In this document: positions 1 to 55,600 of the stretch, one piece after another
Layout: every line of letters starts with the position of its first letter
Position numbering within the stretch: the first letter of the stretch is position 1
Source: Limnothrix sp. RL_2_0
GTDB lineage: Bacteria > Cyanobacteriota > Cyanobacteriia > Cyanobacteriales > MRBY01
Assembly: GCA_012033055.1 (NCBI GenBank)
Contig: JAAUPR010000001.1
Coordinates: 1-55,600, forward strand
Direction of reading: 5' to 3'
DNA length: 55,600 bases
Made by a program: the position numbers and the translations under genes
The notes under the pieces: generated by a model
The model's database searches: none
Told to the model about the DNA's origin: nothing
What the model saw: only the letters and a program-made list of their open reading frames with translations

Positions 1-2
1 AA

Positions 3-545
3 TCATAGCCCAAGACGTAATTGTTGGAGCTGTTGCTGAACCTTTGGGTCAAGGCCATTAAAGAGATGTCTGCCCCGTTTTGATTGGCTAGTTTTACTGT
101 GATCGCGCGATCGCCGACTAGCAGCCAAGACCTCAGATTGTAATTTTAAAGAAGACATCCATTCAGCCCCATAACCGACTACCGTGTGGCGTTGAGCTTG
201 GTCCGTGGTGGCAACAATAATGCGGGAAGGCAAGGTATAAACGTTACGAAAACTAGCGCAGGCTCTCTCTATATATGTGTCGGCAGTTTCAGAAAAAGCG
301 GTGTAGTAAACGGAAAGGAAAGGGGTATGTTCTTCTTCTTGGCTCGGCGTTTGTTGATACTGGGAATCAAAAACAACTTTTGTCTTGTAACAATGGTGTG
401 AGGCATAGTTAATCAGGGCTTCAACGAGTTCGTATCTGGCCATCTCTAGACCATGGCGATCGCGGGTAATTTTGAGATTATTCCAAGCGCCGATCACATT
501 GTAACCATCGACTAAGACAAGGGCTTCGGGGGATTGGGATTTCAT
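3..545 (-). CDS. NYN-domain (YacP/Rae1-like) endoribonuclease family protein
   Basis: A complete 180-residue protein whose stop codon lies at the window edge. The N-terminus has the NYN nuclease opening strand LVLVDGYNVIG (residues 9-19), with Asp13 and Asn16 expected at the metal site. Further acidic positions follow in FDSQ and ETADTYIERA, and the strand IIVATTDQAQR completes the PIN-like fold. Length and motif order match the YacP family. Bacillus Rae1, a member, cleaves mRNA on the ribosome; that this protein does so is inference. It is a single-domain cytoplasmic protein with no signal peptide. A gap of about 225 bp separates it from the next gene on the same strand, so co-transcription is uncertain. 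Confidence 0.85.
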   Translation of the reverse strand: MKSQSPEALVLVDGYNVIGAWNNLKITRDRHGLEMARYELVEALINYASHHCYKTKVVFDSQYQQTPSQEEEHTPFLSVYYTAFSETADTYIERACASFRNVYTLPSRIIVATTDQAQRHTVVGYGAEWMSSLKLQSEVLAASRRSRDHSKTSQSKRGRHLFNGLDPKVQQQLQQLRLGL

Positions 546-771
546 GACTCAACTGTTAACCTCCGTACTAAATGTTTAAAAAATCTTAATAGATATTTTA
601 CCCTAAGAAATTTTCAGGTGCTGTGGCAAAAGCAACCGTTCCTGTGCGACGAAGAATTTCCACCCCATTTTTTCGCGGCTAAACCTAATTTCTATTTGTC
701 TACCTTTCTCAGGGATATGCCGAAGGCAGAGGGAGCCTCGATCAGTTGTTGTATTCGTTACTCAAAAAACC

Positions 772-2004
772 TTAATTAACAGTATCCAACTGGGCAAAAA
801 GCTCCTCCGCCCTAGTTTGCATCGCCTCGGCAATATCCCGCAGATCTTCGCGATTATTTAAATAAGCTTCAAGGGCATTCAGGGGATTGAGAGATTGACC
901 AACACCCAGCTCCGGTAAACGTGGTCGAGAAAGTTGACTGACTAATTCCGCTTGGATGGCAATTTGGTGAGCATCATTAAGAGCTTCCCGCAAAGTTTTG
1001 AGATTAACCGATTCAATTTGTTCAGAACGTAATTTATAAATCAGGCGCACAACTGCATCTTTGATCCCAGCTTTTTTGATTTTTTTGACAATTGTTTCTT
1101 CAGGATTTTCGGCTTCGCTGACATCAATTTTTAGCGTGAGAAATTTTCGCACAGGTAATGGCACAAATTCCCAATCCGCTTTTCCTTTTTCCAGATCGAG
1201 CATGATGTAGCCTTTGTCTTCTTTTTCTTCGCTAAAATCCACCCGCTCAATACTGCCGGGATAAATGATCGGTGGGTTATTTTCGGGGTTGAGATTCTGG
1301 TGGCGGTGGACATGGCCGAGGGCGACGTAATCCAGTTCGGGGCGGCTCAGGTAAGCGATGGGAATATTGAACCCTTTACCTACAGCGAGAAATCTTTCGG
1401 CGCCAAGGTTGGCACGATCAGCCATGAGATGACCCACGAGAATTGCCGGAATATTTGGGTCAAGGCGACGGATCTCCGCTTCGAGGATGGGCTTCAGTTT
1501 TTCGAGCAAAATATCGTGGATTTCGGCTAGGGTTTTGCTTTCAGTTTGCTGCCGGGTGAGGAGGGTGGACTGGTTAATCCACGGCAGGGTGATAATTTGT
1601 AATGGGCCTTTTTCGAGCTGGAGTAGATGGGTGGTCAGGCGATCGCCGACGATAAAACCGGGCACGGCAAGGGTGCGATAAATGCTGAGACTTGCGCCGC
1701 CACTGCCTTGGGAATATTGATCATGGTTCCCGACGAGGAGGACTGCGGGGATATTTGCATCGGCGAGGCGACGGAATTGGGCAGCAAAAGCCTCTTGGAC
1801 GTAGGGGGGTGGGGTGGCATCAGGAAAAGCATCTCCGGCAAATATGACGAGATCTACTGATTCGGCGATCGCCCGATCCATGCATAGGCCCAAGGTTTTA
1901 TCAAAGTCTTCGAGGCGAGAATTAATACCTGTTTCACTGTTGACCTGACCATGGGAAAAGCCACTGCCCATGTGGATATCTGCCAGATGGAGAATTTTAA
2001 ACAT
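772..2004 (-). CDS. sbcD: SbcD-like metallophosphoesterase / DNA repair exonuclease
   Basis: A 410-residue calcineurin-like phosphoesterase. The five phosphoesterase motifs occur in order: LADIHMGS near the start, FAGDAFPD, GNHDQYS (the GNHD signature), GHLMAD and LGHVHRHQ, which together bind two metal ions. The capping region and length fit the SbcD/Mre11 type, the nuclease subunit that works with an SbcC ATPase to trim hairpins and DNA ends. No sbcC is in the window, which is common in cyanobacteria. The start is the ATG before FKILHLADIH, which puts the first metal motif at the usual distance from the N-terminus. A terminator lies between this gene and hemB, so it should have its own promoter. 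Confidence 0.88.
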   Translation of the reverse strand: MFKILHLADIHMGSGFSHGQVNSETGINSRLEDFDKTLGLCMDRAIAESVDLVIFAGDAFPDATPPPYVQEAFAAQFRRLADANIPAVLLVGNHDQYSQGSGGASLSIYRTLAVPGFIVGDRLTTHLLQLEKGPLQIITLPWINQSTLLTRQQTESKTLAEIHDILLEKLKPILEAEIRRLDPNIPAILVGHLMADRANLGAERFLAVGKGFNIPIAYLSRPELDYVALGHVHRHQNLNPENNPPIIYPGSIERVDFSEEKEDKGYIMLDLEKGKADWEFVPLPVRKFLTLKIDVSEAENPEETIVKKIKKAGIKDAVVRLIYKLRSEQIESVNLKTLREALNDAHQIAIQAELVSQLSRPRLPELGVGQSLNPLNALEAYLNNREDLRDIAEAMQTRAEELFAQLDTVN

Positions 2005-2050
2005 TGACCTATTTTGCCCAGTTTCTATAGGTTTAACCTTAACTTAGACC

Positions 2051-2079
2051 GAAAAAAAGAGCGCTGTATAAAACGCCCT
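2051..2079 (-). terminator. Intrinsic terminator after hemB
   Basis: On the minus strand a six-pair stem (AGGGCG with CGCTCT, one G-U pair) encloses a ten-base loop and is followed by seven T. It lies 37 bases past the hemB stop and just before sbcD. Confidence 0.7.
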
Positions 2080-2115
2080 TACAAATAATTTGTTGATCTC
2101 AATTAATCCGAGTGA

Positions 2116-3099
2116 TTATTCAGCCAGCCAACGGACTGCATCCTTGGCGTGATAGGTCAGAATCAAATCTGCGCCTGCTCGCTTAAAACTAGTGAGGGTT
2201 TCGAGAACCACTTTTTTCTCATCGATCCAACCATTGAGGGCGGCAGCTTTCACCATCGAATATTCGCCGGAAACGTTATAGGCAGCGACGGGCAAATTAG
2301 TCATTTCTTTGATGCGGCAAATGATATCCATGTAGGACAAAGCGGGTTTGACCATCACAAAATCTGCGCCTTCCATGATGTCTAGTTCGACTTCTTTGAG
2401 GGCTTCGCGGGAGTTGGCGGGATCCATTTGATAGGTGCGGCGATCGCCAAATTGGGGGGCAGACTCAGCCGCATCGCGGAAAGGGCCGTAGTAACCAGAA
2501 GAATATTTCGCAGAATAGGCCATGATCGGCGTATCTTGAAAACCCGCGTCATCCAAACCTTCACGAATAGCCGCAACAAAACCATCCATCATGCCGGAGG
2601 GCGCAATGATATCAGCCCCGGCTTTAGCTTGGGAAACCGCCGTTTTTTTCAGTAATTCGAGGGTGGGATCGTTCAACACACGACCAGTTAGATCTCCCGT
2701 TTCGAGGTAGCCACAGTGACCGTGGGGCGTATATTCACAGAGGCAAGTGTCGGCGATGACAGTCATTTCTGGGATTGCTTCTTTGATCGCTGTCGATGCC
2801 TTTTGAACAATGCCACAATCGTGCCATGCACCCGTCGCTTCCACGTCTTTATCGGTGGGGATCCCGAACAAAATGACCGCAGGAATACCCAGTTCCCAAA
2901 CTTCTTTGGCTTCATCCACAATCTTGTCAACAGAAAGCTGATATACGCCGGGCATTGAGACGACTTCTTTGGAAAAAGATTCCCCGGGGACGGCAAACAA
3001 TGGGTAGATCATGTCATTCGCGGTCAGGGTATTTTCCTGCACCATACGGCGTAGGGACTCACTCTGGCGAAGACGACGGGGGCGCGTGGAGGGAAACAT
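2116..3099 (-). CDS. hemB: Delta-aminolevulinic acid dehydratase (porphobilinogen synthase)
   Basis: A 327-residue enzyme that joins two 5-aminolevulinate molecules into porphobilinogen, the first shared step towards chlorophyll, haem and bilins. Full family length. The zinc-site triad is visible in [14 protein letters not shown] (C-x-C-x7-C). The two active-site lysines are in AYSAKYSS and in [10 protein letters not shown], where the second forms the Schiff base. The start is ATG before [10 protein letters not shown], the usual family N-terminus. It has its own terminator and is cytoplasmic. The intact Cys triad points to a zinc-dependent rather than a magnesium-only type. Confidence 0.97.
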
Positions 3100-3243
3100 A
3101 GGTACTAAATCTTATTAAATCTACAAATAAAAATGACTGCTGAATAGTTTACGGCGATCGCCCTAACCCCTTACATAAACGTAACAGTCCTCAATGATTT
3201 GCAATGGTTTTGAAGTGTCCTATGCTCCCAAACTAAAAGCGTT

Positions 3244-3660
3244 TTATAAACATTGGCCGAAGAGATCATTGCCGCGCTGACAGAGCCAGATTTTTTGAAT
3301 GTCTACGACTTGCCACTGACCCAGCTCATCTTTTTCTACAAGGATAAAAAATTGGTGACCCCGTACGGAGTCGTCTAAAAAGCCTTCTTGGGTGATGGCG
3401 ATTTGGGCTTGGTTAAGGGTTTCGGCGGAACTATGCTCAATTTCGATAGTTTCTTTCCAAGTGCTGGAGTCTACGTAACCTTTTTCTCTGGCAGCGGCTA
3501 GGGCAACGCCGAGGGGATGTTGTGGCTCGATATAAGTGACTTCTTCGTAGCTAACATTTTGTCCGGCTTGGCTAATGATTTTGGGCAATAATCCTAGGCT
3601 ACTGAAGGCGATCGCCCCAAAGGTTATAAGAGCGAATTGTTGAGGTTTTAATGAGAGCAT
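3244..3660 (-). CDS. Small membrane-anchored or secreted hypothetical protein
   Basis: 138 residues with no recognised domain. Residues 8-30 are hydrophobic (FALITFGAIAFSSLGLLP) and could be a signal anchor or an uncleaved signal peptide. The rest is a soluble mixed alpha/beta region with one Cys pair near the end (WLCQRG and GQCL), which could form a disulfide outside the cytoplasm. The phrase AITQEGFLDDSVRG and a following HQFFILVEK strand read like a real domain. It stands alone between hemB and the divergent adhesin-like gene. Confidence 0.7.
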   Translation of the reverse strand: MLSLKPQQFALITFGAIAFSSLGLLPKIISQAGQNVSYEEVTYIEPQHPLGVALAAAREKGYVDSSTWKETIEIEHSSAETLNQAQIAITQEGFLDDSVRGHQFFILVEKDELGQWQVVDIQKIWLCQRGNDLFGQCL

Positions 3661-3920
3661 TGTTGTTCCAAATTAAAGGTGCTTGCTCTAATATTATTCG
3701 TCAGTATTGACGCTAATTTCGGAAAGTTAAGAAAAAAACTCGCTAAACGGGGCGATCGCCAGACGGATCTATTCATTCACTTTTCTATAACTTTCAACAA
3801 AAAAAAGAGGTCGGAGCCGAGTCAAGCTCTAAATTAAATGTCGTTTTAAGCGTAAATCATTCAAAAAAGAGAATCTATGCTGAAATAGTTAAACATTGCA
3901 AGTCTATTTAGACATCCTCT

Positions 3921-6895
3921 ATGAATCTCCACTGTTTGGCTAAAACCACCGCATATTTAACTTTATTCATTAGCCAAGCTAGCCTTGCCCAGACGAAGTT
4001 TCAAGCAGAAACTATTTCAACAGAATCCATACTCTTGACCCAAGTGCCAGAGGAAAAAGCGATCCTCAGAACAGTGAAAAATCGTTTTGGCGGACAGTTC
4101 ACCACCGGAGCCGGAGTGGGTTACGAGAGTTCTTTTGGCAGTATCTCCGGCTTTATTCCCTTGCTGCAAATGCCGGGTCAGGAATTATTTTATTTTGATG
4201 GTCGTCTAAATTTCGATACAGAAGACGCGAATCCCAGCGGGAGTGCCCTAGTTGGATATCGTCAATATTCTCCAGAATTGAATGTTGTATTCGGTGGCTA
4301 CATTGGCACAGACCTCCGCGAAACGGATCGGAAAAACACTTTTTCTCAAATTGGCGTCGGTTTTGAAGCCTTGGGAGATCCATGGGAAATACGCGCTAAT
4401 GCTTATATCCCTGTCGGAGATAGACGAGAGGTCATCGGCGAGAGTGTCATTCTTGACGCAGCCAGTTTGAATTTTCAAAATCATTTTTTGCTTTACGATG
4501 CCACCCAAAGCAAAGTCTACGAAGAGTCTCTGATGGGGTTGGAGATGGAAGGGGGAATTCGTTTATTGGACTGGGCTGGTGGTGATCTGCGGGGTTATTT
4601 AGGGACTTATTTGTACGACACGCCCAATGGTTCGGGATTTATTGGTTTTAATAGTCGTTTGCTCGCCCGCATTTCGGATAATTTCAGTACTGGTCTCTCG
4701 CTCTCTGCGGATGGGCAGTTTGGGACAAATTTAGTTTTTACCGTCGGCGCATCTTTTGGTGGTAATGCTCCAGCGACCAGGGATCAAACCCTTGATGAGT
4801 CTATTCTGGCTCGCTTGGGGGATAATCTGTCTCGTCGAAGTAATGTGGCGGTGCGGCAAGTAACGGAGGCGATCGCCCTCAATGATCTGAAGGTAACAAA
4901 TCCCGTGACCGGTGATCCTTAGTATTTTGTTCATGTTTCGCCGGGCGGCAATTCTGATGGCACTTTTGAGGATCCCTTTGGCACAATGCCTGAGGCGATC
5001 GCCGCAGCACCTTCGGATCCCGATACGATTATTTATGTCGATGATTTCGTCACAACACCGGGCGATTTTACTATTCCAAACTTTGTGCAAGTCCGATCCC
5101 GAGGGCCAGAGCAGAGGCTTGACACCAACGAGCTAGGCAATATTCAAATTCCGCTATCCGGCAACAGAACTTCCCCTTTGATTAATGGCACGGTCACCAT
5201 GGGGAATGACACCGTTCTCTCCGGTTTGACCATTACCCCTCCTGCGGGACAAAGTGCTGTGGTGGCAGATGGCATTACAAACGCATCCATCCTTGACAAC
5301 ATTATCGAGAATTTAGACTTCGCGACTGGTGCTCCGCCAAATTTTCGTTTCGATGGTGCAATCCAAATTGCCAACACCACGGGAACAGTAGAAATCGCGA
5401 GAAATACTATTCGGAATATCAACGACACGGCTAACGGATATGTCAGCGGTATTGAAGTCACCAACATCACCGGAAATGTGGCGATCGCCGACAACACAAT
5501 CGAAGATATTAACTTTGGTGGAAATGAGGATAGTGCTGGGATCTTTATTGATGAATTTTCTGATGTAGGGCAAGCCACTATTTCCATAACGGGCAACACG
5601 ATTAGCCGTACTAACGCTTACGGGATTTATGCCACATACATCGATAATGATGCGAATGTCACTCTAGAGATTATTTCGAATCAGATTACTGATATAGCCA
5701 ATGAAGCAGGCATTTATGTTGGGGATATTGAAGATAAGGCGATCGCCAATATTACTATTGCCAACAATATTCTGACTAATATCAATGATGATGATGGCAT
5801 CGATTTTGCTTATATTTATGGTGATGCGATAGCAAATATAAGTATTTCAAACAACACTCTAACTAACATTAATGATGATGGTATTGATTTTGATGGTATT
5901 GAAGGTAATGCCAACGCGACTATCACTGTCTCAAACAATAATCTGACTAACATCGGTGAAGATGGCATTGATTTTGCGGATATCTATGGCGAGGCGATCG
6001 CAAATATAAGTATTGCAAATAACACGCTAACTAACATTAGTTACGACGGCATTACTTTTGCTTATATTTATGATGATGCGACAGCGAATATAAACATTGC
6101 AAATAACACCCTAACTAACATCAGTTATGATGCGATTTACTTCGATGATATTGAAGATAATGCCAACGCTACTATCACTATTACAAACAATACAATTGAT
6201 GGCAATGCAGGCACAACAGATGATGGTATTGAATTCTTCTATATTGAAAATAATGCGATCGCCAACACTACTGTTACGGGCAACAGGATAACGGGAGTCG
6301 ATAATGATGCCATTTACTTCGGTGATTTTGAAGATGATGTCAATGCGACGATCATTGTTTCAGACAACATAATTGATGGTGCTGGAGGCATCACACGAGA
6401 TGGTATTGAATTTAGTTTTTTTGAAGATCAGCGATCGCCAATATTACGATTACGGGCAATAGGGTAACAGGGGTCGATGATGATGCAATTTATTTCGATG
6501 AGATTGAAAATGATGCCAATATTACTGTCATTGTCTCAGGCAATATAATTGATGGCGATGGTGGTATCACGCGCGATGGGATTGAATTTGACAACTTTGA
6601 AAATCAGGCGATCGCCACAATTACAATCACGGATAACTTACTTGCCAACCTAGCTAATGATGGCATCAACATAACACACACTAGCGTTCAAGATATGTGC
6701 CTAGCATTGACCGGCAATACTGTTACAAATCCGGGTAACTTTGGGTTTAACTTCACCAGTACAGGAGTGGGTAGTTTCCAAGTCTTAGATCGAGCAAATC
6801 TTTTGACAAATAATCTAGGTACTTTTAATCCCGGCGATATCACTATCAATGCTAATTTTACTAATGGTCTGACTGGTGTTGCTCCCTGTCCGTAA
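3921..6895 (+). pseudogene. Secreted beta-barrel / beta-helix adhesin-like protein, broken by one amber codon and one frameshift
   Basis: One gene reads through three segments. Segment 1 (3921-4922) starts with a signal peptide (cleavage likely after ISQASLA), then a glycine- and aromatic-rich region (GAGVGYESSFG, LVGYRQYS, FNSRLLARIS) that looks like an outer-membrane barrel of inverse-autotransporter type. It stops at a TAG at 4920-4922. The same frame continues as YFVHVSPGGNSDGTFEDP, a typical opening of a right-handed beta-helix. The helix has 28-residue coils of the form ANISIANNTLTNI...DGIDF. Near 6431 one G is missing from CAG(G)CGATCGCC; after it the frame moves by one and the helix continues to a TAA at 6893-6895, ending GVAPCP. 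Repaired, the protein has about 990 residues. It may be a cell-surface adhesin. Whether the lesions are real or sequencing errors is open. Confidence 0.8.
5739..6660 (+). repeat. Tandem 84-bp coding repeats (28-residue beta-helix coils)
   Basis: About ten imperfect repeats of roughly 84 bp encode coils with the pattern NITIANNTLTNI, then D-D/Y-D-G-I-x-F, then a short Tyr/Ile/Glu turn. Many coils begin with a HIP1-like GCGATCGC or its decayed form GCGATAGC or GCGACAGC, so HIP1 sits in register with the protein repeat. Such arrays can gain or lose units by recombination. Confidence 0.8.
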
Positions 6896-6896
6896 T

Positions 6897-6920
6897 AAAA
6901 GGAAATTCACCTTTTTTATT
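6897..6920 (+). terminator. Probable terminator after the adhesin gene
   Basis: AAAAGG and CCTTTT form a six-pair AT-rich stem with a seven-base loop and a T run, starting right after the TAA. Confidence 0.45.
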
Positions 6921-6989
6921 CAATGGTCTAGATCTCCCATTTTCTCTTCCGAATAACTAGCCATCAAAAATCCACAATAGTACGTCTGC

Positions 6990-8111
6990 ATGACTTCACC
7001 GCTAGATAATCTTTCACCAGAAAATATCCAAACAAAACTCAAAAGTACCCATAGTATTAACTTCCCTCGACTATTAGCTAAGGGCAATGTTTCTCTGGTG
7101 GTTTCTACTTATCAAGCCGGGCAATTAATTGTTTTCCGTACTGATGAGACGGGTCTGAATACCCATTTTGTTAGTTTTAAAAAACCCATGGGTTTAGCTG
7201 CAAATCGTACTCGCATTGCCTTAGGTACTCAGAATGCAATTACTGAGTTTTACAACATGCCTTCTGCTGCCGCAAAATTGAAACCTGCTGGCAAGTATGA
7301 TAGCTGCTATCTTCACCGCAATACTCAGATCACTGGCAATATTGATATCCACGAAATGGACTGGGCTGGAGAAGAACTTTGGTTTGTGAATACTCGTTTT
7401 TCTTGTCTTTGTACGATTGACCCAGCTTATAGTTTTCGGCCTCGGTGGCAGCCGCCTTTTATCTCAACCATTGCCCCCGAAGATCGTTGTCACCTGAATG
7501 GGTTAGCGGTTGTTGGCGATCGCCCGAAATATGTCACTGCTCTTGGAGAAACAAATAAACCGAGGGGTTGGCGTGAGAACAAGGCAAATGGTGGAATTAT
7601 TATCGATGGGGAGACCAATGAAATTATTTGTCGTGGTTTGTCGATGCCCCACTCACCCCGCTGGTATCGAGAAAAATTGTGGGTTTTAGAATCTGGTAAT
7701 GGCAGTTTAGCAACGGTGGATCTCGCGACGGGGAAAGTAGAAACGGTGGCAACTTTTCCGGGATTTACCCGTGGCTTAGTTTTTGCTGGAAATTTGGCGT
7801 TTATTGGGTTATCTCAAGTTCGAGAAACCGCGATTTTCAGTGGATTACCTCTCACTGATCGCCTAGAAGAACGTATTTCTGGTGTCTGGGTCGTAAATAT
7901 TGATACAGGTAAAATGGTTGCCTATTCACGTTTTGATGGATCTGTGCGCGAAATATTTGGAGTGGGTCTTTTGCCACAAACTCGTTTCCCAGAAATCATG
8001 TTGGGAGATCATGAAATACTTGATGCTTCCTATGCTTTGTCTGATGAAGTTCTGAAGAAAATATTGAATGAGCCGCGACTGGAGGAAATTAATAAAAGTA
8101 GTAAGAATTAG
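6990..8111 (+). CDS. TIGR03032 family protein (conserved, function unknown)
   Basis: 373 residues matching the TIGR03032 family, often found in cyanobacteria and proteobacteria. Recognisable stretches are VVSTYQAGQLIVFR near residue 37, IDIHEMDW and ELWFVNTRFSCL in the middle, and LSMPHSPRWY and LWVLESGNGSL further on. The alternating short strands and glycines suggest a beta-propeller; that is inference. There is no signal peptide, so it is probably cytoplasmic. It begins 94 bp after the broken adhesin gene on the same strand, with a possible terminator between, and converges on ruvA. No reaction is known for the family. Confidence 0.85.
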   Translation: MTSPLDNLSPENIQTKLKSTHSINFPRLLAKGNVSLVVSTYQAGQLIVFRTDETGLNTHFVSFKKPMGLAANRTRIALGTQNAITEFYNMPSAAAKLKPAGKYDSCYLHRNTQITGNIDIHEMDWAGEELWFVNTRFSCLCTIDPAYSFRPRWQPPFISTIAPEDRCHLNGLAVVGDRPKYVTALGETNKPRGWRENKANGGIIIDGETNEIICRGLSMPHSPRWYREKLWVLESGNGSLATVDLATGKVETVATFPGFTRGLVFAGNLAFIGLSQVRETAIFSGLPLTDRLEERISGVWVVNIDTGKMVAYSRFDGSVREIFGVGLLPQTRFPEIMLGDHEILDASYALSDEVLKKILNEPRLEEINKSSKN

Positions 8112-8161
8112 GCTTTTCATCGTGAATAAAATTAAAATTATCGATACTGAGTTACAGAAAT

Positions 8162-8794
8162 TTATTCCTGACTCAAAAGGGCGATCGCCTGTCTGATCCA
8201 TTCATCGGCATTCGGATTTTTTTGTAACAGCGAGTCTTGACTAAGATGATTCACCGCCCCCGCAATCTCGCCGTGGTCATAGCCCAACGCCAAAAGCGTC
8301 ATCTCTAAATCCTCAAAAATATCCGCTTGGGGAGAATTCACATCAGCCAACGGTAAACCCGTATGTTCCCGCCACTGAGATAATTTTGTCCGCAATTCCA
8401 GCGCGATTCGTTCCGCAGTTTTTTTGCCCACCCCCGGCGCTTTTGCCAGTAATTTATGATTTTCTGTGATAATTGCCTGCACCAATTCCGCCAGAGATAA
8501 AGTATCGAGTAGGGCGATCGCCGACTGTGCCCCGATACCTGTCACCCCAATCAATTGCCGAAACAAATCCCGTTCCGCCAGCGACTCAAACCCAAACAAC
8601 GTCACCGCATCTTCCCGCTGTTGATAATGAATAAAAACCTGTAATAGCCCCTCATCCGCCATCGAAATCCCCTGCGCCACCCGCCCCGGAATCTGAATTT
8701 CGTAACCAATGCCCCCCACCTCCAAAATCAAAAAAGCCCGATTCTGTACATTTCTTTGGACGGCGATCGCCTTACCCTTGAGATAGCTAAACAT
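8162..8794 (-). CDS. ruvA: Holliday junction branch migration protein RuvA
   Basis: RuvA binds four-way DNA junctions as a tetramer and loads the RuvB helicase. With the start at the ATG before FSYLKGKAIAV the protein has 210 residues, the usual size; an upstream in-frame ATG would add 12 residues unlike the family. The order is an OB-fold domain (about 1-65), two helix-hairpin-helix motifs (LIGVTGIGAQSA and KAPGVGKKTAERIALELR), a linker, and a small C-terminal domain that contacts RuvB (EDLEMTLLALGYDHGEIAGA). No ruvB or ruvC is in the window. It is convergent with the TIGR03032 gene. Confidence 0.95.
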   Translation of the reverse strand: MFSYLKGKAIAVQRNVQNRAFLILEVGGIGYEIQIPGRVAQGISMADEGLLQVFIHYQQREDAVTLFGFESLAERDLFRQLIGVTGIGAQSAIALLDTLSLAELVQAIITENHKLLAKAPGVGKKTAERIALELRTKLSQWREHTGLPLADVNSPQADIFEDLEMTLLALGYDHGEIAGAVNHLSQDSLLQKNPNADEWIRQAIALLSQE

Positions 8795-8917
8795 TGATTT
8801 CGCAAAAACGATTTCCCAAGATCTTCCCACATCCCAGATTAAATTTCCCCAGACTTCATGGGGCTAAAGAGAATATAACAGTACACTTTAACTAAAGCCT
8901 TTTTCTTTTCGCTAGCT

Positions 8918-10282
8918 ATGGCCGATTCTTCCCCCAGCTTTTCCAATCGCTCCCTTCCCCCCCAAAACATCGAAGCCGAAGAATCCATTCTTGGGGGAAT
9001 CCTGCTCGACCCCGAAGCCATGGGCAGAGTTGTAGATATCCTCGCCATCCAAGCCTTTTACGTCCAAGCCCACCGCCACATTTACCAAGGGCTACTCGTG
9101 CTCCACACCCAAGGGCAACCCACCGATCTAATGACCATCAGCACATGGCTCCAAGATCAAAACCTGTTTGAAAAAATTGGTGGTAGTGCTAAACTTGCCA
9201 GCCTCGTTGACCGCACCGTCTCTGCCGTAAACGTAGACCGATATTCCCAGCTCGTGATGGATAAATATGTCCGTCGCCAACTGATCGCTGGGGGCAATGA
9301 AATTATCGATCTCGGTTTCGATACCACCGTTGATCTCGAAGAAGTCCTCGATGAATCCGAGCAAAAAATCTTTCGCCTCACCCAAGAACGCCCCCAAGAA
9401 GGTCTCACTTCCATCGCCGAAACTATCGTTGAGACTTTTAACAATATTGAAGATCTGCACCAAGAATTAGCACTCCCCGGTTTAAGCTGTGGATTTTACG
9501 ATCTCGATGCCATGACTAGCGGTTTTCAGCGGTCGGACTTAGTAATTATTGCGGGTCGTCCCGCCATGGGAAAAACCAGTTTTGCCCTCAATGTCGCGGT
9601 CAATATTGCCAAAGAACATAAATTGCCTGTGGCCGTTTTTAGTTTAGAGATGTCCAAAGAGCAGTTAGTGCAACGTCTTCTTGCTGGGGAAGCCCAGATC
9701 GAAAGTAATCGCCTCCGGGCTGGTCGTTTAACTCAAACGGACATGGAGCCTCTCATTAATGCCGTCGAATCTTTATCTAATGTGCCTCTTTTTCTTGATG
9801 ACACTGCAAATTTAACTGTTGCCCAGATGCGATCGCAGGCCAGAAAATTGCAGGCAGAACAGGGCGGCAAACTCGGCGTGATTTTGATTGATTATTTGCA
9901 ACTCATGGAAGGCTCTAGCGAAAATCGTGTCCAAGAAATTTCTAAAATTACGCGATCGCTGAAAGGATTAGCCCGTGAATTAAACGTCCCAATTTTGGCT
10001 TTGTCCCAGCTCAGCCGTGGCGTTGAATCCCGCACCAACAAACGCCCGATGATGTCCGACTTACGGGAGTCCGGCTCCATTGAGCAGGATGCGGATTTGA
10101 TTATCATGCTCTACCGCGATAGCTATTACAACCCCGACTCTCCGGATCATGACCTTGCGGAAGTGATTATTACCAAACATCGGAATGGCCCCACGGGTAC
10201 AGTGAAATTGATTTTCCAACCAGAATTAACAAAATTTTTAAATCTCGCTAATGCAGGCAATGCCTATGCTCAAACCTATTAG
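8918..10282 (+). CDS. dnaB: Replicative DNA helicase DnaB
   Basis: 454 residues. DnaB is the ring helicase that unwinds DNA at the replication fork. The N-terminal domain starts with LPPQNIEAEESILGGILLD. The RecA-like ATPase domain carries Walker A in GRPAMGKTSFALN and Walker B in VILIDYLQLMEG, then the family motifs ILALSQLSRGVE and LRESGSIEQDAD. DnaB of several cyanobacteria carries an intein; this one is uninterrupted at the P-loop. It is divergent from ruvA, with a 120-bp gap holding both promoters. Confidence 0.97.
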   Translation: MADSSPSFSNRSLPPQNIEAEESILGGILLDPEAMGRVVDILAIQAFYVQAHRHIYQGLLVLHTQGQPTDLMTISTWLQDQNLFEKIGGSAKLASLVDRTVSAVNVDRYSQLVMDKYVRRQLIAGGNEIIDLGFDTTVDLEEVLDESEQKIFRLTQERPQEGLTSIAETIVETFNNIEDLHQELALPGLSCGFYDLDAMTSGFQRSDLVIIAGRPAMGKTSFALNVAVNIAKEHKLPVAVFSLEMSKEQLVQRLLAGEAQIESNRLRAGRLTQTDMEPLINAVESLSNVPLFLDDTANLTVAQMRSQARKLQAEQGGKLGVILIDYLQLMEGSSENRVQEISKITRSLKGLARELNVPILALSQLSRGVESRTNKRPMMSDLRESGSIEQDADLIIMLYRDSYYNPDSPDHDLAEVIITKHRNGPTGTVKLIFQPELTKFLNLANAGNAYAQTY

Positions 10283-10578
10283 CCAAGGTTGTGTTGATAA
10301 ACAGATAGTATCTTTCAGAATCTTTTGTGTGACATGGGTCGTTATTCTGGGAATTTTTTTTAATAGATACATCTATTTTTGAGGTCGAATGCTAAGATTT
10401 TGCTAGCATCAAGCAAAAAATATTTTCTACTAAATAAAGTTTTGCTGTTGTGAATGAATATCTGGTTAATTTGCAGTTCGTCAGCAGCATTTCACGGCTT
10501 AGACACAAAAAATAACTGCTTTTTTGACAGTAGTGCATCGAAAAGATCAACGATCTCAATAAACCTTTCTCTCTAAAC

Positions 10579-10989
10579 ATGTACGCATCCAAACCCCGCA
10601 GACAACTTCAATCTATTCAGCCGCAGCGACAGTCTCAACGTCCGAGGCAACCTCTTCGTTCCCGTCAGCGGGTTCAGCAGCAATCTCGTCGGCAGAATGG
10701 GGTTTTGATCGAGCTAGGCATCCAAACTTCTGTGAATTGTCTATTGGTTGGGGTGGCGATCGCCGCCATTACAAACCTGTTACCGACCCACATATCCCAG
10801 CAAGAACAAATAGCAGAAATTCGTACAGAGGTCGCTGAAGCCGAATATCGGGTAAAGACGTTACATAAAGACTTTGACGAAAACTTTGATGCCTACGAAT
10901 CCCAGAAGCTAATCCAAGAACATAGCTCCAAGGTGGATGCTAACCAAAAACGGATCATCTGGCTCAAGCCCACGCCCGCTGCTGAGTAG
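10579..10989 (+). CDS. Small membrane protein resembling the slr1601 family of putative cell-division proteins
   Basis: 136 residues. The first 45 are rich in Arg and Gln (RPRQPLRSRQRVQQQSRRQ), followed by one membrane segment (about 48-66, SVNCLLVGVAIAAITNL) and a coiled coil (about 72-110, EQIAEIRTEVAEAEYRVKTL). This layout of short cytoplasmic tail, single membrane helix and periplasmic coiled coil resembles FtsL/DivIC-type divisome proteins, and cyanobacterial relatives are annotated as slr1601-type. The family name is from memory. It follows dnaB after a 296-bp gap in which nothing was recognised, and converges on rnj. Confidence 0.65.
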   Translation: MYASKPRRQLQSIQPQRQSQRPRQPLRSRQRVQQQSRRQNGVLIELGIQTSVNCLLVGVAIAAITNLLPTHISQQEQIAEIRTEVAEAEYRVKTLHKDFDENFDAYESQKLIQEHSSKVDANQKRIIWLKPTPAAE

Positions 10990-11008
10990 TGGATGGATGG
11001 ATTGACTT

Positions 11009-11047
11009 AATTATTTATTTAATTATTTATTTAATTAATTATTTATT
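11009..11047. repeat. AT-rich short tandem repeat
   Basis: The unit AATTATTTATTT recurs about three times between two convergent genes. It is nearly pure A/T and may ease DNA unwinding or aid termination. Confidence 0.6.
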
Positions 11048-11060
11048 CCCCTAAAACATC

Positions 11061-11094
11061 AAAAAGAGGAAGGCTAACCAGTCTCCCTCTTCCT
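11061..11094 (-). terminator. Terminator of rnj (possibly bidirectional)
   Basis: On the minus strand AGGAAG pairs with CTTCCT across a 16-base loop and is followed by CTTTTT. It lies about 35 bases after the rnj stop and between convergent genes. Confidence 0.55.
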
Positions 11095-11128
11095 TTATTC
11101 GTACTATACCTAAAATCTAAGAATGATT

Positions 11129-12925
11129 TTAAGAGGCAATGGTGGCTGCGGTGGGACGACGGCGACGGCGTTGTTGAGAACGAGCAGCAGTTTGCTCACT
11201 CACCTGCATCAAGAAAACGATTAACGGTTGACCCTGCATTTCTCGGCGAGCTAGACGCTCAAGGGCTTGCTCCACTTCGATGCGAATCCCAGTCCAGTCA
11301 ATGTCCTCACCCTTTTTATTATCAGAGAGGCGATCGCCGAGAGTACTTTCCACATTACGCTGAATCAGTTGATGCAGAAGCTTATTATTCTGAGCCGTGA
11401 CCACCCCACGAATATGAATCTCTGGCGGTGCAATCAACTTACCATCCTGAGTGACAGCCGCCGCCACCGTAATGACCCCCTGTTCCGCCAACTGCTGACG
11501 ATCTTGCAGCACACTATCATGGACAATACCAGAGCGATCTACTAGTTCAATCCCAGAATCCACCTTGCCAACCACACCAATCGATTGCTCCGTGAGGCGG
11601 ACAATATCACCATTATCAATAATGATCATGTTCTCTTCAGGCACACCCATCGACTGAGCCGTTTGAGCATGCTTCACCAACATCCGGTGCTCACCGTGAA
11701 AAGGAACAAAGAACTTCGGTTTAGTCAACGCGAGCATCAACTTGTGCTCATCTTGAGAACCATGACCAGAAACGTGAATACCTTCCTTTTTGCCGTAAAC
11801 AACATTCGCACCGAGCATCATTAGACGGTCAATCGTATTCACCACAGAAATCGTATTACCCGGAATCGGATTTGCCGAGAAAACAACAGTATCTCCCTGC
11901 TTAATCTTGATGTGACGGTGTTCACCCTTAGAAATACGGGTCATCGCCGACAAACTTTCCCCTTGAGAACCAGTACTTAAAATCAATAGATCTTCGTCCC
12001 GCATACTGCGCATTTGACGCAATGGAATAAAGAGGTCGTCTGGACATTGCATATAGCCAAGATTACGGGCATGGGAAATCACGTTGAGCATCGACCGGCC
12101 GACCACAGCCACCTTACGATGATGCTTCTGGGCAAGTTGCAAAATGATGTTAACGCGATGCACCGAAGAGGCAAAAGTGGTGACCATGATGCGTCCTGCG
12201 GCCTGACCAAAAATTCGATCAAGGTTGGGCTTAACAGAAGCTTCCGAAGGGGTATGACCCGGCACTTCCGCGTTAGTCGAATCACTCAAAAGACAGAGCA
12301 CACCTTTTTCGCCATATTCTGCGAGGCGCTGAAAATCAAAATGCTCACCATCGACGGGAGTGTAGTCAACTTTAAAATCGCCAGTGTGAATAATCACACC
12401 GAGGGGAGTATGGATTGCGACAGTAAAACTATCAGCAATGGAGTGGGTGTTACGAATATATTCAACAGTAAAATTCTTGCCAATCTTAACGGTGTCCCGG
12501 GGGCGTACGCTGTGGAGTGTGGTGCGATCGCTGACGCCAGCTTCATCCAGTTTGTCACTGAGGAGGGACATGGCTAGGCGGGGGCCATAGATGACTGGAA
12601 TATCGAACTGCTTGAGGTGGTGGGAGATGCCGCCGATGTGGTCTTCATGACCATGGGTAACAATCATCCCTTTAATTTTGTGGCGATTGTCACGGAGATA
12701 AGTGGTATCCGGCAAAACGATGTTTACACCATGCATGCCGTCTGTAGGGAACGCTAAACCTGCATCAAGCAAAATAATTTCATCGTCGTACTCGAATACA
12801 CAGGTATTTTTTCCGATTTCGTGAAGACCACCGAGGGGAATGATTTTAATTGAATCTAGACCGTCGTTGGTATCGACAACTTTATTCTCTTTTTTTGCTA
12901 CGAGTTTAGGCTTGTTATTTTTCAT
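11129..12925 (-). CDS. rnj: Ribonuclease J
   Basis: 598 residues. A metallo-beta-lactamase/beta-CASP enzyme with 5'-3' exonuclease and endonuclease activity in RNA turnover. The N-terminus has a short charged extension, then IIPLGGLHEIGKN, the zinc site THGHEDHIGG near residue 91, and THSIADSFTVAIHT. The beta-CASP region has TTFASSVHRV and LSTGSQGE, and SGHGSQDE and FVPFHGEHRML complete it. A C-terminal RNase J domain follows, ending in a basic tail (RSQQRRRRRPTAA). It is the last gene of asd-dapA-rnj. A weak Shine-Dalgarno AAGGA precedes the ATG. Confidence 0.95.
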   Translation of the reverse strand: MKNNKPKLVAKKENKVVDTNDGLDSIKIIPLGGLHEIGKNTCVFEYDDEIILLDAGLAFPTDGMHGVNIVLPDTTYLRDNRHKIKGMIVTHGHEDHIGGISHHLKQFDIPVIYGPRLAMSLLSDKLDEAGVSDRTTLHSVRPRDTVKIGKNFTVEYIRNTHSIADSFTVAIHTPLGVIIHTGDFKVDYTPVDGEHFDFQRLAEYGEKGVLCLLSDSTNAEVPGHTPSEASVKPNLDRIFGQAAGRIMVTTFASSVHRVNIILQLAQKHHRKVAVVGRSMLNVISHARNLGYMQCPDDLFIPLRQMRSMRDEDLLILSTGSQGESLSAMTRISKGEHRHIKIKQGDTVVFSANPIPGNTISVVNTIDRLMMLGANVVYGKKEGIHVSGHGSQDEHKLMLALTKPKFFVPFHGEHRMLVKHAQTAQSMGVPEENMIIIDNGDIVRLTEQSIGVVGKVDSGIELVDRSGIVHDSVLQDRQQLAEQGVITVAAAVTQDGKLIAPPEIHIRGVVTAQNNKLLHQLIQRNVESTLGDRLSDNKKGEDIDWTGIRIEVEQALERLARREMQGQPLIVFLMQVSEQTAARSQQRRRRRPTAATIAS

Positions 12926-13088
12926 AAATTTCCTTTTTTAGGTTAATGGTTACTGAAAAAGACTTGGGAATATGAACGAGACAGCTATTCCAGCAACTAG
13001 TTGTTCTGGAGCAGACCATCGACATATGAGGTTTTCAATTCTGCGGTGGTGATGGTGTACTAGGCCAAGCTAGACAATGGGCTAGTGA

Positions 13089-13979
13089 TCACAGTAGAGA
13101 AAGATTTTTTAGCACTTCGGTCAATTGTCTGGTGAGTGCTGGGTCAAGGGGAGCTAGGGGCTGGCGAAAACTGCCGAGGCTCCAACCTTGCAAAATAAGT
13201 GCTGTTTTAACGGGAATGGGATTGGTTTCGCAAAACAAAACTTTGAATAGGGGAAACAGTTCGAGATGAAGCTTGATGGCCGTTTGGTTGTCACCGTCCA
13301 AAAAGGCTTTGATCATGGCTTGCATTTGAGTCCCCACGAGGTGACTGGATACACTAACGACTCCTTGGGCACCGACGCTCATCAGGGGGAGAGTCAGGCT
13401 ATCGTCTCCGGAATAGATCTCGAAAGATTCGTCAACGGCACAGCGGATCTGGGCGGCTTGGTCGAGGTTGCCACTAGCTTCTTTGATGGCGACGATATTC
13501 TCTATTTTCGCTAAACGAATTACGGTTTCCGGAGCAAGGTTGCAACTGGTGCGGCCGGGTACGTTATAGAGCATCAGTGGCATATCGGGGCATGCTTCGG
13601 CGATCGCCTGATAATGCTGATACAAACCTGATTGGGGTGGCTTGTTGTAATAGGGTACAACTTGTAAAGAGCCATCTAGTCCTAGTTTAGCAGCTTTTTG
13701 GGTGGCGGCGATCGCCTCACTAGTGGAGTTGGAACCCGTACCCGCAATAATCTTTGCTTTACCCACCGCCGCATTTTTTACCGCTTGGAAGAGACCATAC
13801 TCCTCATCCCACGTTAACGTCGGCGACTCGCCAGTAGTGCCACAGACGACGAGACCATCACTCCCATTTTCGATCAAATGAGCTGCTAGCTTTTCCGCCA
13901 TCGCGTAGTCCACTTGCCCTTCTTCCGTGAAGGGGGTCACCATCGCCGTAATTACCCGACCAAATCTTGTACTTGTCAT
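13089..13979 (-). CDS. dapA: 4-hydroxy-tetrahydrodipicolinate synthase
   Basis: 296 residues. It condenses pyruvate with aspartate semialdehyde, the first committed step to diaminopimelate and lysine. It is a TIM barrel with [11 protein letters not shown] (substrate carboxylate binding), [12 protein letters not shown] (Tyr of the proton relay) and [11 protein letters not shown], whose Lys forms the Schiff base with pyruvate. Full family length. It starts 36 bp after asd on the same strand and precedes rnj by 163 bp, an arrangement shared by other cyanobacteria. It uses the direct product of Asd. Confidence 0.97.
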
Positions 13980-14015
13980 AAAAGAATCGACACAACACGC
14001 ATAATTCTCAAGGCA

Positions 14016-15061
14016 TTAAACTGTCGCCGCGACAGACATAGAAGACATCAATAAATCCTGTTCGCACACCAATTCCGCAATTTGCACCGCATTTAGAGCA
14101 GCCCCTTTACGGATTTGGTCACCACATAACCACATTTCGATGCCGTGGTCTTGGGAAATATCTTTCCGAATGCGACCAACTAAAACAGGATCTTTTCCAG
14201 TCGCATCCATGGGCATCGGAAAATAGTTTTTCTCCCAGTCTTCAACGATAGCAACACCGGGGGCTTTGGATAAAATTTTCTTGGCATCCGCAGGGGAGAA
14301 AGGTGCGTCAAACTCTAAATTAACGGCTTCGGAATGGGCGCGCAAGACGGGAACCCGAACACAAGTGGCACTCACTCGCAAATCTGGTTCGTTAAAAATC
14401 TTACGAGTTTCGTTGACCATCTTCATTTCTTCCTCGCAATACCCTTGATCATTGAGGGGGGAATTGTGGGGAAATAAGTTGAAGGCGAGGGGATAGGGAA
14501 AAGATTCTGTTTGCGGGGTTTCGCCAGCCAAAATTGCTGTGGTTTGTTGGCGGACTTCTTCCATCGCTCTCGCTCCAGCGCGCTCGCGGACTGGTATGTG
14601 GAAACGACAATGCGCTTAATAGGTTGCACCCGATGCAACGGGTAAATAGCCACCCCCAAAATGATGGTTGTGCAATTGGGATTGGCGATAATACCTTTGT
14701 GTTGTTTCGCGGCTTCGGGGTTGATCTCCGGTATCACTAGGGGCACTTCGGGATCCATTCGGAATGCACTGGAATTGTCGATGACTACGGCTCCGGCTTC
14801 CACGGCGATCGCCGCCCATTGCTTCGAAGTAGACCCACCGGCAGAAGCCAGTAAAATATCAACCCCTTCAAAAGCTTCTTTGGTTACAGCTTCGACAGTA
14901 ATGGATTCGCCCTTGAAAGTTAAGGTTTTTCCGGCAGACCTAGGTGATGCCAGAAGCTTGAGTTCGTTGATCGGAAAATTACGTTCTTCGAGGAGCTGGA
15001 GCAACTCGGCTCCGACGGCTCCTGTCGCCCCAAGAATGGCAACATTGACTAATTTTGACAA
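14016..15061 (-). CDS. asd: Aspartate-semialdehyde dehydrogenase, reading frame broken by a one-base deletion
   Basis: Asd reduces aspartyl phosphate to aspartate semialdehyde, shared by lysine, threonine, methionine and diaminopimelate synthesis. The first part (15061 to about 14580) has the NADP site GATGAVGAELL and the catalytic Cys in NPNCTTI. The frame then runs wrongly into SALERERWKK. Adding one C to the plus strand near 14577-14583 restores SGAGARAMEEVRQQ and joins the rest (to 14016), which holds CVRVPVLRAHSEAV. Repaired, it has about 340 residues, the family norm. The start is TTG: AGGAGG lies eight bases upstream and the protein then begins SKLVNVAILGATG. An essential gene is unlikely to be truly broken. 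Confidence 0.9.
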
Positions 15062-15432
15062 AGAAAAAACCTCCTGCGGAATTTTTAAATAAATGGATCA
15101 AAAACGAAAAAATTAAACGGCGGTCAGACAACGAAAAAATACTTTAACTAATAGGAGCTTGACTGAAATGGTTACAGTGCGAAGAAGCTCTTCCCGTGCG
15201 ATCGCCTCAGATAAGACTGTATACGTAGAAGCTCTAATTATACTATTATCAGATAGGTTAACCCACAATCAAAACGCATTAGATCGCACCAGATTCATCT
15301 GATTATCTATCGTTTAGGGTTGTCCCCCTAGGATATCACGGAGCGTTCAGATCACACTCAATTTGGGAGATTGACCATCCGCGACCCTAGTTTTTTAGTT
15401 GTAATCTATATATTTAGAGCCTTAAAATATCG
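15062..15432. other. 370-bp divergent intergenic region, asd / tig
   Basis: It holds no believable gene and must contain the promoters of both operons. About 35-105 bases before tig, CTAGG near 15328 and CCTAG near 15387 could close a bulged hairpin followed by six T, a possible attenuator in the tig leader. This is only a by-eye fold. Confidence 0.45.
15070..15075 (-). promoter_or_regulatory. Shine-Dalgarno AGGAGG fixing the TTG start of asd
   Basis: A perfect AGGAGG is placed eight bases before TTG. No ATG lies at a usable position, so this site decides the start. Confidence 0.75.
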
Positions 15433-16821
15433 ATGAAAGTTACCCAGGAAAAGCTTCCTGCCAGTCAAATTGGGTTGGAAATCGAAGTCCCCGCTGACGT
15501 GACCCAGAAAGCCTACAATAACGCCGTAAGTAAGCTTGCACGCACCGTGAATCTACCCGGGTTCCGTAAAGGAAAAGTGCCCAAGCAGATTTTGATTCAG
15601 CGCCTAGGCACAGGTCGTATCAAGGCATCGGTACTAGAAGAGCTAGTCGATGACAGTTTGAAGGCGGCCATTGAGCAGGAAAAGATTGAGGCACTGGGTA
15701 ACTACCAGTTAAAGTCTTCTTTTGAAGAATTGATCGCTAGTTATCAGCCCGGCGAACCTTTTACTTTTAAAGCCGCAGTAGATGTTCCGGCAACGGTCAC
15801 CCTTGATACTTATAAGGGTCTCGCTTTTAAAGCGGAAAAGACTGAGTATGATCCGGCTCAACTCGAAGAATATCTTGAACAAAAACGCCGTGATACGGCT
15901 ACCCTCATCCCGGTCGAAGATCGTGGTGCTGAGCTGGGTGATGTGGCGATCGCCGACTATGAAGGTCGTTACCTCACAGAAGCTGGCGAAGAAGAAGAGG
16001 AAATTATTCCCGGTACAAAGGCCGATGATTTCTCCCTTGACCTCGAAGAAGGCAAATTTATCCCCGGCTTTATTGATGGTTTTATCGGCATGAAACCCGA
16101 AGAGACCAAGAAATTTACAGTCACCTTCCCCGAAGACTACGGCCAAGAAGAAATGGCTGGGAAAGATGTTTCCTTCACTGTGACTCTCAAGGAATTGAAA
16201 GGGCGCGAGCTACCAGACCTTGATGACGATTTCGCCTCCGAAGCTTCTGAAGAAGAATTCGACACCCTCGATGCTTGGAAAGAGAGCCTAGAAGCTCAGT
16301 TTAAGGAGAATGCGGAGATCGCCACGAAAAATAGTGTGCGTCAAAGCTTGGTAAAGCTCCTTGAGCAGAATAACAGTGTCGATCTTCCTGAAGTCAGCGT
16401 TAATGAAGAAATCACGGCTGTGCTGACCCAGCAGATGATGGAATTCAGCCGCATGGGGATTGATGTGAATCAGCTTTTTAATAAAGACATGATTCCGAAG
16501 CTCCGGGAAACTGCCCGCCCTGAAGCGGAAAAGCGCCTTGGTAATTCTTTGATCTTGACGGAAATTGCGAAGGTCGAAAAGATCGAAGCGGATCCTGAAA
16601 AGTTTGGCGATCGCCTAGAAAGTGCAAAGGCCGAGCTTACTGAAGAATACGACGAGGAACGCCTCAAGGAAGCCATCAAAGAAGAAATCACTATCGAAGC
16701 GACCCTCGATTGGCTACAAGAGCAGTCCGAGATCGAATTTGTACCGGTTGGCACTTTGGAGCCTGAGGAAGAAGACGAAGACGATGGTGTGATTGACGTA
16801 GAGGCATCAGAAGAGGAATAA
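15433..16821 (+). CDS. tig: Trigger factor, ribosome-bound chaperone
   Basis: 462 residues. Trigger factor sits at the ribosome exit tunnel and shields nascent chains. The N-terminal domain has the ribosome-docking signature PGFRKGKVPK (near residue 40). A FKBP-like prolyl-isomerase domain follows (about 155-255, with VAIADYEGRY and FIPGFIDGFIGMKPEE), then the helical C-terminal arms. The tail is very acidic (EPEEEDEDDGVIDVEASEEE). In other cyanobacteria tig is followed by clpP and clpX; here a strong terminator and then a tRNA gene follow, so that linkage is lost. Confidence 0.96.
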   Translation: MKVTQEKLPASQIGLEIEVPADVTQKAYNNAVSKLARTVNLPGFRKGKVPKQILIQRLGTGRIKASVLEELVDDSLKAAIEQEKIEALGNYQLKSSFEELIASYQPGEPFTFKAAVDVPATVTLDTYKGLAFKAEKTEYDPAQLEEYLEQKRRDTATLIPVEDRGAELGDVAIADYEGRYLTEAGEEEEEIIPGTKADDFSLDLEEGKFIPGFIDGFIGMKPEETKKFTVTFPEDYGQEEMAGKDVSFTVTLKELKGRELPDLDDDFASEASEEEFDTLDAWKESLEAQFKENAEIATKNSVRQSLVKLLEQNNSVDLPEVSVNEEITAVLTQQMMEFSRMGIDVNQLFNKDMIPKLRETARPEAEKRLGNSLILTEIAKVEKIEADPEKFGDRLESAKAELTEEYDEERLKEAIKEEITIEATLDWLQEQSEIEFVPVGTLEPEEEDEDDGVIDVEASEEE

Positions 16822-16877
16822 GGCTGAATTTTTTTGGCTTCTTTAACCTGTTTTCTAGAAAACCTAATAATTATACG

Positions 16878-16902
16878 AGAGGGACCTATTCCCTCTTTTT
16901 TT
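16878..16902 (+). terminator. Intrinsic terminator of tig
   Basis: AGAGGGA and TCCCTCT form a perfect seven-pair stem with a five-base loop and six following T, 57 bases after the stop. Confidence 0.88.
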
Positions 16903-17103
16903 GTGTCTAGGGAAAAAGGCTTGCTCAGTCGGCAATTCACCCAGTTTTGGCAAACGTGATGACCCTAGCTTTGTTGGGCTTGTCCAGAGTAGAGTTTAGT
17001 CACGCAGGCAGGGGCAATAGGCAATATACAAAATTTTGTTGGTCAACAAAAAAACGACAACTAAATGTAATTCAGTCATCGCTTTCTTTAAAATTAGAAT
17101 GAG

Positions 17104-17177
17104 GGCGAACGAGGGGACTTGAACCCCCGAATGGCGGTACCACAAACCGCTGCCTTAACCACTTGGCTACGCTCGCC
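17104..17177 (-). tRNA. trnH: tRNA-His (anticodon GTG)
   Basis: A full cloverleaf can be folded on the minus strand: acceptor GCGAGCG with CGTTCGC (one G-U), D arm GCC/GGC, anticodon stem GCGGT/ACCGC around a loop with anticodon GTG, and a T arm with TTCAAGT. An encoded extra G at position -1 faces discriminator C73, the identity mark of bacterial tRNA-His. CCA is not encoded. Confidence 0.96.
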
Positions 17178-17237
17178 ATGTATGTAACACGATTAACTAT
17201 GATATCTACCTATTTTGATTTTGTCTAGTAAATCTCC

Positions 17238-17642
17238 ATGAAAATTTCTCAAGTGATTGGTATGGTCGGGGGCATCGGCATTATTTGCATCGGGGCGATC
17301 GCCACTGTGTCGAACCCTCAGGAGTCGCGATATCAAAAATATGCTGGCGAGCAAATTGCATTCTACCTGAAGGAAAATGTTTGCCAAGATTCCAATAGCA
17401 ATCTCCCCATTGATCTCGGCAAGTTTAGCAGCAAAGCCCTCGAAAATTATTGCAAAACCCTTGTCGATGCGAGCCAATCGCAATTGGGTGAATTAATCGG
17501 CAAACAAACTAGTCATCAAAATTATGTATTTTTTAGTATTTACCAGACAGATATCGAGTTGCCTGAGCCTTTTCCCCACTATTCCTTCGAGACGCTAGGG
17601 ATTTTTAGCCATTTCTATACTTTTCGTGCAGAAAAGCGTTAG
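17238..17642 (+). CDS. DUF4359 family protein
   Basis: 134 residues. A hydrophobic N-terminal segment (about 5-25, VIGMVGGIGIICIGAIATVS) is followed by the family hallmark NPQESRYQKYAGEQ and a soluble domain with two Cys (ENVCQDS and ENYCKTL), then HQNYVFFSIYQTDI. It is probably anchored in the inner membrane with the domain outside the cytoplasm, where the cysteines could pair. Function unknown. It is divergent from tRNA-His. Confidence 0.75.
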   Translation: MKISQVIGMVGGIGIICIGAIATVSNPQESRYQKYAGEQIAFYLKENVCQDSNSNLPIDLGKFSSKALENYCKTLVDASQSQLGELIGKQTSHQNYVFFSIYQTDIELPEPFPHYSFETLGIFSHFYTFRAEKR

Positions 17643-18000
17643 CCTTTAATCGCAGAAAGGTTGCGGTGGGTTGCCCTCAAATGAAATCTTTCGATGAGTT
17701 TTGAAATATTGGGTTCGCTTCACCCACCCTACAAACTATTGATTAAGGCGATCGCCGCCCTAGAGAAAAAATTCAACCGTTAATTTCTCGCTTAAATTCA
17801 CGATCAAATCCATTCATTATCCATGGCCGTTCGTAGGAGAAGTAGACATTTTCCCTAAAGGATAAAGAAAGCGTTCAGAATAATTTTGCCCCGATGAAAT
17901 GGCGATCGCCGGTAGATTTTGACTTTTTTCTATTTCTCCCCAATCATTGAATATTCTCTGAATAAGCATCCTATTCTCTGTCAATTACCCACTTCACTGT
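17643..18000. other. 358-bp gap with an inverted repeat
   Basis: No gene was recognised. GGTGGGT (17665-17671) and ACCCACC (17722-17728) are complementary and enclose about 50 bases; the right arm sits in TTCGCTTCACCCACCCTAC, a word of the kind seen in dispersed cyanobacterial repeats. Two HIP1 sites are present. It may be a decayed small mobile or repeat element. Confidence 0.4.
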
Positions 18001-18624
18001 ATGAAAAAATATGATGATTTAACAAAAACGTCATGCGGCTTATGTTCTTTTCAAGACTTGCCAGAACCTTATCAATTGGCATTTCAGAAAGGCTCGACAC
18101 ATCATTTATCCGAACAATTTTTACCTGCGGAAGTGGATTGGTTTACCCAAATCTTTATCCTGCCATTTGCGTTAATTTATGCATTGCCACCAGTTCTTTT
18201 ACCCCTCGCATTGCTCAATCAATTGGTGTTGCAACCGGAAAGTTTTGGACGTTTCATTCAAACAATCAGACAGCAGAATGCTAAAGAGACAGTATTTACG
18301 TTGGTCTTATTTACGTTATTGGGCCTGCTATTAATCTACTGTGCTTGGTTTGCATGGAATGGATTTTCTTCTTTTGTGAGAACTTGGCAGGCTCACCAAT
18401 TGCAACGACGCGGAAAACATGGTTTTGGGCTGGTGTTAATTGAAGCAGGTTTGGTCGCACGGTTGATTGATAACATCGATAACGTACACAATTGCTTTTG
18501 GTTGCCAAGAGAGGTAATTACTAATGTTGTTTGGCAGCGTATCCGTGAAGAAGGAGCCAAGCATTCGCGATGGGTTTACCGGACTCAATTATGCTATGTC
18601 AAAGAACATCAAGGCAAACAGTAA
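18001..18624 (+). CDS. Hypothetical membrane protein
   Basis: 207 residues, no family recognised. It has two clear membrane segments (about 53-78, IFILPFALIYALPPVLLPLAL, and about 98-118, VFTLVLFTLLGLLLIYCAWFA). Both ends are soluble; the N-terminal part has a Cys pair (TSCGLCSF) and the C-terminal part is basic (LQRRGKHGFGLVLIEAGLVARL, shown in part as RRGKHGFG). The pattern LIEAGLVAR..D resembles membrane proteins with a PH-like C-terminal strand set, but this is only an impression. It lies alone between two gaps. Confidence 0.65.
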   Translation: MKKYDDLTKTSCGLCSFQDLPEPYQLAFQKGSTHHLSEQFLPAEVDWFTQIFILPFALIYALPPVLLPLALLNQLVLQPESFGRFIQTIRQQNAKETVFTLVLFTLLGLLLIYCAWFAWNGFSSFVRTWQAHQLQRRGKHGFGLVLIEAGLVARLIDNIDNVHNCFWLPREVITNVVWQRIREEGAKHSRWVYRTQLCYVKEHQGKQ

Positions 18625-18771
18625 AAATGCTGGATTATCTTAAAAGGAAATATGTTTGAGCTAGGCCATAAAACCTGGGGAGAAAAAGCTGATCGCCCAC
18701 TGTTTGATTGTCTTGATGATTGGTGGCGATCGCCCTAAGAAATAAGACAGATTGCTTATTTTTGCACCCAT

Positions 18772-18802
18772 AAAAAAACGAAGACAGTAAAAACTATCCT
18801 CG
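18772..18802 (-). terminator. Intrinsic terminator of the thrC / sulfur-carrier pair
   Basis: On the minus strand CGAGGATAGT and ACTGTCTTCG form a ten-pair stem with G-U pairs, a TTTT loop and seven following T, 31 bases after the sulfur-carrier stop. Confidence 0.85.
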
Positions 18803-18833
18803 TATCAAGCATTCATGGTTATTACGCGAATCC

Positions 18834-19109
18834 TTAGCCGCCAGCTACAGCAGGCACAATGCTTACTTCATCACCATCACTTAGCTCAGTATCCACATTA
18901 TTAAGGAAGCGAATATCTTCCTCATTCACATAGATATTAAGAAAGCGGCGGGGCTTGCCTTCATCATCACAAAGACGAGCCTTGATGCCGGGGCAGTTTG
19001 CTTCTAAGGAGTCGAGCAATTCTTTAATCGAAGAACCATCACAGTCAACGGTGGGTTCGTTCTTCGTAAACTTTTGGAGGGGGGTTGGGACTAAAACTTT
19101 AATTGCCAT
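18834..19109 (-). CDS. MoaD/ThiS-family sulfur carrier protein
   Basis: 91 residues counted from the ATG before [11 protein letters not shown]; a longer in-frame reading adds 36 residues that look untranslated. It is a ubiquitin-like fold ending in the diglycine VPAVAGG, the tail that is adenylated and converted to thiocarboxylate in this family. The core has the motif [18 protein letters not shown] and [16 protein letters not shown]. It lies 86 bp after thrC on the same strand and shares its terminator. A carrier tied to amino-acid synthesis, like CysO in mycobacterial cysteine synthesis, is more likely from context than a molybdopterin role; this is inference. Confidence 0.85.
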
Positions 19110-19195
19110 TTTTGCGAGACAAATTTTTTCAATAAATTTAAAGGACAGGGCAGAACCGGGCAAATAGAATTCATTCACCCAGTTCAGAACAGAAA

Positions 19196-20505
19196 CTATA
19201 CCAAAGTTTGTTGCCAATCTAGGCGCTCAAGGGTGCGGGCGCGGTCGAGGGCTTGCTCGAAAGCATCAAGGTTAGCATCGATAGTGAAAGGCTCACCCAC
19301 AGCGTTTTGAACGGCTTCCTGAGTCTTAAGACCATTACCAGTGATGTAGACAACGGTTTTCTCGTCAGGGTTAATCTTTCCAGCTTCCACGAGCTTTTTG
19401 AGCACTGCAATAGTTGTACCGCCAGCCGTTTCAGTGAAGATGCCTTCAGTTTCAGCGAGGAGTTGAATACCCTCAACAATTTCTGGATCAGTCACGTCTT
19501 CGATGTTGCCGTTAGTTTTACGGGCAATTTCTAAAGCGTACACACCGTCAGCAGGATTACCGATCGCAATCGATTTTGCAATGGTGTTGGGCTTAACCGG
19601 AGTGATAAAGTCGCGGCCTTCTTTGAATGCTTGGGAGATAGGAGAGCAACCTTCCGCCTGTGCGCCGCTGAAACGAACGTCTTTGCCTTCCACGAGACCG
19701 ACTTCAGTAAATTCTTTAAAGCCTTTGTAGATTTTAGAAAAGAGAGAACCGGAAGCGAGGGGCGCAACGATGTGGTCGGGGAGTTCCCAGCCGAGTTGTT
19801 CTGCTACTTCATAGGCTAGGGTCTTGGAACCTTCGGAATAGTAGGGGCGGAGGTTAATGTTGACAAAGCCCCAGCCGTGGGAGTTAGCAACTTCGGAGCA
19901 GAGACGGTTTACTTGGTCATAGTTACCGTGGACAGCCATCAAAATGGGGTTGTAGATGAGGGTTCCCATTACCTTCCCGGCTTCGAGGTCGGAGGGAATA
20001 AAGACGCAACAGTCTAATCCGGCATGGGCGCGATCGCCGCTGTGGAGTTCGCGAGATTACCAGTACTAGCACAAGAAACAGTAGAGAAACCCAATTCTTT
20101 CGCGCGGGTGAGAGCAACAGATACAACGCGATCCTTAAAGCTCAAAGTGGGCATATTCACCGCATCGTTTTTGATGTAAAGCTCCTTAAGACCGAGGCGA
20201 CGAGCCAGACGATTTGCTCTCAGCAACGGGGTCATGCCAGTGCCGACATCGATGGGATTGTCAGTGGCAACAGGTAAAAATTCTTTGTAGCGCCAGATGG
20301 AGTTGGGGCCAGCTTCAATCGTTTCGCGGCTTACCTTCTGCTTAATCTTTTCGTAGTCGTACTTGACTTCGAGGGGGCCAAAACAAAATTCGCAAACGTG
20401 GGTTGCTGCTGCTGGGTATTCTTCGCCGCACTCTTTACAGGCGAGGCTGGTGAAGTTCGCAGTGTCGAGGGACTGTAATGCCGTATCTAGGGTGGCCTGA
20501 GTCAT
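19196..20505 (-). CDS. thrC: Threonine synthase, reading frame broken by a one-base deletion
   Basis: A PLP enzyme that converts phosphohomoserine to threonine. The N-terminal part (20505-20014) has a zinc-ribbon-like CKECGEEY...CEFCFGPLE and the PLP lysine in LSFKDRVV, then [13 protein letters not shown]. It runs out at a false TAG at 20014. One missing base in GCGATCGC(G)GCC near 20028-20030, at a HIP1 site, separates it from the second part (to 19196), which continues [18 protein letters not shown] and holds [13 protein letters not shown]. Repaired, it has about 436 residues, normal for the class. The enzyme should be essential in a prototroph, so a sequencing error is likely. The next gene encodes a sulfur carrier. 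Confidence 0.9.
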
Positions 20506-20870
20506 TAAGTGTTTTCTCCGTTTCCATGAATGCTGAATGCTTGAAGGTAATAGTACGCATTCAAAAAATAATCGTCAACCAATCCAGACTATTTTTATCG
20601 GGATTAAAAATATTGGCCATTAAAGAGATGGAGCGACAACGGGAAAAGCTTAGTGAGATGGGGTTTGCAAGGGGACGGCGATCGCCTTTTTATCCAAAAA
20701 TCCAGCTTTAGCTCTGCACAAATTGAGTATGGCGCAAAAATAAATCTTGAAAAAATCCCCCATTCTTTGCGTTTATTGCTCAATCAGTTTGTAAAAATCT
20801 CCCCAGACTAAGGGCGAGCTAGAAAAGAAGGCTTACAATCGAATTTGGTTGAGGCGAGGAATATTGTTTC
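20506..20870. other. 365-bp divergent intergenic region, thrC / secreted protein
   Basis: An open stretch with a 77-codon reading frame was considered and rejected. One HIP1 site is present. No clear promoter or RNA was recognised; it must hold start signals for both flanking genes. Confidence 0.4.
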
Positions 20871-22256
20871 GTGAAAAAATTACTTGGATTGTTATTAGCG
20901 AGTGGACTGGCACTGGCTTCGAGCACATTGGCGGCGGTGGCGGAAACGGAAAAATTGCTAACCCAAGCCCAGTCTTCCCAAGATTCCTATTGGCAAGAGT
21001 CGGTGGATTTGATGCAAGCTCAAATTAATTTGCTAACCCAAGTCGAACAAGCCCTCTACAGCACCCAGCGCAACTATGTGAGCAGTAGTTATCGCAAGCT
21101 TTTTTTCCAGATCAGTAGCTTGGATCAGTACTTAGAAAAATATGGCATTGCGTCCCAAAGTAGCTGCAACAATCAGCCCCTATCCGCCGAAAAGTTAGCT
21201 GTTTATTGTGCTTTGTTTAATTCGCGTCCCACTTTGTTTTCTCTGCTCGCAGCAACGGAACAGCGGCAAGGTCGTTTAGGCACTAGTGAAGATAGTTTGC
21301 TGTTTCCTATTTCTGGATCATCTTTGATTTCATCGGATTTAACGCCCCAAGAAGGTTGGCAGAGTTCTGAAGAAACCTTTGATGTTACGGTCATCGATTC
21401 GCCCAAGCCTGCCCGTAATCAGGGTGAAATTACCCGCCCGGCGATCGCCCCAATCCCCCAAATTGCCGCAAAAATTGCAGATCAGAAATTAATATTCCTC
21501 GGACTGCGTTCCCAATTACCTGCTGGCTATGTATTGGAAGATGACGACGTTTTCACAACCACAACCACCCGTTATCGGTACATCCCCGTCCCGAAGGAAT
21601 ATGAACTTTACCAAGCCTTTCTAGACCAGCCGAATACAGGTTTGAGCCGCCTTTTGCCTAGGGATGCCTACGAAGAGCCAAATACCACTAGCCGTCTTAA
21701 AGATTCGCTCCGGGAGCAATTTCCGTTTCCTGTCTTGAGTGAATCTGACCCTGCCCCAAATTTGCCACTCATTTTTGAAGGGGAATTTCTCAAATTTATC
21801 CCAGAAAATCTCAATCTCAGTTTAATTGCCGATTTAGGAGAAGTAGATATTGCTGCTGCCCAAAACCTTGATGCCAATCACCCCTTAATTCGTTACCAAT
21901 CGCCCCAAACTTTTGCCGGATTACAGCAGGAGCAACGGCGTTTGTTGTTTCAAAAAGACGGCCTTTCGATGAATTCCGCCCCTTTACAACTTAATCACAC
22001 CTATCTTGTGCGTTTGATTCAGTACGAATTTGCCCCAGAAATTCTCGAAGGGAAAGCCCTACCTCGATATCGTTTCAAAGAAATTACGATGTTGGCAGAT
22101 CCAAAAAGTTATGACGTGCTCGTGGCGGTGCAACCCGTGAAAAGTTGGCTGGATGGATCCTACAGTTTGTTGTGGCAAGTAGTTGATCAAAAACCCGCTG
22201 CTCCCATCGAAGATTTAGCTGACTATATTATGGTTGATTCGCCGTTACGGCCTTAG
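20871..22256 (+). CDS. Secreted hypothetical protein
   Basis: 461 residues starting at GTG. A signal peptide is clear (KKLLGLLLASGLALASSTL, cleavage probably after AAVAE or nearby). A helical part follows (about 30-110, SYWQESVDLMQAQINLL), with two Cys (SSCNN and AVYCALF). The mature protein has no motif I can place; the C-terminal half has short repeated-looking phrases such as LVRLIQYEFAPE and SYDVLVAVQPVKSW. It is probably periplasmic or outer-membrane associated. Its last 29 bp overlap the convergent EI24 gene tail to tail. Confidence 0.75.
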   Translation: MKKLLGLLLASGLALASSTLAAVAETEKLLTQAQSSQDSYWQESVDLMQAQINLLTQVEQALYSTQRNYVSSSYRKLFFQISSLDQYLEKYGIASQSSCNNQPLSAEKLAVYCALFNSRPTLFSLLAATEQRQGRLGTSEDSLLFPISGSSLISSDLTPQEGWQSSEETFDVTVIDSPKPARNQGEITRPAIAPIPQIAAKIADQKLIFLGLRSQLPAGYVLEDDDVFTTTTTRYRYIPVPKEYELYQAFLDQPNTGLSRLLPRDAYEEPNTTSRLKDSLREQFPFPVLSESDPAPNLPLIFEGEFLKFIPENLNLSLIADLGEVDIAAAQNLDANHPLIRYQSPQTFAGLQQEQRRLLFQKDGLSMNSAPLQLNHTYLVRLIQYEFAPEILEGKALPRYRFKEITMLADPKSYDVLVAVQPVKSWLDGSYSLLWQVVDQKPAAPIEDLADYIMVDSPLRP

Positions 22257-23049
22257 GTGAGGTAAGTTTGGGGAGTAGGCGATCGCAGACAAAAAGCGTT
22301 CCTGACGACACACAAATGGGAATTGTCACGAGGTTAATCAGGGGCACGCTAACCAACGTGAGACAAACAAACCCAAACCCCGCACTAGCCGGAAAAGCGC
22401 GATAGACTAGCCCCAGTTTTTTACGGAAAGAAAAGCGGCGACGCTCGAAGGGTGCATCAAAAAAATCGAGGCAAATAATCGTCAGGGTCAAGGTCATGCC
22501 ACCAATGGACGACACAACACTGCCCAACGCCGGAATAAAGTTAATGCCGAACAAAATGGGCGAAATCGAGAATACTAAAGCTAGCTTTTTCAATTCAAAT
22601 AAAACTGCTCGCCCGATGTCCCGCACAATGCCCACTTCGACTATTTCTAGGCGGTCTGTGCGTAGTTTTTCGATTTGTTCTGAGAGTTGTCCGTACCATG
22701 GTGCGCCGAGGATCACGCCGAATTGCACGAGTATTAAACCGACAAAAATAAAGATCGCGGCAACAAAAATAATGCCCAGCAACCCCGCCAGAAAACTTGC
22801 GCCATAATCCAGCCATTGCAACCATTGGGGCAAACGATCAATTAACCCAGTAAAGGTGTTGTTAATCCAGATGTAGCCCCCCGTCGCTGTCCGCCATGCC
22901 CACCGCAGGGAAAGGGTGTATAAAATGATGCCTACAACGATATTTACCACCATAGGAATTGCTAGGTATTGGAGCAATTTGGGATGGCGGGAAAACATTT
23001 TAACGGCGCGTAAGGGATAGCTTGCACCACTGATCAGATCGAAGTCCAT
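22228..23049 (-). CDS. EI24 / CysZ-like integral membrane protein
   Basis: 273 residues with about six hydrophobic segments (PMVVNIVVGIILYTLSL, ASFLAGLLGIIFVAAIFIF, VGLILVQFGVILGAPW and three later). The N-terminus GASYPLRAVKMFSRHPKLL and the stretch DAPFERRRFSFRKKL are typical of EI24-domain proteins. CysZ relatives move sulfate; the role here is unknown. The gene overlaps the 3' end of the convergent secreted-protein gene by 29 bp. Confidence 0.8.
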   Translation of the reverse strand: MDFDLISGASYPLRAVKMFSRHPKLLQYLAIPMVVNIVVGIILYTLSLRWAWRTATGGYIWINNTFTGLIDRLPQWLQWLDYGASFLAGLLGIIFVAAIFIFVGLILVQFGVILGAPWYGQLSEQIEKLRTDRLEIVEVGIVRDIGRAVLFELKKLALVFSISPILFGINFIPALGSVVSSIGGMTLTLTIICLDFFDAPFERRRFSFRKKLGLVYRAFPASAGFGFVCLTLVSVPLINLVTIPICVSSGTLFVCDRLLPKLTSPKAVTANQP

Positions 23050-23091
23050 AGGTTTATCGGTTTATTCGTCGGCAATTTTGTCGGATTTTAT

Positions 23092-23919
23092 TTAAAGCTG
23101 GATGGTGGAGTATTTGAAGGTAAAGCCTTGGGACTTGATTTTTTTGTTGGATACTCTCACGTTAAATGCGCGGGGCGATCGCCGGGAAGTATCCCAAATG
23201 ACAGGCTCTAAATTATATTTTGCGGCAAGTTCTGCCAGCATGGTGTGCCGTTGCATGGGTTCATCAGCCACGAGGTTAAATAAACCACCGAGATTATGGG
23301 CGCGGACAAATTCGATGCCGCCCACGATGTCCTCTAGGTGTACCCAGTTGCTGTATTCGCTGCCGTCACCGGGTTTGGTCTCTCCCATAGAGCGTTTAAA
23401 TATTTTTAAAATCTCGCGACCTTCGCCGTAAATTCCGCCCAACCGCAAAATGCAAACGTTGAGATTCTCGGTGGCGATCGCCTGCAAAATAGATTCGGTT
23501 TCCAATAGCATTTCCGCAAAGATATGACCGGGCTGATCGGTCGTTTCTTCATCCACCCAAGCGCCATCGTGATTACCGACTACCGAATAACTGCTGGTAT
23601 AAATGAGCTGCTTAACCGTGCTATTGGTCTGCAACACCGCCTGAAGGTTTTGAGCCGTCTGGACATAGGATTGGCGGTAGCTTTCCTCCGTGCGCCCCTT
23701 AGAACCGACGCTTAATAAAATCACATCTTGCCCTTCACAAATTTCCCGCAGTGCATCCTGATCATTCCCCTCAAGGACTTTGACATGTTGGGCAAAATCA
23801 GTGAATTTCGCTACTTTATCCGTGCTAGTGGTCGTTACCGTCAATTCGTGACCAGCGGCGTACCATTGCTTGGCGATCGCCTGACCCACATATCCACACC
23901 CAATAATCGCAATTTTCAT
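23092..23919 (-). CDS. NAD-dependent epimerase / dehydratase family protein
   Basis: 275 residues from the ATG before KIAIIGCGYVG; an upstream in-frame ATG would put nine extra residues before the nucleotide-binding strand. The Rossmann motif IGCGYVGQAIAK is at the very start. The expected catalytic region reads YTSSYSVVGNHDGAWVDE, with a later SNWVHLEDIVGGI typical of extended SDR epimerases. The usual Y-x3-K is not obvious, so it is an atypical SDR, and the substrate is unknown. It starts 42 bp after the EI24 gene end on the opposite side of the same strand and could be co-transcribed with it. Confidence 0.8.
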   Translation of the reverse strand: MKIAIIGCGYVGQAIAKQWYAAGHELTVTTTSTDKVAKFTDFAQHVKVLEGNDQDALREICEGQDVILLSVGSKGRTEESYRQSYVQTAQNLQAVLQTNSTVKQLIYTSSYSVVGNHDGAWVDEETTDQPGHIFAEMLLETESILQAIATENLNVCILRLGGIYGEGREILKIFKRSMGETKPGDGSEYSNWVHLEDIVGGIEFVRAHNLGGLFNLVADEPMQRHTMLAELAAKYNLEPVIWDTSRRSPRAFNVRVSNKKIKSQGFTFKYSTIQL

Positions 23920-23986
23920 TTCTCGCAGTTTCCCCGATAAAACCATGTCATACTTTCAAGAAGTGTAAAGCCAAAATCACACCTAT

Positions 23987-24847
23987 ATGCAGCTTTTTCC
24001 GCCGTTTGCGCCCCTAGATGCCCCCTTAGATGGTTGGTCTCTTGAAGGCCGAGACCCCGTCACGATTGAACAATGGATGCCAATTTGGGAATGGCTCTAC
24101 ACCTATTATTTTCGGGTGCAGACCAGCGGCTGGGAGCATATTCCGAAGGATGAAAATGTGTTGGTCGTCGGCTCCCACAATGGCGGTTTAGCTGCGCCGG
24201 ACATGTGGATGATGATGTACGACTGGTTTAAGCGATTTGGTACGGAACGTTTGACCTATGGTTTGATGCACCGCAATATCTGGAAGGTGTTCCCGGAGCT
24301 GGCAAAGATGGCGGTTAAAACGGGTGCTCTGGAGGCTCACCCCAAAACGGCGATCGCCGCCCTTAAAGCTGGGGCAGATGTATTGGTATATCCCGGCGGG
24401 GGTCAGGATGTTTTTCGTCCCCATAGTCAGAGCAATAAAATTTATTTTGCCGAAAGACGAGGCTTTATTAAATTGGCACTGCGCCAAAAGGTTGCCATCA
24501 TCCCCGCTATTTCTTGGGGCGCTCACGACAGCATTTATGTGATTGACGACATTTACGAGCCGATGAAGCAATTTCTCAAGACCTTCAATTTACCTTGGCT
24601 ATTTGGCATTGACCCCGAAGTATTCCCGGTATACCTTGGTTTGCCATGGGGTTTGGCGTTTGGCCCTTTTCCTAATTTTCCGCTCCCGACCCAAATGCAT
24701 ACCCGTGTTTGTCCCGTTATCCGTTTTGAAAAATATGGTCGCAAGGCAGCGGGCGATCGCCACTACGTAGAAGCCTGTTACCAACAAGTTTTAACCGCCA
24801 TGCAAACCGAACTAGACCAGCTCATCCTTGAAATAGACAGCAAATAA
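23987..24847 (+). CDS. PlsC-type lysophospholipid / diacylglycerol acyltransferase family protein
   Basis: 286 residues. The acyltransferase block has VVGSHNGGLAAPD, where His and Asp are seven apart rather than the classical HX4D, then LMHRNIWKVFPEL and VLVYPGGGQDVFRP, the third motif that binds the phosphate of the acceptor. RRGFIKLALRQKVAIIPA follows. This set is common in plant-like and bacterial DGAT-related acyltransferases. It should act on membrane lipids at the inner face. No signal peptide. It converges on the ABC permease gene. Confidence 0.82.
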   Translation: MQLFPPFAPLDAPLDGWSLEGRDPVTIEQWMPIWEWLYTYYFRVQTSGWEHIPKDENVLVVGSHNGGLAAPDMWMMMYDWFKRFGTERLTYGLMHRNIWKVFPELAKMAVKTGALEAHPKTAIAALKAGADVLVYPGGGQDVFRPHSQSNKIYFAERRGFIKLALRQKVAIIPAISWGAHDSIYVIDDIYEPMKQFLKTFNLPWLFGIDPEVFPVYLGLPWGLAFGPFPNFPLPTQMHTRVCPVIRFEKYGRKAAGDRHYVEACYQQVLTAMQTELDQLILEIDSK

Positions 24848-24891
24848 TCCCAGTAAGTCTTCAAGTGATGTCTAGCAAAATTCGCCAGATT

Positions 24892-25739
24892 TTAATCCCG
24901 GCGCGAAGGATTTAGCCATTCGTTTAAACCTTCCCCTAGTAGCGATAAACCTGTCACCATCGTCGTCATAATCAAACCGGGAAAAAGGGCTGTCCACCAA
25001 ATCCCTGTGGGTAAAGCATCGAGTGCCAAACGTAGATCATGACCCCATTCCGGTGTGCCATCGGGTAAGCCTAAACCAAGAAAACCTAGGCCACCCAGAA
25101 TCAAAATTGCGTCGGCAGCATTAAGGGTAAACAGTACGGGCACGCTCTGGATGACGTTAAAAAATAGATATTTCGACAAAATTCGGCTGGGTGTGGCTCC
25201 CATGGCTTGGGCGGCTTCGATAAATAATTCTGTTTTGGCGCTGGTCGTGCGGTTGCGTACTACCCGAAAATATTGCGGTATGTAGGAAATGCTGAGGGCG
25301 ATCGCCGCATTAATCACCCCTTTCCCCACCACAAACGCGAGGGTCACAGAGAGTAACAATCCGGGTAGCGTGTAAATCGTATCCATAAAAAACAGCAGCA
25401 CCCGATCCACTTTGCCGCCAAAATAGCCGCTGATCATCCCCAAAGGTACACCGATAATCAGGCTTAAACTGGTCGCTAGCAACACTACTTTTAACGCCGC
25501 TTGTGTACCAAAAAGGGTACGGGACAAAACATCATAGCCTTGGCGACTCGTGCCGAACCAATGATCCCAACTTGGGGCAGCATGGATCGGAAAACTAAGC
25601 GAATCGAGGGGATCTTTCAACCAACCAATTTTTTCTAGTACCGGAGCACCAAGGCGATCGCCACAAAACAGACAGTGATAAAGGCTCCGATCAACGTCAG
25701 CCAACGAGATAAACTTGCCTCAGGATTTCCCCCTGCCAT
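24892..25739 (-). CDS. ABC transporter permease of DppC/OppC type, N-terminus broken by a one-base deletion
   Basis: From about 25652 to 24892 the frame has the OppC-type permease signature: YDVLSRTLFGTQAALKVV, five membrane segments, EAAQAMGATPSRI (the EAA loop that contacts the ATPase) and GLGLPDGTPEWG. The true start is the ATG at 25737-25739; from there MAGGNPEASLSRWLTLIG and a first membrane segment read in another frame up to FVAIAL at a HIP1 site. One missing G near 25653 moves the frame; adding it gives VAIALGAPVLEK. Repaired, the protein has about 282 residues. The partner permease, ATPases and binding protein are not in the window, so the substrate (oligopeptide, dipeptide or nickel) is unknown. 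Confidence 0.85.
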
Positions 25740-25807
25740 AACCGACCATCCGCACTTGAAACGCAACGTTAGTCAGTATAGCGGCTGATGTGTTGACCGC
25801 AGACGAT

Positions 25808-26146
25808 TTACCAAATATCTAAACCGAATAAAATGCTTTCGTGGTCGGACAAATCCCCAATAAACTTCCGGAGGGGTGGGGGTAATTTTTTGACTAAAGT
25901 GGGCGTTGCCACCACATGATCTTTTTCCGCGAGCTCTGGTTGTTCGTAGATATCAATAACCCGAATTTCGTGGCGATCTTTTAGGTATTGATGGCAAATG
26001 TTGCGCAGTTGATTGATCGCACCGCGAGAACGAATACTTTTACCCGCGACATAAAGATACAACACATAAAATTCTTTTTTCTTATGCTGCGTTTTTAGAT
26101 CAACGGCATCATCTTTGAGGCTATCTGTGGGGGGATCGGAGGGCAT
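25808..26146 (-). CDS. KaiB-family protein (solo)
   Basis: 112 residues. The KaiB core is clear: YVLYLYVAGKS, IRVIDIYEQPELAEKDHV, ATPTLVKKLPPPLRKFIGDL and DHESILFGLDIW. KaiB is the thioredoxin-like clock protein that switches fold to bind KaiC. There is no kaiA or kaiC in the window, and the first 22 residues are an extra charged N-terminus (DPPTDSLKDDAVDLK). The sequence is divergent from clock KaiB, so it looks like a KaiB2/KaiB3-type paralogue. It starts 18 bp after the cysteine desulfurase and is probably in its operon. Confidence 0.85.
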   Translation of the reverse strand: MPSDPPTDSLKDDAVDLKTQHKKKEFYVLYLYVAGKSIRSRGAINQLRNICHQYLKDRHEIRVIDIYEQPELAEKDHVVATPTLVKKLPPPLRKFIGDLSDHESILFGLDIW

Positions 26147-26164
26147 AGATTTTGGTAGAGCTTT

Positions 26165-27328
26165 TTAGGCAAACAGAAGAAAACGTTGCCGTTGGAGAAT
26201 TTGTCGAAGGGCGATCGCTGTCCATTCTATATCCTCGACTTGAGTTTCTCCACCAAATGTTAGACGGATACCGGAAAGTGCCGTTTGGTTGCTGTAGCCC
26301 ATGGCCTTGAGGATCAAGCTGGGGTTAAGCGCTCCACTATGGCAAGCTGATCCCGCGCTCATGCCAATGCCCGCCAGATTCATTTGTCGCACTATTGTTT
26401 TGCCAGTGATGCCGAGTAATGGGGAGTTTGGTTTGATGCTAAAGCTGGTGTGGTGGGGTAAACGGTGGTGGCGATCGCCGGTAATTTCCAAATGTTCGCA
26501 ATCGGCCATTTTGGCAAAAAACAGTTCCCGCAACTCTAGTAAACGTTGGGATTCAGTCCCCAAATTTTCTTCCGCTAATTCTGCCGCCATCCCAAACGCC
26601 ACAATGCCGGGAATACTCTGGGTTCCAGATCTTAAGGCTCCCTCTTGCCCTCCCCCAAAGATCATCGGTGCTAATTCTAAGCCGTCACGGATATACAAAG
26701 CGCCTGTCCCTTGCAAACCATAAATTTTGTGGCTCGATAGGGACAATAAATCTACGGGCAACTCACTGACATTAATAGGAATGCGACCGGCTACCTGCAC
26801 GGCATCGGTGTGGAAGAGAATGTTATTTTTTCTGGCGATCGCCCCCAATTCTTGAATCGGCTGAATCGTGCCTACTTCGCTCTGACCGTAGATGATCGAA
26901 ATTAAAACCGTGTTGGGCTGAATGGCTTGCTCTAAATCTTGGGGGTTCACCCGACCAAATTGATCCACTGGTAAACGGGTCACTTGCCAACCTTTTTTTT
27001 CTAAAAAATCTGCGGGTTTAGCGACGGCAGGATGTTCAACGCTAGAAATGATCAAATGTTGGGGGCGATCGCAGCGATTGATGATGCCAAAAATAGCCAA
27101 ATTATCCGCCTCTGTTCCCCCAGCTGTAAACACCAAATTATCAGGATTTGCCGCCCCAATTAGACCAGCCACCTGCATCCGCGCCATTTCCAACAACGTT
27201 GCCGAACGATTACCCCACCGATGCAGACTCGAAGGGTTGCCCCATTCTTCAGCACAAACCTGCCGCATCCGCTCAAGGACTAGGGGATGAGTGGGTGTCG
27301 TTGCACTGTAATCAAGATAAATCTGCAT
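26165..27328 (-). CDS. Cysteine desulfurase, NifS/IscS family
   Basis: 387 residues from the ATG before QIYLDYSATTP; a start four codons upstream is possible but unlike the family. It takes sulfur from cysteine for Fe-S clusters, thiamine or tRNA thiolation. PLP binding shows in TAGGTEADNLAIF; the Schiff-base lysine in LSLSSHKIYGLQG; the reactive Cys in SAGSACHSGALNPS, where sulfur is held as persulfide. Full length. It probably starts its own transcript, because a strong terminator lies just upstream after the GH57 gene. KaiB follows 18 bp downstream. Confidence 0.93.
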   Translation of the reverse strand: MQIYLDYSATTPTHPLVLERMRQVCAEEWGNPSSLHRWGNRSATLLEMARMQVAGLIGAANPDNLVFTAGGTEADNLAIFGIINRCDRPQHLIISSVEHPAVAKPADFLEKKGWQVTRLPVDQFGRVNPQDLEQAIQPNTVLISIIYGQSEVGTIQPIQELGAIARKNNILFHTDAVQVAGRIPINVSELPVDLLSLSSHKIYGLQGTGALYIRDGLELAPMIFGGGQEGALRSGTQSIPGIVAFGMAAELAEENLGTESQRLLELRELFFAKMADCEHLEITGDRHHRLPHHTSFSIKPNSPLLGITGKTIVRQMNLAGIGMSAGSACHSGALNPSLILKAMGYSNQTALSGIRLTFGGETQVEDIEWTAIALRQILQRQRFLLFA

Positions 27329-27413
27329 GGTATACGTCAATAAAACCTGTCTCTAGCATACGCAAATCACTACCAACTCGTGTTCACCTCCGGTTGATTT
27401 GCAATTTATTTTC

Positions 27414-27442
27414 AAAAAAAACTCCCTCAAAATTGAAGGAGT
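27414..27442 (-). terminator. Intrinsic terminator after the GH57 gene
   Basis: On the minus strand ACTCCTTCAA and TTGAGGGAGT pair over nine to ten positions with a tiny loop and seven following T, 38 bases after the GH57 stop. Confidence 0.88.
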
Positions 27443-27479
27443 GTGTAAGTGTATGACCAAGCGAAAATGCTATGTTTTT

Positions 27480-28940
27480 TTAAGCAAGGCTAGCCATGCC
27501 ATCAGCGTAAAGCTTACGGGCATAATCCGTCCAAGTGCCCTGTCCCCAATAACGGAAACAGCTTGTTTCAACCAGCATGAGATAAAGCAACGACCGTTGA
27601 TAGGCTTCAGTCTTCGTCACGCTAGGATCTTCTGCCACGAGGCGATCGTATTTTTCGTGGAACTTGGCACTTAGTTCGTTCATGGGTTCGAGCACGTTTT
27701 CGTAGCCTTTGACCCAACTCAGATCGTTTGTCCAAGATGCACCATCCATATGGAACTGATGATCATTAGCATTCAGATCGGCGATCGCCGCCTCAACCTT
27801 CTCCGTTGTCGTATCAGCCGGATTAACAAGATTCCAAATCTTTGCCTGACCCACAGCCTGACAAACCGGATAATCCACTTCCGTAATCCCTTTTTTGTCA
27901 AGAAGCTCAAGATATTCCGTGCCATTAAAACCCGCCACACTACCATCATTCTTGATGTCATGCCACGCCGGATTATAACCACCCGGAAATTCATTCATCA
28001 TCACACCGCCATTTTCACCATCAGCGATCTGAGAAACCAAACAAGGTACATCCTGACCAGCTAATTGTTGACGACCCCGACTTTTAGCCTCATAGTAGGG
28101 CTGCATTTGTGCCACCAGCTTAGTATCAGAACCTTGAGTCTTAATCAAAGCCGTAATACTAATTTCCTCACCCCGTGAGTTCCGCGCCAACAAACGATTG
28201 GGCAAATACTTCTCATCCTGAGTTAGCCCAGAACCATCCAGATGCTCCACCGAATGCTCCTGTACCAAAAGCCAGCGATAACCACATTCCTTCAGTGCTT
28301 TGATGTACTCATAGAGGCTGTCCGGATGATTGGGGAGGTGCATCTCCGGAGGAGAAAAACCCTTAACCCGCTTCAATGCTTCCACCCCAAAAATTTCCGC
28401 AAAATAATGCTGCCAAGCCTGAATATGAAGCTTGAGATCAGGAATTGGTGTAGAAGTGGCTACCGCGTGACTCCACATTGTGCCCAACCATTCCGTATAG
28501 GGCTGATACTTTTCATCACAGGTAATCTTCTTCAAATTATCGAGCACATCATCCCTGCCCATCTGCTTCAGACCCCAGAGCAAATTGCCTGAATAATCCA
28601 GCATGATCCGGGGGCTACAACCTGCATCAACGAGGTCTGGGATAAACTCACCCATCCGGCTATAACACCAAGCAAAAACACTGGCATTATGATTGTCGCC
28701 ATCATGGGGATTCTCCATCATATGCTGCAAATTGCAGATTAGAGCGCCATATTCGCCCGCTGGAATGGTGGGCTGGTGCATATGTAATGCACAGGCAAAA
28801 CCCGCTTGGATTTGATCCAGATTGAGATCGCTACGATCTGCAAAAACTGTTTCGTTGTGATTAACGATTTCAGAAATTGCTTGCTCTTGACCGCAAATAT
28901 TAGGAAAGTTTGTCGAAGTGGGAGAAAATGTCGCAACCAT
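27480..28940 (-). CDS. Glycoside hydrolase family 57 protein
   Basis: 486 residues. The GH57 start motif is ALHMHQPTIPAGEYG, the histidine-rich motif of the family. Later GFSPPEMHLPNH, LLVQEHSVEHL and DGENGGVMMNEFPGGY fit the remaining GH57 blocks; the family includes amylopullulanases and alpha-1,4-glucan branching enzymes. Which reaction applies is not shown; a glycogen or storage-glucan role is likely. There is no signal peptide, so it is cytoplasmic. About 40 residues precede the barrel. It has a strong terminator and a 237-bp upstream gap. Confidence 0.88.
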   Translation of the reverse strand: MVATFSPTSTNFPNICGQEQAISEIVNHNETVFADRSDLNLDQIQAGFACALHMHQPTIPAGEYGALICNLQHMMENPHDGDNHNASVFAWCYSRMGEFIPDLVDAGCSPRIMLDYSGNLLWGLKQMGRDDVLDNLKKITCDEKYQPYTEWLGTMWSHAVATSTPIPDLKLHIQAWQHYFAEIFGVEALKRVKGFSPPEMHLPNHPDSLYEYIKALKECGYRWLLVQEHSVEHLDGSGLTQDEKYLPNRLLARNSRGEEISITALIKTQGSDTKLVAQMQPYYEAKSRGRQQLAGQDVPCLVSQIADGENGGVMMNEFPGGYNPAWHDIKNDGSVAGFNGTEYLELLDKKGITEVDYPVCQAVGQAKIWNLVNPADTTTEKVEAAIADLNANDHQFHMDGASWTNDLSWVKGYENVLEPMNELSAKFHEKYDRLVAEDPSVTKTEAYQRSLLYLMLVETSCFRYWGQGTWTDYARKLYADGMASLA

Positions 28941-29103
28941 TTAGTATTCCTTGATCTTGATATGGTTCTACGATTTTCAAGGCCAGTATTACCAGCTCAA
29001 AACATCGTGTATTTTATGTGCTCTTAATGTTATCTCAATATTTCAATTGATTGGTATAAGTTTTCATACGGACTGTTAGTATTTGATAACCTGATGATTT
29101 GTA

Positions 29104-29135
29104 ACAAAAAAAGAGAGCTAGATGATCTGCTCTCT
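29104..29135 (-). terminator. Intrinsic terminator of the ndhAIGE operon
   Basis: On the minus strand AGAGAGC and GCTCTCT form a seven-pair stem with a ten-base loop and seven T, 43 bases after ndhE. Confidence 0.87.
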
Positions 29136-29177
29136 CTTGTAAATATGAATTTTTATTTTCTTTGGGCAAGGGTCAAA

Positions 29178-29489
29178 TTACCATTTCAGCAGGTTGAACT
29201 GCTCCATATCAATGGTGTTGCGATTACGGTAGATTGCCAAAATAATGGCAAGACCGACGGCGGCTTCTGCAGCAGCAACGGTTAAAACGAACACGGTAAA
29301 TATTTGACCTTTAATTTCGCCGGGATCTAAAAAATTGGAAAATCCCATGAAATTAAGGTTTACAGAGTTGAGCAGAAGTTCGATAGACATGAGAACCCTA
29401 ACGGCATTACGGCTAGTGACTAGGCCATAGATGCCAATGCAAAAGAGGGCTGCGGCGAGGACAAGGATATATTCAAGTTGAATTTGCAT
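29178..29489 (-). CDS. ndhE: NAD(P)H-quinone oxidoreductase subunit 4L
   Basis: 103 residues, three membrane helices, a NuoK relative. LYIL-type start [20 protein letters not shown], then [19 protein letters not shown] (with the conserved Glu of the proton channel) and [19 protein letters not shown] (with a second conserved Glu). It is part of the membrane arm of NDH-1, which works in respiration and cyclic electron flow in the thylakoid. It starts 15 bp after ndhG, and the operon ends in a terminator. Confidence 0.96.
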
Positions 29490-29504
29490 TGTGGTCGAGC
29501 GGGA

Positions 29505-30119
29505 TTAGTTTTGTTCGGTTTTGGGGCTAGCGGATGTCAGTTCACGGGGGCGTTCAGGCAGTTGAAGTCCGGTGCTACCAGATTCGGTGTCGTTAATTTC
29601 GGGAATGATATCGCGTCTAGCTAAGACGATCGCCCCGATCATTGCAATCAGGAGTAAGACGGAGGCTAATTCGAAGGGCAGTAGAAAATCGCTAAAGAAA
29701 TGTTTGGCGATCGCCACCACAGAGTTACCCACAGCCGCCGGAGAAACCGTCGATAATTTCCACGGCGTAATGAGCACCATCGTACCCAATAGCGCAAATA
29801 GACCACCACAAACCAAAGCCGTAGAACCCTGACGTAACCAGCGGCGAGGCACTTGGCTATAATCCTCCTGCTTATTCACCAACATAATGGCGAACAAGAT
29901 GAGTACGTTAATGGCTCCTACATAAACCAAGATCTGGGCAGCAGCCACAAAATCGGCATTAAGCAAAATATAAAAGCCAGAGATGCTGATGAAGACTCCC
30001 CCCAGAAGAAAAGCCGAGTAAACGATGTTATCAAACAGCACAACTCCGAGAGCCGAAGCCACCATCATCACCGCAAGGATGATAAACGAAACAATCTGAA
30101 CGCCTTCTGCTAAATTCAC
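29505..30119 (-). CDS. ndhG: NAD(P)H-quinone oxidoreductase subunit 6
   Basis: 204 residues, a NuoJ relative with five membrane helices (VQIVSFIILAVMMVASALGV, IVYSAFLLGGVFISISGFYI and others). The conserved phrase ILVYVGAINVLILFAIMLVN is the third helix with the pi-bulge region. A polar C-terminal tail faces the cytoplasm. It is located 49 bp after ndhI and 15 bp before ndhE. Confidence 0.96.
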   Translation of the reverse strand: MNLAEGVQIVSFIILAVMMVASALGVVLFDNIVYSAFLLGGVFISISGFYILLNADFVAAAQILVYVGAINVLILFAIMLVNKQEDYSQVPRRWLRQGSTALVCGGLFALLGTMVLITPWKLSTVSPAAVGNSVVAIAKHFFSDFLLPFELASVLLLIAMIGAIVLARRDIIPEINDTESGSTGLQLPERPRELTSASPKTEQN

Positions 30120-30168
30120 TTTCTAATTAAACTCCTACTGAATACACACCGTATCGTTGCGATGAAAC

Positions 30169-30783
30169 CTAAGCTTTTTCGGCTTCTTCTTTAGGCTGTT
30201 CCGCCTTGAGTCGCTCAAGAATATCTTCGGGATGCTCACCCGCTCGCTGCGACCCTTTCGGCAAATCGTGGGGATCCATCACACCATTAGGTAAATAACC
30301 CAATTCGCGCAACGGTGTCACCATCGGATCTTGGGTCACCTTATAAGGCAAACGACCAAGGGCCACATTGTCGTAATTCAAGTCATGGCGATCGTAAGTA
30401 GCTAACTCGTATTCTTCCGTCATTGAAAGACAATTGGTGGGGCAATACTCCACACAGTTACCACAGAAAATACAGACACCAAAATCAATACTGTAATGTT
30501 TGAGAGTTTTCTTTTTCGTGCTCTTATCAAACTCCCAATCCACGACAGGCAGATTAATCGGACAGACTCGAACACAAACTTCACAGGCAATACATTTATC
30601 AAACTCATAATGAATTCTGCCCCGAAAACGCTCGGATGGAATGAGTTTTTCGTAGGGATATTGGACAGTAACCGGACGGCGACGCATATGGTCAAAGGTC
30701 ACAGATAAACCTTGCCCAATATATTTGGCAGCCTGCGCAACTTCCTTTGTATAGTCGCCAACTTGTTTGAGGATTTTAAACAT
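30169..30783 (-). CDS. ndhI: NAD(P)H-quinone oxidoreductase subunit I
   Basis: 204 residues with two four-iron clusters, [12 protein letters not shown] and [12 protein letters not shown], which pass electrons towards the quinone. It starts with a family-typical [20 protein letters not shown] amphipathic helix. The tail is charged and variable ([13 protein letters not shown]). It is 45 bp after ndhA, which holds part of the quinone site. Confidence 0.97.
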
Positions 30784-30828
30784 TAGTTCTAATTTCTCAA
30801 GGATGAACAGAAAATGGTGGGATAAAAC

Positions 30829-31947
30829 TTAGCCGCCAAAAGCGAAAGGAAAAGCCAGTTTCAACGCAGCCGTTAGTAATAGGTTAACAAGGGCGACAGG
30901 TAATAAAAACTTCCAGCCAAAGTTAAGCAGTTGGTCAATACGAACACGGGGCAATGTCCAACGCAATAGGATGGCAATGAAAACTAAAGCATAGGCTTTC
31001 ACTAGGGTCATCGCGATACCCAAAGATGCGGTGATCACTTGGAGCCAGCTCGTTTCTGGTGGTACATCCAACCAACCGGCTAGTCGGTCGAGGGGAATCG
31101 GGAATTCCCAGCCGCCAAGATATAGGATCGAAACAATGAGGGCGGAGAGAACAAGGTTAACGTAGGAACCAACGTAGAAGAGGCCAAATTTCATGCCAGC
31201 ATATTCAGTCTGATAACCAGCAACGAGCTCTTCTTCTGCTTCTGGTAAATCAAAGGGCAAACGTTCACATTCTGCTAAGGCTGAAATCCAGAAAATCAAA
31301 AAGCCAACGGGTTGCCGCCAAATATTCCAACCTAGGATGCCGAAGCCTGCTTGCTGTTCAACGATATCGATAGTGCTCAGACTATTGGACATCATCACGA
31401 CGGCTAATACAGCTAGAGCCAAAGGGATTTCGTAACTAATTGATTGGGCTGCGGCACGGAGTCCACCGAGCAGGGAGTATTTGTTGTTAGAAGAGTAGCC
31501 CGACATTAATAGTCCGATGGGCGCAATGCTAGATAAAGAAATCCACAAAAAAATACCGACGTTCAGGTCAGTTATGACGAGGTTTTGTCCGAAGGGAACG
31601 ATGAGATAGGACAAGAACACAGGAATTACGACTAGTGCGGGACCGAGGGTAAAGAGCCAAGGATCTGTTTTTGCGGGGGTCACATCTTCTTTGAAGACGA
31701 GTTTAAGGCCATCAGCAACGGGTTGCAGCACGCCAAGGGGACCTGCATATTCTGGCCCAACACGCTGCTGGGCTGCTGCTGAGATTTTTCGCTCTAGCCA
31801 AACTACTACTAAGACTCCAACTGTGGCACCGATAATCATCAGTAACAGAGGAAGGGGCAGCCAAATTGTTCTGGCAATCTCGTGGGGTAATCCAAAAGAT
31901 TGAAGTGTTTCGATAAAGCTACCTTGGAGATCGATTCCTGAGTTCAT
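30829..31947 (-). CDS. ndhA: NAD(P)H-quinone oxidoreductase subunit 1
   Basis: 372 residues with about eight membrane helices, a NuoH relative. The loop residues [19 protein letters not shown] and [19 protein letters not shown], which form the quinone channel floor, are fully present. It is the first gene of ndhA-ndhI-ndhG-ndhE, the classical cyanobacterial and chloroplast order. A 366-bp gap separates it from the divergent DUF928 gene. Confidence 0.97.
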
Positions 31948-32313
31948 AGGGGTTCTTTATGTCCTGCCCGATGGATTGGGTGATGTATCGGATCAGGGAT
32001 TCCAACATGTTTACGTCATTTGGATCAGTATATCGTTGTTCTGGAAAAGTCCGTCACTTGAACGGCATAGAAAATGAGGCAAATTTGGCTGGGTTTTAAA
32101 AGAGTTTTTGAACTTATCAGGATTTACTATGATTTACCCTGAAAATGGGTAGTAGTAGTGCAAATTACTGCGATAAGTTTTCTGGGTTTGTTCGGCGGAT
32201 CCGGCCCGGTCTTTGTGGCAAATCTATTTTGTCTTGCCAGATGTGAGCCTCTAGACAAATCTTCTAGGAAACTTTTTCTGCCAATTTCTCATCTCTAAAT
32301 ATCACAGTCTTCG
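31948..32313. other. 366-bp divergent intergenic region, ndhA / DUF928
   Basis: No gene or RNA was recognised. It must hold the promoter of the ndh operon and of the DUF928 pair. HIP1 is absent here. Confidence 0.4.
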
Positions 32314-33000
32314 ATGCTGCATTGTCTTATGAACTTATTTTCGTTGGGTCAGACAACTTCCTTCGCCACTCGATTGGTTGCGGGGGGATTGGTTGGTTTT
32401 GGTTATCTTATTGCGCTGGCTCCGGGGGCGATCGCCGCATCGGTGGGGTCTTGTCTTGAAGATAGCTCGGCCTTTGGGTTTGTACCGGAGAGCAAGGTTG
32501 CCCGAAATACAGTGCATGCTTACCCCCAAGTTGTCTGGCGTCTTCCTGAAAATCAGGCAGAGAATTTACAAATTCGTGTGACGGATTTTAGTGGTCAAGA
32601 GTTGTATTTTTGGGATTATCCCCTCAGTCACGATCCGGCAGCTGAGTCACACAATTTTGGCCTAATGTCTTTACAAGTGCCTCGGACAATGGCGGTTACT
32701 CCCCTTGCTGTGGATGAAACTCAAACTTGGGAAATGACCTTGGTTTGTGATTTAGGCGATCGCCGCCAAGATCTTGTCATCAACCAAGAAATTACCCGCA
32801 TTGCCCTAGATGATGATTCAGAGGGTCAATTGAAGGCTGCCTCTAAGCTTGAGCAAATTGAATTCTATCAAAATAATGGCTTGTCCCACGATGCTCTGAG
32901 CCTATTCTTGGAGTGGGCTTCGCAACAGCCTCCCGAATCTGAAGTCATGGTTCAACAACAATGGTTAGATCTCGAGCAGAAAATGGGAATACTCAAGTAA
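32314..33000 (+). CDS. DUF928-like secreted protein, first of two
   Basis: 228 residues. A hydrophobic N-terminus (about 18-42, FATRLVAGGLVGFGYLIALAPG) followed by AIAAS looks like a signal peptide. The mature part is a beta domain (VVWRLPENQAENLQIRVTDF, ELYFWDYPL) and then a helical end (DALSLFLEWASQQPPESEV). The layout is the one seen in DUF928 proteins, but the GGTRG phrase is missing here. It is followed 41 bp later by a clearer DUF928 gene with a similar helical end; both are likely made together and exported. Confidence 0.65.
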   Translation: MLHCLMNLFSLGQTTSFATRLVAGGLVGFGYLIALAPGAIAASVGSCLEDSSAFGFVPESKVARNTVHAYPQVVWRLPENQAENLQIRVTDFSGQELYFWDYPLSHDPAAESHNFGLMSLQVPRTMAVTPLAVDETQTWEMTLVCDLGDRRQDLVINQEITRIALDDDSEGQLKAASKLEQIEFYQNNGLSHDALSLFLEWASQQPPESEVMVQQQWLDLEQKMGILK

Positions 33001-33041
33001 TAGATCAGGACAAATAGCACTACACACACCTCTTAATCGCT

Positions 33042-33806
33042 ATGACTAGCAACAAATTTGGCTTCAGAAAATCTCTAATGCCTGCATTGAGGAACACTGG
33101 ATTGGCGGCGATCGCCTGCGTGCTTTGTTCCACATCCCTCCTTGCCCAGGGCGTCCCAAAAAAGTGGGAAAGTCAGAAATATCAACCGCCCTTTAGTCTT
33201 GGTACTCCGGATAACCTATCCCAAGGAGGCACACGTTCCGGTGCAGATCAAGATCTCGGCCCTAGACTATTGCCCCTAGTTCCCCAAGATCACAACTTTG
33301 GCGTCACCACCGAAGCTTATCCTAGCTTTCTCGTGTACGTACCAGAGTTCACGAACCAACCCAACGTTGACACCCTTGAATTCTTACTCCTCGACGAAGA
33401 AGGCGCAGAAGTTTACCGTGCAAGATTTAACGTCCAATTAAACAATCAAGTACTCCGCATTGACCTTCCCAAATTTGCTGGTTTGTCGCCTCTAGAGGAA
33501 GGAAAAAACTATTTGTGGCTCCTTGAAGGATTTACTCAAGATTTCAGCTTATCCGAGACTCTATTTGCCCATGGTTGGGTGCGGCGTGTTCCCCGCAGTG
33601 AGAAACTCGTGGAGAGCTTAAATGCCAATGAAGATGTTGTAGCTCAAGCCAACGTTTATATCCGTGAGCAGATTTGGTACGATGCGATCGCCCTACTGGA
33701 AGAAGGTTTTGCAGAAGGCACAGCATCCAGTGCTGTCATTGAACAATGGGACGCACTGCTCCAATCCGCTGGAGTTACCGACGTTGCCATTCAATCAGAC
33801 AACTAA
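33042..33806 (+). CDS. DUF928 domain protein, second of two
   Basis: 254 residues. Signal peptide (AIACVLCSTSLLAQG, cleavage near LLAQ). The family stretch LSQGGTRSGADQDLGPRLLPL is at about 60-80 (shown as GGTRSGADQD), then PSFLVYVPEF and LRIDLPKFAGLSPLEEGKNY and FAHGWVRRVP. The helical end (VYIREQIWYDAIALLEE) matches the end of the first gene. DUF928 proteins in cyanobacteria are often near CHASE2-domain sensors; none is here. The function is unknown. Confidence 0.8.
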   Translation: MTSNKFGFRKSLMPALRNTGLAAIACVLCSTSLLAQGVPKKWESQKYQPPFSLGTPDNLSQGGTRSGADQDLGPRLLPLVPQDHNFGVTTEAYPSFLVYVPEFTNQPNVDTLEFLLLDEEGAEVYRARFNVQLNNQVLRIDLPKFAGLSPLEEGKNYLWLLEGFTQDFSLSETLFAHGWVRRVPRSEKLVESLNANEDVVAQANVYIREQIWYDAIALLEEGFAEGTASSAVIEQWDALLQSAGVTDVAIQSDN

Positions 33807-33873
33807 ACATTAAAACCGACTGTCGTGATGGCCTAACAACCTTTGGTTAATCACCATCAAGTTAAAACTAAAC

Positions 33874-33919
33874 AGACCCTGCAGAATTAATTGTCTTAAC
33901 GCTGTAGGGTCTTTCTGTT
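33874..33919 (+). terminator. Terminator between DUF928 pair and FHA gene
   Basis: AGACCCTGCAG and CTGTAGGGTCT form an eleven-pair stem with one G-U pair, a 17-base loop and a T-rich tail. It stands between convergent genes. Confidence 0.78.
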
Positions 33920-33945
33920 TGCTGGAATCAAGAAATTGCTTGCTC

Positions 33946-34638
33946 TTACAACTGAGCAGTCTGGAAGATGAATGTCACCTTATCTCCTTTTCCTAAAGCA
34001 ATGCGATCGCCAGACCGAAGTCGGTGACGATTGCCTACCGCCAAAGGCACATGGTTGATGTACGTGCCATTAGAACTACCTGTATCTTCAATGTAATAAA
34101 GCCCTTCCTCTAGCCGTAAATCCGCATGAACCCGCGACACCACCTCAGAGTTAGGAAAGCCTGAAACATCAATGTCCGGTGGCACAACGTCATTAGGTTT
34201 GCCAATATGTATAACCGTTAAACTATTGGGCACATTTAACGGGACATCGGTTTGGACATGGAGCAACTGTACAGATTGTGTCTGAATTGTGGTTGCCATG
34301 GGAGAGGAAGCCGTAGTTGGTTTCGCCATCGCAACAGTCGGTTCAGCTGACGGACTGATTGACGCCTCACCAGTAGACGAGTTTAAGGCTGCTGTTGGTT
34401 CTTCCTCAAAGCCTAGCTCTGGGCTCGAACTAGAAGTGGGGACGACAGTGGACGGCACTGCCGCTGGTGCGGTGTTTGCTTTGAGGTTAAAGCCACATTG
34501 CCCACAGAAAGTTGCATTTTCTTGTACCGATGCCCCACATTGCGGGCAAGCTGTTGACAGCGGCAGAGGTGTGTAGCAGGCTTCGCACTGCACTGCGCCA
34601 TCAGGGTTTTGGTGATTACAATTGGGGCAACTAATCAT
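33946..34638 (-). CDS. Zinc-ribbon and FHA domain protein
   Basis: 230 residues. Two zinc ribbons are at the start: CPNCNHQNPDGAVQCEAC and CPQCGASVQENATFCGQC. A Ser/Thr/Pro/Ala linker (about 55-120) leads to an FHA domain (about 140-230) with SEVVSRVHADL and DTGSSNGTYINHVPL, the motif set that binds phosphothreonine. It is probably a cytoplasmic adaptor reading Ser/Thr kinase output. No kinase is in the window. Confidence 0.88.
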   Translation of the reverse strand: MISCPNCNHQNPDGAVQCEACYTPLPLSTACPQCGASVQENATFCGQCGFNLKANTAPAAVPSTVVPTSSSSPELGFEEEPTAALNSSTGEASISPSAEPTVAMAKPTTASSPMATTIQTQSVQLLHVQTDVPLNVPNSLTVIHIGKPNDVVPPDIDVSGFPNSEVVSRVHADLRLEEGLYYIEDTGSSNGTYINHVPLAVGNRHRLRSGDRIALGKGDKVTFIFQTAQL

Positions 34639-34776
34639 GGCTACGTTTCGCGCGGATAGAGAATCAATTATTGTGAGAGACTTTGATTTGCGCCGTTCTC
34701 CAACAAATTTTATCTTGATTCTTCCATTGTGACGCGGGTCTCTGGCTTTCTGTGGGTGAATTCTCGCTGTATCTGT

Positions 34777-35525
34777 TTATTCCTTCAGTGATTTGCTGGT
34801 ATCTGGAGAAAGTTTTGCCCCGGCCTCGGCATCGAGTATCCACCATAATGAGCCGGTATCTGGGGTGATGAGTTTGCTGGGATAGGCTTTGGGGTCAATG
34901 TCTTCGTGGAAAATCTTTTGTAAGGGTTCTTGTTTATTGGTTCCAGCAATAAGAAACAGGATATTTTGGGCGGCGTTAATTAAGGGAACGGTGAAGGTTA
35001 TTCTGGGTTCGCCTTGTTTTTCGCCCACTGTAACGAGGCGATCGCCCACATCAAGGGCTGGTGTAAAGGGAAATAAAGACGCAGTATGCCCGTCATCGCC
35101 CATACCCAGTAGCACAATGTCGAATTTTGGCATTTGTCCGGCAGTCACTTGGAAAAATCCGTTAGTTCTTGGTTATGGGTCGCCGCATCAGTGGCTGGAT
35201 CGTTGGCGAAAGTGGGCATTGGGTGAATGTTGGCACTAGGGATATCAATGTGGTTTAACCATGCTTCCCGAGCCATTTTTTCATTGCTATCGGGATGATC
35301 TGGCGCAACATAACGCTCATCGCCCCAAAAAACATGGATTTTTTCCCAAGGCAAATTTTGTTTCGATAATTTTTCGTAAAGGGGTTTTGGAGTGCTCCCC
35401 CCTGCTAATGCAATCGTGCAACGTCCTCGCTTGGCGATCGCCTCCTCCATACGACTCAGCACAATTTTGAGCGCCCGTTTAACCAATTCAGGCTTATCAT
35501 CCAAGATTTCTAGAAATTTTGTCAT
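34777..35525 (-). CDS. pgl: 6-phosphogluconolactonase, reading frame broken by a one-base deletion
   Basis: It hydrolyses 6-phosphogluconolactone in the oxidative pentose phosphate pathway. The first part (35525-35145) has IALAGGSTPKPLYEKLS and HVFWGDERYVAPDHPDSN, the two phosphate-binding blocks. The frame then ends early in DFSK. One T is missing from a run at 35153-35157; restoring it gives ELTDFFQVTAGQMPKFD and joins the rest (to 34777), with DIVLLGMGDDGHTASLFP, the third block. Repaired, it has about 249 residues. Homopolymer sequencing error is likely. Confidence 0.9.
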
Positions 35526-35633
35526 AAACTTTACAGAAGAACTTTACAGAAGGCCAACATTGCCCCCTAAAATAGCTTTACCTAACATTCTAGTTGTGAC
35601 GCCATCAACCCCTCATCCACCGATACATAAAGT

Positions 35634-36467
35634 ATGAATAGTGCCCGTCTTGCCTCCCTAACCTCCCTCAGCCTCAAAGTGCTTGGAGGAGTCCTTATTT
35701 TTTCCTCCCTAGTGGATTATTCTTTGGCTGCATTTCCACTGATGCCCCTAGAGGATGCTTGGCAAATTAATTTTACGAACCAAGTGGTAAGTCGAGGTGA
35801 GAACCCAATGTTTGGGATCATGGCCTTGATGTTGGCGGCTTGGCTTGACTTTAACGAAAAAAAAACAGTCACTTTCAAACCTGCGATTACGGACGTACGT
35901 TTTTTAAGCTTTATTTTTTCTTCTGTGCTCGGTGTGATTTTTCTATTGCTCATTCCATTGCATCTCGACAATCTCCAGCAAATCCGTGACGAAGCTATTT
36001 CCCAGATTGAACAGCAAACTCAGCAGCAAGAACAGCAGGTTCAAGCACAATTTAACGAACTTCAGGCTCTGGCTCAAAGTCCCGAAGCAAAACAGCAACT
36101 AGACGAACAACTTAAGGCTATTGATGAAGCCCTCAATAGTGGCCAAGTGCCGCCCCAGCAGCTTGCACAGGTTGAAGCGCGTAAGCAAGAATTGGCTAAT
36201 TTCCAACGTTTTGCAAATGACCCCAATGCTTTAAATGCCCGCCTAGAAGAGCTTCGGGCTCAAGTGGAACAAAATCGCGCAGAACAGCAACAGCAAGCAG
36301 AAAATACGGTCTTAAAAGAAGCGACTCAGATTGGTCTACGGAGTTTGATTCTCGGTATTGGGTACCTGATTTTGGGTTGGTTCGGTCTACAGAATATATT
36401 CGCTGCTGGCAGTGGTGATAACCGCGAGGATATTGTGCCAGTGGTTCCTCCATCTGTCGAGGAATAG
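35634..36467 (+). CDS. HpsJ-like membrane protein with long coiled coil
   Basis: 277 residues. Two N-terminal membrane segments (about 12-32 LSLKVLGGVLIFSSLVDYS and about 58-72), one at about 92-108, then a long Gln/Glu-rich coiled coil (about 115-225, QQTQQQEQQVQAQFNEL) and a final membrane segment (LILGIGYLILGWFGL). The layout resembles HpsJ proteins of cyanobacteria, linked to polysaccharide secretion and gliding. The assignment is from memory and layout. Immediately downstream lies an 18-bp perfect palindrome. Confidence 0.65.
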   Translation: MNSARLASLTSLSLKVLGGVLIFSSLVDYSLAAFPLMPLEDAWQINFTNQVVSRGENPMFGIMALMLAAWLDFNEKKTVTFKPAITDVRFLSFIFSSVLGVIFLLLIPLHLDNLQQIRDEAISQIEQQTQQQEQQVQAQFNELQALAQSPEAKQQLDEQLKAIDEALNSGQVPPQQLAQVEARKQELANFQRFANDPNALNARLEELRAQVEQNRAEQQQQAENTVLKEATQIGLRSLILGIGYLILGWFGLQNIFAAGSGDNREDIVPVVPPSVEE

Positions 36468-36478
36468 TCGCTTAATTA

Positions 36479-36496
36479 AGGGGGCGATCGCCCCCT
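36479..36496. repeat. Perfect 18-bp palindrome built on HIP1
   Basis: AGGGGGCGATCGCCCCCT is fully self-complementary and lies 11 bp after the HpsJ-like stop. As RNA it would fold only into a zero-loop hairpin, so a protein or methyltransferase site is more likely. Confidence 0.85.
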
Positions 36497-36667
36497 AGCC
36501 GACAACAAAATCTCCTACCACATTGGTTTCGCCCGAAGAATTCAGTAAAATGATAAACATCGCCCCTGACTTAACATTTCGTAACCGTGGCGATCGCCCA
36601 GCGGCTGAAAGGAAAACATCAAGACCTTTGCCGAACCATTTAACCCACTAACCCAAGCAGTCTTACC

Positions 36668-37435
36668 GTGTTAGAACGCCTGAAGCAAGATTTAAAGAGC
36701 GATTTAATTGCGGGGTTACTCGTTGTCATTCCCCTCGCGACCACCATCTGGTTGACCATTACGATCGCCGCGTGGGTCATTAATTTTCTAACGCAAGTGC
36801 CCAAGCAGATTAATCCATTTGATGGCCTCGACCCGATCCTGACCAATGCCCTCAACATCTCCGTAGGCATTACTGTTCCCTTGACTTTTATCCTCGTTAT
36901 TGGCTTGATGGCCAGGAACTTTGCCGGACGTTGGTTATTGGACGTTGGCGAACAAATCTTGCAAGGCATTCCCCTCGCTGGCGCGATTTACAAAACCCTT
37001 AAGCAGATTCTCGAAACATTACTGCAAGATTCCCAAAGCCGTTTTCGTCGTGTCGTGATGGTAGAATACCCTCGCAAAGGAGTCTGGACATTAGGTTTTG
37101 TCACAGGCTCTGTCGGAATGCAGATGCAATCTCATATTGCAGAACCACTATTAAGCGTCTTTATTCCAACAACTCCCAACCCAACCTCCGGCTGGTATGC
37201 CATGGTTCCTGAAGACGAAGTAATCAATATCAGCATGTCTATTGAAGATGCCTTCAAAGTACTTATTTCTGGCGGCATCGTTAATCCAGAAGACAAAGAC
37301 ATAGAACGTAAATCACCCCGAGCCGGTATTCCCCTCAACTTACCCCGCCGCAAAAAATCCGTAACTTTGGAAAGTTCTATGGAAGAATTGGGAGATGCAC
37401 AAGCCGAAATGGTGTCTGTGGAGAAAGAAGTTTAG
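36668..37435 (+). CDS. DUF502 family membrane protein
   Basis: 255 residues starting at GTG. Two membrane segments (IAGLLVVIPLATTIWLTITI and ISVGITVPLTFILVIGLMA) are followed by the family signature IPLAGAIYKTLKQILETL and a soluble part (FRRVVMVEYPRKGVWTLGF, TPNPTSGWYAMVP). Plant and bacterial relatives are often called LIKE-COV. The function is unknown. It is 73 bp before nusB and on the same strand. Confidence 0.85.
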   Translation: MLERLKQDLKSDLIAGLLVVIPLATTIWLTITIAAWVINFLTQVPKQINPFDGLDPILTNALNISVGITVPLTFILVIGLMARNFAGRWLLDVGEQILQGIPLAGAIYKTLKQILETLLQDSQSRFRRVVMVEYPRKGVWTLGFVTGSVGMQMQSHIAEPLLSVFIPTTPNPTSGWYAMVPEDEVINISMSIEDAFKVLISGGIVNPEDKDIERKSPRAGIPLNLPRRKKSVTLESSMEELGDAQAEMVSVEKEV

Positions 37436-37508
37436 ACAGCGCATCCATTTTCCTGAATTTGTTTAGAACCGTTATAAATATCGTTATAAATACCGAGTCT
37501 TTTTGATT

Positions 37509-38156
37509 ATGCCCGCCCGAAAACAGCCCCGTAGTGTTGCTCGTGAGATTGCTCTCCTCAGCTTAAGTCAAGTCAAAGGTAGTCCCGAGAAGTTGGAGAA
37601 AGTTGAACTTGATCAGCTTATGCTAGCGGCTGTGCGTACCCTTAGTGCAGAAATTAACGATATTTTAGAATCCGCTTCTAGCGAGGTTACGAAGGCAGAG
37701 GATAAACTCCTGAAAAGTGAAACCCAAGCGATTAACCTCAAGAGTGCCCAAGCGATGACAACAGAATCTCTGGAACTTGCGCGCAATGCGATTAATCGTT
37801 TAGGCCATGCCGTCGAGCTCCCAGAATTTTTACAAATCACAAGCCAACATGAGGTTCGGGATTATGCATTGCAGATTATCGCAACGATTCGCCGACGTAA
37901 TGATGAGATCAAAGATGTGATTTCAGAGTCTCTGGTGGATTGGCAGTACCATCGTCTCCCTCGCTTAGATAGAGATATCCTTCGCATTGCAGTGACGGAA
38001 ATCTTGTTTCTGGAGATTCCCTATCGGGTCGCCATCAACGAGGCTGTAGAGCTGGCTAAACGCTATTCTGACGAGGATGGTCACCGCTTTATCAATGGGG
38101 TTTTGCGCCGAATAACGGACAAAATTCGTATTGACGATCGCCAAGCCCAAGTGTAA
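37509..38156 (+). CDS. nusB: Transcription antitermination factor NusB
   Basis: 215 residues from the ATG before [16 protein letters not shown]; an upstream TTG two codons earlier is less likely. NusB with NusE supports rRNA transcription. The start [19 protein letters not shown] and the end ([41 protein letters not shown]) are the NusB fold. Between them lies an insert of about 60 residues (about 25-90), normal in cyanobacterial NusB and absent from E. coli. It ends next to a large hairpin. Confidence 0.93.
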
Positions 38157-38188
38157 TTGCGCCTATCTAAATAATTTAGTAATTAGTA

Positions 38189-38236
38189 AAATCCCTTTAA
38201 TCTGGCTTCTACAAAAAAACCAGACTAGAGGGATTT
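38189..38236. terminator. Large hairpin between nusB and the CPP1-like gene
   Basis: AAATCCCTTTAATCTGG and CCAGACTAGAGGGATTT pair over 17 positions with one mismatch and one G-U. The loop holds a run of A (T on the minus strand). The right arm reaches the stop codon of the CPP1-like gene. No T run follows it on the plus strand; TTTT follows on the minus strand. Confidence 0.5.
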
Positions 38237-38852
38237 AGCGTAGGAAGCTGCTGGTGAGACCGCCGGAAATGCAGCTTGTAATAATCAGGATCTGTTCGGG
38301 GGCGATCGCCAAACTTCCCCCCTGAGAGGCAATCAGAGCATTAATCCCGCTGCCAATTGCCACACCTAAAATCAGACTCGACACACCGACAAGAAACGCA
38401 CGGCCAAATCGATTTTCCTTACGGTAAAGCAAATAAATATTGGCAACAAGCAGCGCGGTCAAGATAGTGGAAGCAAGACTCACATCAAGGAATAAACCCG
38501 TAGCGGCGATCGCCCCATTTACCCCCAGAGACCAATTGAGATCTTGAGGCTCCGGTTGATCCCGTAAATCCACTAGCCAGTTCGGCAAATTGGACGAATC
38601 AATCGACTTTGGCAACTCAAAAGATTTCTTTGGCGTTTCCGCAAAACGAATCTGATCCGGCACATCCAAAGTTCCCTGTTGGCGTTGCCTGAGGCGCTCC
38701 ATAATAATTGCATCATAGGCAGCTTCGAGGCTTTCAACCAAAGTGCTGTCGTTCTGATGCTGCTGACTCAACTTGAGTTTAGCCGCCTGAATTTCTTCAA
38801 ACGAAGCAGACTCCGCAAGCCCAAGAGTTTTATAAGGGTTTTGTTCGCTCAT
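38235..38852 (-). CDS. CPP1-like family protein (J-like plus membrane segments)
   Basis: 205 residues from the ATG before SEQNPYKTLGL, chosen because AGGAGGA lies seven bases upstream; a longer reading would start inside that site. The N-terminal 60 residues resemble a J-domain without the HPD (NPYKTLGLAESASFEEIQAA), and three to four membrane segments follow (VSLASTILTALLVANIYLLY, FLVGVSSLILGVAIGSGINAL, ILIITSCISGG). In plants CPP1 assists protochlorophyllide oxidoreductase; the same in cyanobacteria is only suggested. It converges on nusB. Confidence 0.85.
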   Translation of the reverse strand: MSEQNPYKTLGLAESASFEEIQAAKLKLSQQHQNDSTLVESLEAAYDAIIMERLRQRQQGTLDVPDQIRFAETPKKSFELPKSIDSSNLPNWLVDLRDQPEPQDLNWSLGVNGAIAATGLFLDVSLASTILTALLVANIYLLYRKENRFGRAFLVGVSSLILGVAIGSGINALIASQGGSLAIAPEQILIITSCISGGLTSSFLR

Positions 38853-39106
38853 GATCCTCCTCCTGTGAGCATGCAAAAAATTGCAATGGGGTTTATTAAC
38901 CTAATCCTAATCATCATACAGTTATCTATTATGTCTACTTTCAGTAGCGCTTTCCACGATCTTTAGTTCAGATCTCGAAGAACACGAATAATTCCCTTAA
39001 AATAACGCGACACAGCCAAAATAAAATGTTTTTCAATGGGAATCTCATCGTACACTAGAGGAAAATCCAAGTAATCTCGCTGTTTCCAATAACCCAATAA
39101 GAGTCT

Positions 39107-39811
39107 ATGGCTGCTGCCAGAATCCTAGTTGTTGACGATGACCCAGCAATCCGCAACCTCATTGTCCGCTTCCTTAGTCAAAAAAATTATGAAATGGAGT
39201 CAGCTGCAGACGGCAAGTCAGCTTGGGCTACATTTCAGTCATTTAAACCAAATTTAGTCATCTTAGACGTAAATCTTCCCGACATCCTCGGCTACGCCCT
39301 CTGCGAGCAAATGCAAGGATTTCAAGATGTCTACATTTTGATGTTAACCAGCAGAACCGATGCTTCTGACAAAATCCGTGGTTTTTCCCAAGGCGCTGAC
39401 GACTATCTCACAAAACCCTTTGACATCCTAGAGCTGGAATATCGAGTAAGCGCTATTTTACGGAGGCAGCGTATCGACCCCCTCCCTACAGCAAATTCCG
39501 ATAGTTTAGATTTCTCCAACTTAACAATTGATCCAGTCCGCCGTCGCGTTACAGTTGCCAACTCAGAAGTACATCTAACCGCTCTCGAATTTGATCTGTT
39601 GTATTTTCTAGCAAAAAATGCAAACAAAGTATGGCGTCGCTCAGAACTTATCCAAGAAGTTTGGGGTTACGATTACGTTGGTGACCAGCGAGTGGTGGAT
39701 GTGCATATCGGTCAAATTCGTCGCAAGCTTGAGACTTCTACCCAGCCGCAGGCCACCATTAAGACGGTAAGAGGAGTTGGTTATGTTTTCGATGCGAAGC
39801 CTTTTGAATAA
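39107..39811 (+). CDS. OmpR-family response regulator
   Basis: 234 residues. The receiver domain (1-120) has the acidic pair VVDDDP, the phospho-Asp in LVILDVNLPD, Thr in MLTSR and Lys in YLTKPFDIL. A winged-helix DNA-binding domain follows (about 140-230, LTALEFDLLYFLAKN, VWGYDYVGDQRVVDVHI, IKTVRGVGYVFD). No histidine kinase adjoins it. It is first in a plus-strand run with phoH and the REC-EAL gene. Confidence 0.93.
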   Translation: MAAARILVVDDDPAIRNLIVRFLSQKNYEMESAADGKSAWATFQSFKPNLVILDVNLPDILGYALCEQMQGFQDVYILMLTSRTDASDKIRGFSQGADDYLTKPFDILELEYRVSAILRRQRIDPLPTANSDSLDFSNLTIDPVRRRVTVANSEVHLTALEFDLLYFLAKNANKVWRRSELIQEVWGYDYVGDQRVVDVHIGQIRRKLETSTQPQATIKTVRGVGYVFDAKPFE

Positions 39812-39956
39812 ATGATCGGTTAGATTATCTGTAGTCGTTATGACTAACAATACCAATCGCTTTTCTCCATCATTAGATTTCAGGCGATAGGCCACAGGGA
39901 AAGGTTTTGGGTATTTACCTTAGAATTTTTTGTCTTACAATTTTTATTGATTTTTT

Positions 39957-40949
39957 ATGAGTGACGTTTCGCGTACAGTTCAACTTCCTAGTTTAGAAAG
40001 TGCGATCGCCCTATCTGGCGTAAAAGAAGCGAACCTCAAATCCCTCTCGCGTCATACAGGGGCAGACTTAATTTTGCGGGGACAAGACCTTGTCATCCGG
40101 GGGCAAGAAAAAGCAGTAGAACGTTGCCAAAAAGTGATCTCTTTCCTGCAACCCTACTGGGAAGATGCCCAAACTATCTCGCAACCAGATATCCTGACGG
40201 CTTTCCATGCCGTAGATACAAACCGCCTGGATGAATATAAAGCCCTACAGAAACAAACCCTCGCCACCACCCGTCGGGGTGAATCAATTCGGGCAAAAAC
40301 CTTTCGACAACGACAATATATCCAAGCCATCCAAAAATATGATGTGACTTTTGGGATTGGGCCTGCGGGTACAGGGAAAACCTTTCTTGCAGCTGTATTA
40401 GCCGTACAAGCACTACTCAATGAAGATGTAGAACGGCTTATTCTGACTCGACCAGCAGTGGAGGCTGGGGAGAAACTGGGCTTTTTACCCGGAGATTTAC
40501 AACAAAAGGTGAATCCTTTCTTACGCCCCCTCTACGATGCTCTATATCAATTTATCGATCCTTTAAAACTGCCAGAGTTGATGGAAAAGGGCAAAATAGA
40601 AATTGCACCCCTTGCTTACATGCGTGGGCGAACATTAAGTAATTCTTTTGTGATTGTCGATGAGGCACAAAATACTACTCCAGCCCAGATTAAGATGGTC
40701 CTCACCCGATTGGGTTTTGGGTCAAAGATGGTAGTCACTGGGGACATTACCCAAACTGATTTGCCGGCTCATCAAGCTTCTGGTTTAGTGTCTAGTAGTA
40801 AAATACTAAAATCAGTTGAAGGTATTGGTTTTTGTTATTTAACGGAGGCTGATGTGGTACGTCACCCTCTTGTCCAGAAAATTGTCAGTGCTTACGAAAA
40901 ATTTGAGAACTATAGTTCCCCTGATCGACCGGTAAAAAAGCAGAAGTAA
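39957..40949 (+). CDS. phoH: PhoH-like ATPase
   Basis: 330 residues. The N-terminal 90 residues are a KH-like RNA-binding region with GADLILRGQDLVIRGQEKAV. The ATPase domain has the Walker A GPAGTGKTFLA, Walker B FVIVDEAQNTTPAQ, and VTGDITQTDLP. PhoH2-like proteins are linked to RNA processing near the ribosome. It lies 145 bp after the response regulator and 64 bp before the REC-EAL gene. Confidence 0.93.
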   Translation: MSDVSRTVQLPSLESAIALSGVKEANLKSLSRHTGADLILRGQDLVIRGQEKAVERCQKVISFLQPYWEDAQTISQPDILTAFHAVDTNRLDEYKALQKQTLATTRRGESIRAKTFRQRQYIQAIQKYDVTFGIGPAGTGKTFLAAVLAVQALLNEDVERLILTRPAVEAGEKLGFLPGDLQQKVNPFLRPLYDALYQFIDPLKLPELMEKGKIEIAPLAYMRGRTLSNSFVIVDEAQNTTPAQIKMVLTRLGFGSKMVVTGDITQTDLPAHQASGLVSSSKILKSVEGIGFCYLTEADVVRHPLVQKIVSAYEKFENYSSPDRPVKKQK

Positions 40950-41013
40950 TTAAGAGCTTGTCTCCAAGATCTTTGTTTTTACCTATTTAACTCCTAGGAT
41001 TTAATTATTTGTC

Positions 41014-42786
41014 ATGGCCACAATCCTCATAATTGAAGATGATGATATTGTACGTAAACTTATTCGAAAGATCTTGATGCAGGAAGGTCACGAGGTTCTA
41101 GAGGCTGATGATGGCCAAGCGGGTTCAAAGTTGGCGCAAGCTAGTCATCCGGATTTAATTGTTTGTGATGTGATGATGCCAAAAATGAATGGCTATCAGG
41201 TGTTGGAACTGCTACAAGGCGATCGCGAGACGAAGACTATTCCCTTTGTGTTTTTGACAGCGAAGTCGGAGAAACATGATATGCGCCAAGGGATGCAGCT
41301 GGGAGCAGATGATTATTTGACGAAGCCCTTCACCAAAAATGAGTTATTAGGAGCGATTACTACCCGCCTAAGTAAATTATCGTCTTTGCAGAAAAAGTAT
41401 GCCGATGAAGCCGCAGAAAATAAGCTCAAGCTGAGTCAGCTAGCAGGAAAAGATCCCCTGACAAATTTGCCAAATCAACTTGCTTTGCGTGATGTTTTTA
41501 ATGGAATTTTAGAGCGTAAGCTGAGGGCTTTCCCTGGGAAAGGAGCCCCCCATCAGTTGCAGTCTAAAAATTTGGTCTCTGTTTTCTGTTTGGGTCTCGA
41601 GCGTTTTTCACGCATTACGGAAACCTTTGGCTATGATTTGGCGAATTTACTATTGAAGGCGATCAGTGATCGACTCAAAACAACTGTTGCTGGAGCTGGC
41701 AGCGTGATCCGTCTTACAGGCAATGATTTTTGTGTACTCCTTGATCCACTAGAACATAAACAAGAAATTACTAGCATTGCCGAGAAATTGGTACTTGCTT
41801 TTAAACAGCCTTTTCCCATCGAAACCCAAGATATTTTCATTGCTATTAGTATCGGTATTTCATTGTACCCAAGAGATAATCTCGACATTGGCAAGCTCCT
41901 CCGTAGTGCGAATAAAGCAATGCTACAAGCACGTAATTTAGGTGGAAACCAATATCAATTTTTTACCGCTGCATTGAACGTTGGCAAATCAAACTTGGTG
42001 ACTCTAGAAACAGATTTACGATATGCTTTAGAACGGAATGAATTTGAAGTTCATTATCAGCCAAAAATGGATCTCCAGTCTGGCAAAATCACTGGAGCTG
42101 AAGCTTTATTACGTTGGTATCATCCCCAACGCGGTGCTGTTTCCCCGGTTCAGTTTATTCCTTTAGCTGAAGAAACTGGCTTAATCGAAGAAATTGGCGA
42201 ATTTGTACTTCAAGAAGCTTGTAAACAGTTGAACATCTGGCAAACTAATGGACTTAAAAATTTTCGAATGTCAGTCAACTTATCTGCTAGACAGTTTAAT
42301 CAACTGAATTTACACCAGCGTCTTAGCCGAATTTTAATTGAGAACAATATTGACTCCCAAGATTTAGAACTAGAGTTGACAGAGAGTACTTTGGTTCAGA
42401 ATTCGGAGGTTGCTGTGCGCCGTCTTAAAGCATTGAAAACTTTGGGCTTATCCATCGCCATTGATGATTTTGGCACAGGATATTCTTCTTTAAGTTATTT
42501 GCAACAATTTCCGTTTGACAAGTTAAAAATTGATCGTTCTTTTGTGCACAACATCCATGCCAATCGGTCTAATTCGGCGATTATTACCGCAATTATTTCG
42601 ATGGCTCATCAGTTAGGCTTAAAAGTCATTGCAGAAGGTGTTGAAAATCAAGCAGAATTAGAATTTTTAAAGCGGCATGGTTGTGACGAAATGCAAGGCT
42701 TTTTGTTTAGTTATCCCGTGAGTGCCAAGGAATTTGAAAGTTCTCCTTTTGTCAGTGCTTCTTTTGAAAGCGATCTGGTGCAATAG
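41014..42786 (+). CDS. Response regulator with degenerate GGDEF and intact EAL domain
   Basis: 590 residues. The receiver (1-120) has IIEDDDIVRK, phospho-Asp in LIVCDVMMPKMNG and Lys in YLTKPFT. The GGDEF domain (about 145-315) has DPLTNLPNQLAL, but the active site reads RLTGNDFCVLL instead of GGDEF, so no cyclase activity is expected. The EAL domain (about 335-575) has GAEALLRWYHP, VNLSARQF, ELELTESTL, IDDFGTGYSSLSYL, KIDRSFV and AEGVEN, so it should be an active cyclic-di-GMP phosphodiesterase. It is 3 bp before dusB and probably in its transcript. Confidence 0.93.
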   Translation: MATILIIEDDDIVRKLIRKILMQEGHEVLEADDGQAGSKLAQASHPDLIVCDVMMPKMNGYQVLELLQGDRETKTIPFVFLTAKSEKHDMRQGMQLGADDYLTKPFTKNELLGAITTRLSKLSSLQKKYADEAAENKLKLSQLAGKDPLTNLPNQLALRDVFNGILERKLRAFPGKGAPHQLQSKNLVSVFCLGLERFSRITETFGYDLANLLLKAISDRLKTTVAGAGSVIRLTGNDFCVLLDPLEHKQEITSIAEKLVLAFKQPFPIETQDIFIAISIGISLYPRDNLDIGKLLRSANKAMLQARNLGGNQYQFFTAALNVGKSNLVTLETDLRYALERNEFEVHYQPKMDLQSGKITGAEALLRWYHPQRGAVSPVQFIPLAEETGLIEEIGEFVLQEACKQLNIWQTNGLKNFRMSVNLSARQFNQLNLHQRLSRILIENNIDSQDLELELTESTLVQNSEVAVRRLKALKTLGLSIAIDDFGTGYSSLSYLQQFPFDKLKIDRSFVHNIHANRSNSAIITAIISMAHQLGLKVIAEGVENQAELEFLKRHGCDEMQGFLFSYPVSAKEFESSPFVSASFESDLVQ

Positions 42787-42789
42787 TCT

Positions 42790-43842
42790 ATGGCAGTGAC
42801 CTTGATGGATTTAGAACGGTGGCGATCGCCGCTACAGATTGGCTCAGTGACGTTTCAAAGTCGCGTGTTGCAGGCTCCGTTGTCGGGGGTGACAGACTTG
42901 GTTTTTCGGCGATTGGTGCGCCGCTATGCTCCGGTATCTATGATGTATACCGAGATGGTGAATGCGAAAGAAATCCATCATTTAAAAGAGTTGCCGCGCC
43001 TGATGGAAATAGATGTGGGGGAACAACCCGTGAGCATTCAACTGTTTGATTGTCGCCCAGATTTTATGGGGGAAGCGGCGCAAAAAGCAGTGGCAGAAGG
43101 AGCACAGACCATTGATATTAATATGGGTTGTCCTGTCAATAAAATCACAAAAAAAGGGGGCGGGAGTTCTCTTTTAAGACAGCCAGAAATTGCCGTTGAA
43201 ATTGTTAAGGCAGTGGTCGAAGCAGTGGATATTCCGGTAACGGTAAAAACTCGGATTGGTTGGAAAGATGACGAGATTACGATCCTCGATTTTGCGCGGC
43301 GTTTAGAAGATGCTGGGGCGCAAATGTTAACGGTTCACGGTAGAACGAGGGAGCAGGCTTATAGGGGAAAAGCGAAGTGGGAATGGATTCGCCAAGTGAA
43401 AGAGATTTTGTCGATTCCTGTGATTGCTAATGGCGATATTTTTTCGGTTGATGCGGCGATCGCCTGTCTTTTAGAAACGGGAGCTGACGGGGTGATGTGC
43501 TCGCGAGGAACATTAGGTTATCCGTTTTTAGTTGGTGAAATCGATCACTTTTTAAAAACAGGAGAATATGCACCACAGCCGACGGCAATTGAGTTGATGC
43601 AATGTGCCAAGGAACATCTAGATGGATTGTGGGAATATAAAGGGCAAAAAGGTATTTTTCAATCCCGAAAACATTTAGCTTGGTATTGCAAAGGCTTTCC
43701 CGGTGTGGCGGAACTTCGTGAGCAACTTGCCAGAATTAATAGCGTTGCGGAAGGTCATGCTTTGTTGGATGGAGCCATTGATCAACTATTAGCGAGGGAC
43801 GAAGAATTGAGAATTATTTCCCCTCAAACTGCGGTTATTTGA
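42790..43842 (+). CDS. dusB: tRNA-dihydrouridine synthase
   Basis: 350 residues. A flavin enzyme that reduces uridine to dihydrouridine in the D loop of tRNA. TIM barrel with APLSGVTDLVFRRL at the FMN site, the catalytic Cys in DINMGCPVNKITKKGGG, VKTRIGWKDD, LTVHGRTREQAYRG and VIANGDIFS. Then the tRNA-binding C-terminus follows (KHLAWYCKGFPG). It is 3 bp after the REC-EAL stop, so translation may be coupled. It converges on lpxD. Confidence 0.93.
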   Translation: MAVTLMDLERWRSPLQIGSVTFQSRVLQAPLSGVTDLVFRRLVRRYAPVSMMYTEMVNAKEIHHLKELPRLMEIDVGEQPVSIQLFDCRPDFMGEAAQKAVAEGAQTIDINMGCPVNKITKKGGGSSLLRQPEIAVEIVKAVVEAVDIPVTVKTRIGWKDDEITILDFARRLEDAGAQMLTVHGRTREQAYRGKAKWEWIRQVKEILSIPVIANGDIFSVDAAIACLLETGADGVMCSRGTLGYPFLVGEIDHFLKTGEYAPQPTAIELMQCAKEHLDGLWEYKGQKGIFQSRKHLAWYCKGFPGVAELREQLARINSVAEGHALLDGAIDQLLARDEELRIISPQTAVI

Positions 43843-43870
43843 TTACTATTTTTTAAAATACTTTTAAGCA

Positions 43871-44893
43871 TTATTTATTAAGCTTGCGAAAAGTTTGATA
43901 CATGTCGGGCAAACGTTTATAAATTGCCGAAACTTTGCGGTATAGAGCATTTGGAACCGCTGGACTGCCCGATACAATTTCCCCCGGCGCTACTTTGTTA
44001 TTAATCCCTGTCTGAGCCGTGGCGATCGCCCCATCCCCGATCACCGCCTCATTTGCCACACCCACTTGACCCGCCAGCAACACATTATTTCCCACCGTCA
44101 CACCGCCCGCTAAACCGACCTGACCCGCAAGGGCACAATTAGAACCCACCGTAGCCCCATGGGCAATATGCACCAAATTATCCAGTTTTGTGCGGGTTTT
44201 AATACGCGTTTCCCCGACAGCAGGGCGATCGACCGCACTATTACAGCCAATTTCTACCCCATCTTCCAGCACCACAATGCCCGACTGTTCCATCTTGAAC
44301 CAGCCCTGGGGAGTGGGCACAAACCCAAACCCTTCCGCCCCAATCACCGCGCCACTATGAATCACACAATCCTTACCAATTTTTGCCCGCTCATGGATAG
44401 TGCAATTGGCATGGAGTAACGTGCGATCGCCGATTTCCACCCCCGGATAAACCACCACATTCGCCAGCAAACAAGCCCCATTACCCAGCCTCACATTCGG
44501 ATAAATCACCACATGAGCACCCACCGAAACATCCTCTCCCAAGACCACAGAAGGATCGATGACCGCCGTCGGATGAATCCCCGCAGCCGGACGAAAAGGC
44601 GTATAAAAAACCTTGATTACCGCCGCAAATAACAAGCGGGGAGCTTTCGTACTAATCCAAGCAATGCCCCGTGCCGTAGCCTTTTGTTGCAAAACTTCAT
44701 CCACTGGTAAGATCAGCGCCTTGGCTGCCGTTGTCTCTACCATTGACGCAAATTTGCCCCCTTCGATGTAGCTAATTTGGGTCGCATTTGCTGCATCAAC
44801 TGCCGCCACTCCAGCAATGTCAGGGTCATCAGCCAGAGAATGATCGATAATGAGATCAGGCGTTAGCGCCTTAACAATGTCAGAAACGTTCAT
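43871..44893 (-). CDS. lpxD: UDP-3-O-acylglucosamine N-acyltransferase
   Basis: 340 residues. It adds the second acyl chain in lipid A synthesis. The N-terminal uridine-binding domain (about 1-95) is followed by a left-handed beta-helix of hexapeptide repeats (VVLGEDVSVGAHVVIYPNVR and about eight more), with IHSGAVIGAEGFGF containing the catalytic-type His region and LVHIAHGATVGSNC. Full length. It converges on dusB and is divergent from terD, with only 19 bp between the two starts. Confidence 0.95.
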   Translation of the reverse strand: MNVSDIVKALTPDLIIDHSLADDPDIAGVAAVDAANATQISYIEGGKFASMVETTAAKALILPVDEVLQQKATARGIAWISTKAPRLLFAAVIKVFYTPFRPAAGIHPTAVIDPSVVLGEDVSVGAHVVIYPNVRLGNGACLLANVVVYPGVEIGDRTLLHANCTIHERAKIGKDCVIHSGAVIGAEGFGFVPTPQGWFKMEQSGIVVLEDGVEIGCNSAVDRPAVGETRIKTRTKLDNLVHIAHGATVGSNCALAGQVGLAGGVTVGNNVLLAGQVGVANEAVIGDGAIATAQTGINNKVAPGEIVSGSPAVPNALYRKVSAIYKRLPDMYQTFRKLNK

Positions 44894-44912
44894 CGAATTT
44901 TATCCACAAAAA

Positions 44913-45488
44913 ATGAGCATTAATCTAAAAAAAGGTCAAGGAATCTCCCTCAAAAAAGTCGCCCCAAGTCTCACCGCCGCTTTTATCGGTTTAGGCTGGG
45001 ATATCAAACAGCAGAATTCGGGGATGGATTTTGACCTTGACGCTTCAGTATTTTTGCTGGGAACAAACGGTAAGCTCATTTCCGAGCAGCACTTCATTTT
45101 TTACAATAACTTGACGAGTCCCGATCCAGAACAGTCCGTTAAGCTCATGGGCGACAACCGCACCGGAGCGGGGGATGGTGACGACGAAGTATTGATCGTC
45201 GATTTCCGTAAAGTACCAGAGAATGTCGCCAAGATTGCGATCGCCGTCTCCATTTACGAAGGAGAAGAACGCAAACAAAACTTTGGTTCCGTGAGCAACG
45301 CCTACGTACGCCTTGTGAATGTAGAGACCAAAAAAGAAGTGCTCCGCTATGCCCTCCAAGAACATTTCTCCACCGAAACAGCCCTAATCATGGCCGAAGT
45401 CGCAAATGAAAATGGCGAATGGCAGCTTAATGCAGTAGGTTCCGGTTATCAAGGCGGCTTGCAAACACTATTAGACCGTTACCAGTAA
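44913..45488 (+). CDS. TerD family stress protein
   Basis: 191 residues from the ATG before SINLKKGQGISL; a longer in-frame reading would overlap the lpxD start and is not in the family. TerD has a double calcium site: GMDFDLDASVFLL, NNLTSPDPEQSVKLMGDNR and GAGDGDDEVLIVD. Members are tied to tellurite resistance and general stress. The divergent start with lpxD is only 19 bp away, so promoters overlap. No other ter gene is in the window. Confidence 0.92.
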   Translation: MSINLKKGQGISLKKVAPSLTAAFIGLGWDIKQQNSGMDFDLDASVFLLGTNGKLISEQHFIFYNNLTSPDPEQSVKLMGDNRTGAGDGDDEVLIVDFRKVPENVAKIAIAVSIYEGEERKQNFGSVSNAYVRLVNVETKKEVLRYALQEHFSTETALIMAEVANENGEWQLNAVGSGYQGGLQTLLDRYQ

Positions 45489-45618
45489 GTTCGCGGTTCA
45501 ACCAAAACAGCCTATTTCTCTCCGAAATTTCTGACTGAAATAAATGAGCTGATCCATACGAGATTTGTAGCCTCTGGGTCAGCTTATGGGTGCGCAAAAA
45601 ATTTGCATGAATTTGCAT

Positions 45619-45650
45619 AAAAAAAAGAGGAAGCCTTGGATACCTTCCTC
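45619..45650 (-). terminator. Intrinsic terminator of the DUF4278 gene
   Basis: On the minus strand GAGGAAG and CTTCCTC form a seven-pair stem with a ten-base loop and eight T, 47 bases past the stop. Confidence 0.88.
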
Positions 45651-45697
45651 CTAAAAAAGATTTATTTTTTCAGTTCGCATCAAAATATCAGCGATTT

Positions 45698-45871
45698 TTA
45701 GTACTCGGCACCACGGTATTTAAGATTGGTGTGGTGAACGACTTTAATACGTTGCTTCGGTGCGTGGACATGATTTTCAGAACCACGGTATTTACCGATA
45801 GTTTTACCTTCAACAGCTTCAACAACACCAGGGGTGCTGTCATATTGGACGCCTCTGTAGGAAAATTTCAT
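45698..45871 (-). CDS. DUF4278 small protein, glutamine-riboswitch controlled (PirA-like)
   Basis: 57 residues from the ATG before KFSYRGVQYDS; the longer frame (87 residues) would start inside the leader and is rejected because the leader is a riboswitch. The DUF4278 motif YRG occurs twice (SYRGVQYD and KYRGSENH), with a third near the end (KYRGAEY). In Synechocystis the similar small PirA binds PII and controls arginine synthesis; the match here is by size, motif and regulation and is inference. A GAGGAG Shine-Dalgarno lies at 45881-45886, in the expression platform of the riboswitch. Confidence 0.85.
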   Translation of the reverse strand: MKFSYRGVQYDSTPGVVEAVEGKTIGKYRGSENHVHAPKQRIKVVHHTNLKYRGAEY

Positions 45872-45911
45872 AATGAGTAGCTCCTCAAAAATATAAACGT
45901 AGGGATGAGGT

Positions 45912-45987
45912 GCGTTCCTTCGGGGGTTACCCCTTACTTCCGTCTCCCGTAACAAACTCAATGGATTGTGAAGCAGAGAGATGAACG
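45912..45987 (-). promoter_or_regulatory. Glutamine riboswitch (glnA / Downstream-peptide type)
   Basis: On the minus strand the leader reads CGTTCATCTCTC ... GGGAGACGGAAGTAAGGGG ... CCCCCGAAGGAACG. CGTTC with GAACG closes P1; CTCTC or TCTCTC faces GGGAG or GAGA in the next helix; GGGG-TAA-CCCC forms the short hairpin. The words GACGGAAGUA and CCGAAGGAACGC are the consensus core of the glutamine riboswitch. About 20 bases downstream, CCTCA (45906-45910) can pair with TGAGG (45883-45887) of the Shine-Dalgarno, so ligand binding could control translation. Confidence 0.9.
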
Positions 45988-46011
45988 ACTTATTTATGCC
46001 TTCTGTATAAA

Positions 46012-46040
46012 ATAATACAAAATATGGGGTAGATTGTCAA
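46012..46040 (-). promoter_or_regulatory. Consensus sigma-70 promoter of the DUF4278 transcript
   Basis: TTGACA (46035-46040) and TATTAT (46012-46017) lie 17 bp apart on the minus strand, a perfect spacing. Transcription would start near 46004-46006, about 17 bases before the riboswitch. Confidence 0.78.
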
Positions 46041-46185
46041 GGTAAATTGATTTGCGCAACAATTTGATACTTTTTTTGCATACTCGATTCCTTTTTTCCT
46101 TGCGAAGTTGGATGAAGTGGGTGGAGGGAATGATTTGTTAGTATGAGAAGCTAGATATTTTCTGAACCAAAGCTATTGAGACCCT

Positions 46186-46653
46186 ATGGCAGATTCGAAA
46201 AAACCCATTAAGCTCGTCAGTGATAACCGCCAAGCTAGATTTCAATATGAAATTTTAGAGACGTTTGAGGCGGGAATTCAGCTTGTGGGCACGGAGGTGA
46301 AATCTATTCGCGCTGGGAAAGTGAATTTGCGGGATGGCTATGTGTTGATTCGGAATAGTGAGGCATGGCTGCTTAATGTGCATATTTCTCCTTATCGGGA
46401 TAGTGCTCAATTTTTCAACCACGAACCAAAACGTGATCGTAAGTTGTTACTCCACCGCAAAGAAATCCGAACTCTGATTGGTAAGTTGGAGCAGCAGGGT
46501 TTAACGCTCATTCCTTTGAAAATGTATCTCAAGGGCAGTTTGGTGAAGGTCAGTCTTGGTCTTGGTCGGGGTAAAAAGCTGCATGATAAGCGTGAAACGA
46601 TTAAGCGTCGCCAGGATAGTCGCGAGATGGCACGGGCTTTGAAGCATGGTTAA
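46186..46653 (+). CDS. smpB: SsrA-binding protein SmpB
   Basis: 155 residues. SmpB carries tmRNA to stalled ribosomes. [39 protein letters not shown] and INLVGLL-type barrel strands are followed by [11 protein letters not shown] and the basic tail [16 protein letters not shown] that sits in the mRNA channel. Its TAA touches the next gene start. No ssrA gene was recognised in the window. Confidence 0.96.
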
Positions 46654-47549
46654 TTGGTAGTGCAAGGCAATGGATTTTTCTCTCGAAGGTTGGTGGGGGG
46701 CATTGGTTTTTCTTTGCTGCTCCATGGTGGGCTTGGATTATTGCTGATTGTTTCTGAGTCTGTATTAAAGGAAGAGCCAAAGCTTAAGGAAAAGCAGTTT
46801 GAGGCGATTGAGGTTGTTTTTTTGAAGGCGATCGCCTTGCTCCGACTCCGATTCCGCAATCTAGTCCGGTACAACCCCAAAAAGTACAAAAAGTAGAAGT
46901 AAAAACTCAGGCGATCGCCTCACCAACTCCCCAAACATCGCCGCAGCCTAATGGTCGCCCCCAAACAGAAACGACGAGGCGATCGCCCCAACCCTCTCCA
47001 GCAACACCCAGCCCTAACCCTACGCCAACACCCAAAAGAGCTTCGACTCCAGCCCCCGTAGCACCCAGCCCAGCCCCAGTTACACCACCAAAACCACCAG
47101 CGACTCAACCCCAACCAAGCTCACCGCCAGCACCGCCGTCAGTTCCCGCACCCGCGCCCCAACCCAAACCTTCTTCCCAACCAAGCCCGCCAGCACCAAC
47201 TCCCAAGCCGCCCCAACCTTCTCCTCCAGCGCCTGTACCAAAACCGCCAGCCCCCGCTCCTCCAGCGCCAAAACCTCCGGCACCAGCTCCCAAGCCAATC
47301 GAGCCTCTACGTTGTATCAGCGGTTGCAGCCTACAAAAAAGCAGTATTCAGGGATTAAGCGGAACTACGGTCATCCAATTTCAAATCACCCCATCTGGAC
47401 AAGTCACTAATGTCGGTGTCGCAAGTTCCAGTGGTCATGGCAGCCTTGATCAGACGGCGATCGCCGCCGCCAGAAATATGCGATTTAATGCCCGTCCCGG
47501 AGTCGTTAACAACCAATTTCACCGCGTGAATATCCGTTTCGGCTCCTAA
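46654..47549 (+). CDS. TonB-like protein, reading frame broken by a one-base deletion
   Basis: The start codon (TTG at 46654 or GTG at 46660) follows directly after the smpB stop. A single N-terminal membrane segment (GGIGFSLLLHGGLGLLLIV) is followed by KEKQFEAIEVVF. One T is missing from the seven-T run at 46817-46823; restoring it gives VVFFEGDRLAPTPIPQ and opens a long Pro-rich stretch (PTPKRASTPAPVAPSPAP and similar, to about 47310), then a TonB C-terminal fold (SGTTVIQFQITPSGQVTNVG, AIAAARNMRFNARPG) to TAA at 47547. This is the classic TonB design: inner-membrane anchor, periplasm-spanning proline rod, and receptor-binding end. ExbB/ExbD are not in the window. Confidence 0.85.
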
Positions 47550-47688
47550 CAATACCTAACCCGTCCACAATAAGATTTTCCTTATATAACGAGAAACAAT
47601 TCGTCAAAAGGAAGAATGTATCTTAATATTGTCAGATATAGAGAATTAACTTTCTTGACAATATAAAGCCAAAAATAAGCAAGTAATA

Positions 47689-47695
47689 TAGGAGG
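47689..47695 (+). promoter_or_regulatory. Strong Shine-Dalgarno of the aldolase gene
   Basis: TAGGAGG lies seven bases before the ATG, close to the perfect anti-16S match, as expected for a highly made Calvin-cycle enzyme. Confidence 0.75.
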
Positions 47696-47701
47696 ACATC
47701 T

Positions 47702-48775
47702 ATGGCACTCGTCCCAATGCGTCTGCTCTTAGATCACGCAGCAGAGAACGGCTACGGCATTCCTGCGTTCAACGTCAACAACATGGAACAGATTCTGTCC
47801 ATCATGCAGGCTGCTGATGAAACTGACAGTCCCGTCATTCTTCAAGCTTCCCGTGGTGCACGTGGCTATGCTGGAGAAAATTTCCTCCGTCACCTCGTGC
47901 TTGCGGCAGTGGAAACCTATCCCCATATCCCCGTAGCAATGCACCAAGACCACGGCAACAGCCCTGCGACTTGCTACTCTGCAATCCGTAACGGTTTTAC
48001 TTCCGTAATGATGGATGGCTCCCTCGAAGCCGACGCAAAAACTCCCGCTAGCTTTGAGTACAACGTTAACGTTACTGCTGAAGTCGTTAAAGTTGCTCAC
48101 TCCGTTGGTGCATCCGTAGAAGGTGAACTCGGATGTCTTGGTTCCCTTGAAACTGGTAAAGGCGAAGCAGAAGACGGTCACGGTTTTGAAGGTGCTCTCA
48201 GTAAGGATCAACTCCTCACTGACCCTGACGAAGCAGTGGAATTCGTTGAGCGCACTCAAGTAGATGCTCTCGCTGTTGCTATTGGCACTAGCCACGGTGC
48301 TTACAAGTTTACTCGTAAGCCTACTGGTGAAATCCTCGCGATTAGCCGCATTGCTGAAATTCACGATCGCCTCCCCAACACCCACTTGGTAATGCACGGA
48401 TCTTCTTCCGTACCTCAAGAGTGGTTGGACATGATCAACGCTAACGGTGGTGCAATCCCCGAAACTTACGGTGTACCCGTAGAAGAAATCCAAAAAGGTA
48501 TCAAGAGCGGTGTTCGCAAGGTAAACATCGACACTGACAACCGTTTGGCGATCACTGCGGCAATCCGTGAAGCGGCTATGAAGGATCCTAAGAACTTCGA
48601 TCCTCGCCACTTCCTCAAGCCTTCCATCAAGTACATGCAGCAAGTTTGTAGCGATCGCTATCAACAGTTCTGGTGTGCGGGTCATGGTACGAAGATCAAG
48701 CAGATTGCGCTTGATGATTTCGCTGCTAAGTACGCTAGTGGTGAACTTGCTGCCAAAGCTGCCGTTAAAGCCTAA
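47702..48775 (+). CDS. fbaA: Class II fructose-1,6 / sedoheptulose-1,7-bisphosphate aldolase
   Basis: 357 residues. A zinc aldolase of the Calvin cycle and glycolysis. [20 protein letters not shown] opens the barrel; zinc ligands are in [11 protein letters not shown] and in the later [24 protein letters not shown] and [11 protein letters not shown] carry further active-site residues. The insertions typical of the class II B type (about 190-300) are present. Codon use looks strongly biased, fitting high expression. A terminator follows. Confidence 0.95.
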
Positions 48776-48828
48776 AACAAAAAGCTTTTTCTTAGTCTTT
48801 TGACTTTGAATAAACTTGTTTAATACAA

Positions 48829-48868
48829 AAAGCCGAGTAGCTGTGATGTTACCCGGCTTTATTTTTTT
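48829..48868 (+). terminator. Intrinsic terminator of the aldolase gene
   Basis: AAAGCCG and CGGCTTT form a seven-pair stem around an 18-base loop with A then seven T, 54 bases after the stop. Confidence 0.75.
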
Positions 48869-48917
48869 GATACAAAATCAGTTTGCTAAATGACGATGCA
48901 AGCATCTACTAATTAGA

Positions 48918-49556
48918 TTATTGAGCGGCGATCGCCTGAATTTTCTGATTATCATAAGTAATCTTTGTGCCAGATAATATGACGATATTTTGGGCAAGCA
49001 AATTATCAAATACAGATTTCGCCACTTCCATTTCTATTTGCAAAGTGCTTTTGATGCTGTTTAACAAAGTTTCTTTTTTTGCTGGTCTACCTTTTGGGCG
49101 ATTTTCAAGAATAACGCAATATTCTGTCAGCTTTGATGCTAATAATTCGCTAGATTCTGCTTGTTCCTTTTTCGGTTTATAACCAACCCTTTCCGCCGTT
49201 CTATCTTGGCTGATTAATAGCTCAACTACATGATCTAAATCTGTGTCATTAGAAATGATGACAAAGTGTGTGTCTTCAGATAGCTTTGCCATTAAGGTCC
49301 CAGCAAAAAAACAAATGCCAAAATCAGCCGCATTTTTACCGCTACTCGGCATTTTTATCAGCTTTAATTTGTCGTTATTAATTGCTTGATTTAGTGAGGT
49401 CAGCCAATCTAAAGGGATTTTGGCGGTACTCTGGGCATAGCAAATAACTATTTGCTTAAAATTATCTAGATTTTGTTGTAATTGTTTTAGCTGATTTGGA
49501 CAATTCTCCAAATCGATAAGTAGCACTTGGGGGCGGAAATTGCCTGCATCAGCCAT
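48918..49556 (-). CDS. PIN/NYN-like domain protein
   Basis: 212 residues from the ATG before ADAGNFRPQVLL; a start 12 codons upstream is possible. The N-terminal nuclease-type domain has VLLIDLENCP, SSGKNAADFGICFFAG and HFVIISNDTDLDHVVELL, with the acidic residues expected in a PIN-like metal site. The C-terminal part (about 135-212) has GRPAKKETLLNSIKSTL and looks like a winged-helix nucleic-acid-binding domain. RNA cleavage is likely but unproven. No antitoxin gene adjoins it. It lies downstream of leuC on the same strand. Confidence 0.78.
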   Translation of the reverse strand: MADAGNFRPQVLLIDLENCPNQLKQLQQNLDNFKQIVICYAQSTAKIPLDWLTSLNQAINNDKLKLIKMPSSGKNAADFGICFFAGTLMAKLSEDTHFVIISNDTDLDHVVELLISQDRTAERVGYKPKKEQAESSELLASKLTEYCVILENRPKGRPAKKETLLNSIKSTLQIEMEVAKSVFDNLLAQNIVILSGTKITYDNQKIQAIAAQ

Positions 49557-49639
49557 AATTTCGAATGATAGTATTTGATCCAATACTAACAATAAGTCTA
49601 TTGGCTAAATGTATCTTTCCCCTAAGTTTGTCGGCAAAA

Positions 49640-51043
49640 CTAGACTAATTCGCGGACATCACTCACTTCGCCTTTTACAGCGGCGGCAACAACCATCGCC
49701 GGACTCATTAATAAAGTGCGACCAGTGGAAGATCCTTGGCGACCTTTGAAATTACGGTTAGAAGAAGAAGCACTAATTTGATCCCCTTGTAGCTTGTCTG
49801 GGTTCATCGCGAGACACATTGAGCATCCCGGTTCTCGCCATTCAAAACCTGCTTCCTTGAAAATTTTGTCTAATCCTTCTGCCTCTGCGGCTATTTTGAC
49901 CCGCTCGGAGCCGGGCACAACAAAGGCTTTAACGCCACTAGCAACTTTGTGACCTTTTGCATATTTTGCTGCTTCTTGGAGATCGCTCAAACGGCCATTG
50001 GTACAACTGCCGATAAAGCACACATTGATTTTTGTTCCTTTTAAGGGTTGACCCGGTTCGAGTTGCATGTACTGATAGGCTTCGGCGGCGATCGCCCGTT
50101 CATCTTCCGGCATACTATCGGGGGTCGGAATCGGTTCACTGACACCAATGCCCTGCCCCGGCGTAATGCCCCAAGTCACTGTTGGGGAAATATCAGCAGC
50201 ATCAAAAACAATGACATCATCATATTCCGCATCGGCATCACTCCGGAGACTATCCCACCAAGCAACAGCTTTCTCCCAGTCGTCACCTTTTGGCGCAAAA
50301 TCTTTGCCTTGGATATAGTCGTAGGTAGTTTGGTCAGGGTTAACATAACCGCACCGCGCACCGCCTTCGATTGCCATATTACAGACAGTCATGCGTTCTT
50401 CCATGGACATTTTCTCGAAAGTGCTGCCAGCATATTCGTAGGCGTAACCGACACCGCCTTTAACACCGAGCTTACGGATAATGTGCAAAACAACGTCTTT
50501 GGCGTACACGCCGGGTTGGAGATCGCCATTCACTTCGATTTTACGAACTTTTAGTTTAGCTAGGGCAAGGGTCTGGGAGGCAAGCACATCACGCACTTGA
50601 GATGTACCAATACCAAAGGCGATCGCCCCAAAAGCCCCATGGGTAGAAGTATGGGAATCACCACAGGCGACAGTCATACCCGGTTGCGTTAGACCCTGTT
50701 CCGGAGCAATCACATGGACAATGCCTTGGCTGCCAGAACCAACGTTATAAAATCGAATACCATTATCATTCGTATTTTTTTCCAACTCCTGCATCATCTT
50801 CTCAGCGAGAGGATCCGCAAAAGGACGTGCTTGATCAGAAGTCGGGACGATGTGATCAACGGTGGCGACAGTACGTTCCGGATAGCTGACTTTTAGCCCC
50901 CGCTCTCTCAGCATGGCAAAGGCTTGGGGACTGGTCACTTCATGGATGAGATGAAGCCCAATAAAAAGCTGCGTCTGACCGGACGGCAGGGTTTTAACGG
51001 TGTGTAAATCCCAAACTTTATCGAAGAGAGTGCCCTTGCTCAT
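49640..51043 (-). CDS. leuC: 3-isopropylmalate dehydratase large subunit
   Basis: 467 residues. It isomerises isopropylmalate in leucine synthesis together with LeuD. An aconitase-like fold with [17 protein letters not shown], and the 4Fe-4S ligands in [15 protein letters not shown] and [13 protein letters not shown]. Full length. leuD is not in the window. It starts 65 bp after the REC-kinase gene on the same strand. Confidence 0.96.
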
Positions 51044-51108
51044 GTGATTGATTGTGTTGAATAACTGGGGTGATTAAATTTACGGTCTTTAATCATACAA
51101 CTTTTCCC

Positions 51109-52212
51109 CTAATGACTTGCGGGTGCGGCCTGGTAGGTGGGCAATGTGATGGTGAAGGTGCTGCCCTCTTGGGGTTCAGATTGTAAAGATATTTGGCCTT
51201 GGTGGGCTTCGACAATCAGGCGCGATAAATGTAAACCTAGACCGCTACCGCCTCGGAAATGTTTGCCTTGTCGGAATCGGTTGAAAACTTCGCTTTGTTC
51301 TTCTAGGGCAATGCCGGAACCGGTATCGAGGACTTGGATTTGGATCTGGGTGCTTTCGGAATAGTCGAGGTGGATTTTGACAAAGCCGGTATCGGTAAAT
51401 TTGATCGAGTTACTCACCAGATTTGTAAGGACGCGGTGGAGGGCGAGGCGATCGCCTTCAATCCAGACGGGGTGATTCGGCAAATTAGCTTCAAGGGCAA
51501 TCTGTTTTTCGAGGGCGAGGGATTGCAATTCTTGAAGAACATTCTTGGCAATAACCTTCACATCGATTTTATTAAAATAAAAGGCTTTTCCGGCTGATTC
51601 GTAGCGGTAAACTTCGAGGATATTATTGACCATTTCCAGCAAATTACCATTGCTACGGGACATGGTTTGCAGCACCTCTAGCATCGATTCCGAGAGGTCA
51701 CCCAACGCTCCTTTCAGCATTAAGTTCAGCATCCGATCTGCTGCGATCAAAGGAGTACGCATATCGTGGGTCAGACGGGACGCAAAATCCTCCCTCTGGC
51801 GGGCGATCGCATTTCTTTCATCTACCGTATGTTTCAGTCGTAATAAAGACCGTACCCTCGCCATAAGTTCATCAATTTCTACCGGCTTACGGATAAAATC
51901 ATCCGCACCAATATCTAGCCCCAAAGCAACACTCGGTTGGGCATGGGCAGTAATGAGCAAAATAGGCATATACGGCAGTTCTGGATTATCGCGGATGCGG
52001 CGAGTAACTTCAAAGCCATCAATATCCGGCATCATCACATCTAACAAGATCAGATCAAAGCATTGAGATTCGGTAAGTTCTAAAGCTTCGGTGCCATTCT
52101 TTGCTGTCACTAAAGTAAACTCTTCGTTTTCGAGAATACTTTGAATTAAAAGTAAGTTATCTGGGGAATCATCTACAACTAAAATACGGTCTGAGGCTGG
52201 TGTAGAGGACAT
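51109..52212 (-). CDS. Hybrid histidine kinase with N-terminal receiver
   Basis: 367 residues. The receiver (about 8-125) has VVDDSPDNLLL, phospho-Asp in LILLDVMMPDIDGFE and FIRKPVEIDEL. A HisKA domain follows with the H-box RLTHDMRTPLIAADR (about 145-160), then the HATPase domain with NLVSNSIKFTDTG, VLDTGSGIAL and GSGLGLHLSRLIVEAHQG. No sensor or membrane domain is present, so it is a cytoplasmic relay kinase. Upstream lies the 867-bp gap; leuC follows downstream. Confidence 0.93.
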   Translation of the reverse strand: MSSTPASDRILVVDDSPDNLLLIQSILENEEFTLVTAKNGTEALELTESQCFDLILLDVMMPDIDGFEVTRRIRDNPELPYMPILLITAHAQPSVALGLDIGADDFIRKPVEIDELMARVRSLLRLKHTVDERNAIARQREDFASRLTHDMRTPLIAADRMLNLMLKGALGDLSESMLEVLQTMSRSNGNLLEMVNNILEVYRYESAGKAFYFNKIDVKVIAKNVLQELQSLALEKQIALEANLPNHPVWIEGDRLALHRVLTNLVSNSIKFTDTGFVKIHLDYSESTQIQIQVLDTGSGIALEEQSEVFNRFRQGKHFRGGSGLGLHLSRLIVEAHQGQISLQSEPQEGSTFTITLPTYQAAPASH

Positions 52213-53079
52213 AATGTAGCGTATCCAAAAACGTCATTGATATCCCTGTAAGGATCGTCTCCCTTAGTAAAGATTACGCTTGGCAGATTTTTACCCCTCT
52301 GTGGGCATATTTTTTTGTCGTGATTAACGGCTAATCCCTAAGGCTATCTATTGGGTCAGGACTTACGCAAAGAGGTCTGAATTATGATTGATGGCGATCG
52401 CCACAGAGGCGGGGAAACCCTAAGTTATGTCCCTGAAAATCGATTATTTAGACTAGCAGCGATCCTCTGAGACCATAACGGATAACCTCCATAGGTCAAA
52501 TGACCATGCCAGAAACAAAGCATTTTTCACAATTCTTAATCAGTCCTCAAGCCTCGGCCCATCTCCCGAACCTCCAATCAAAGAACCCATGCCGATAGTT
52601 GGGAGCGTCAAAATCTCAAAATCCTTGCCTGTGCGAGAATTTTAGCAATCCCAATTTGATTTAGTGCCATAAACAATACTGACAACCGGCAAAGGAAGTA
52701 TGATTTGCTACCATTAGAGAATAGGGTTTCTCTGATCAGAATGTCTTTCTTTGATATTAAAAAAAGTAACATCTTTGTACAATAGACTTTTTGTCCTTTC
52801 CCATAGATTTCCATCCAGTATTATGGAGTCTCCCAAGAAAACAGCTTTATTCTGTCAGGGAAATGTTGCCATCTGGGGCTTGGGAAGATAGAGGTTGGGC
52901 ATTTAAGTACAAAGACATTTAATGATAAGTTTTGTCAGTTTCCTGAAATCTTAAGCTTGGTTTTACTGGCAACAAATCTGTTGATTTAGAAGTATAAATT
53001 CACAAAAGAAAATCAATAATTACAAGTGATCGCTTGGGTGAACTGATGTTTTTTTGTTGGTAGAAATTGATGGAAATCC
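52213..53079. other. 867-bp gene-poor gap
   Basis: No believable protein was found on either strand; the longest open frame (68 codons, minus, 52608-52814) has no start signal or known motif. The word GGGTCAGGACTTACGCAAA at 52353-52371 resembles the ends of some cyanobacterial insertion elements, and the region downstream is A+T-rich. It may be a decayed insertion or a small-RNA region. Confidence 0.45.
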
Positions 53080-55600
53080 ATGGCCCAATCTGCTTCTCAG
53101 ACTCATATTGAAGAACAAGATGCGAGCTGTCTCTTGCTACTGCGTTTTTATCTGGCTGCGTTAATAGAGTTGTCGGTAGAACGTGAGGAGACTGCCTCTC
53201 AAAAATTGGAGAAGCGGCAAATTACGGCCAAATACCAAGAGGCTGTTCAGCAATATCACTCTTTAAAAGAGCAATACGATCATCAATATAGTCAGCAATA
53301 TCAGCAATATTTTTCTCTGCCCATCCCCTGTTATAACTGGCAGCTGATCGATGAGACGTTGCAGCTAGTGGATTTTAATCCAGCGGCGGCTCGTTTTTGT
53401 CATGAGTCTTTGGGACAGGATGGTGTCAATATTGGTCAAACGCCGGAAAAAACTTTTTCTGGGTTGCCTGCGCTTTATCGCTATCTCTATAAATGCTATC
53501 AATTGGAGGCTTCGGCGAGTCATCGCTTACAGTTTGCCCATTTTGATTTGTATCTTCGGGTTGAATATGTGTTTATGGCACCGGATCAGGCTTTGGTGTT
53601 CATTATTGATGAAAGTGAGCAGGTCTTAACGGAATTAAAACTCCGGCGTAAGGTTCGTCAACAGTCGGCGATCGCCAAGTTAGGTCAGATCGGTCTAGGC
53701 TCAGATAATTTAGGGAAATTTTTGAGTCAAGCGGTGGTGTTTGTCGCCCGCACTCTCAATGTGTCCTACTGTTCCCTATTTAGTGTCCAGCCTAATGTGC
53801 CGAGCTGTCTGTTGAGGGCTGGATATGGTTGGCCTGTAGATCTCGTCGGTGCGGTGACGGTCAGTACCCAAGAGGCCCAGAGCCATGTGGGCTATACTCT
53901 TGCCCAGCGGGCCGCTGTGGTGGTCGAAGATCTACGGCTAGAAACGCGGTTTAAAGGGGAAGCACTGCTCCATAATTATCGGGTTATCAGCGGTCTGAGT
54001 ACTCTCATCGGGATGCCGGATCAACCTTGGGGAGTATTGGCGGTCTATACCTTGGAGACTCGGTCGTTTGCGGATGATGAGATGCATTTTTACAGGCGAT
54101 CGCCCACATCATCAACGGCATCATAGAACGCCACGATCATGCCGCCCAGGTGAATCTGCTCCACCGCTCTATCGATGCGATCGCCCAAGGCGTTGTGATT
54201 ACAGATCCACGCCAAGAACATAATCCAGTGATCTACGTTAACCAAGGCTTTGAGAACATTACAGGCTACACCCAAGCAGCAATCATGGGTAAAAATTGTA
54301 AATTCCTCCAAGGTCGAGAGACAGATCAATACAACATAGAATTACTGCGGCAATCCATTCTTCGCGGTCAGCCCCACCAAACGATCATCCAAAATTTTCG
54401 CAAAAACGGAGAGCTGTTTTGGAATGAGCTGCAGATTTTTCCCGTGCGAGATAGCCATGGTTATCTGACCCATTTCATTGGCATTCAAACGGACATTACC
54501 GAACAAAAAGCCGCAGCCGATCGCCTCCACAAAACCGAAGACCAATTCCGTAGCACCTTTGAGCTAGCCCCCATCGGCATGGCTATCACTAATTTGGCTG
54601 GAGATTACATCAAGGTCAATCAATCGTGGTGCAGCATGTTGGGTTACGACCTGCCTGAAATGCTCACCCTTAACTACACCGACGTTACCCACGCCGAAGA
54701 CTTACCAGAAGACCTTGGTTTTAATAAAGACTTAGCAACCGGCAAGAGGAATGAGTTCCAGCGGGAAAAACGCTACCTCACGAAGGAAGGGAAAGTCATC
54801 TTTGCTATTATCCAAGCGGTGTTGGTACAACAAGCCGATGGTCAGCCTCTCCATGTGATTCGGCAGATGGTGGACATTAGCGATCGCAAAAATATGGAAC
54901 AGCGCCTTGTCCATGATGCTCTCTACGATAATTTGACCGGGCTACCCAACCGGGTGTTACTCCACGAACGGCTCCTGCAATCCCTAAAACATCACCAACG
55001 CTATGCGAACTATGAGTTTGCAGTTTTATTTCTCGATCTCGACCATTTCAAATGGGTGAATGATAGTTTGGGTCACCATGTGGGCGATTTGCTGTTAAAA
55101 GCCTTTGCGAAGCGAGTGCAGGATTGCTTGAGGGACACGGATACCCTTGCCCGTTTGGGGGGAGATGAATTTGTGGTACTCCTTGATGAAATCCACCGTA
55201 AAACCTATGCACTCCAGATTAGTGAGCGGATCCATGAGGTCTTGCAGGAGCCGTTTCATCTGGCGGATAAAGAGGTGTTTATCGACGTGAGCATTGGGAT
55301 TTTGCAGGGGAAAAAGGATTATGAAAATCCGGAAGCTATTTTGCGGGATGCGGATGTGGCGATGTACCAGGCTAAATCTTTGGGGCGTTCTCGTTCGGAG
55401 GTGTTTGATACTTCGTTGCAGGAACAAATTTTACAACGTCGTCACTTGGAGTAGGAGCTACGGGCGGCGATCGCCGAAGAGTCTTTTGTGATGCGATATC
55501 AGCCTATTTTCGACCTCAGTAAGGGAGCAATTGCCGGGGTTACAGCACAAATTCATTGGTATCACCGGAAAGATGGTTGGATTGCGCCGTCATCTTTTTT
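53080..55600 (+). CDS. GAF-LOV-PAS-GGDEF photoreceptor, broken by a one-base deletion and an amber codon, 3' end outside window
   Basis: Order: N-terminal helical/PAS-like region (about 1-195), GAF (about 205-345), LOV (about 355-465), PAS (about 480-595), GGDEF (about 615-775). The LOV site GKNCKFLQGRETDQ has the Cys that bonds flavin under blue light. GGDEF is intact in LARLGGDEFVVLL, so it should make cyclic-di-GMP. One T is missing from the run at 54087-54091; restoring it gives DEMHFLQAIAHIINGI and joins the GAF end to LOV. At 55452-55454 a TAG falls between GGDEF and an EAL-like start (ELRAAIAEESFVMRYQPIFD), whose active site reads GVTAQIHW rather than EALLRW. Blue-light control of cyclic-di-GMP is inference. 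Confidence 0.85.

What the first reader, a model, noticed from the sequence alone, without database searches (positions are those of the whole stretch)
25808..27328. Orphan KaiB-like protein in an apparent operon with cysteine desulfurase
KaiB normally lies next to kaiC. Here it follows a cysteine desulfurase by 18 bp with no kaiA or kaiC nearby, and carries an extra N-terminus. This suggests a KaiB2/B3-type paralogue with a role in redox or sulfur state rather than the main clock, or a clock link to Fe-S supply.
Basis: partly seen in the sequence, partly recalled or inferred. Interest (0 to 1): 0.5.

Follow-up and report, generated by a model that had tools for sequence, protein, structure and literature searches.

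The report
Partnerless second KaiB beside cysteine desulfurase
A small group of cyanobacteria carries a second copy of the clock protein KaiB that has no KaiC of its own, sits right behind an enzyme that supplies sulfur for iron-sulfur clusters, and may act on the cell's single main clock.

Summary
Window 25808-26146 (-) encodes a 112-aa KaiB-domain protein (PF07689, 89.7 bits) 18 bp behind a class-V cysteine desulfurase. The same genome has a complete kaiABC cluster on another contig, with the only KaiC found. The extra KaiB is conserved: it lies 14-18 bp behind the same desulfurase in 6 of 6 held genomes of the family (one is Picosynechococcus sp. PCC 7117), each with a single, 96-100% identical KaiC, and is under purifying selection. 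In a sample of 388 genomes of the order, no other genus gives a match near its score. By tree it forms one clade (100/99), apart from KaiB1, KaiB3 and elongated KaiB-4, on the KaiB2/KaiB3 side; its sister is unresolved. The "extra N-terminus" is a short, barely conserved leader. A sulfur or redox function has no direct support: one cysteine, no CXXC, and the desulfurase stands without KaiB elsewhere. The KaiC-binding C-terminal half resembles KaiB1, while the N-terminal half and the KaiA/CikA-docking strand do not, and the acidic tail is missing. Best reading: an accessory KaiB that acts on the sole KaiC, probably co-transcribed with a cysteine desulfurase. New variant of a known kind; moderate interest.

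The parts
25808..26146 (-). orphan kaiB paralogue, 112 aa: leader 1-25, KaiB domain about 26-112, no acidic tail
   Evidence: PF07689 89.7 bits; NCBIfam KaiB equivalog models match below their cut-offs; conserved in 6 of 6 held family genomes
26165..27328 (-). class-V cysteine desulfurase (NifS/IscS-like), first gene of the unit; a TTG-started ORF reaches 27340
   Evidence: PF00266 235.6 bits; TIGR03402 405.1 bits, below its cut-off of 530.75, and NF002806/PRK02948 subfamily 310.9, above its cut-off of 304; start ATG shared by 6 genomes
26147..26164 (-). 18-bp gap between the two genes (14, 14, 14, 17, 17 and 18 bp in the six genomes)
   Evidence: in G001 and G005 the mechanical ORF starts earlier and I took the conserved ATG
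27421..27442 (-). terminator-like hairpin with T run between the preceding gene and the desulfurase
   Evidence: 6 such sites found in 2.7 kb, mean 3.5 in shuffles, so weak
25772..25782 (-). GCTATACTGAC, identical in 6 of 6 genomes, in the gap to the next gene; I read TATACT as the -10 box of a separate promoter for the permease gene
   Evidence: the promoter reading is inference, the consensus scan did not list it
24892..25704 (-). ABC transporter permease gene, third gene of the conserved block. In this window its 5' end looks frameshifted: the ATG shared with the relatives, at 25739, is not in frame with this ORF
   Evidence: PF00528 83.1 bits; next to the pair in 6 of 6 genomes

Best explanation
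The gene encodes an accessory KaiB that works on the cell's only KaiC (KaiC1) rather than with a KaiC of its own. Expressed as the second gene behind a cysteine desulfurase, it would switch to the thioredoxin-like fold, dock with its KaiB1-like C-terminal half on the CI ring of KaiC1, and so compete with KaiB1 and SasA. Its altered beta-2 strand and missing acidic tail would make it recruit KaiA and CikA poorly or differently, so it would tune period, amplitude or output. Shown: gene, synteny, single KaiC, selection, residue pattern. Inferred: binding to KaiC1, competition, co-transcription, effect on rhythm.
For: One KaiC in each of 6 of 6 family genomes, one of them a single contig; the only other hit in each is weak, 19-24 bits. 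Orphan in 6 of 6, in the same three-gene block although both outer flanks differ in two genomes. Purifying selection: the one unsaturated pair of 15 has dN 0.019, dS 0.436; 8 pairs have dN 0.14-0.28 with dS above 2; 6 pairs gave no dS. Fold-switch positions (S. elongatus numbering) G88 and D90 are kept in 6 of 6, K57 is H in 3 and R in 3. Of 19 columns that separate KaiB1 from KaiB2/3, the orphan has the KaiB1 state in 0 of 11 up to residue 50 and 5 of 8 after it: T61, R73, D81, R82, I87 (Fisher p 0.005). The C-terminal half forms the KaiC CI interface, and beta-2 with K42 docks KaiA, beta-2 also CikA (review PMC6378743, passages read); at residues 38-42 the orphan reads RHEIR where KaiB1 reads VYALK.
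Against: No binding or expression data. The column test was made after seeing the pattern and the columns are not independent; trees of the two halves did not resolve the point. In the tree with added rows the program warns that long branches meet where the orphan joins, so its place may be false. The AlphaFold model of the orphan is too poor to say which fold it takes (mean pLDDT 53.4; KaiB1 control at the same depth 72.4). The orphan evolves faster than KaiB1 (mean identity 74% against 97%), so it may be under weaker constraint. K57 is not kept.
Confidence: 0.42

Rival explanations
1. Remnant of a lost kaiB2C2 or kaiB3C3 system: the KaiC partner was lost in the ancestor of the family, the KaiB stayed behind a housekeeping gene and has a minor or residual role.
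For: The orphan lies on the KaiB2/KaiB3 side of the tree (99/89 and 98/87). Of the 24 best non-family loci returned by the order search, 19 have a kaiC2-type gene beside the KaiB and one more a fragment; 2 are KaiB1 and 2 have no KaiC in the stretch. AU tests do not reject joining it to KaiB3 (p 0.49), to one KaiB2 clade (0.484) or another (0.385).
Against: Purifying selection at saturated synonymous divergence and retention in 6 of 6 speak against a decaying gene; the KaiB1-like residues of the C-half suggest a new partner.
Confidence: 0.27
2. A KaiC-independent partner of the cysteine desulfurase: it binds or regulates the enzyme, or links Fe-S supply to time of day.
For: 14-18 bp spacing and shared block in 6 of 6. 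In S. elongatus a CikA partner, NhtA, has been suggested to help assemble the Fe-S cofactor of the clock input protein LdpA (PMC5520375, passages); that NhtA is a NifS-type protein is my recollection.
Against: The same type of desulfurase is found in 38 of 40 sampled genomes (6 family, 32 others) at 56% identity or more; 24 loci outside the family were inspected and none has a KaiB within about 1.5 kb. One cysteine, not specific to this group, and no CXXC.
Confidence: 0.13
3. Chance neighbourhood: whatever the KaiB does, it merely rides on the desulfurase promoter and the desulfurase has no bearing on it. This concerns the pairing only and does not exclude the best explanation.
For: The desulfurase stands without KaiB in 24 of 24 loci inspected outside the family; the third gene of the block, a permease, is equally conserved in place without any obvious link.
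Against: Conserved short gap at saturated divergence; but this also fits operon inertia.
Confidence: 0.18

Closest known systems
KaiB1 (clock KaiB of kaiABC)
   Same: KaiB domain; C-half with T61, P62-L64, R73-K74, IGDLSD(R)E, G88, D90
   Different: No kaiA/kaiC beside it, no acidic tail, different N-half and beta-2 strand, K57 replaced; below NCBIfam KaiB cut-offs
KaiB2 beside kaiC2
   Same: N-half residues such as C31, L35, R38, E40, E48; most of the best matches outside the family
   Different: No KaiC2 found in any of the 6 genomes; own clade; C-half D81/R82 where KaiB2 mostly has N/T
KaiB3 of kaiA3B3C3 (Synechocystis; PMC11372060, abstract, passages and one section read)
   Same: C31, L35, E48, fold-switch G88/D90 in most rows
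   Different: No kaiA3 upstream, no KaiC3 found; KaiB3 rows with two unlabelled rows form a separate clade (100/100)
KaiB-4, elongated KaiB (KaiB-TV-4, PDB 8UBH; PMC10808063, passages and one section read)
   Same: KaiB without a kaiC within 3.5 kb in 21 of the 22 long KaiB loci fetched, as far as the stretches reach
   Different: KaiB-4 has a ~150-aa N-terminal extension (PMC5520375, passage) and forms its own clade (100/100); the orphan has neither

Membership tests
KaiB domain family (PF07689) | profile match above cut-off | tested here: met
   89.7 bits against 27, positions 2-82 of 82
KaiB1 | NCBIfam KaiB equivalog cut-off | tested here: not met
   TIGR02654 92.6 against 145.3; NF006798 95.2 against 110
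KaiB1 | gene in kaiABC cluster | tested here: not met
   kaiABC on C67, this gene on C64
KaiB1 | falls in KaiB1 clade | tested here: inconclusive
   Separate in both trees (KaiB1 97/84 and 94/81); AU for orphan plus all KaiB1 p 0.261, orphan plus three KaiB1 of the family p 0.0586
KaiB2 | KaiC2 in the genome | tested here: not met
   single KaiC in 6 of 6 genomes
KaiB2 | falls in a KaiB2 clade | tested here: inconclusive
   basal to the KaiB2/3 side; joining to two KaiB2 subclades not rejected, p 0.484 and 0.385; a third test did not finish
KaiB3 | kaiA3 upstream and KaiC3 in the genome | tested here: not met
   upstream gene is a desulfurase; single KaiC. A kaiA3 elsewhere in the genome was sought only with the KaiA profile
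KaiB3 | falls in KaiB3 clade | tested here: inconclusive
   outside it at 100/100; union not rejected, p 0.49
KaiB-4 | N-terminal extension of about 150 aa | tested here: not met
   leader of about 25 aa
fold-switching, KaiC-binding KaiB | fold switch and KaiC binding | not testable with these tools
   G88 and D90 kept, K57 not; AlphaFold model too weak
cysteine desulfurase (class V aminotransferase) | profile match, PLP lysine and catalytic cysteine | tested here: met
   PF00266 235.6 bits; SSHKIYG and SAGSACHSG motifs read in the translation, motif meaning recalled

The most novel reading that the evidence does not exclude
A fifth KaiB lineage, confined to one cyanobacterial family, that has re-specialised to bind the sole KaiC1 while losing normal KaiA/CikA docking: a natural competitor that couples the main clock to the expression of a cysteine desulfurase, hence to Fe-S or sulfur state.
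Probability: 0.2. Interest if true: 0.68.

Novelty: new variant of a known kind. Interest (0 to 1): 0.42.

Why it matters
The additional cyanobacterial KaiBs described in the papers I saw either co-occur with their own KaiC2 or KaiC3 or are the elongated KaiB-4. A conserved short KaiB in genomes with exactly one KaiC offers a clean, deletable system to ask whether extra KaiBs tune the main oscillator. The family includes Picosynechococcus, which I recall as a tractable laboratory genus, so it can be tested directly.

Tried and rejected
Thioredoxin-like redox or sulfur-acceptor role: rejected as main reading (one Cys, no CXXC). Truncated KaiB-4: rejected (no N-terminal extension; lower scores with KaiB-4 than with the KaiB1, KaiB2 and KaiB3 rows; separate clade). 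Recent duplicate of the family's own KaiB1: unlikely but not formally rejected (log-likelihood 27.7 lower, p 0.0586). Recent gene conversion of the C-half from KaiB1: no sign, because only 7-13 of 27-30 identical residues share the codon. A mosaic origin by half-trees: unresolved. A KaiC in the window: the PF06745 hit is DnaB. A KaiB of phage origin: no match in the phage collection. AlphaFold for the fold state: uninformative; no fold search was run.

Papers: no paper describing this gene turned up in four searches: kaiB with PCC 7002 and kaiC, KaiB with cysteine desulfurase (in the one KaiB paper I checked the term is in a reference title), kaiB with Picosynechococcus (none), and terms for extra or orphan KaiB. 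Only openly licensed papers are held, and the listings were read, not all texts.

Full report
What is there. On the minus strand, window 26165-27328 encodes a class-V cysteine desulfurase and, 18 bp later, 25808-26146 encodes a 112-residue KaiB-domain protein. The KaiB match is strong (PF07689, 89.7 bits, cut-off 27) and covers the domain, but it stays below both NCBIfam cut-offs for clock KaiB. An ABC permease gene (PF00528) follows; in this window its 5' end looks frameshifted, since the start shared with relatives is out of frame. Between the KaiB gene and the permease lies GCTATACTGAC, identical in six genomes. I read it as the -10 region of a separate promoter, which would leave the desulfurase and the KaiB as a two-gene unit; this is inference.

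The rest of the genome. The window lies in a 4.13-Mb assembly of 200 contigs, 97.45% complete. PF07689 finds three places: the KaiB of a complete kaiA-kaiB-kaiC cluster on contig C67, this gene, and a SasA-type kinase on C119. PF06745 gives seven matches: the two KaiC domains on C67, the DnaB in the window, and weaker ones in frames on C68 (two pieces), C113 and C14, which I take for RadA/RecA-like ATPases without testing. A search with the KaiC protein in the 6 held genomes of the family finds one KaiC each (96-100% identical) and one weak hit of 19-24 bits each. For comparison, KaiC2- and KaiC3-type genes near other kaiBs score about 146-592 bits with the same protein in my own phmmer runs, some of them cut by the locus end, one fragment only 30.

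Conservation. The orphan is present in 6 of 6 family genomes, 14-18 bp behind the desulfurase and followed by the permease. In two of the six (G004, G005) the genes on the far side of the desulfurase and of the permease differ, so the block shared by all six is these three genes. One member is Picosynechococcus sp. PCC 7117: L125, whose contig length equals that of G003:C1. In a sample of 388 genomes of the order, the six family members score 204-223 bits and the next is 126 (these six built the profile, and at most 12 first-look candidates were scored per genome). A class sample of 388 gave 5 genomes at 1e-31, all already seen. The plasmid collection gave 15 records, all below 60% identity; the phage collection gave none. 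A genome-contig scan gave one locus, PCC 7117.

Selection. Nei-Gojobori estimates over 15 pairs: G002-G003 has dN 0.019 and dS 0.436; eight pairs are saturated (dS above 2, dN 0.14-0.28); six gave no dS. The gene is under purifying selection but changes faster than KaiB1 (mean identity 74% against 97%) and about as fast as the desulfurase (76%).

Which KaiB. I labelled KaiBs by gene neighbours and length (101 rows) and built two trees of 72 rows. The first left out 29 of 101 rows: three short KaiB-4, one SasA, 14 KaiB1 and 11 KaiB-4. The second also dropped five long-branched rows, cut KaiB-4 to six, and added eight KaiBs from proteobacterial and Bacteroidota plasmids. In both, the orphan is one clade (100/99), KaiB1 is another (97/84, 94/81), KaiB-4 another (100/100) and KaiB3 with two unlabelled rows another (100/100); the orphan lies on the KaiB2/KaiB3 side (99/89, 98/87). 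The program warns that long branches meet at that join in the second tree. With about 100 columns the sister is not resolved: AU tests do not reject union with KaiB3 (0.49), one KaiB2 clade (0.484), another KaiB2 clade (0.385) or all KaiB1 (0.261); union with three KaiB1 of the family is close to rejected (0.0586); a sixth test did not finish.

Residue pattern. Against 30 KaiB1, 28 KaiB2 and 7 KaiB3 rows, 19 columns separate KaiB1 from KaiB2/3 under the thresholds I set. Up to residue 50 (S. elongatus numbering) the orphan has the KaiB1 state in 0 of 11 (7 KaiB2/3, 4 neither). After residue 50 it has the KaiB1 state in 5 of 8 (1 KaiB2/3, 2 neither); Fisher p is 0.005. The switched C-half makes the interface with the KaiC CI ring, while beta-2 with Lys42 docks KaiA and beta-2 also CikA (PMC6378743, passages). 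G88 and D90, named with K57 as suggested fold-switch residues in PMC5520375 (passages), are kept; K57 is H or R; Lys42 is Arg; the rest of beta-2 differs; the acidic tail of KaiB1 is missing. The test was chosen after seeing the pattern. Trees of the halves were inconclusive, and codon identity gives no sign of recent gene conversion.

The desulfurase. It is a widespread form: at E 1e-70 and 56% identity or more, 38 of 40 sampled genomes have it (6 family, 32 others). G034 (61% complete) has no match and G028 only a second type at about 40%; G027 and G015 are partial matches. Of the 30 loci returned, 24 lie outside the family and none of them has a KaiB or this permease within about 1.5 kb. 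So the enzyme does not need the KaiB. A published suggestion ties a CikA partner, NhtA, to the Fe-S cofactor of LdpA (PMC5520375, passages). I recall NhtA as NifS-like but could not test orthology; the original paper is not held.

Structure. AlphaFold with the six orphans gave a poor model (pLDDT 53.4); six KaiB1 at the same depth gave 72.4. Nothing is concluded about the fold state.

Verdict. This is a conserved, family-specific KaiB paralogue with no KaiC of its own, probably acting on the single main clock. It is a new variant of a known kind. The sulfur link is a neighbourhood observation worth a bench test, not a result.

Noticed in passing
window 34777-35525 (-): The 6-phosphogluconolactonase-type gene (PF01182) is split into two overlapping ORFs matching profile positions 2-121 and 124-225: a frameshift or an assembly error.
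   Followed up: partly
window 24892-25739 (-): The permease gene after the orphan looks frameshifted near its 5' end, unlike its relative in G001. With the split gene at 34777 this is the second such case in 10 kb, which may point to assembly errors in this contig.
   Followed up: partly
G000-G005: The family shows no elongated KaiB-4 (three KaiB-domain matches each: KaiB1, orphan, SasA-type), while 22 of 34 relatives outside the family have one by open-frame length (my count; three more look short or cut). The orphan might fill its place.
   Followed up: no
L159 and L161 (Hymenobacter plasmids): KaiB-domain genes without any kaiC annotated in the 5.3-kb stretch: other orphan KaiBs, in Bacteroidota.
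   Followed up: no
L085, L104, L106, L108, L109, L110, L112, L113, L115; L158: Tandem pairs of distinct KaiBs beside a kaiC gene (kaiC2-type in the cyanobacterial loci, only a fragment seen in L112); the two copies fall into different clades.
   Followed up: partly
window 22228-23049 (-): EI24/CysZ-type membrane protein (PF07264), the fifth gene after the desulfurase; in the same neighbourhood in G001-G003 but not seen in the stretches of G004/G005.
   Followed up: no
G001:C1:869342-870457 and 889398-890513: Two desulfurase matches with identical scores 20 kb apart, suggesting a duplicated segment in that genome.
   Followed up: no
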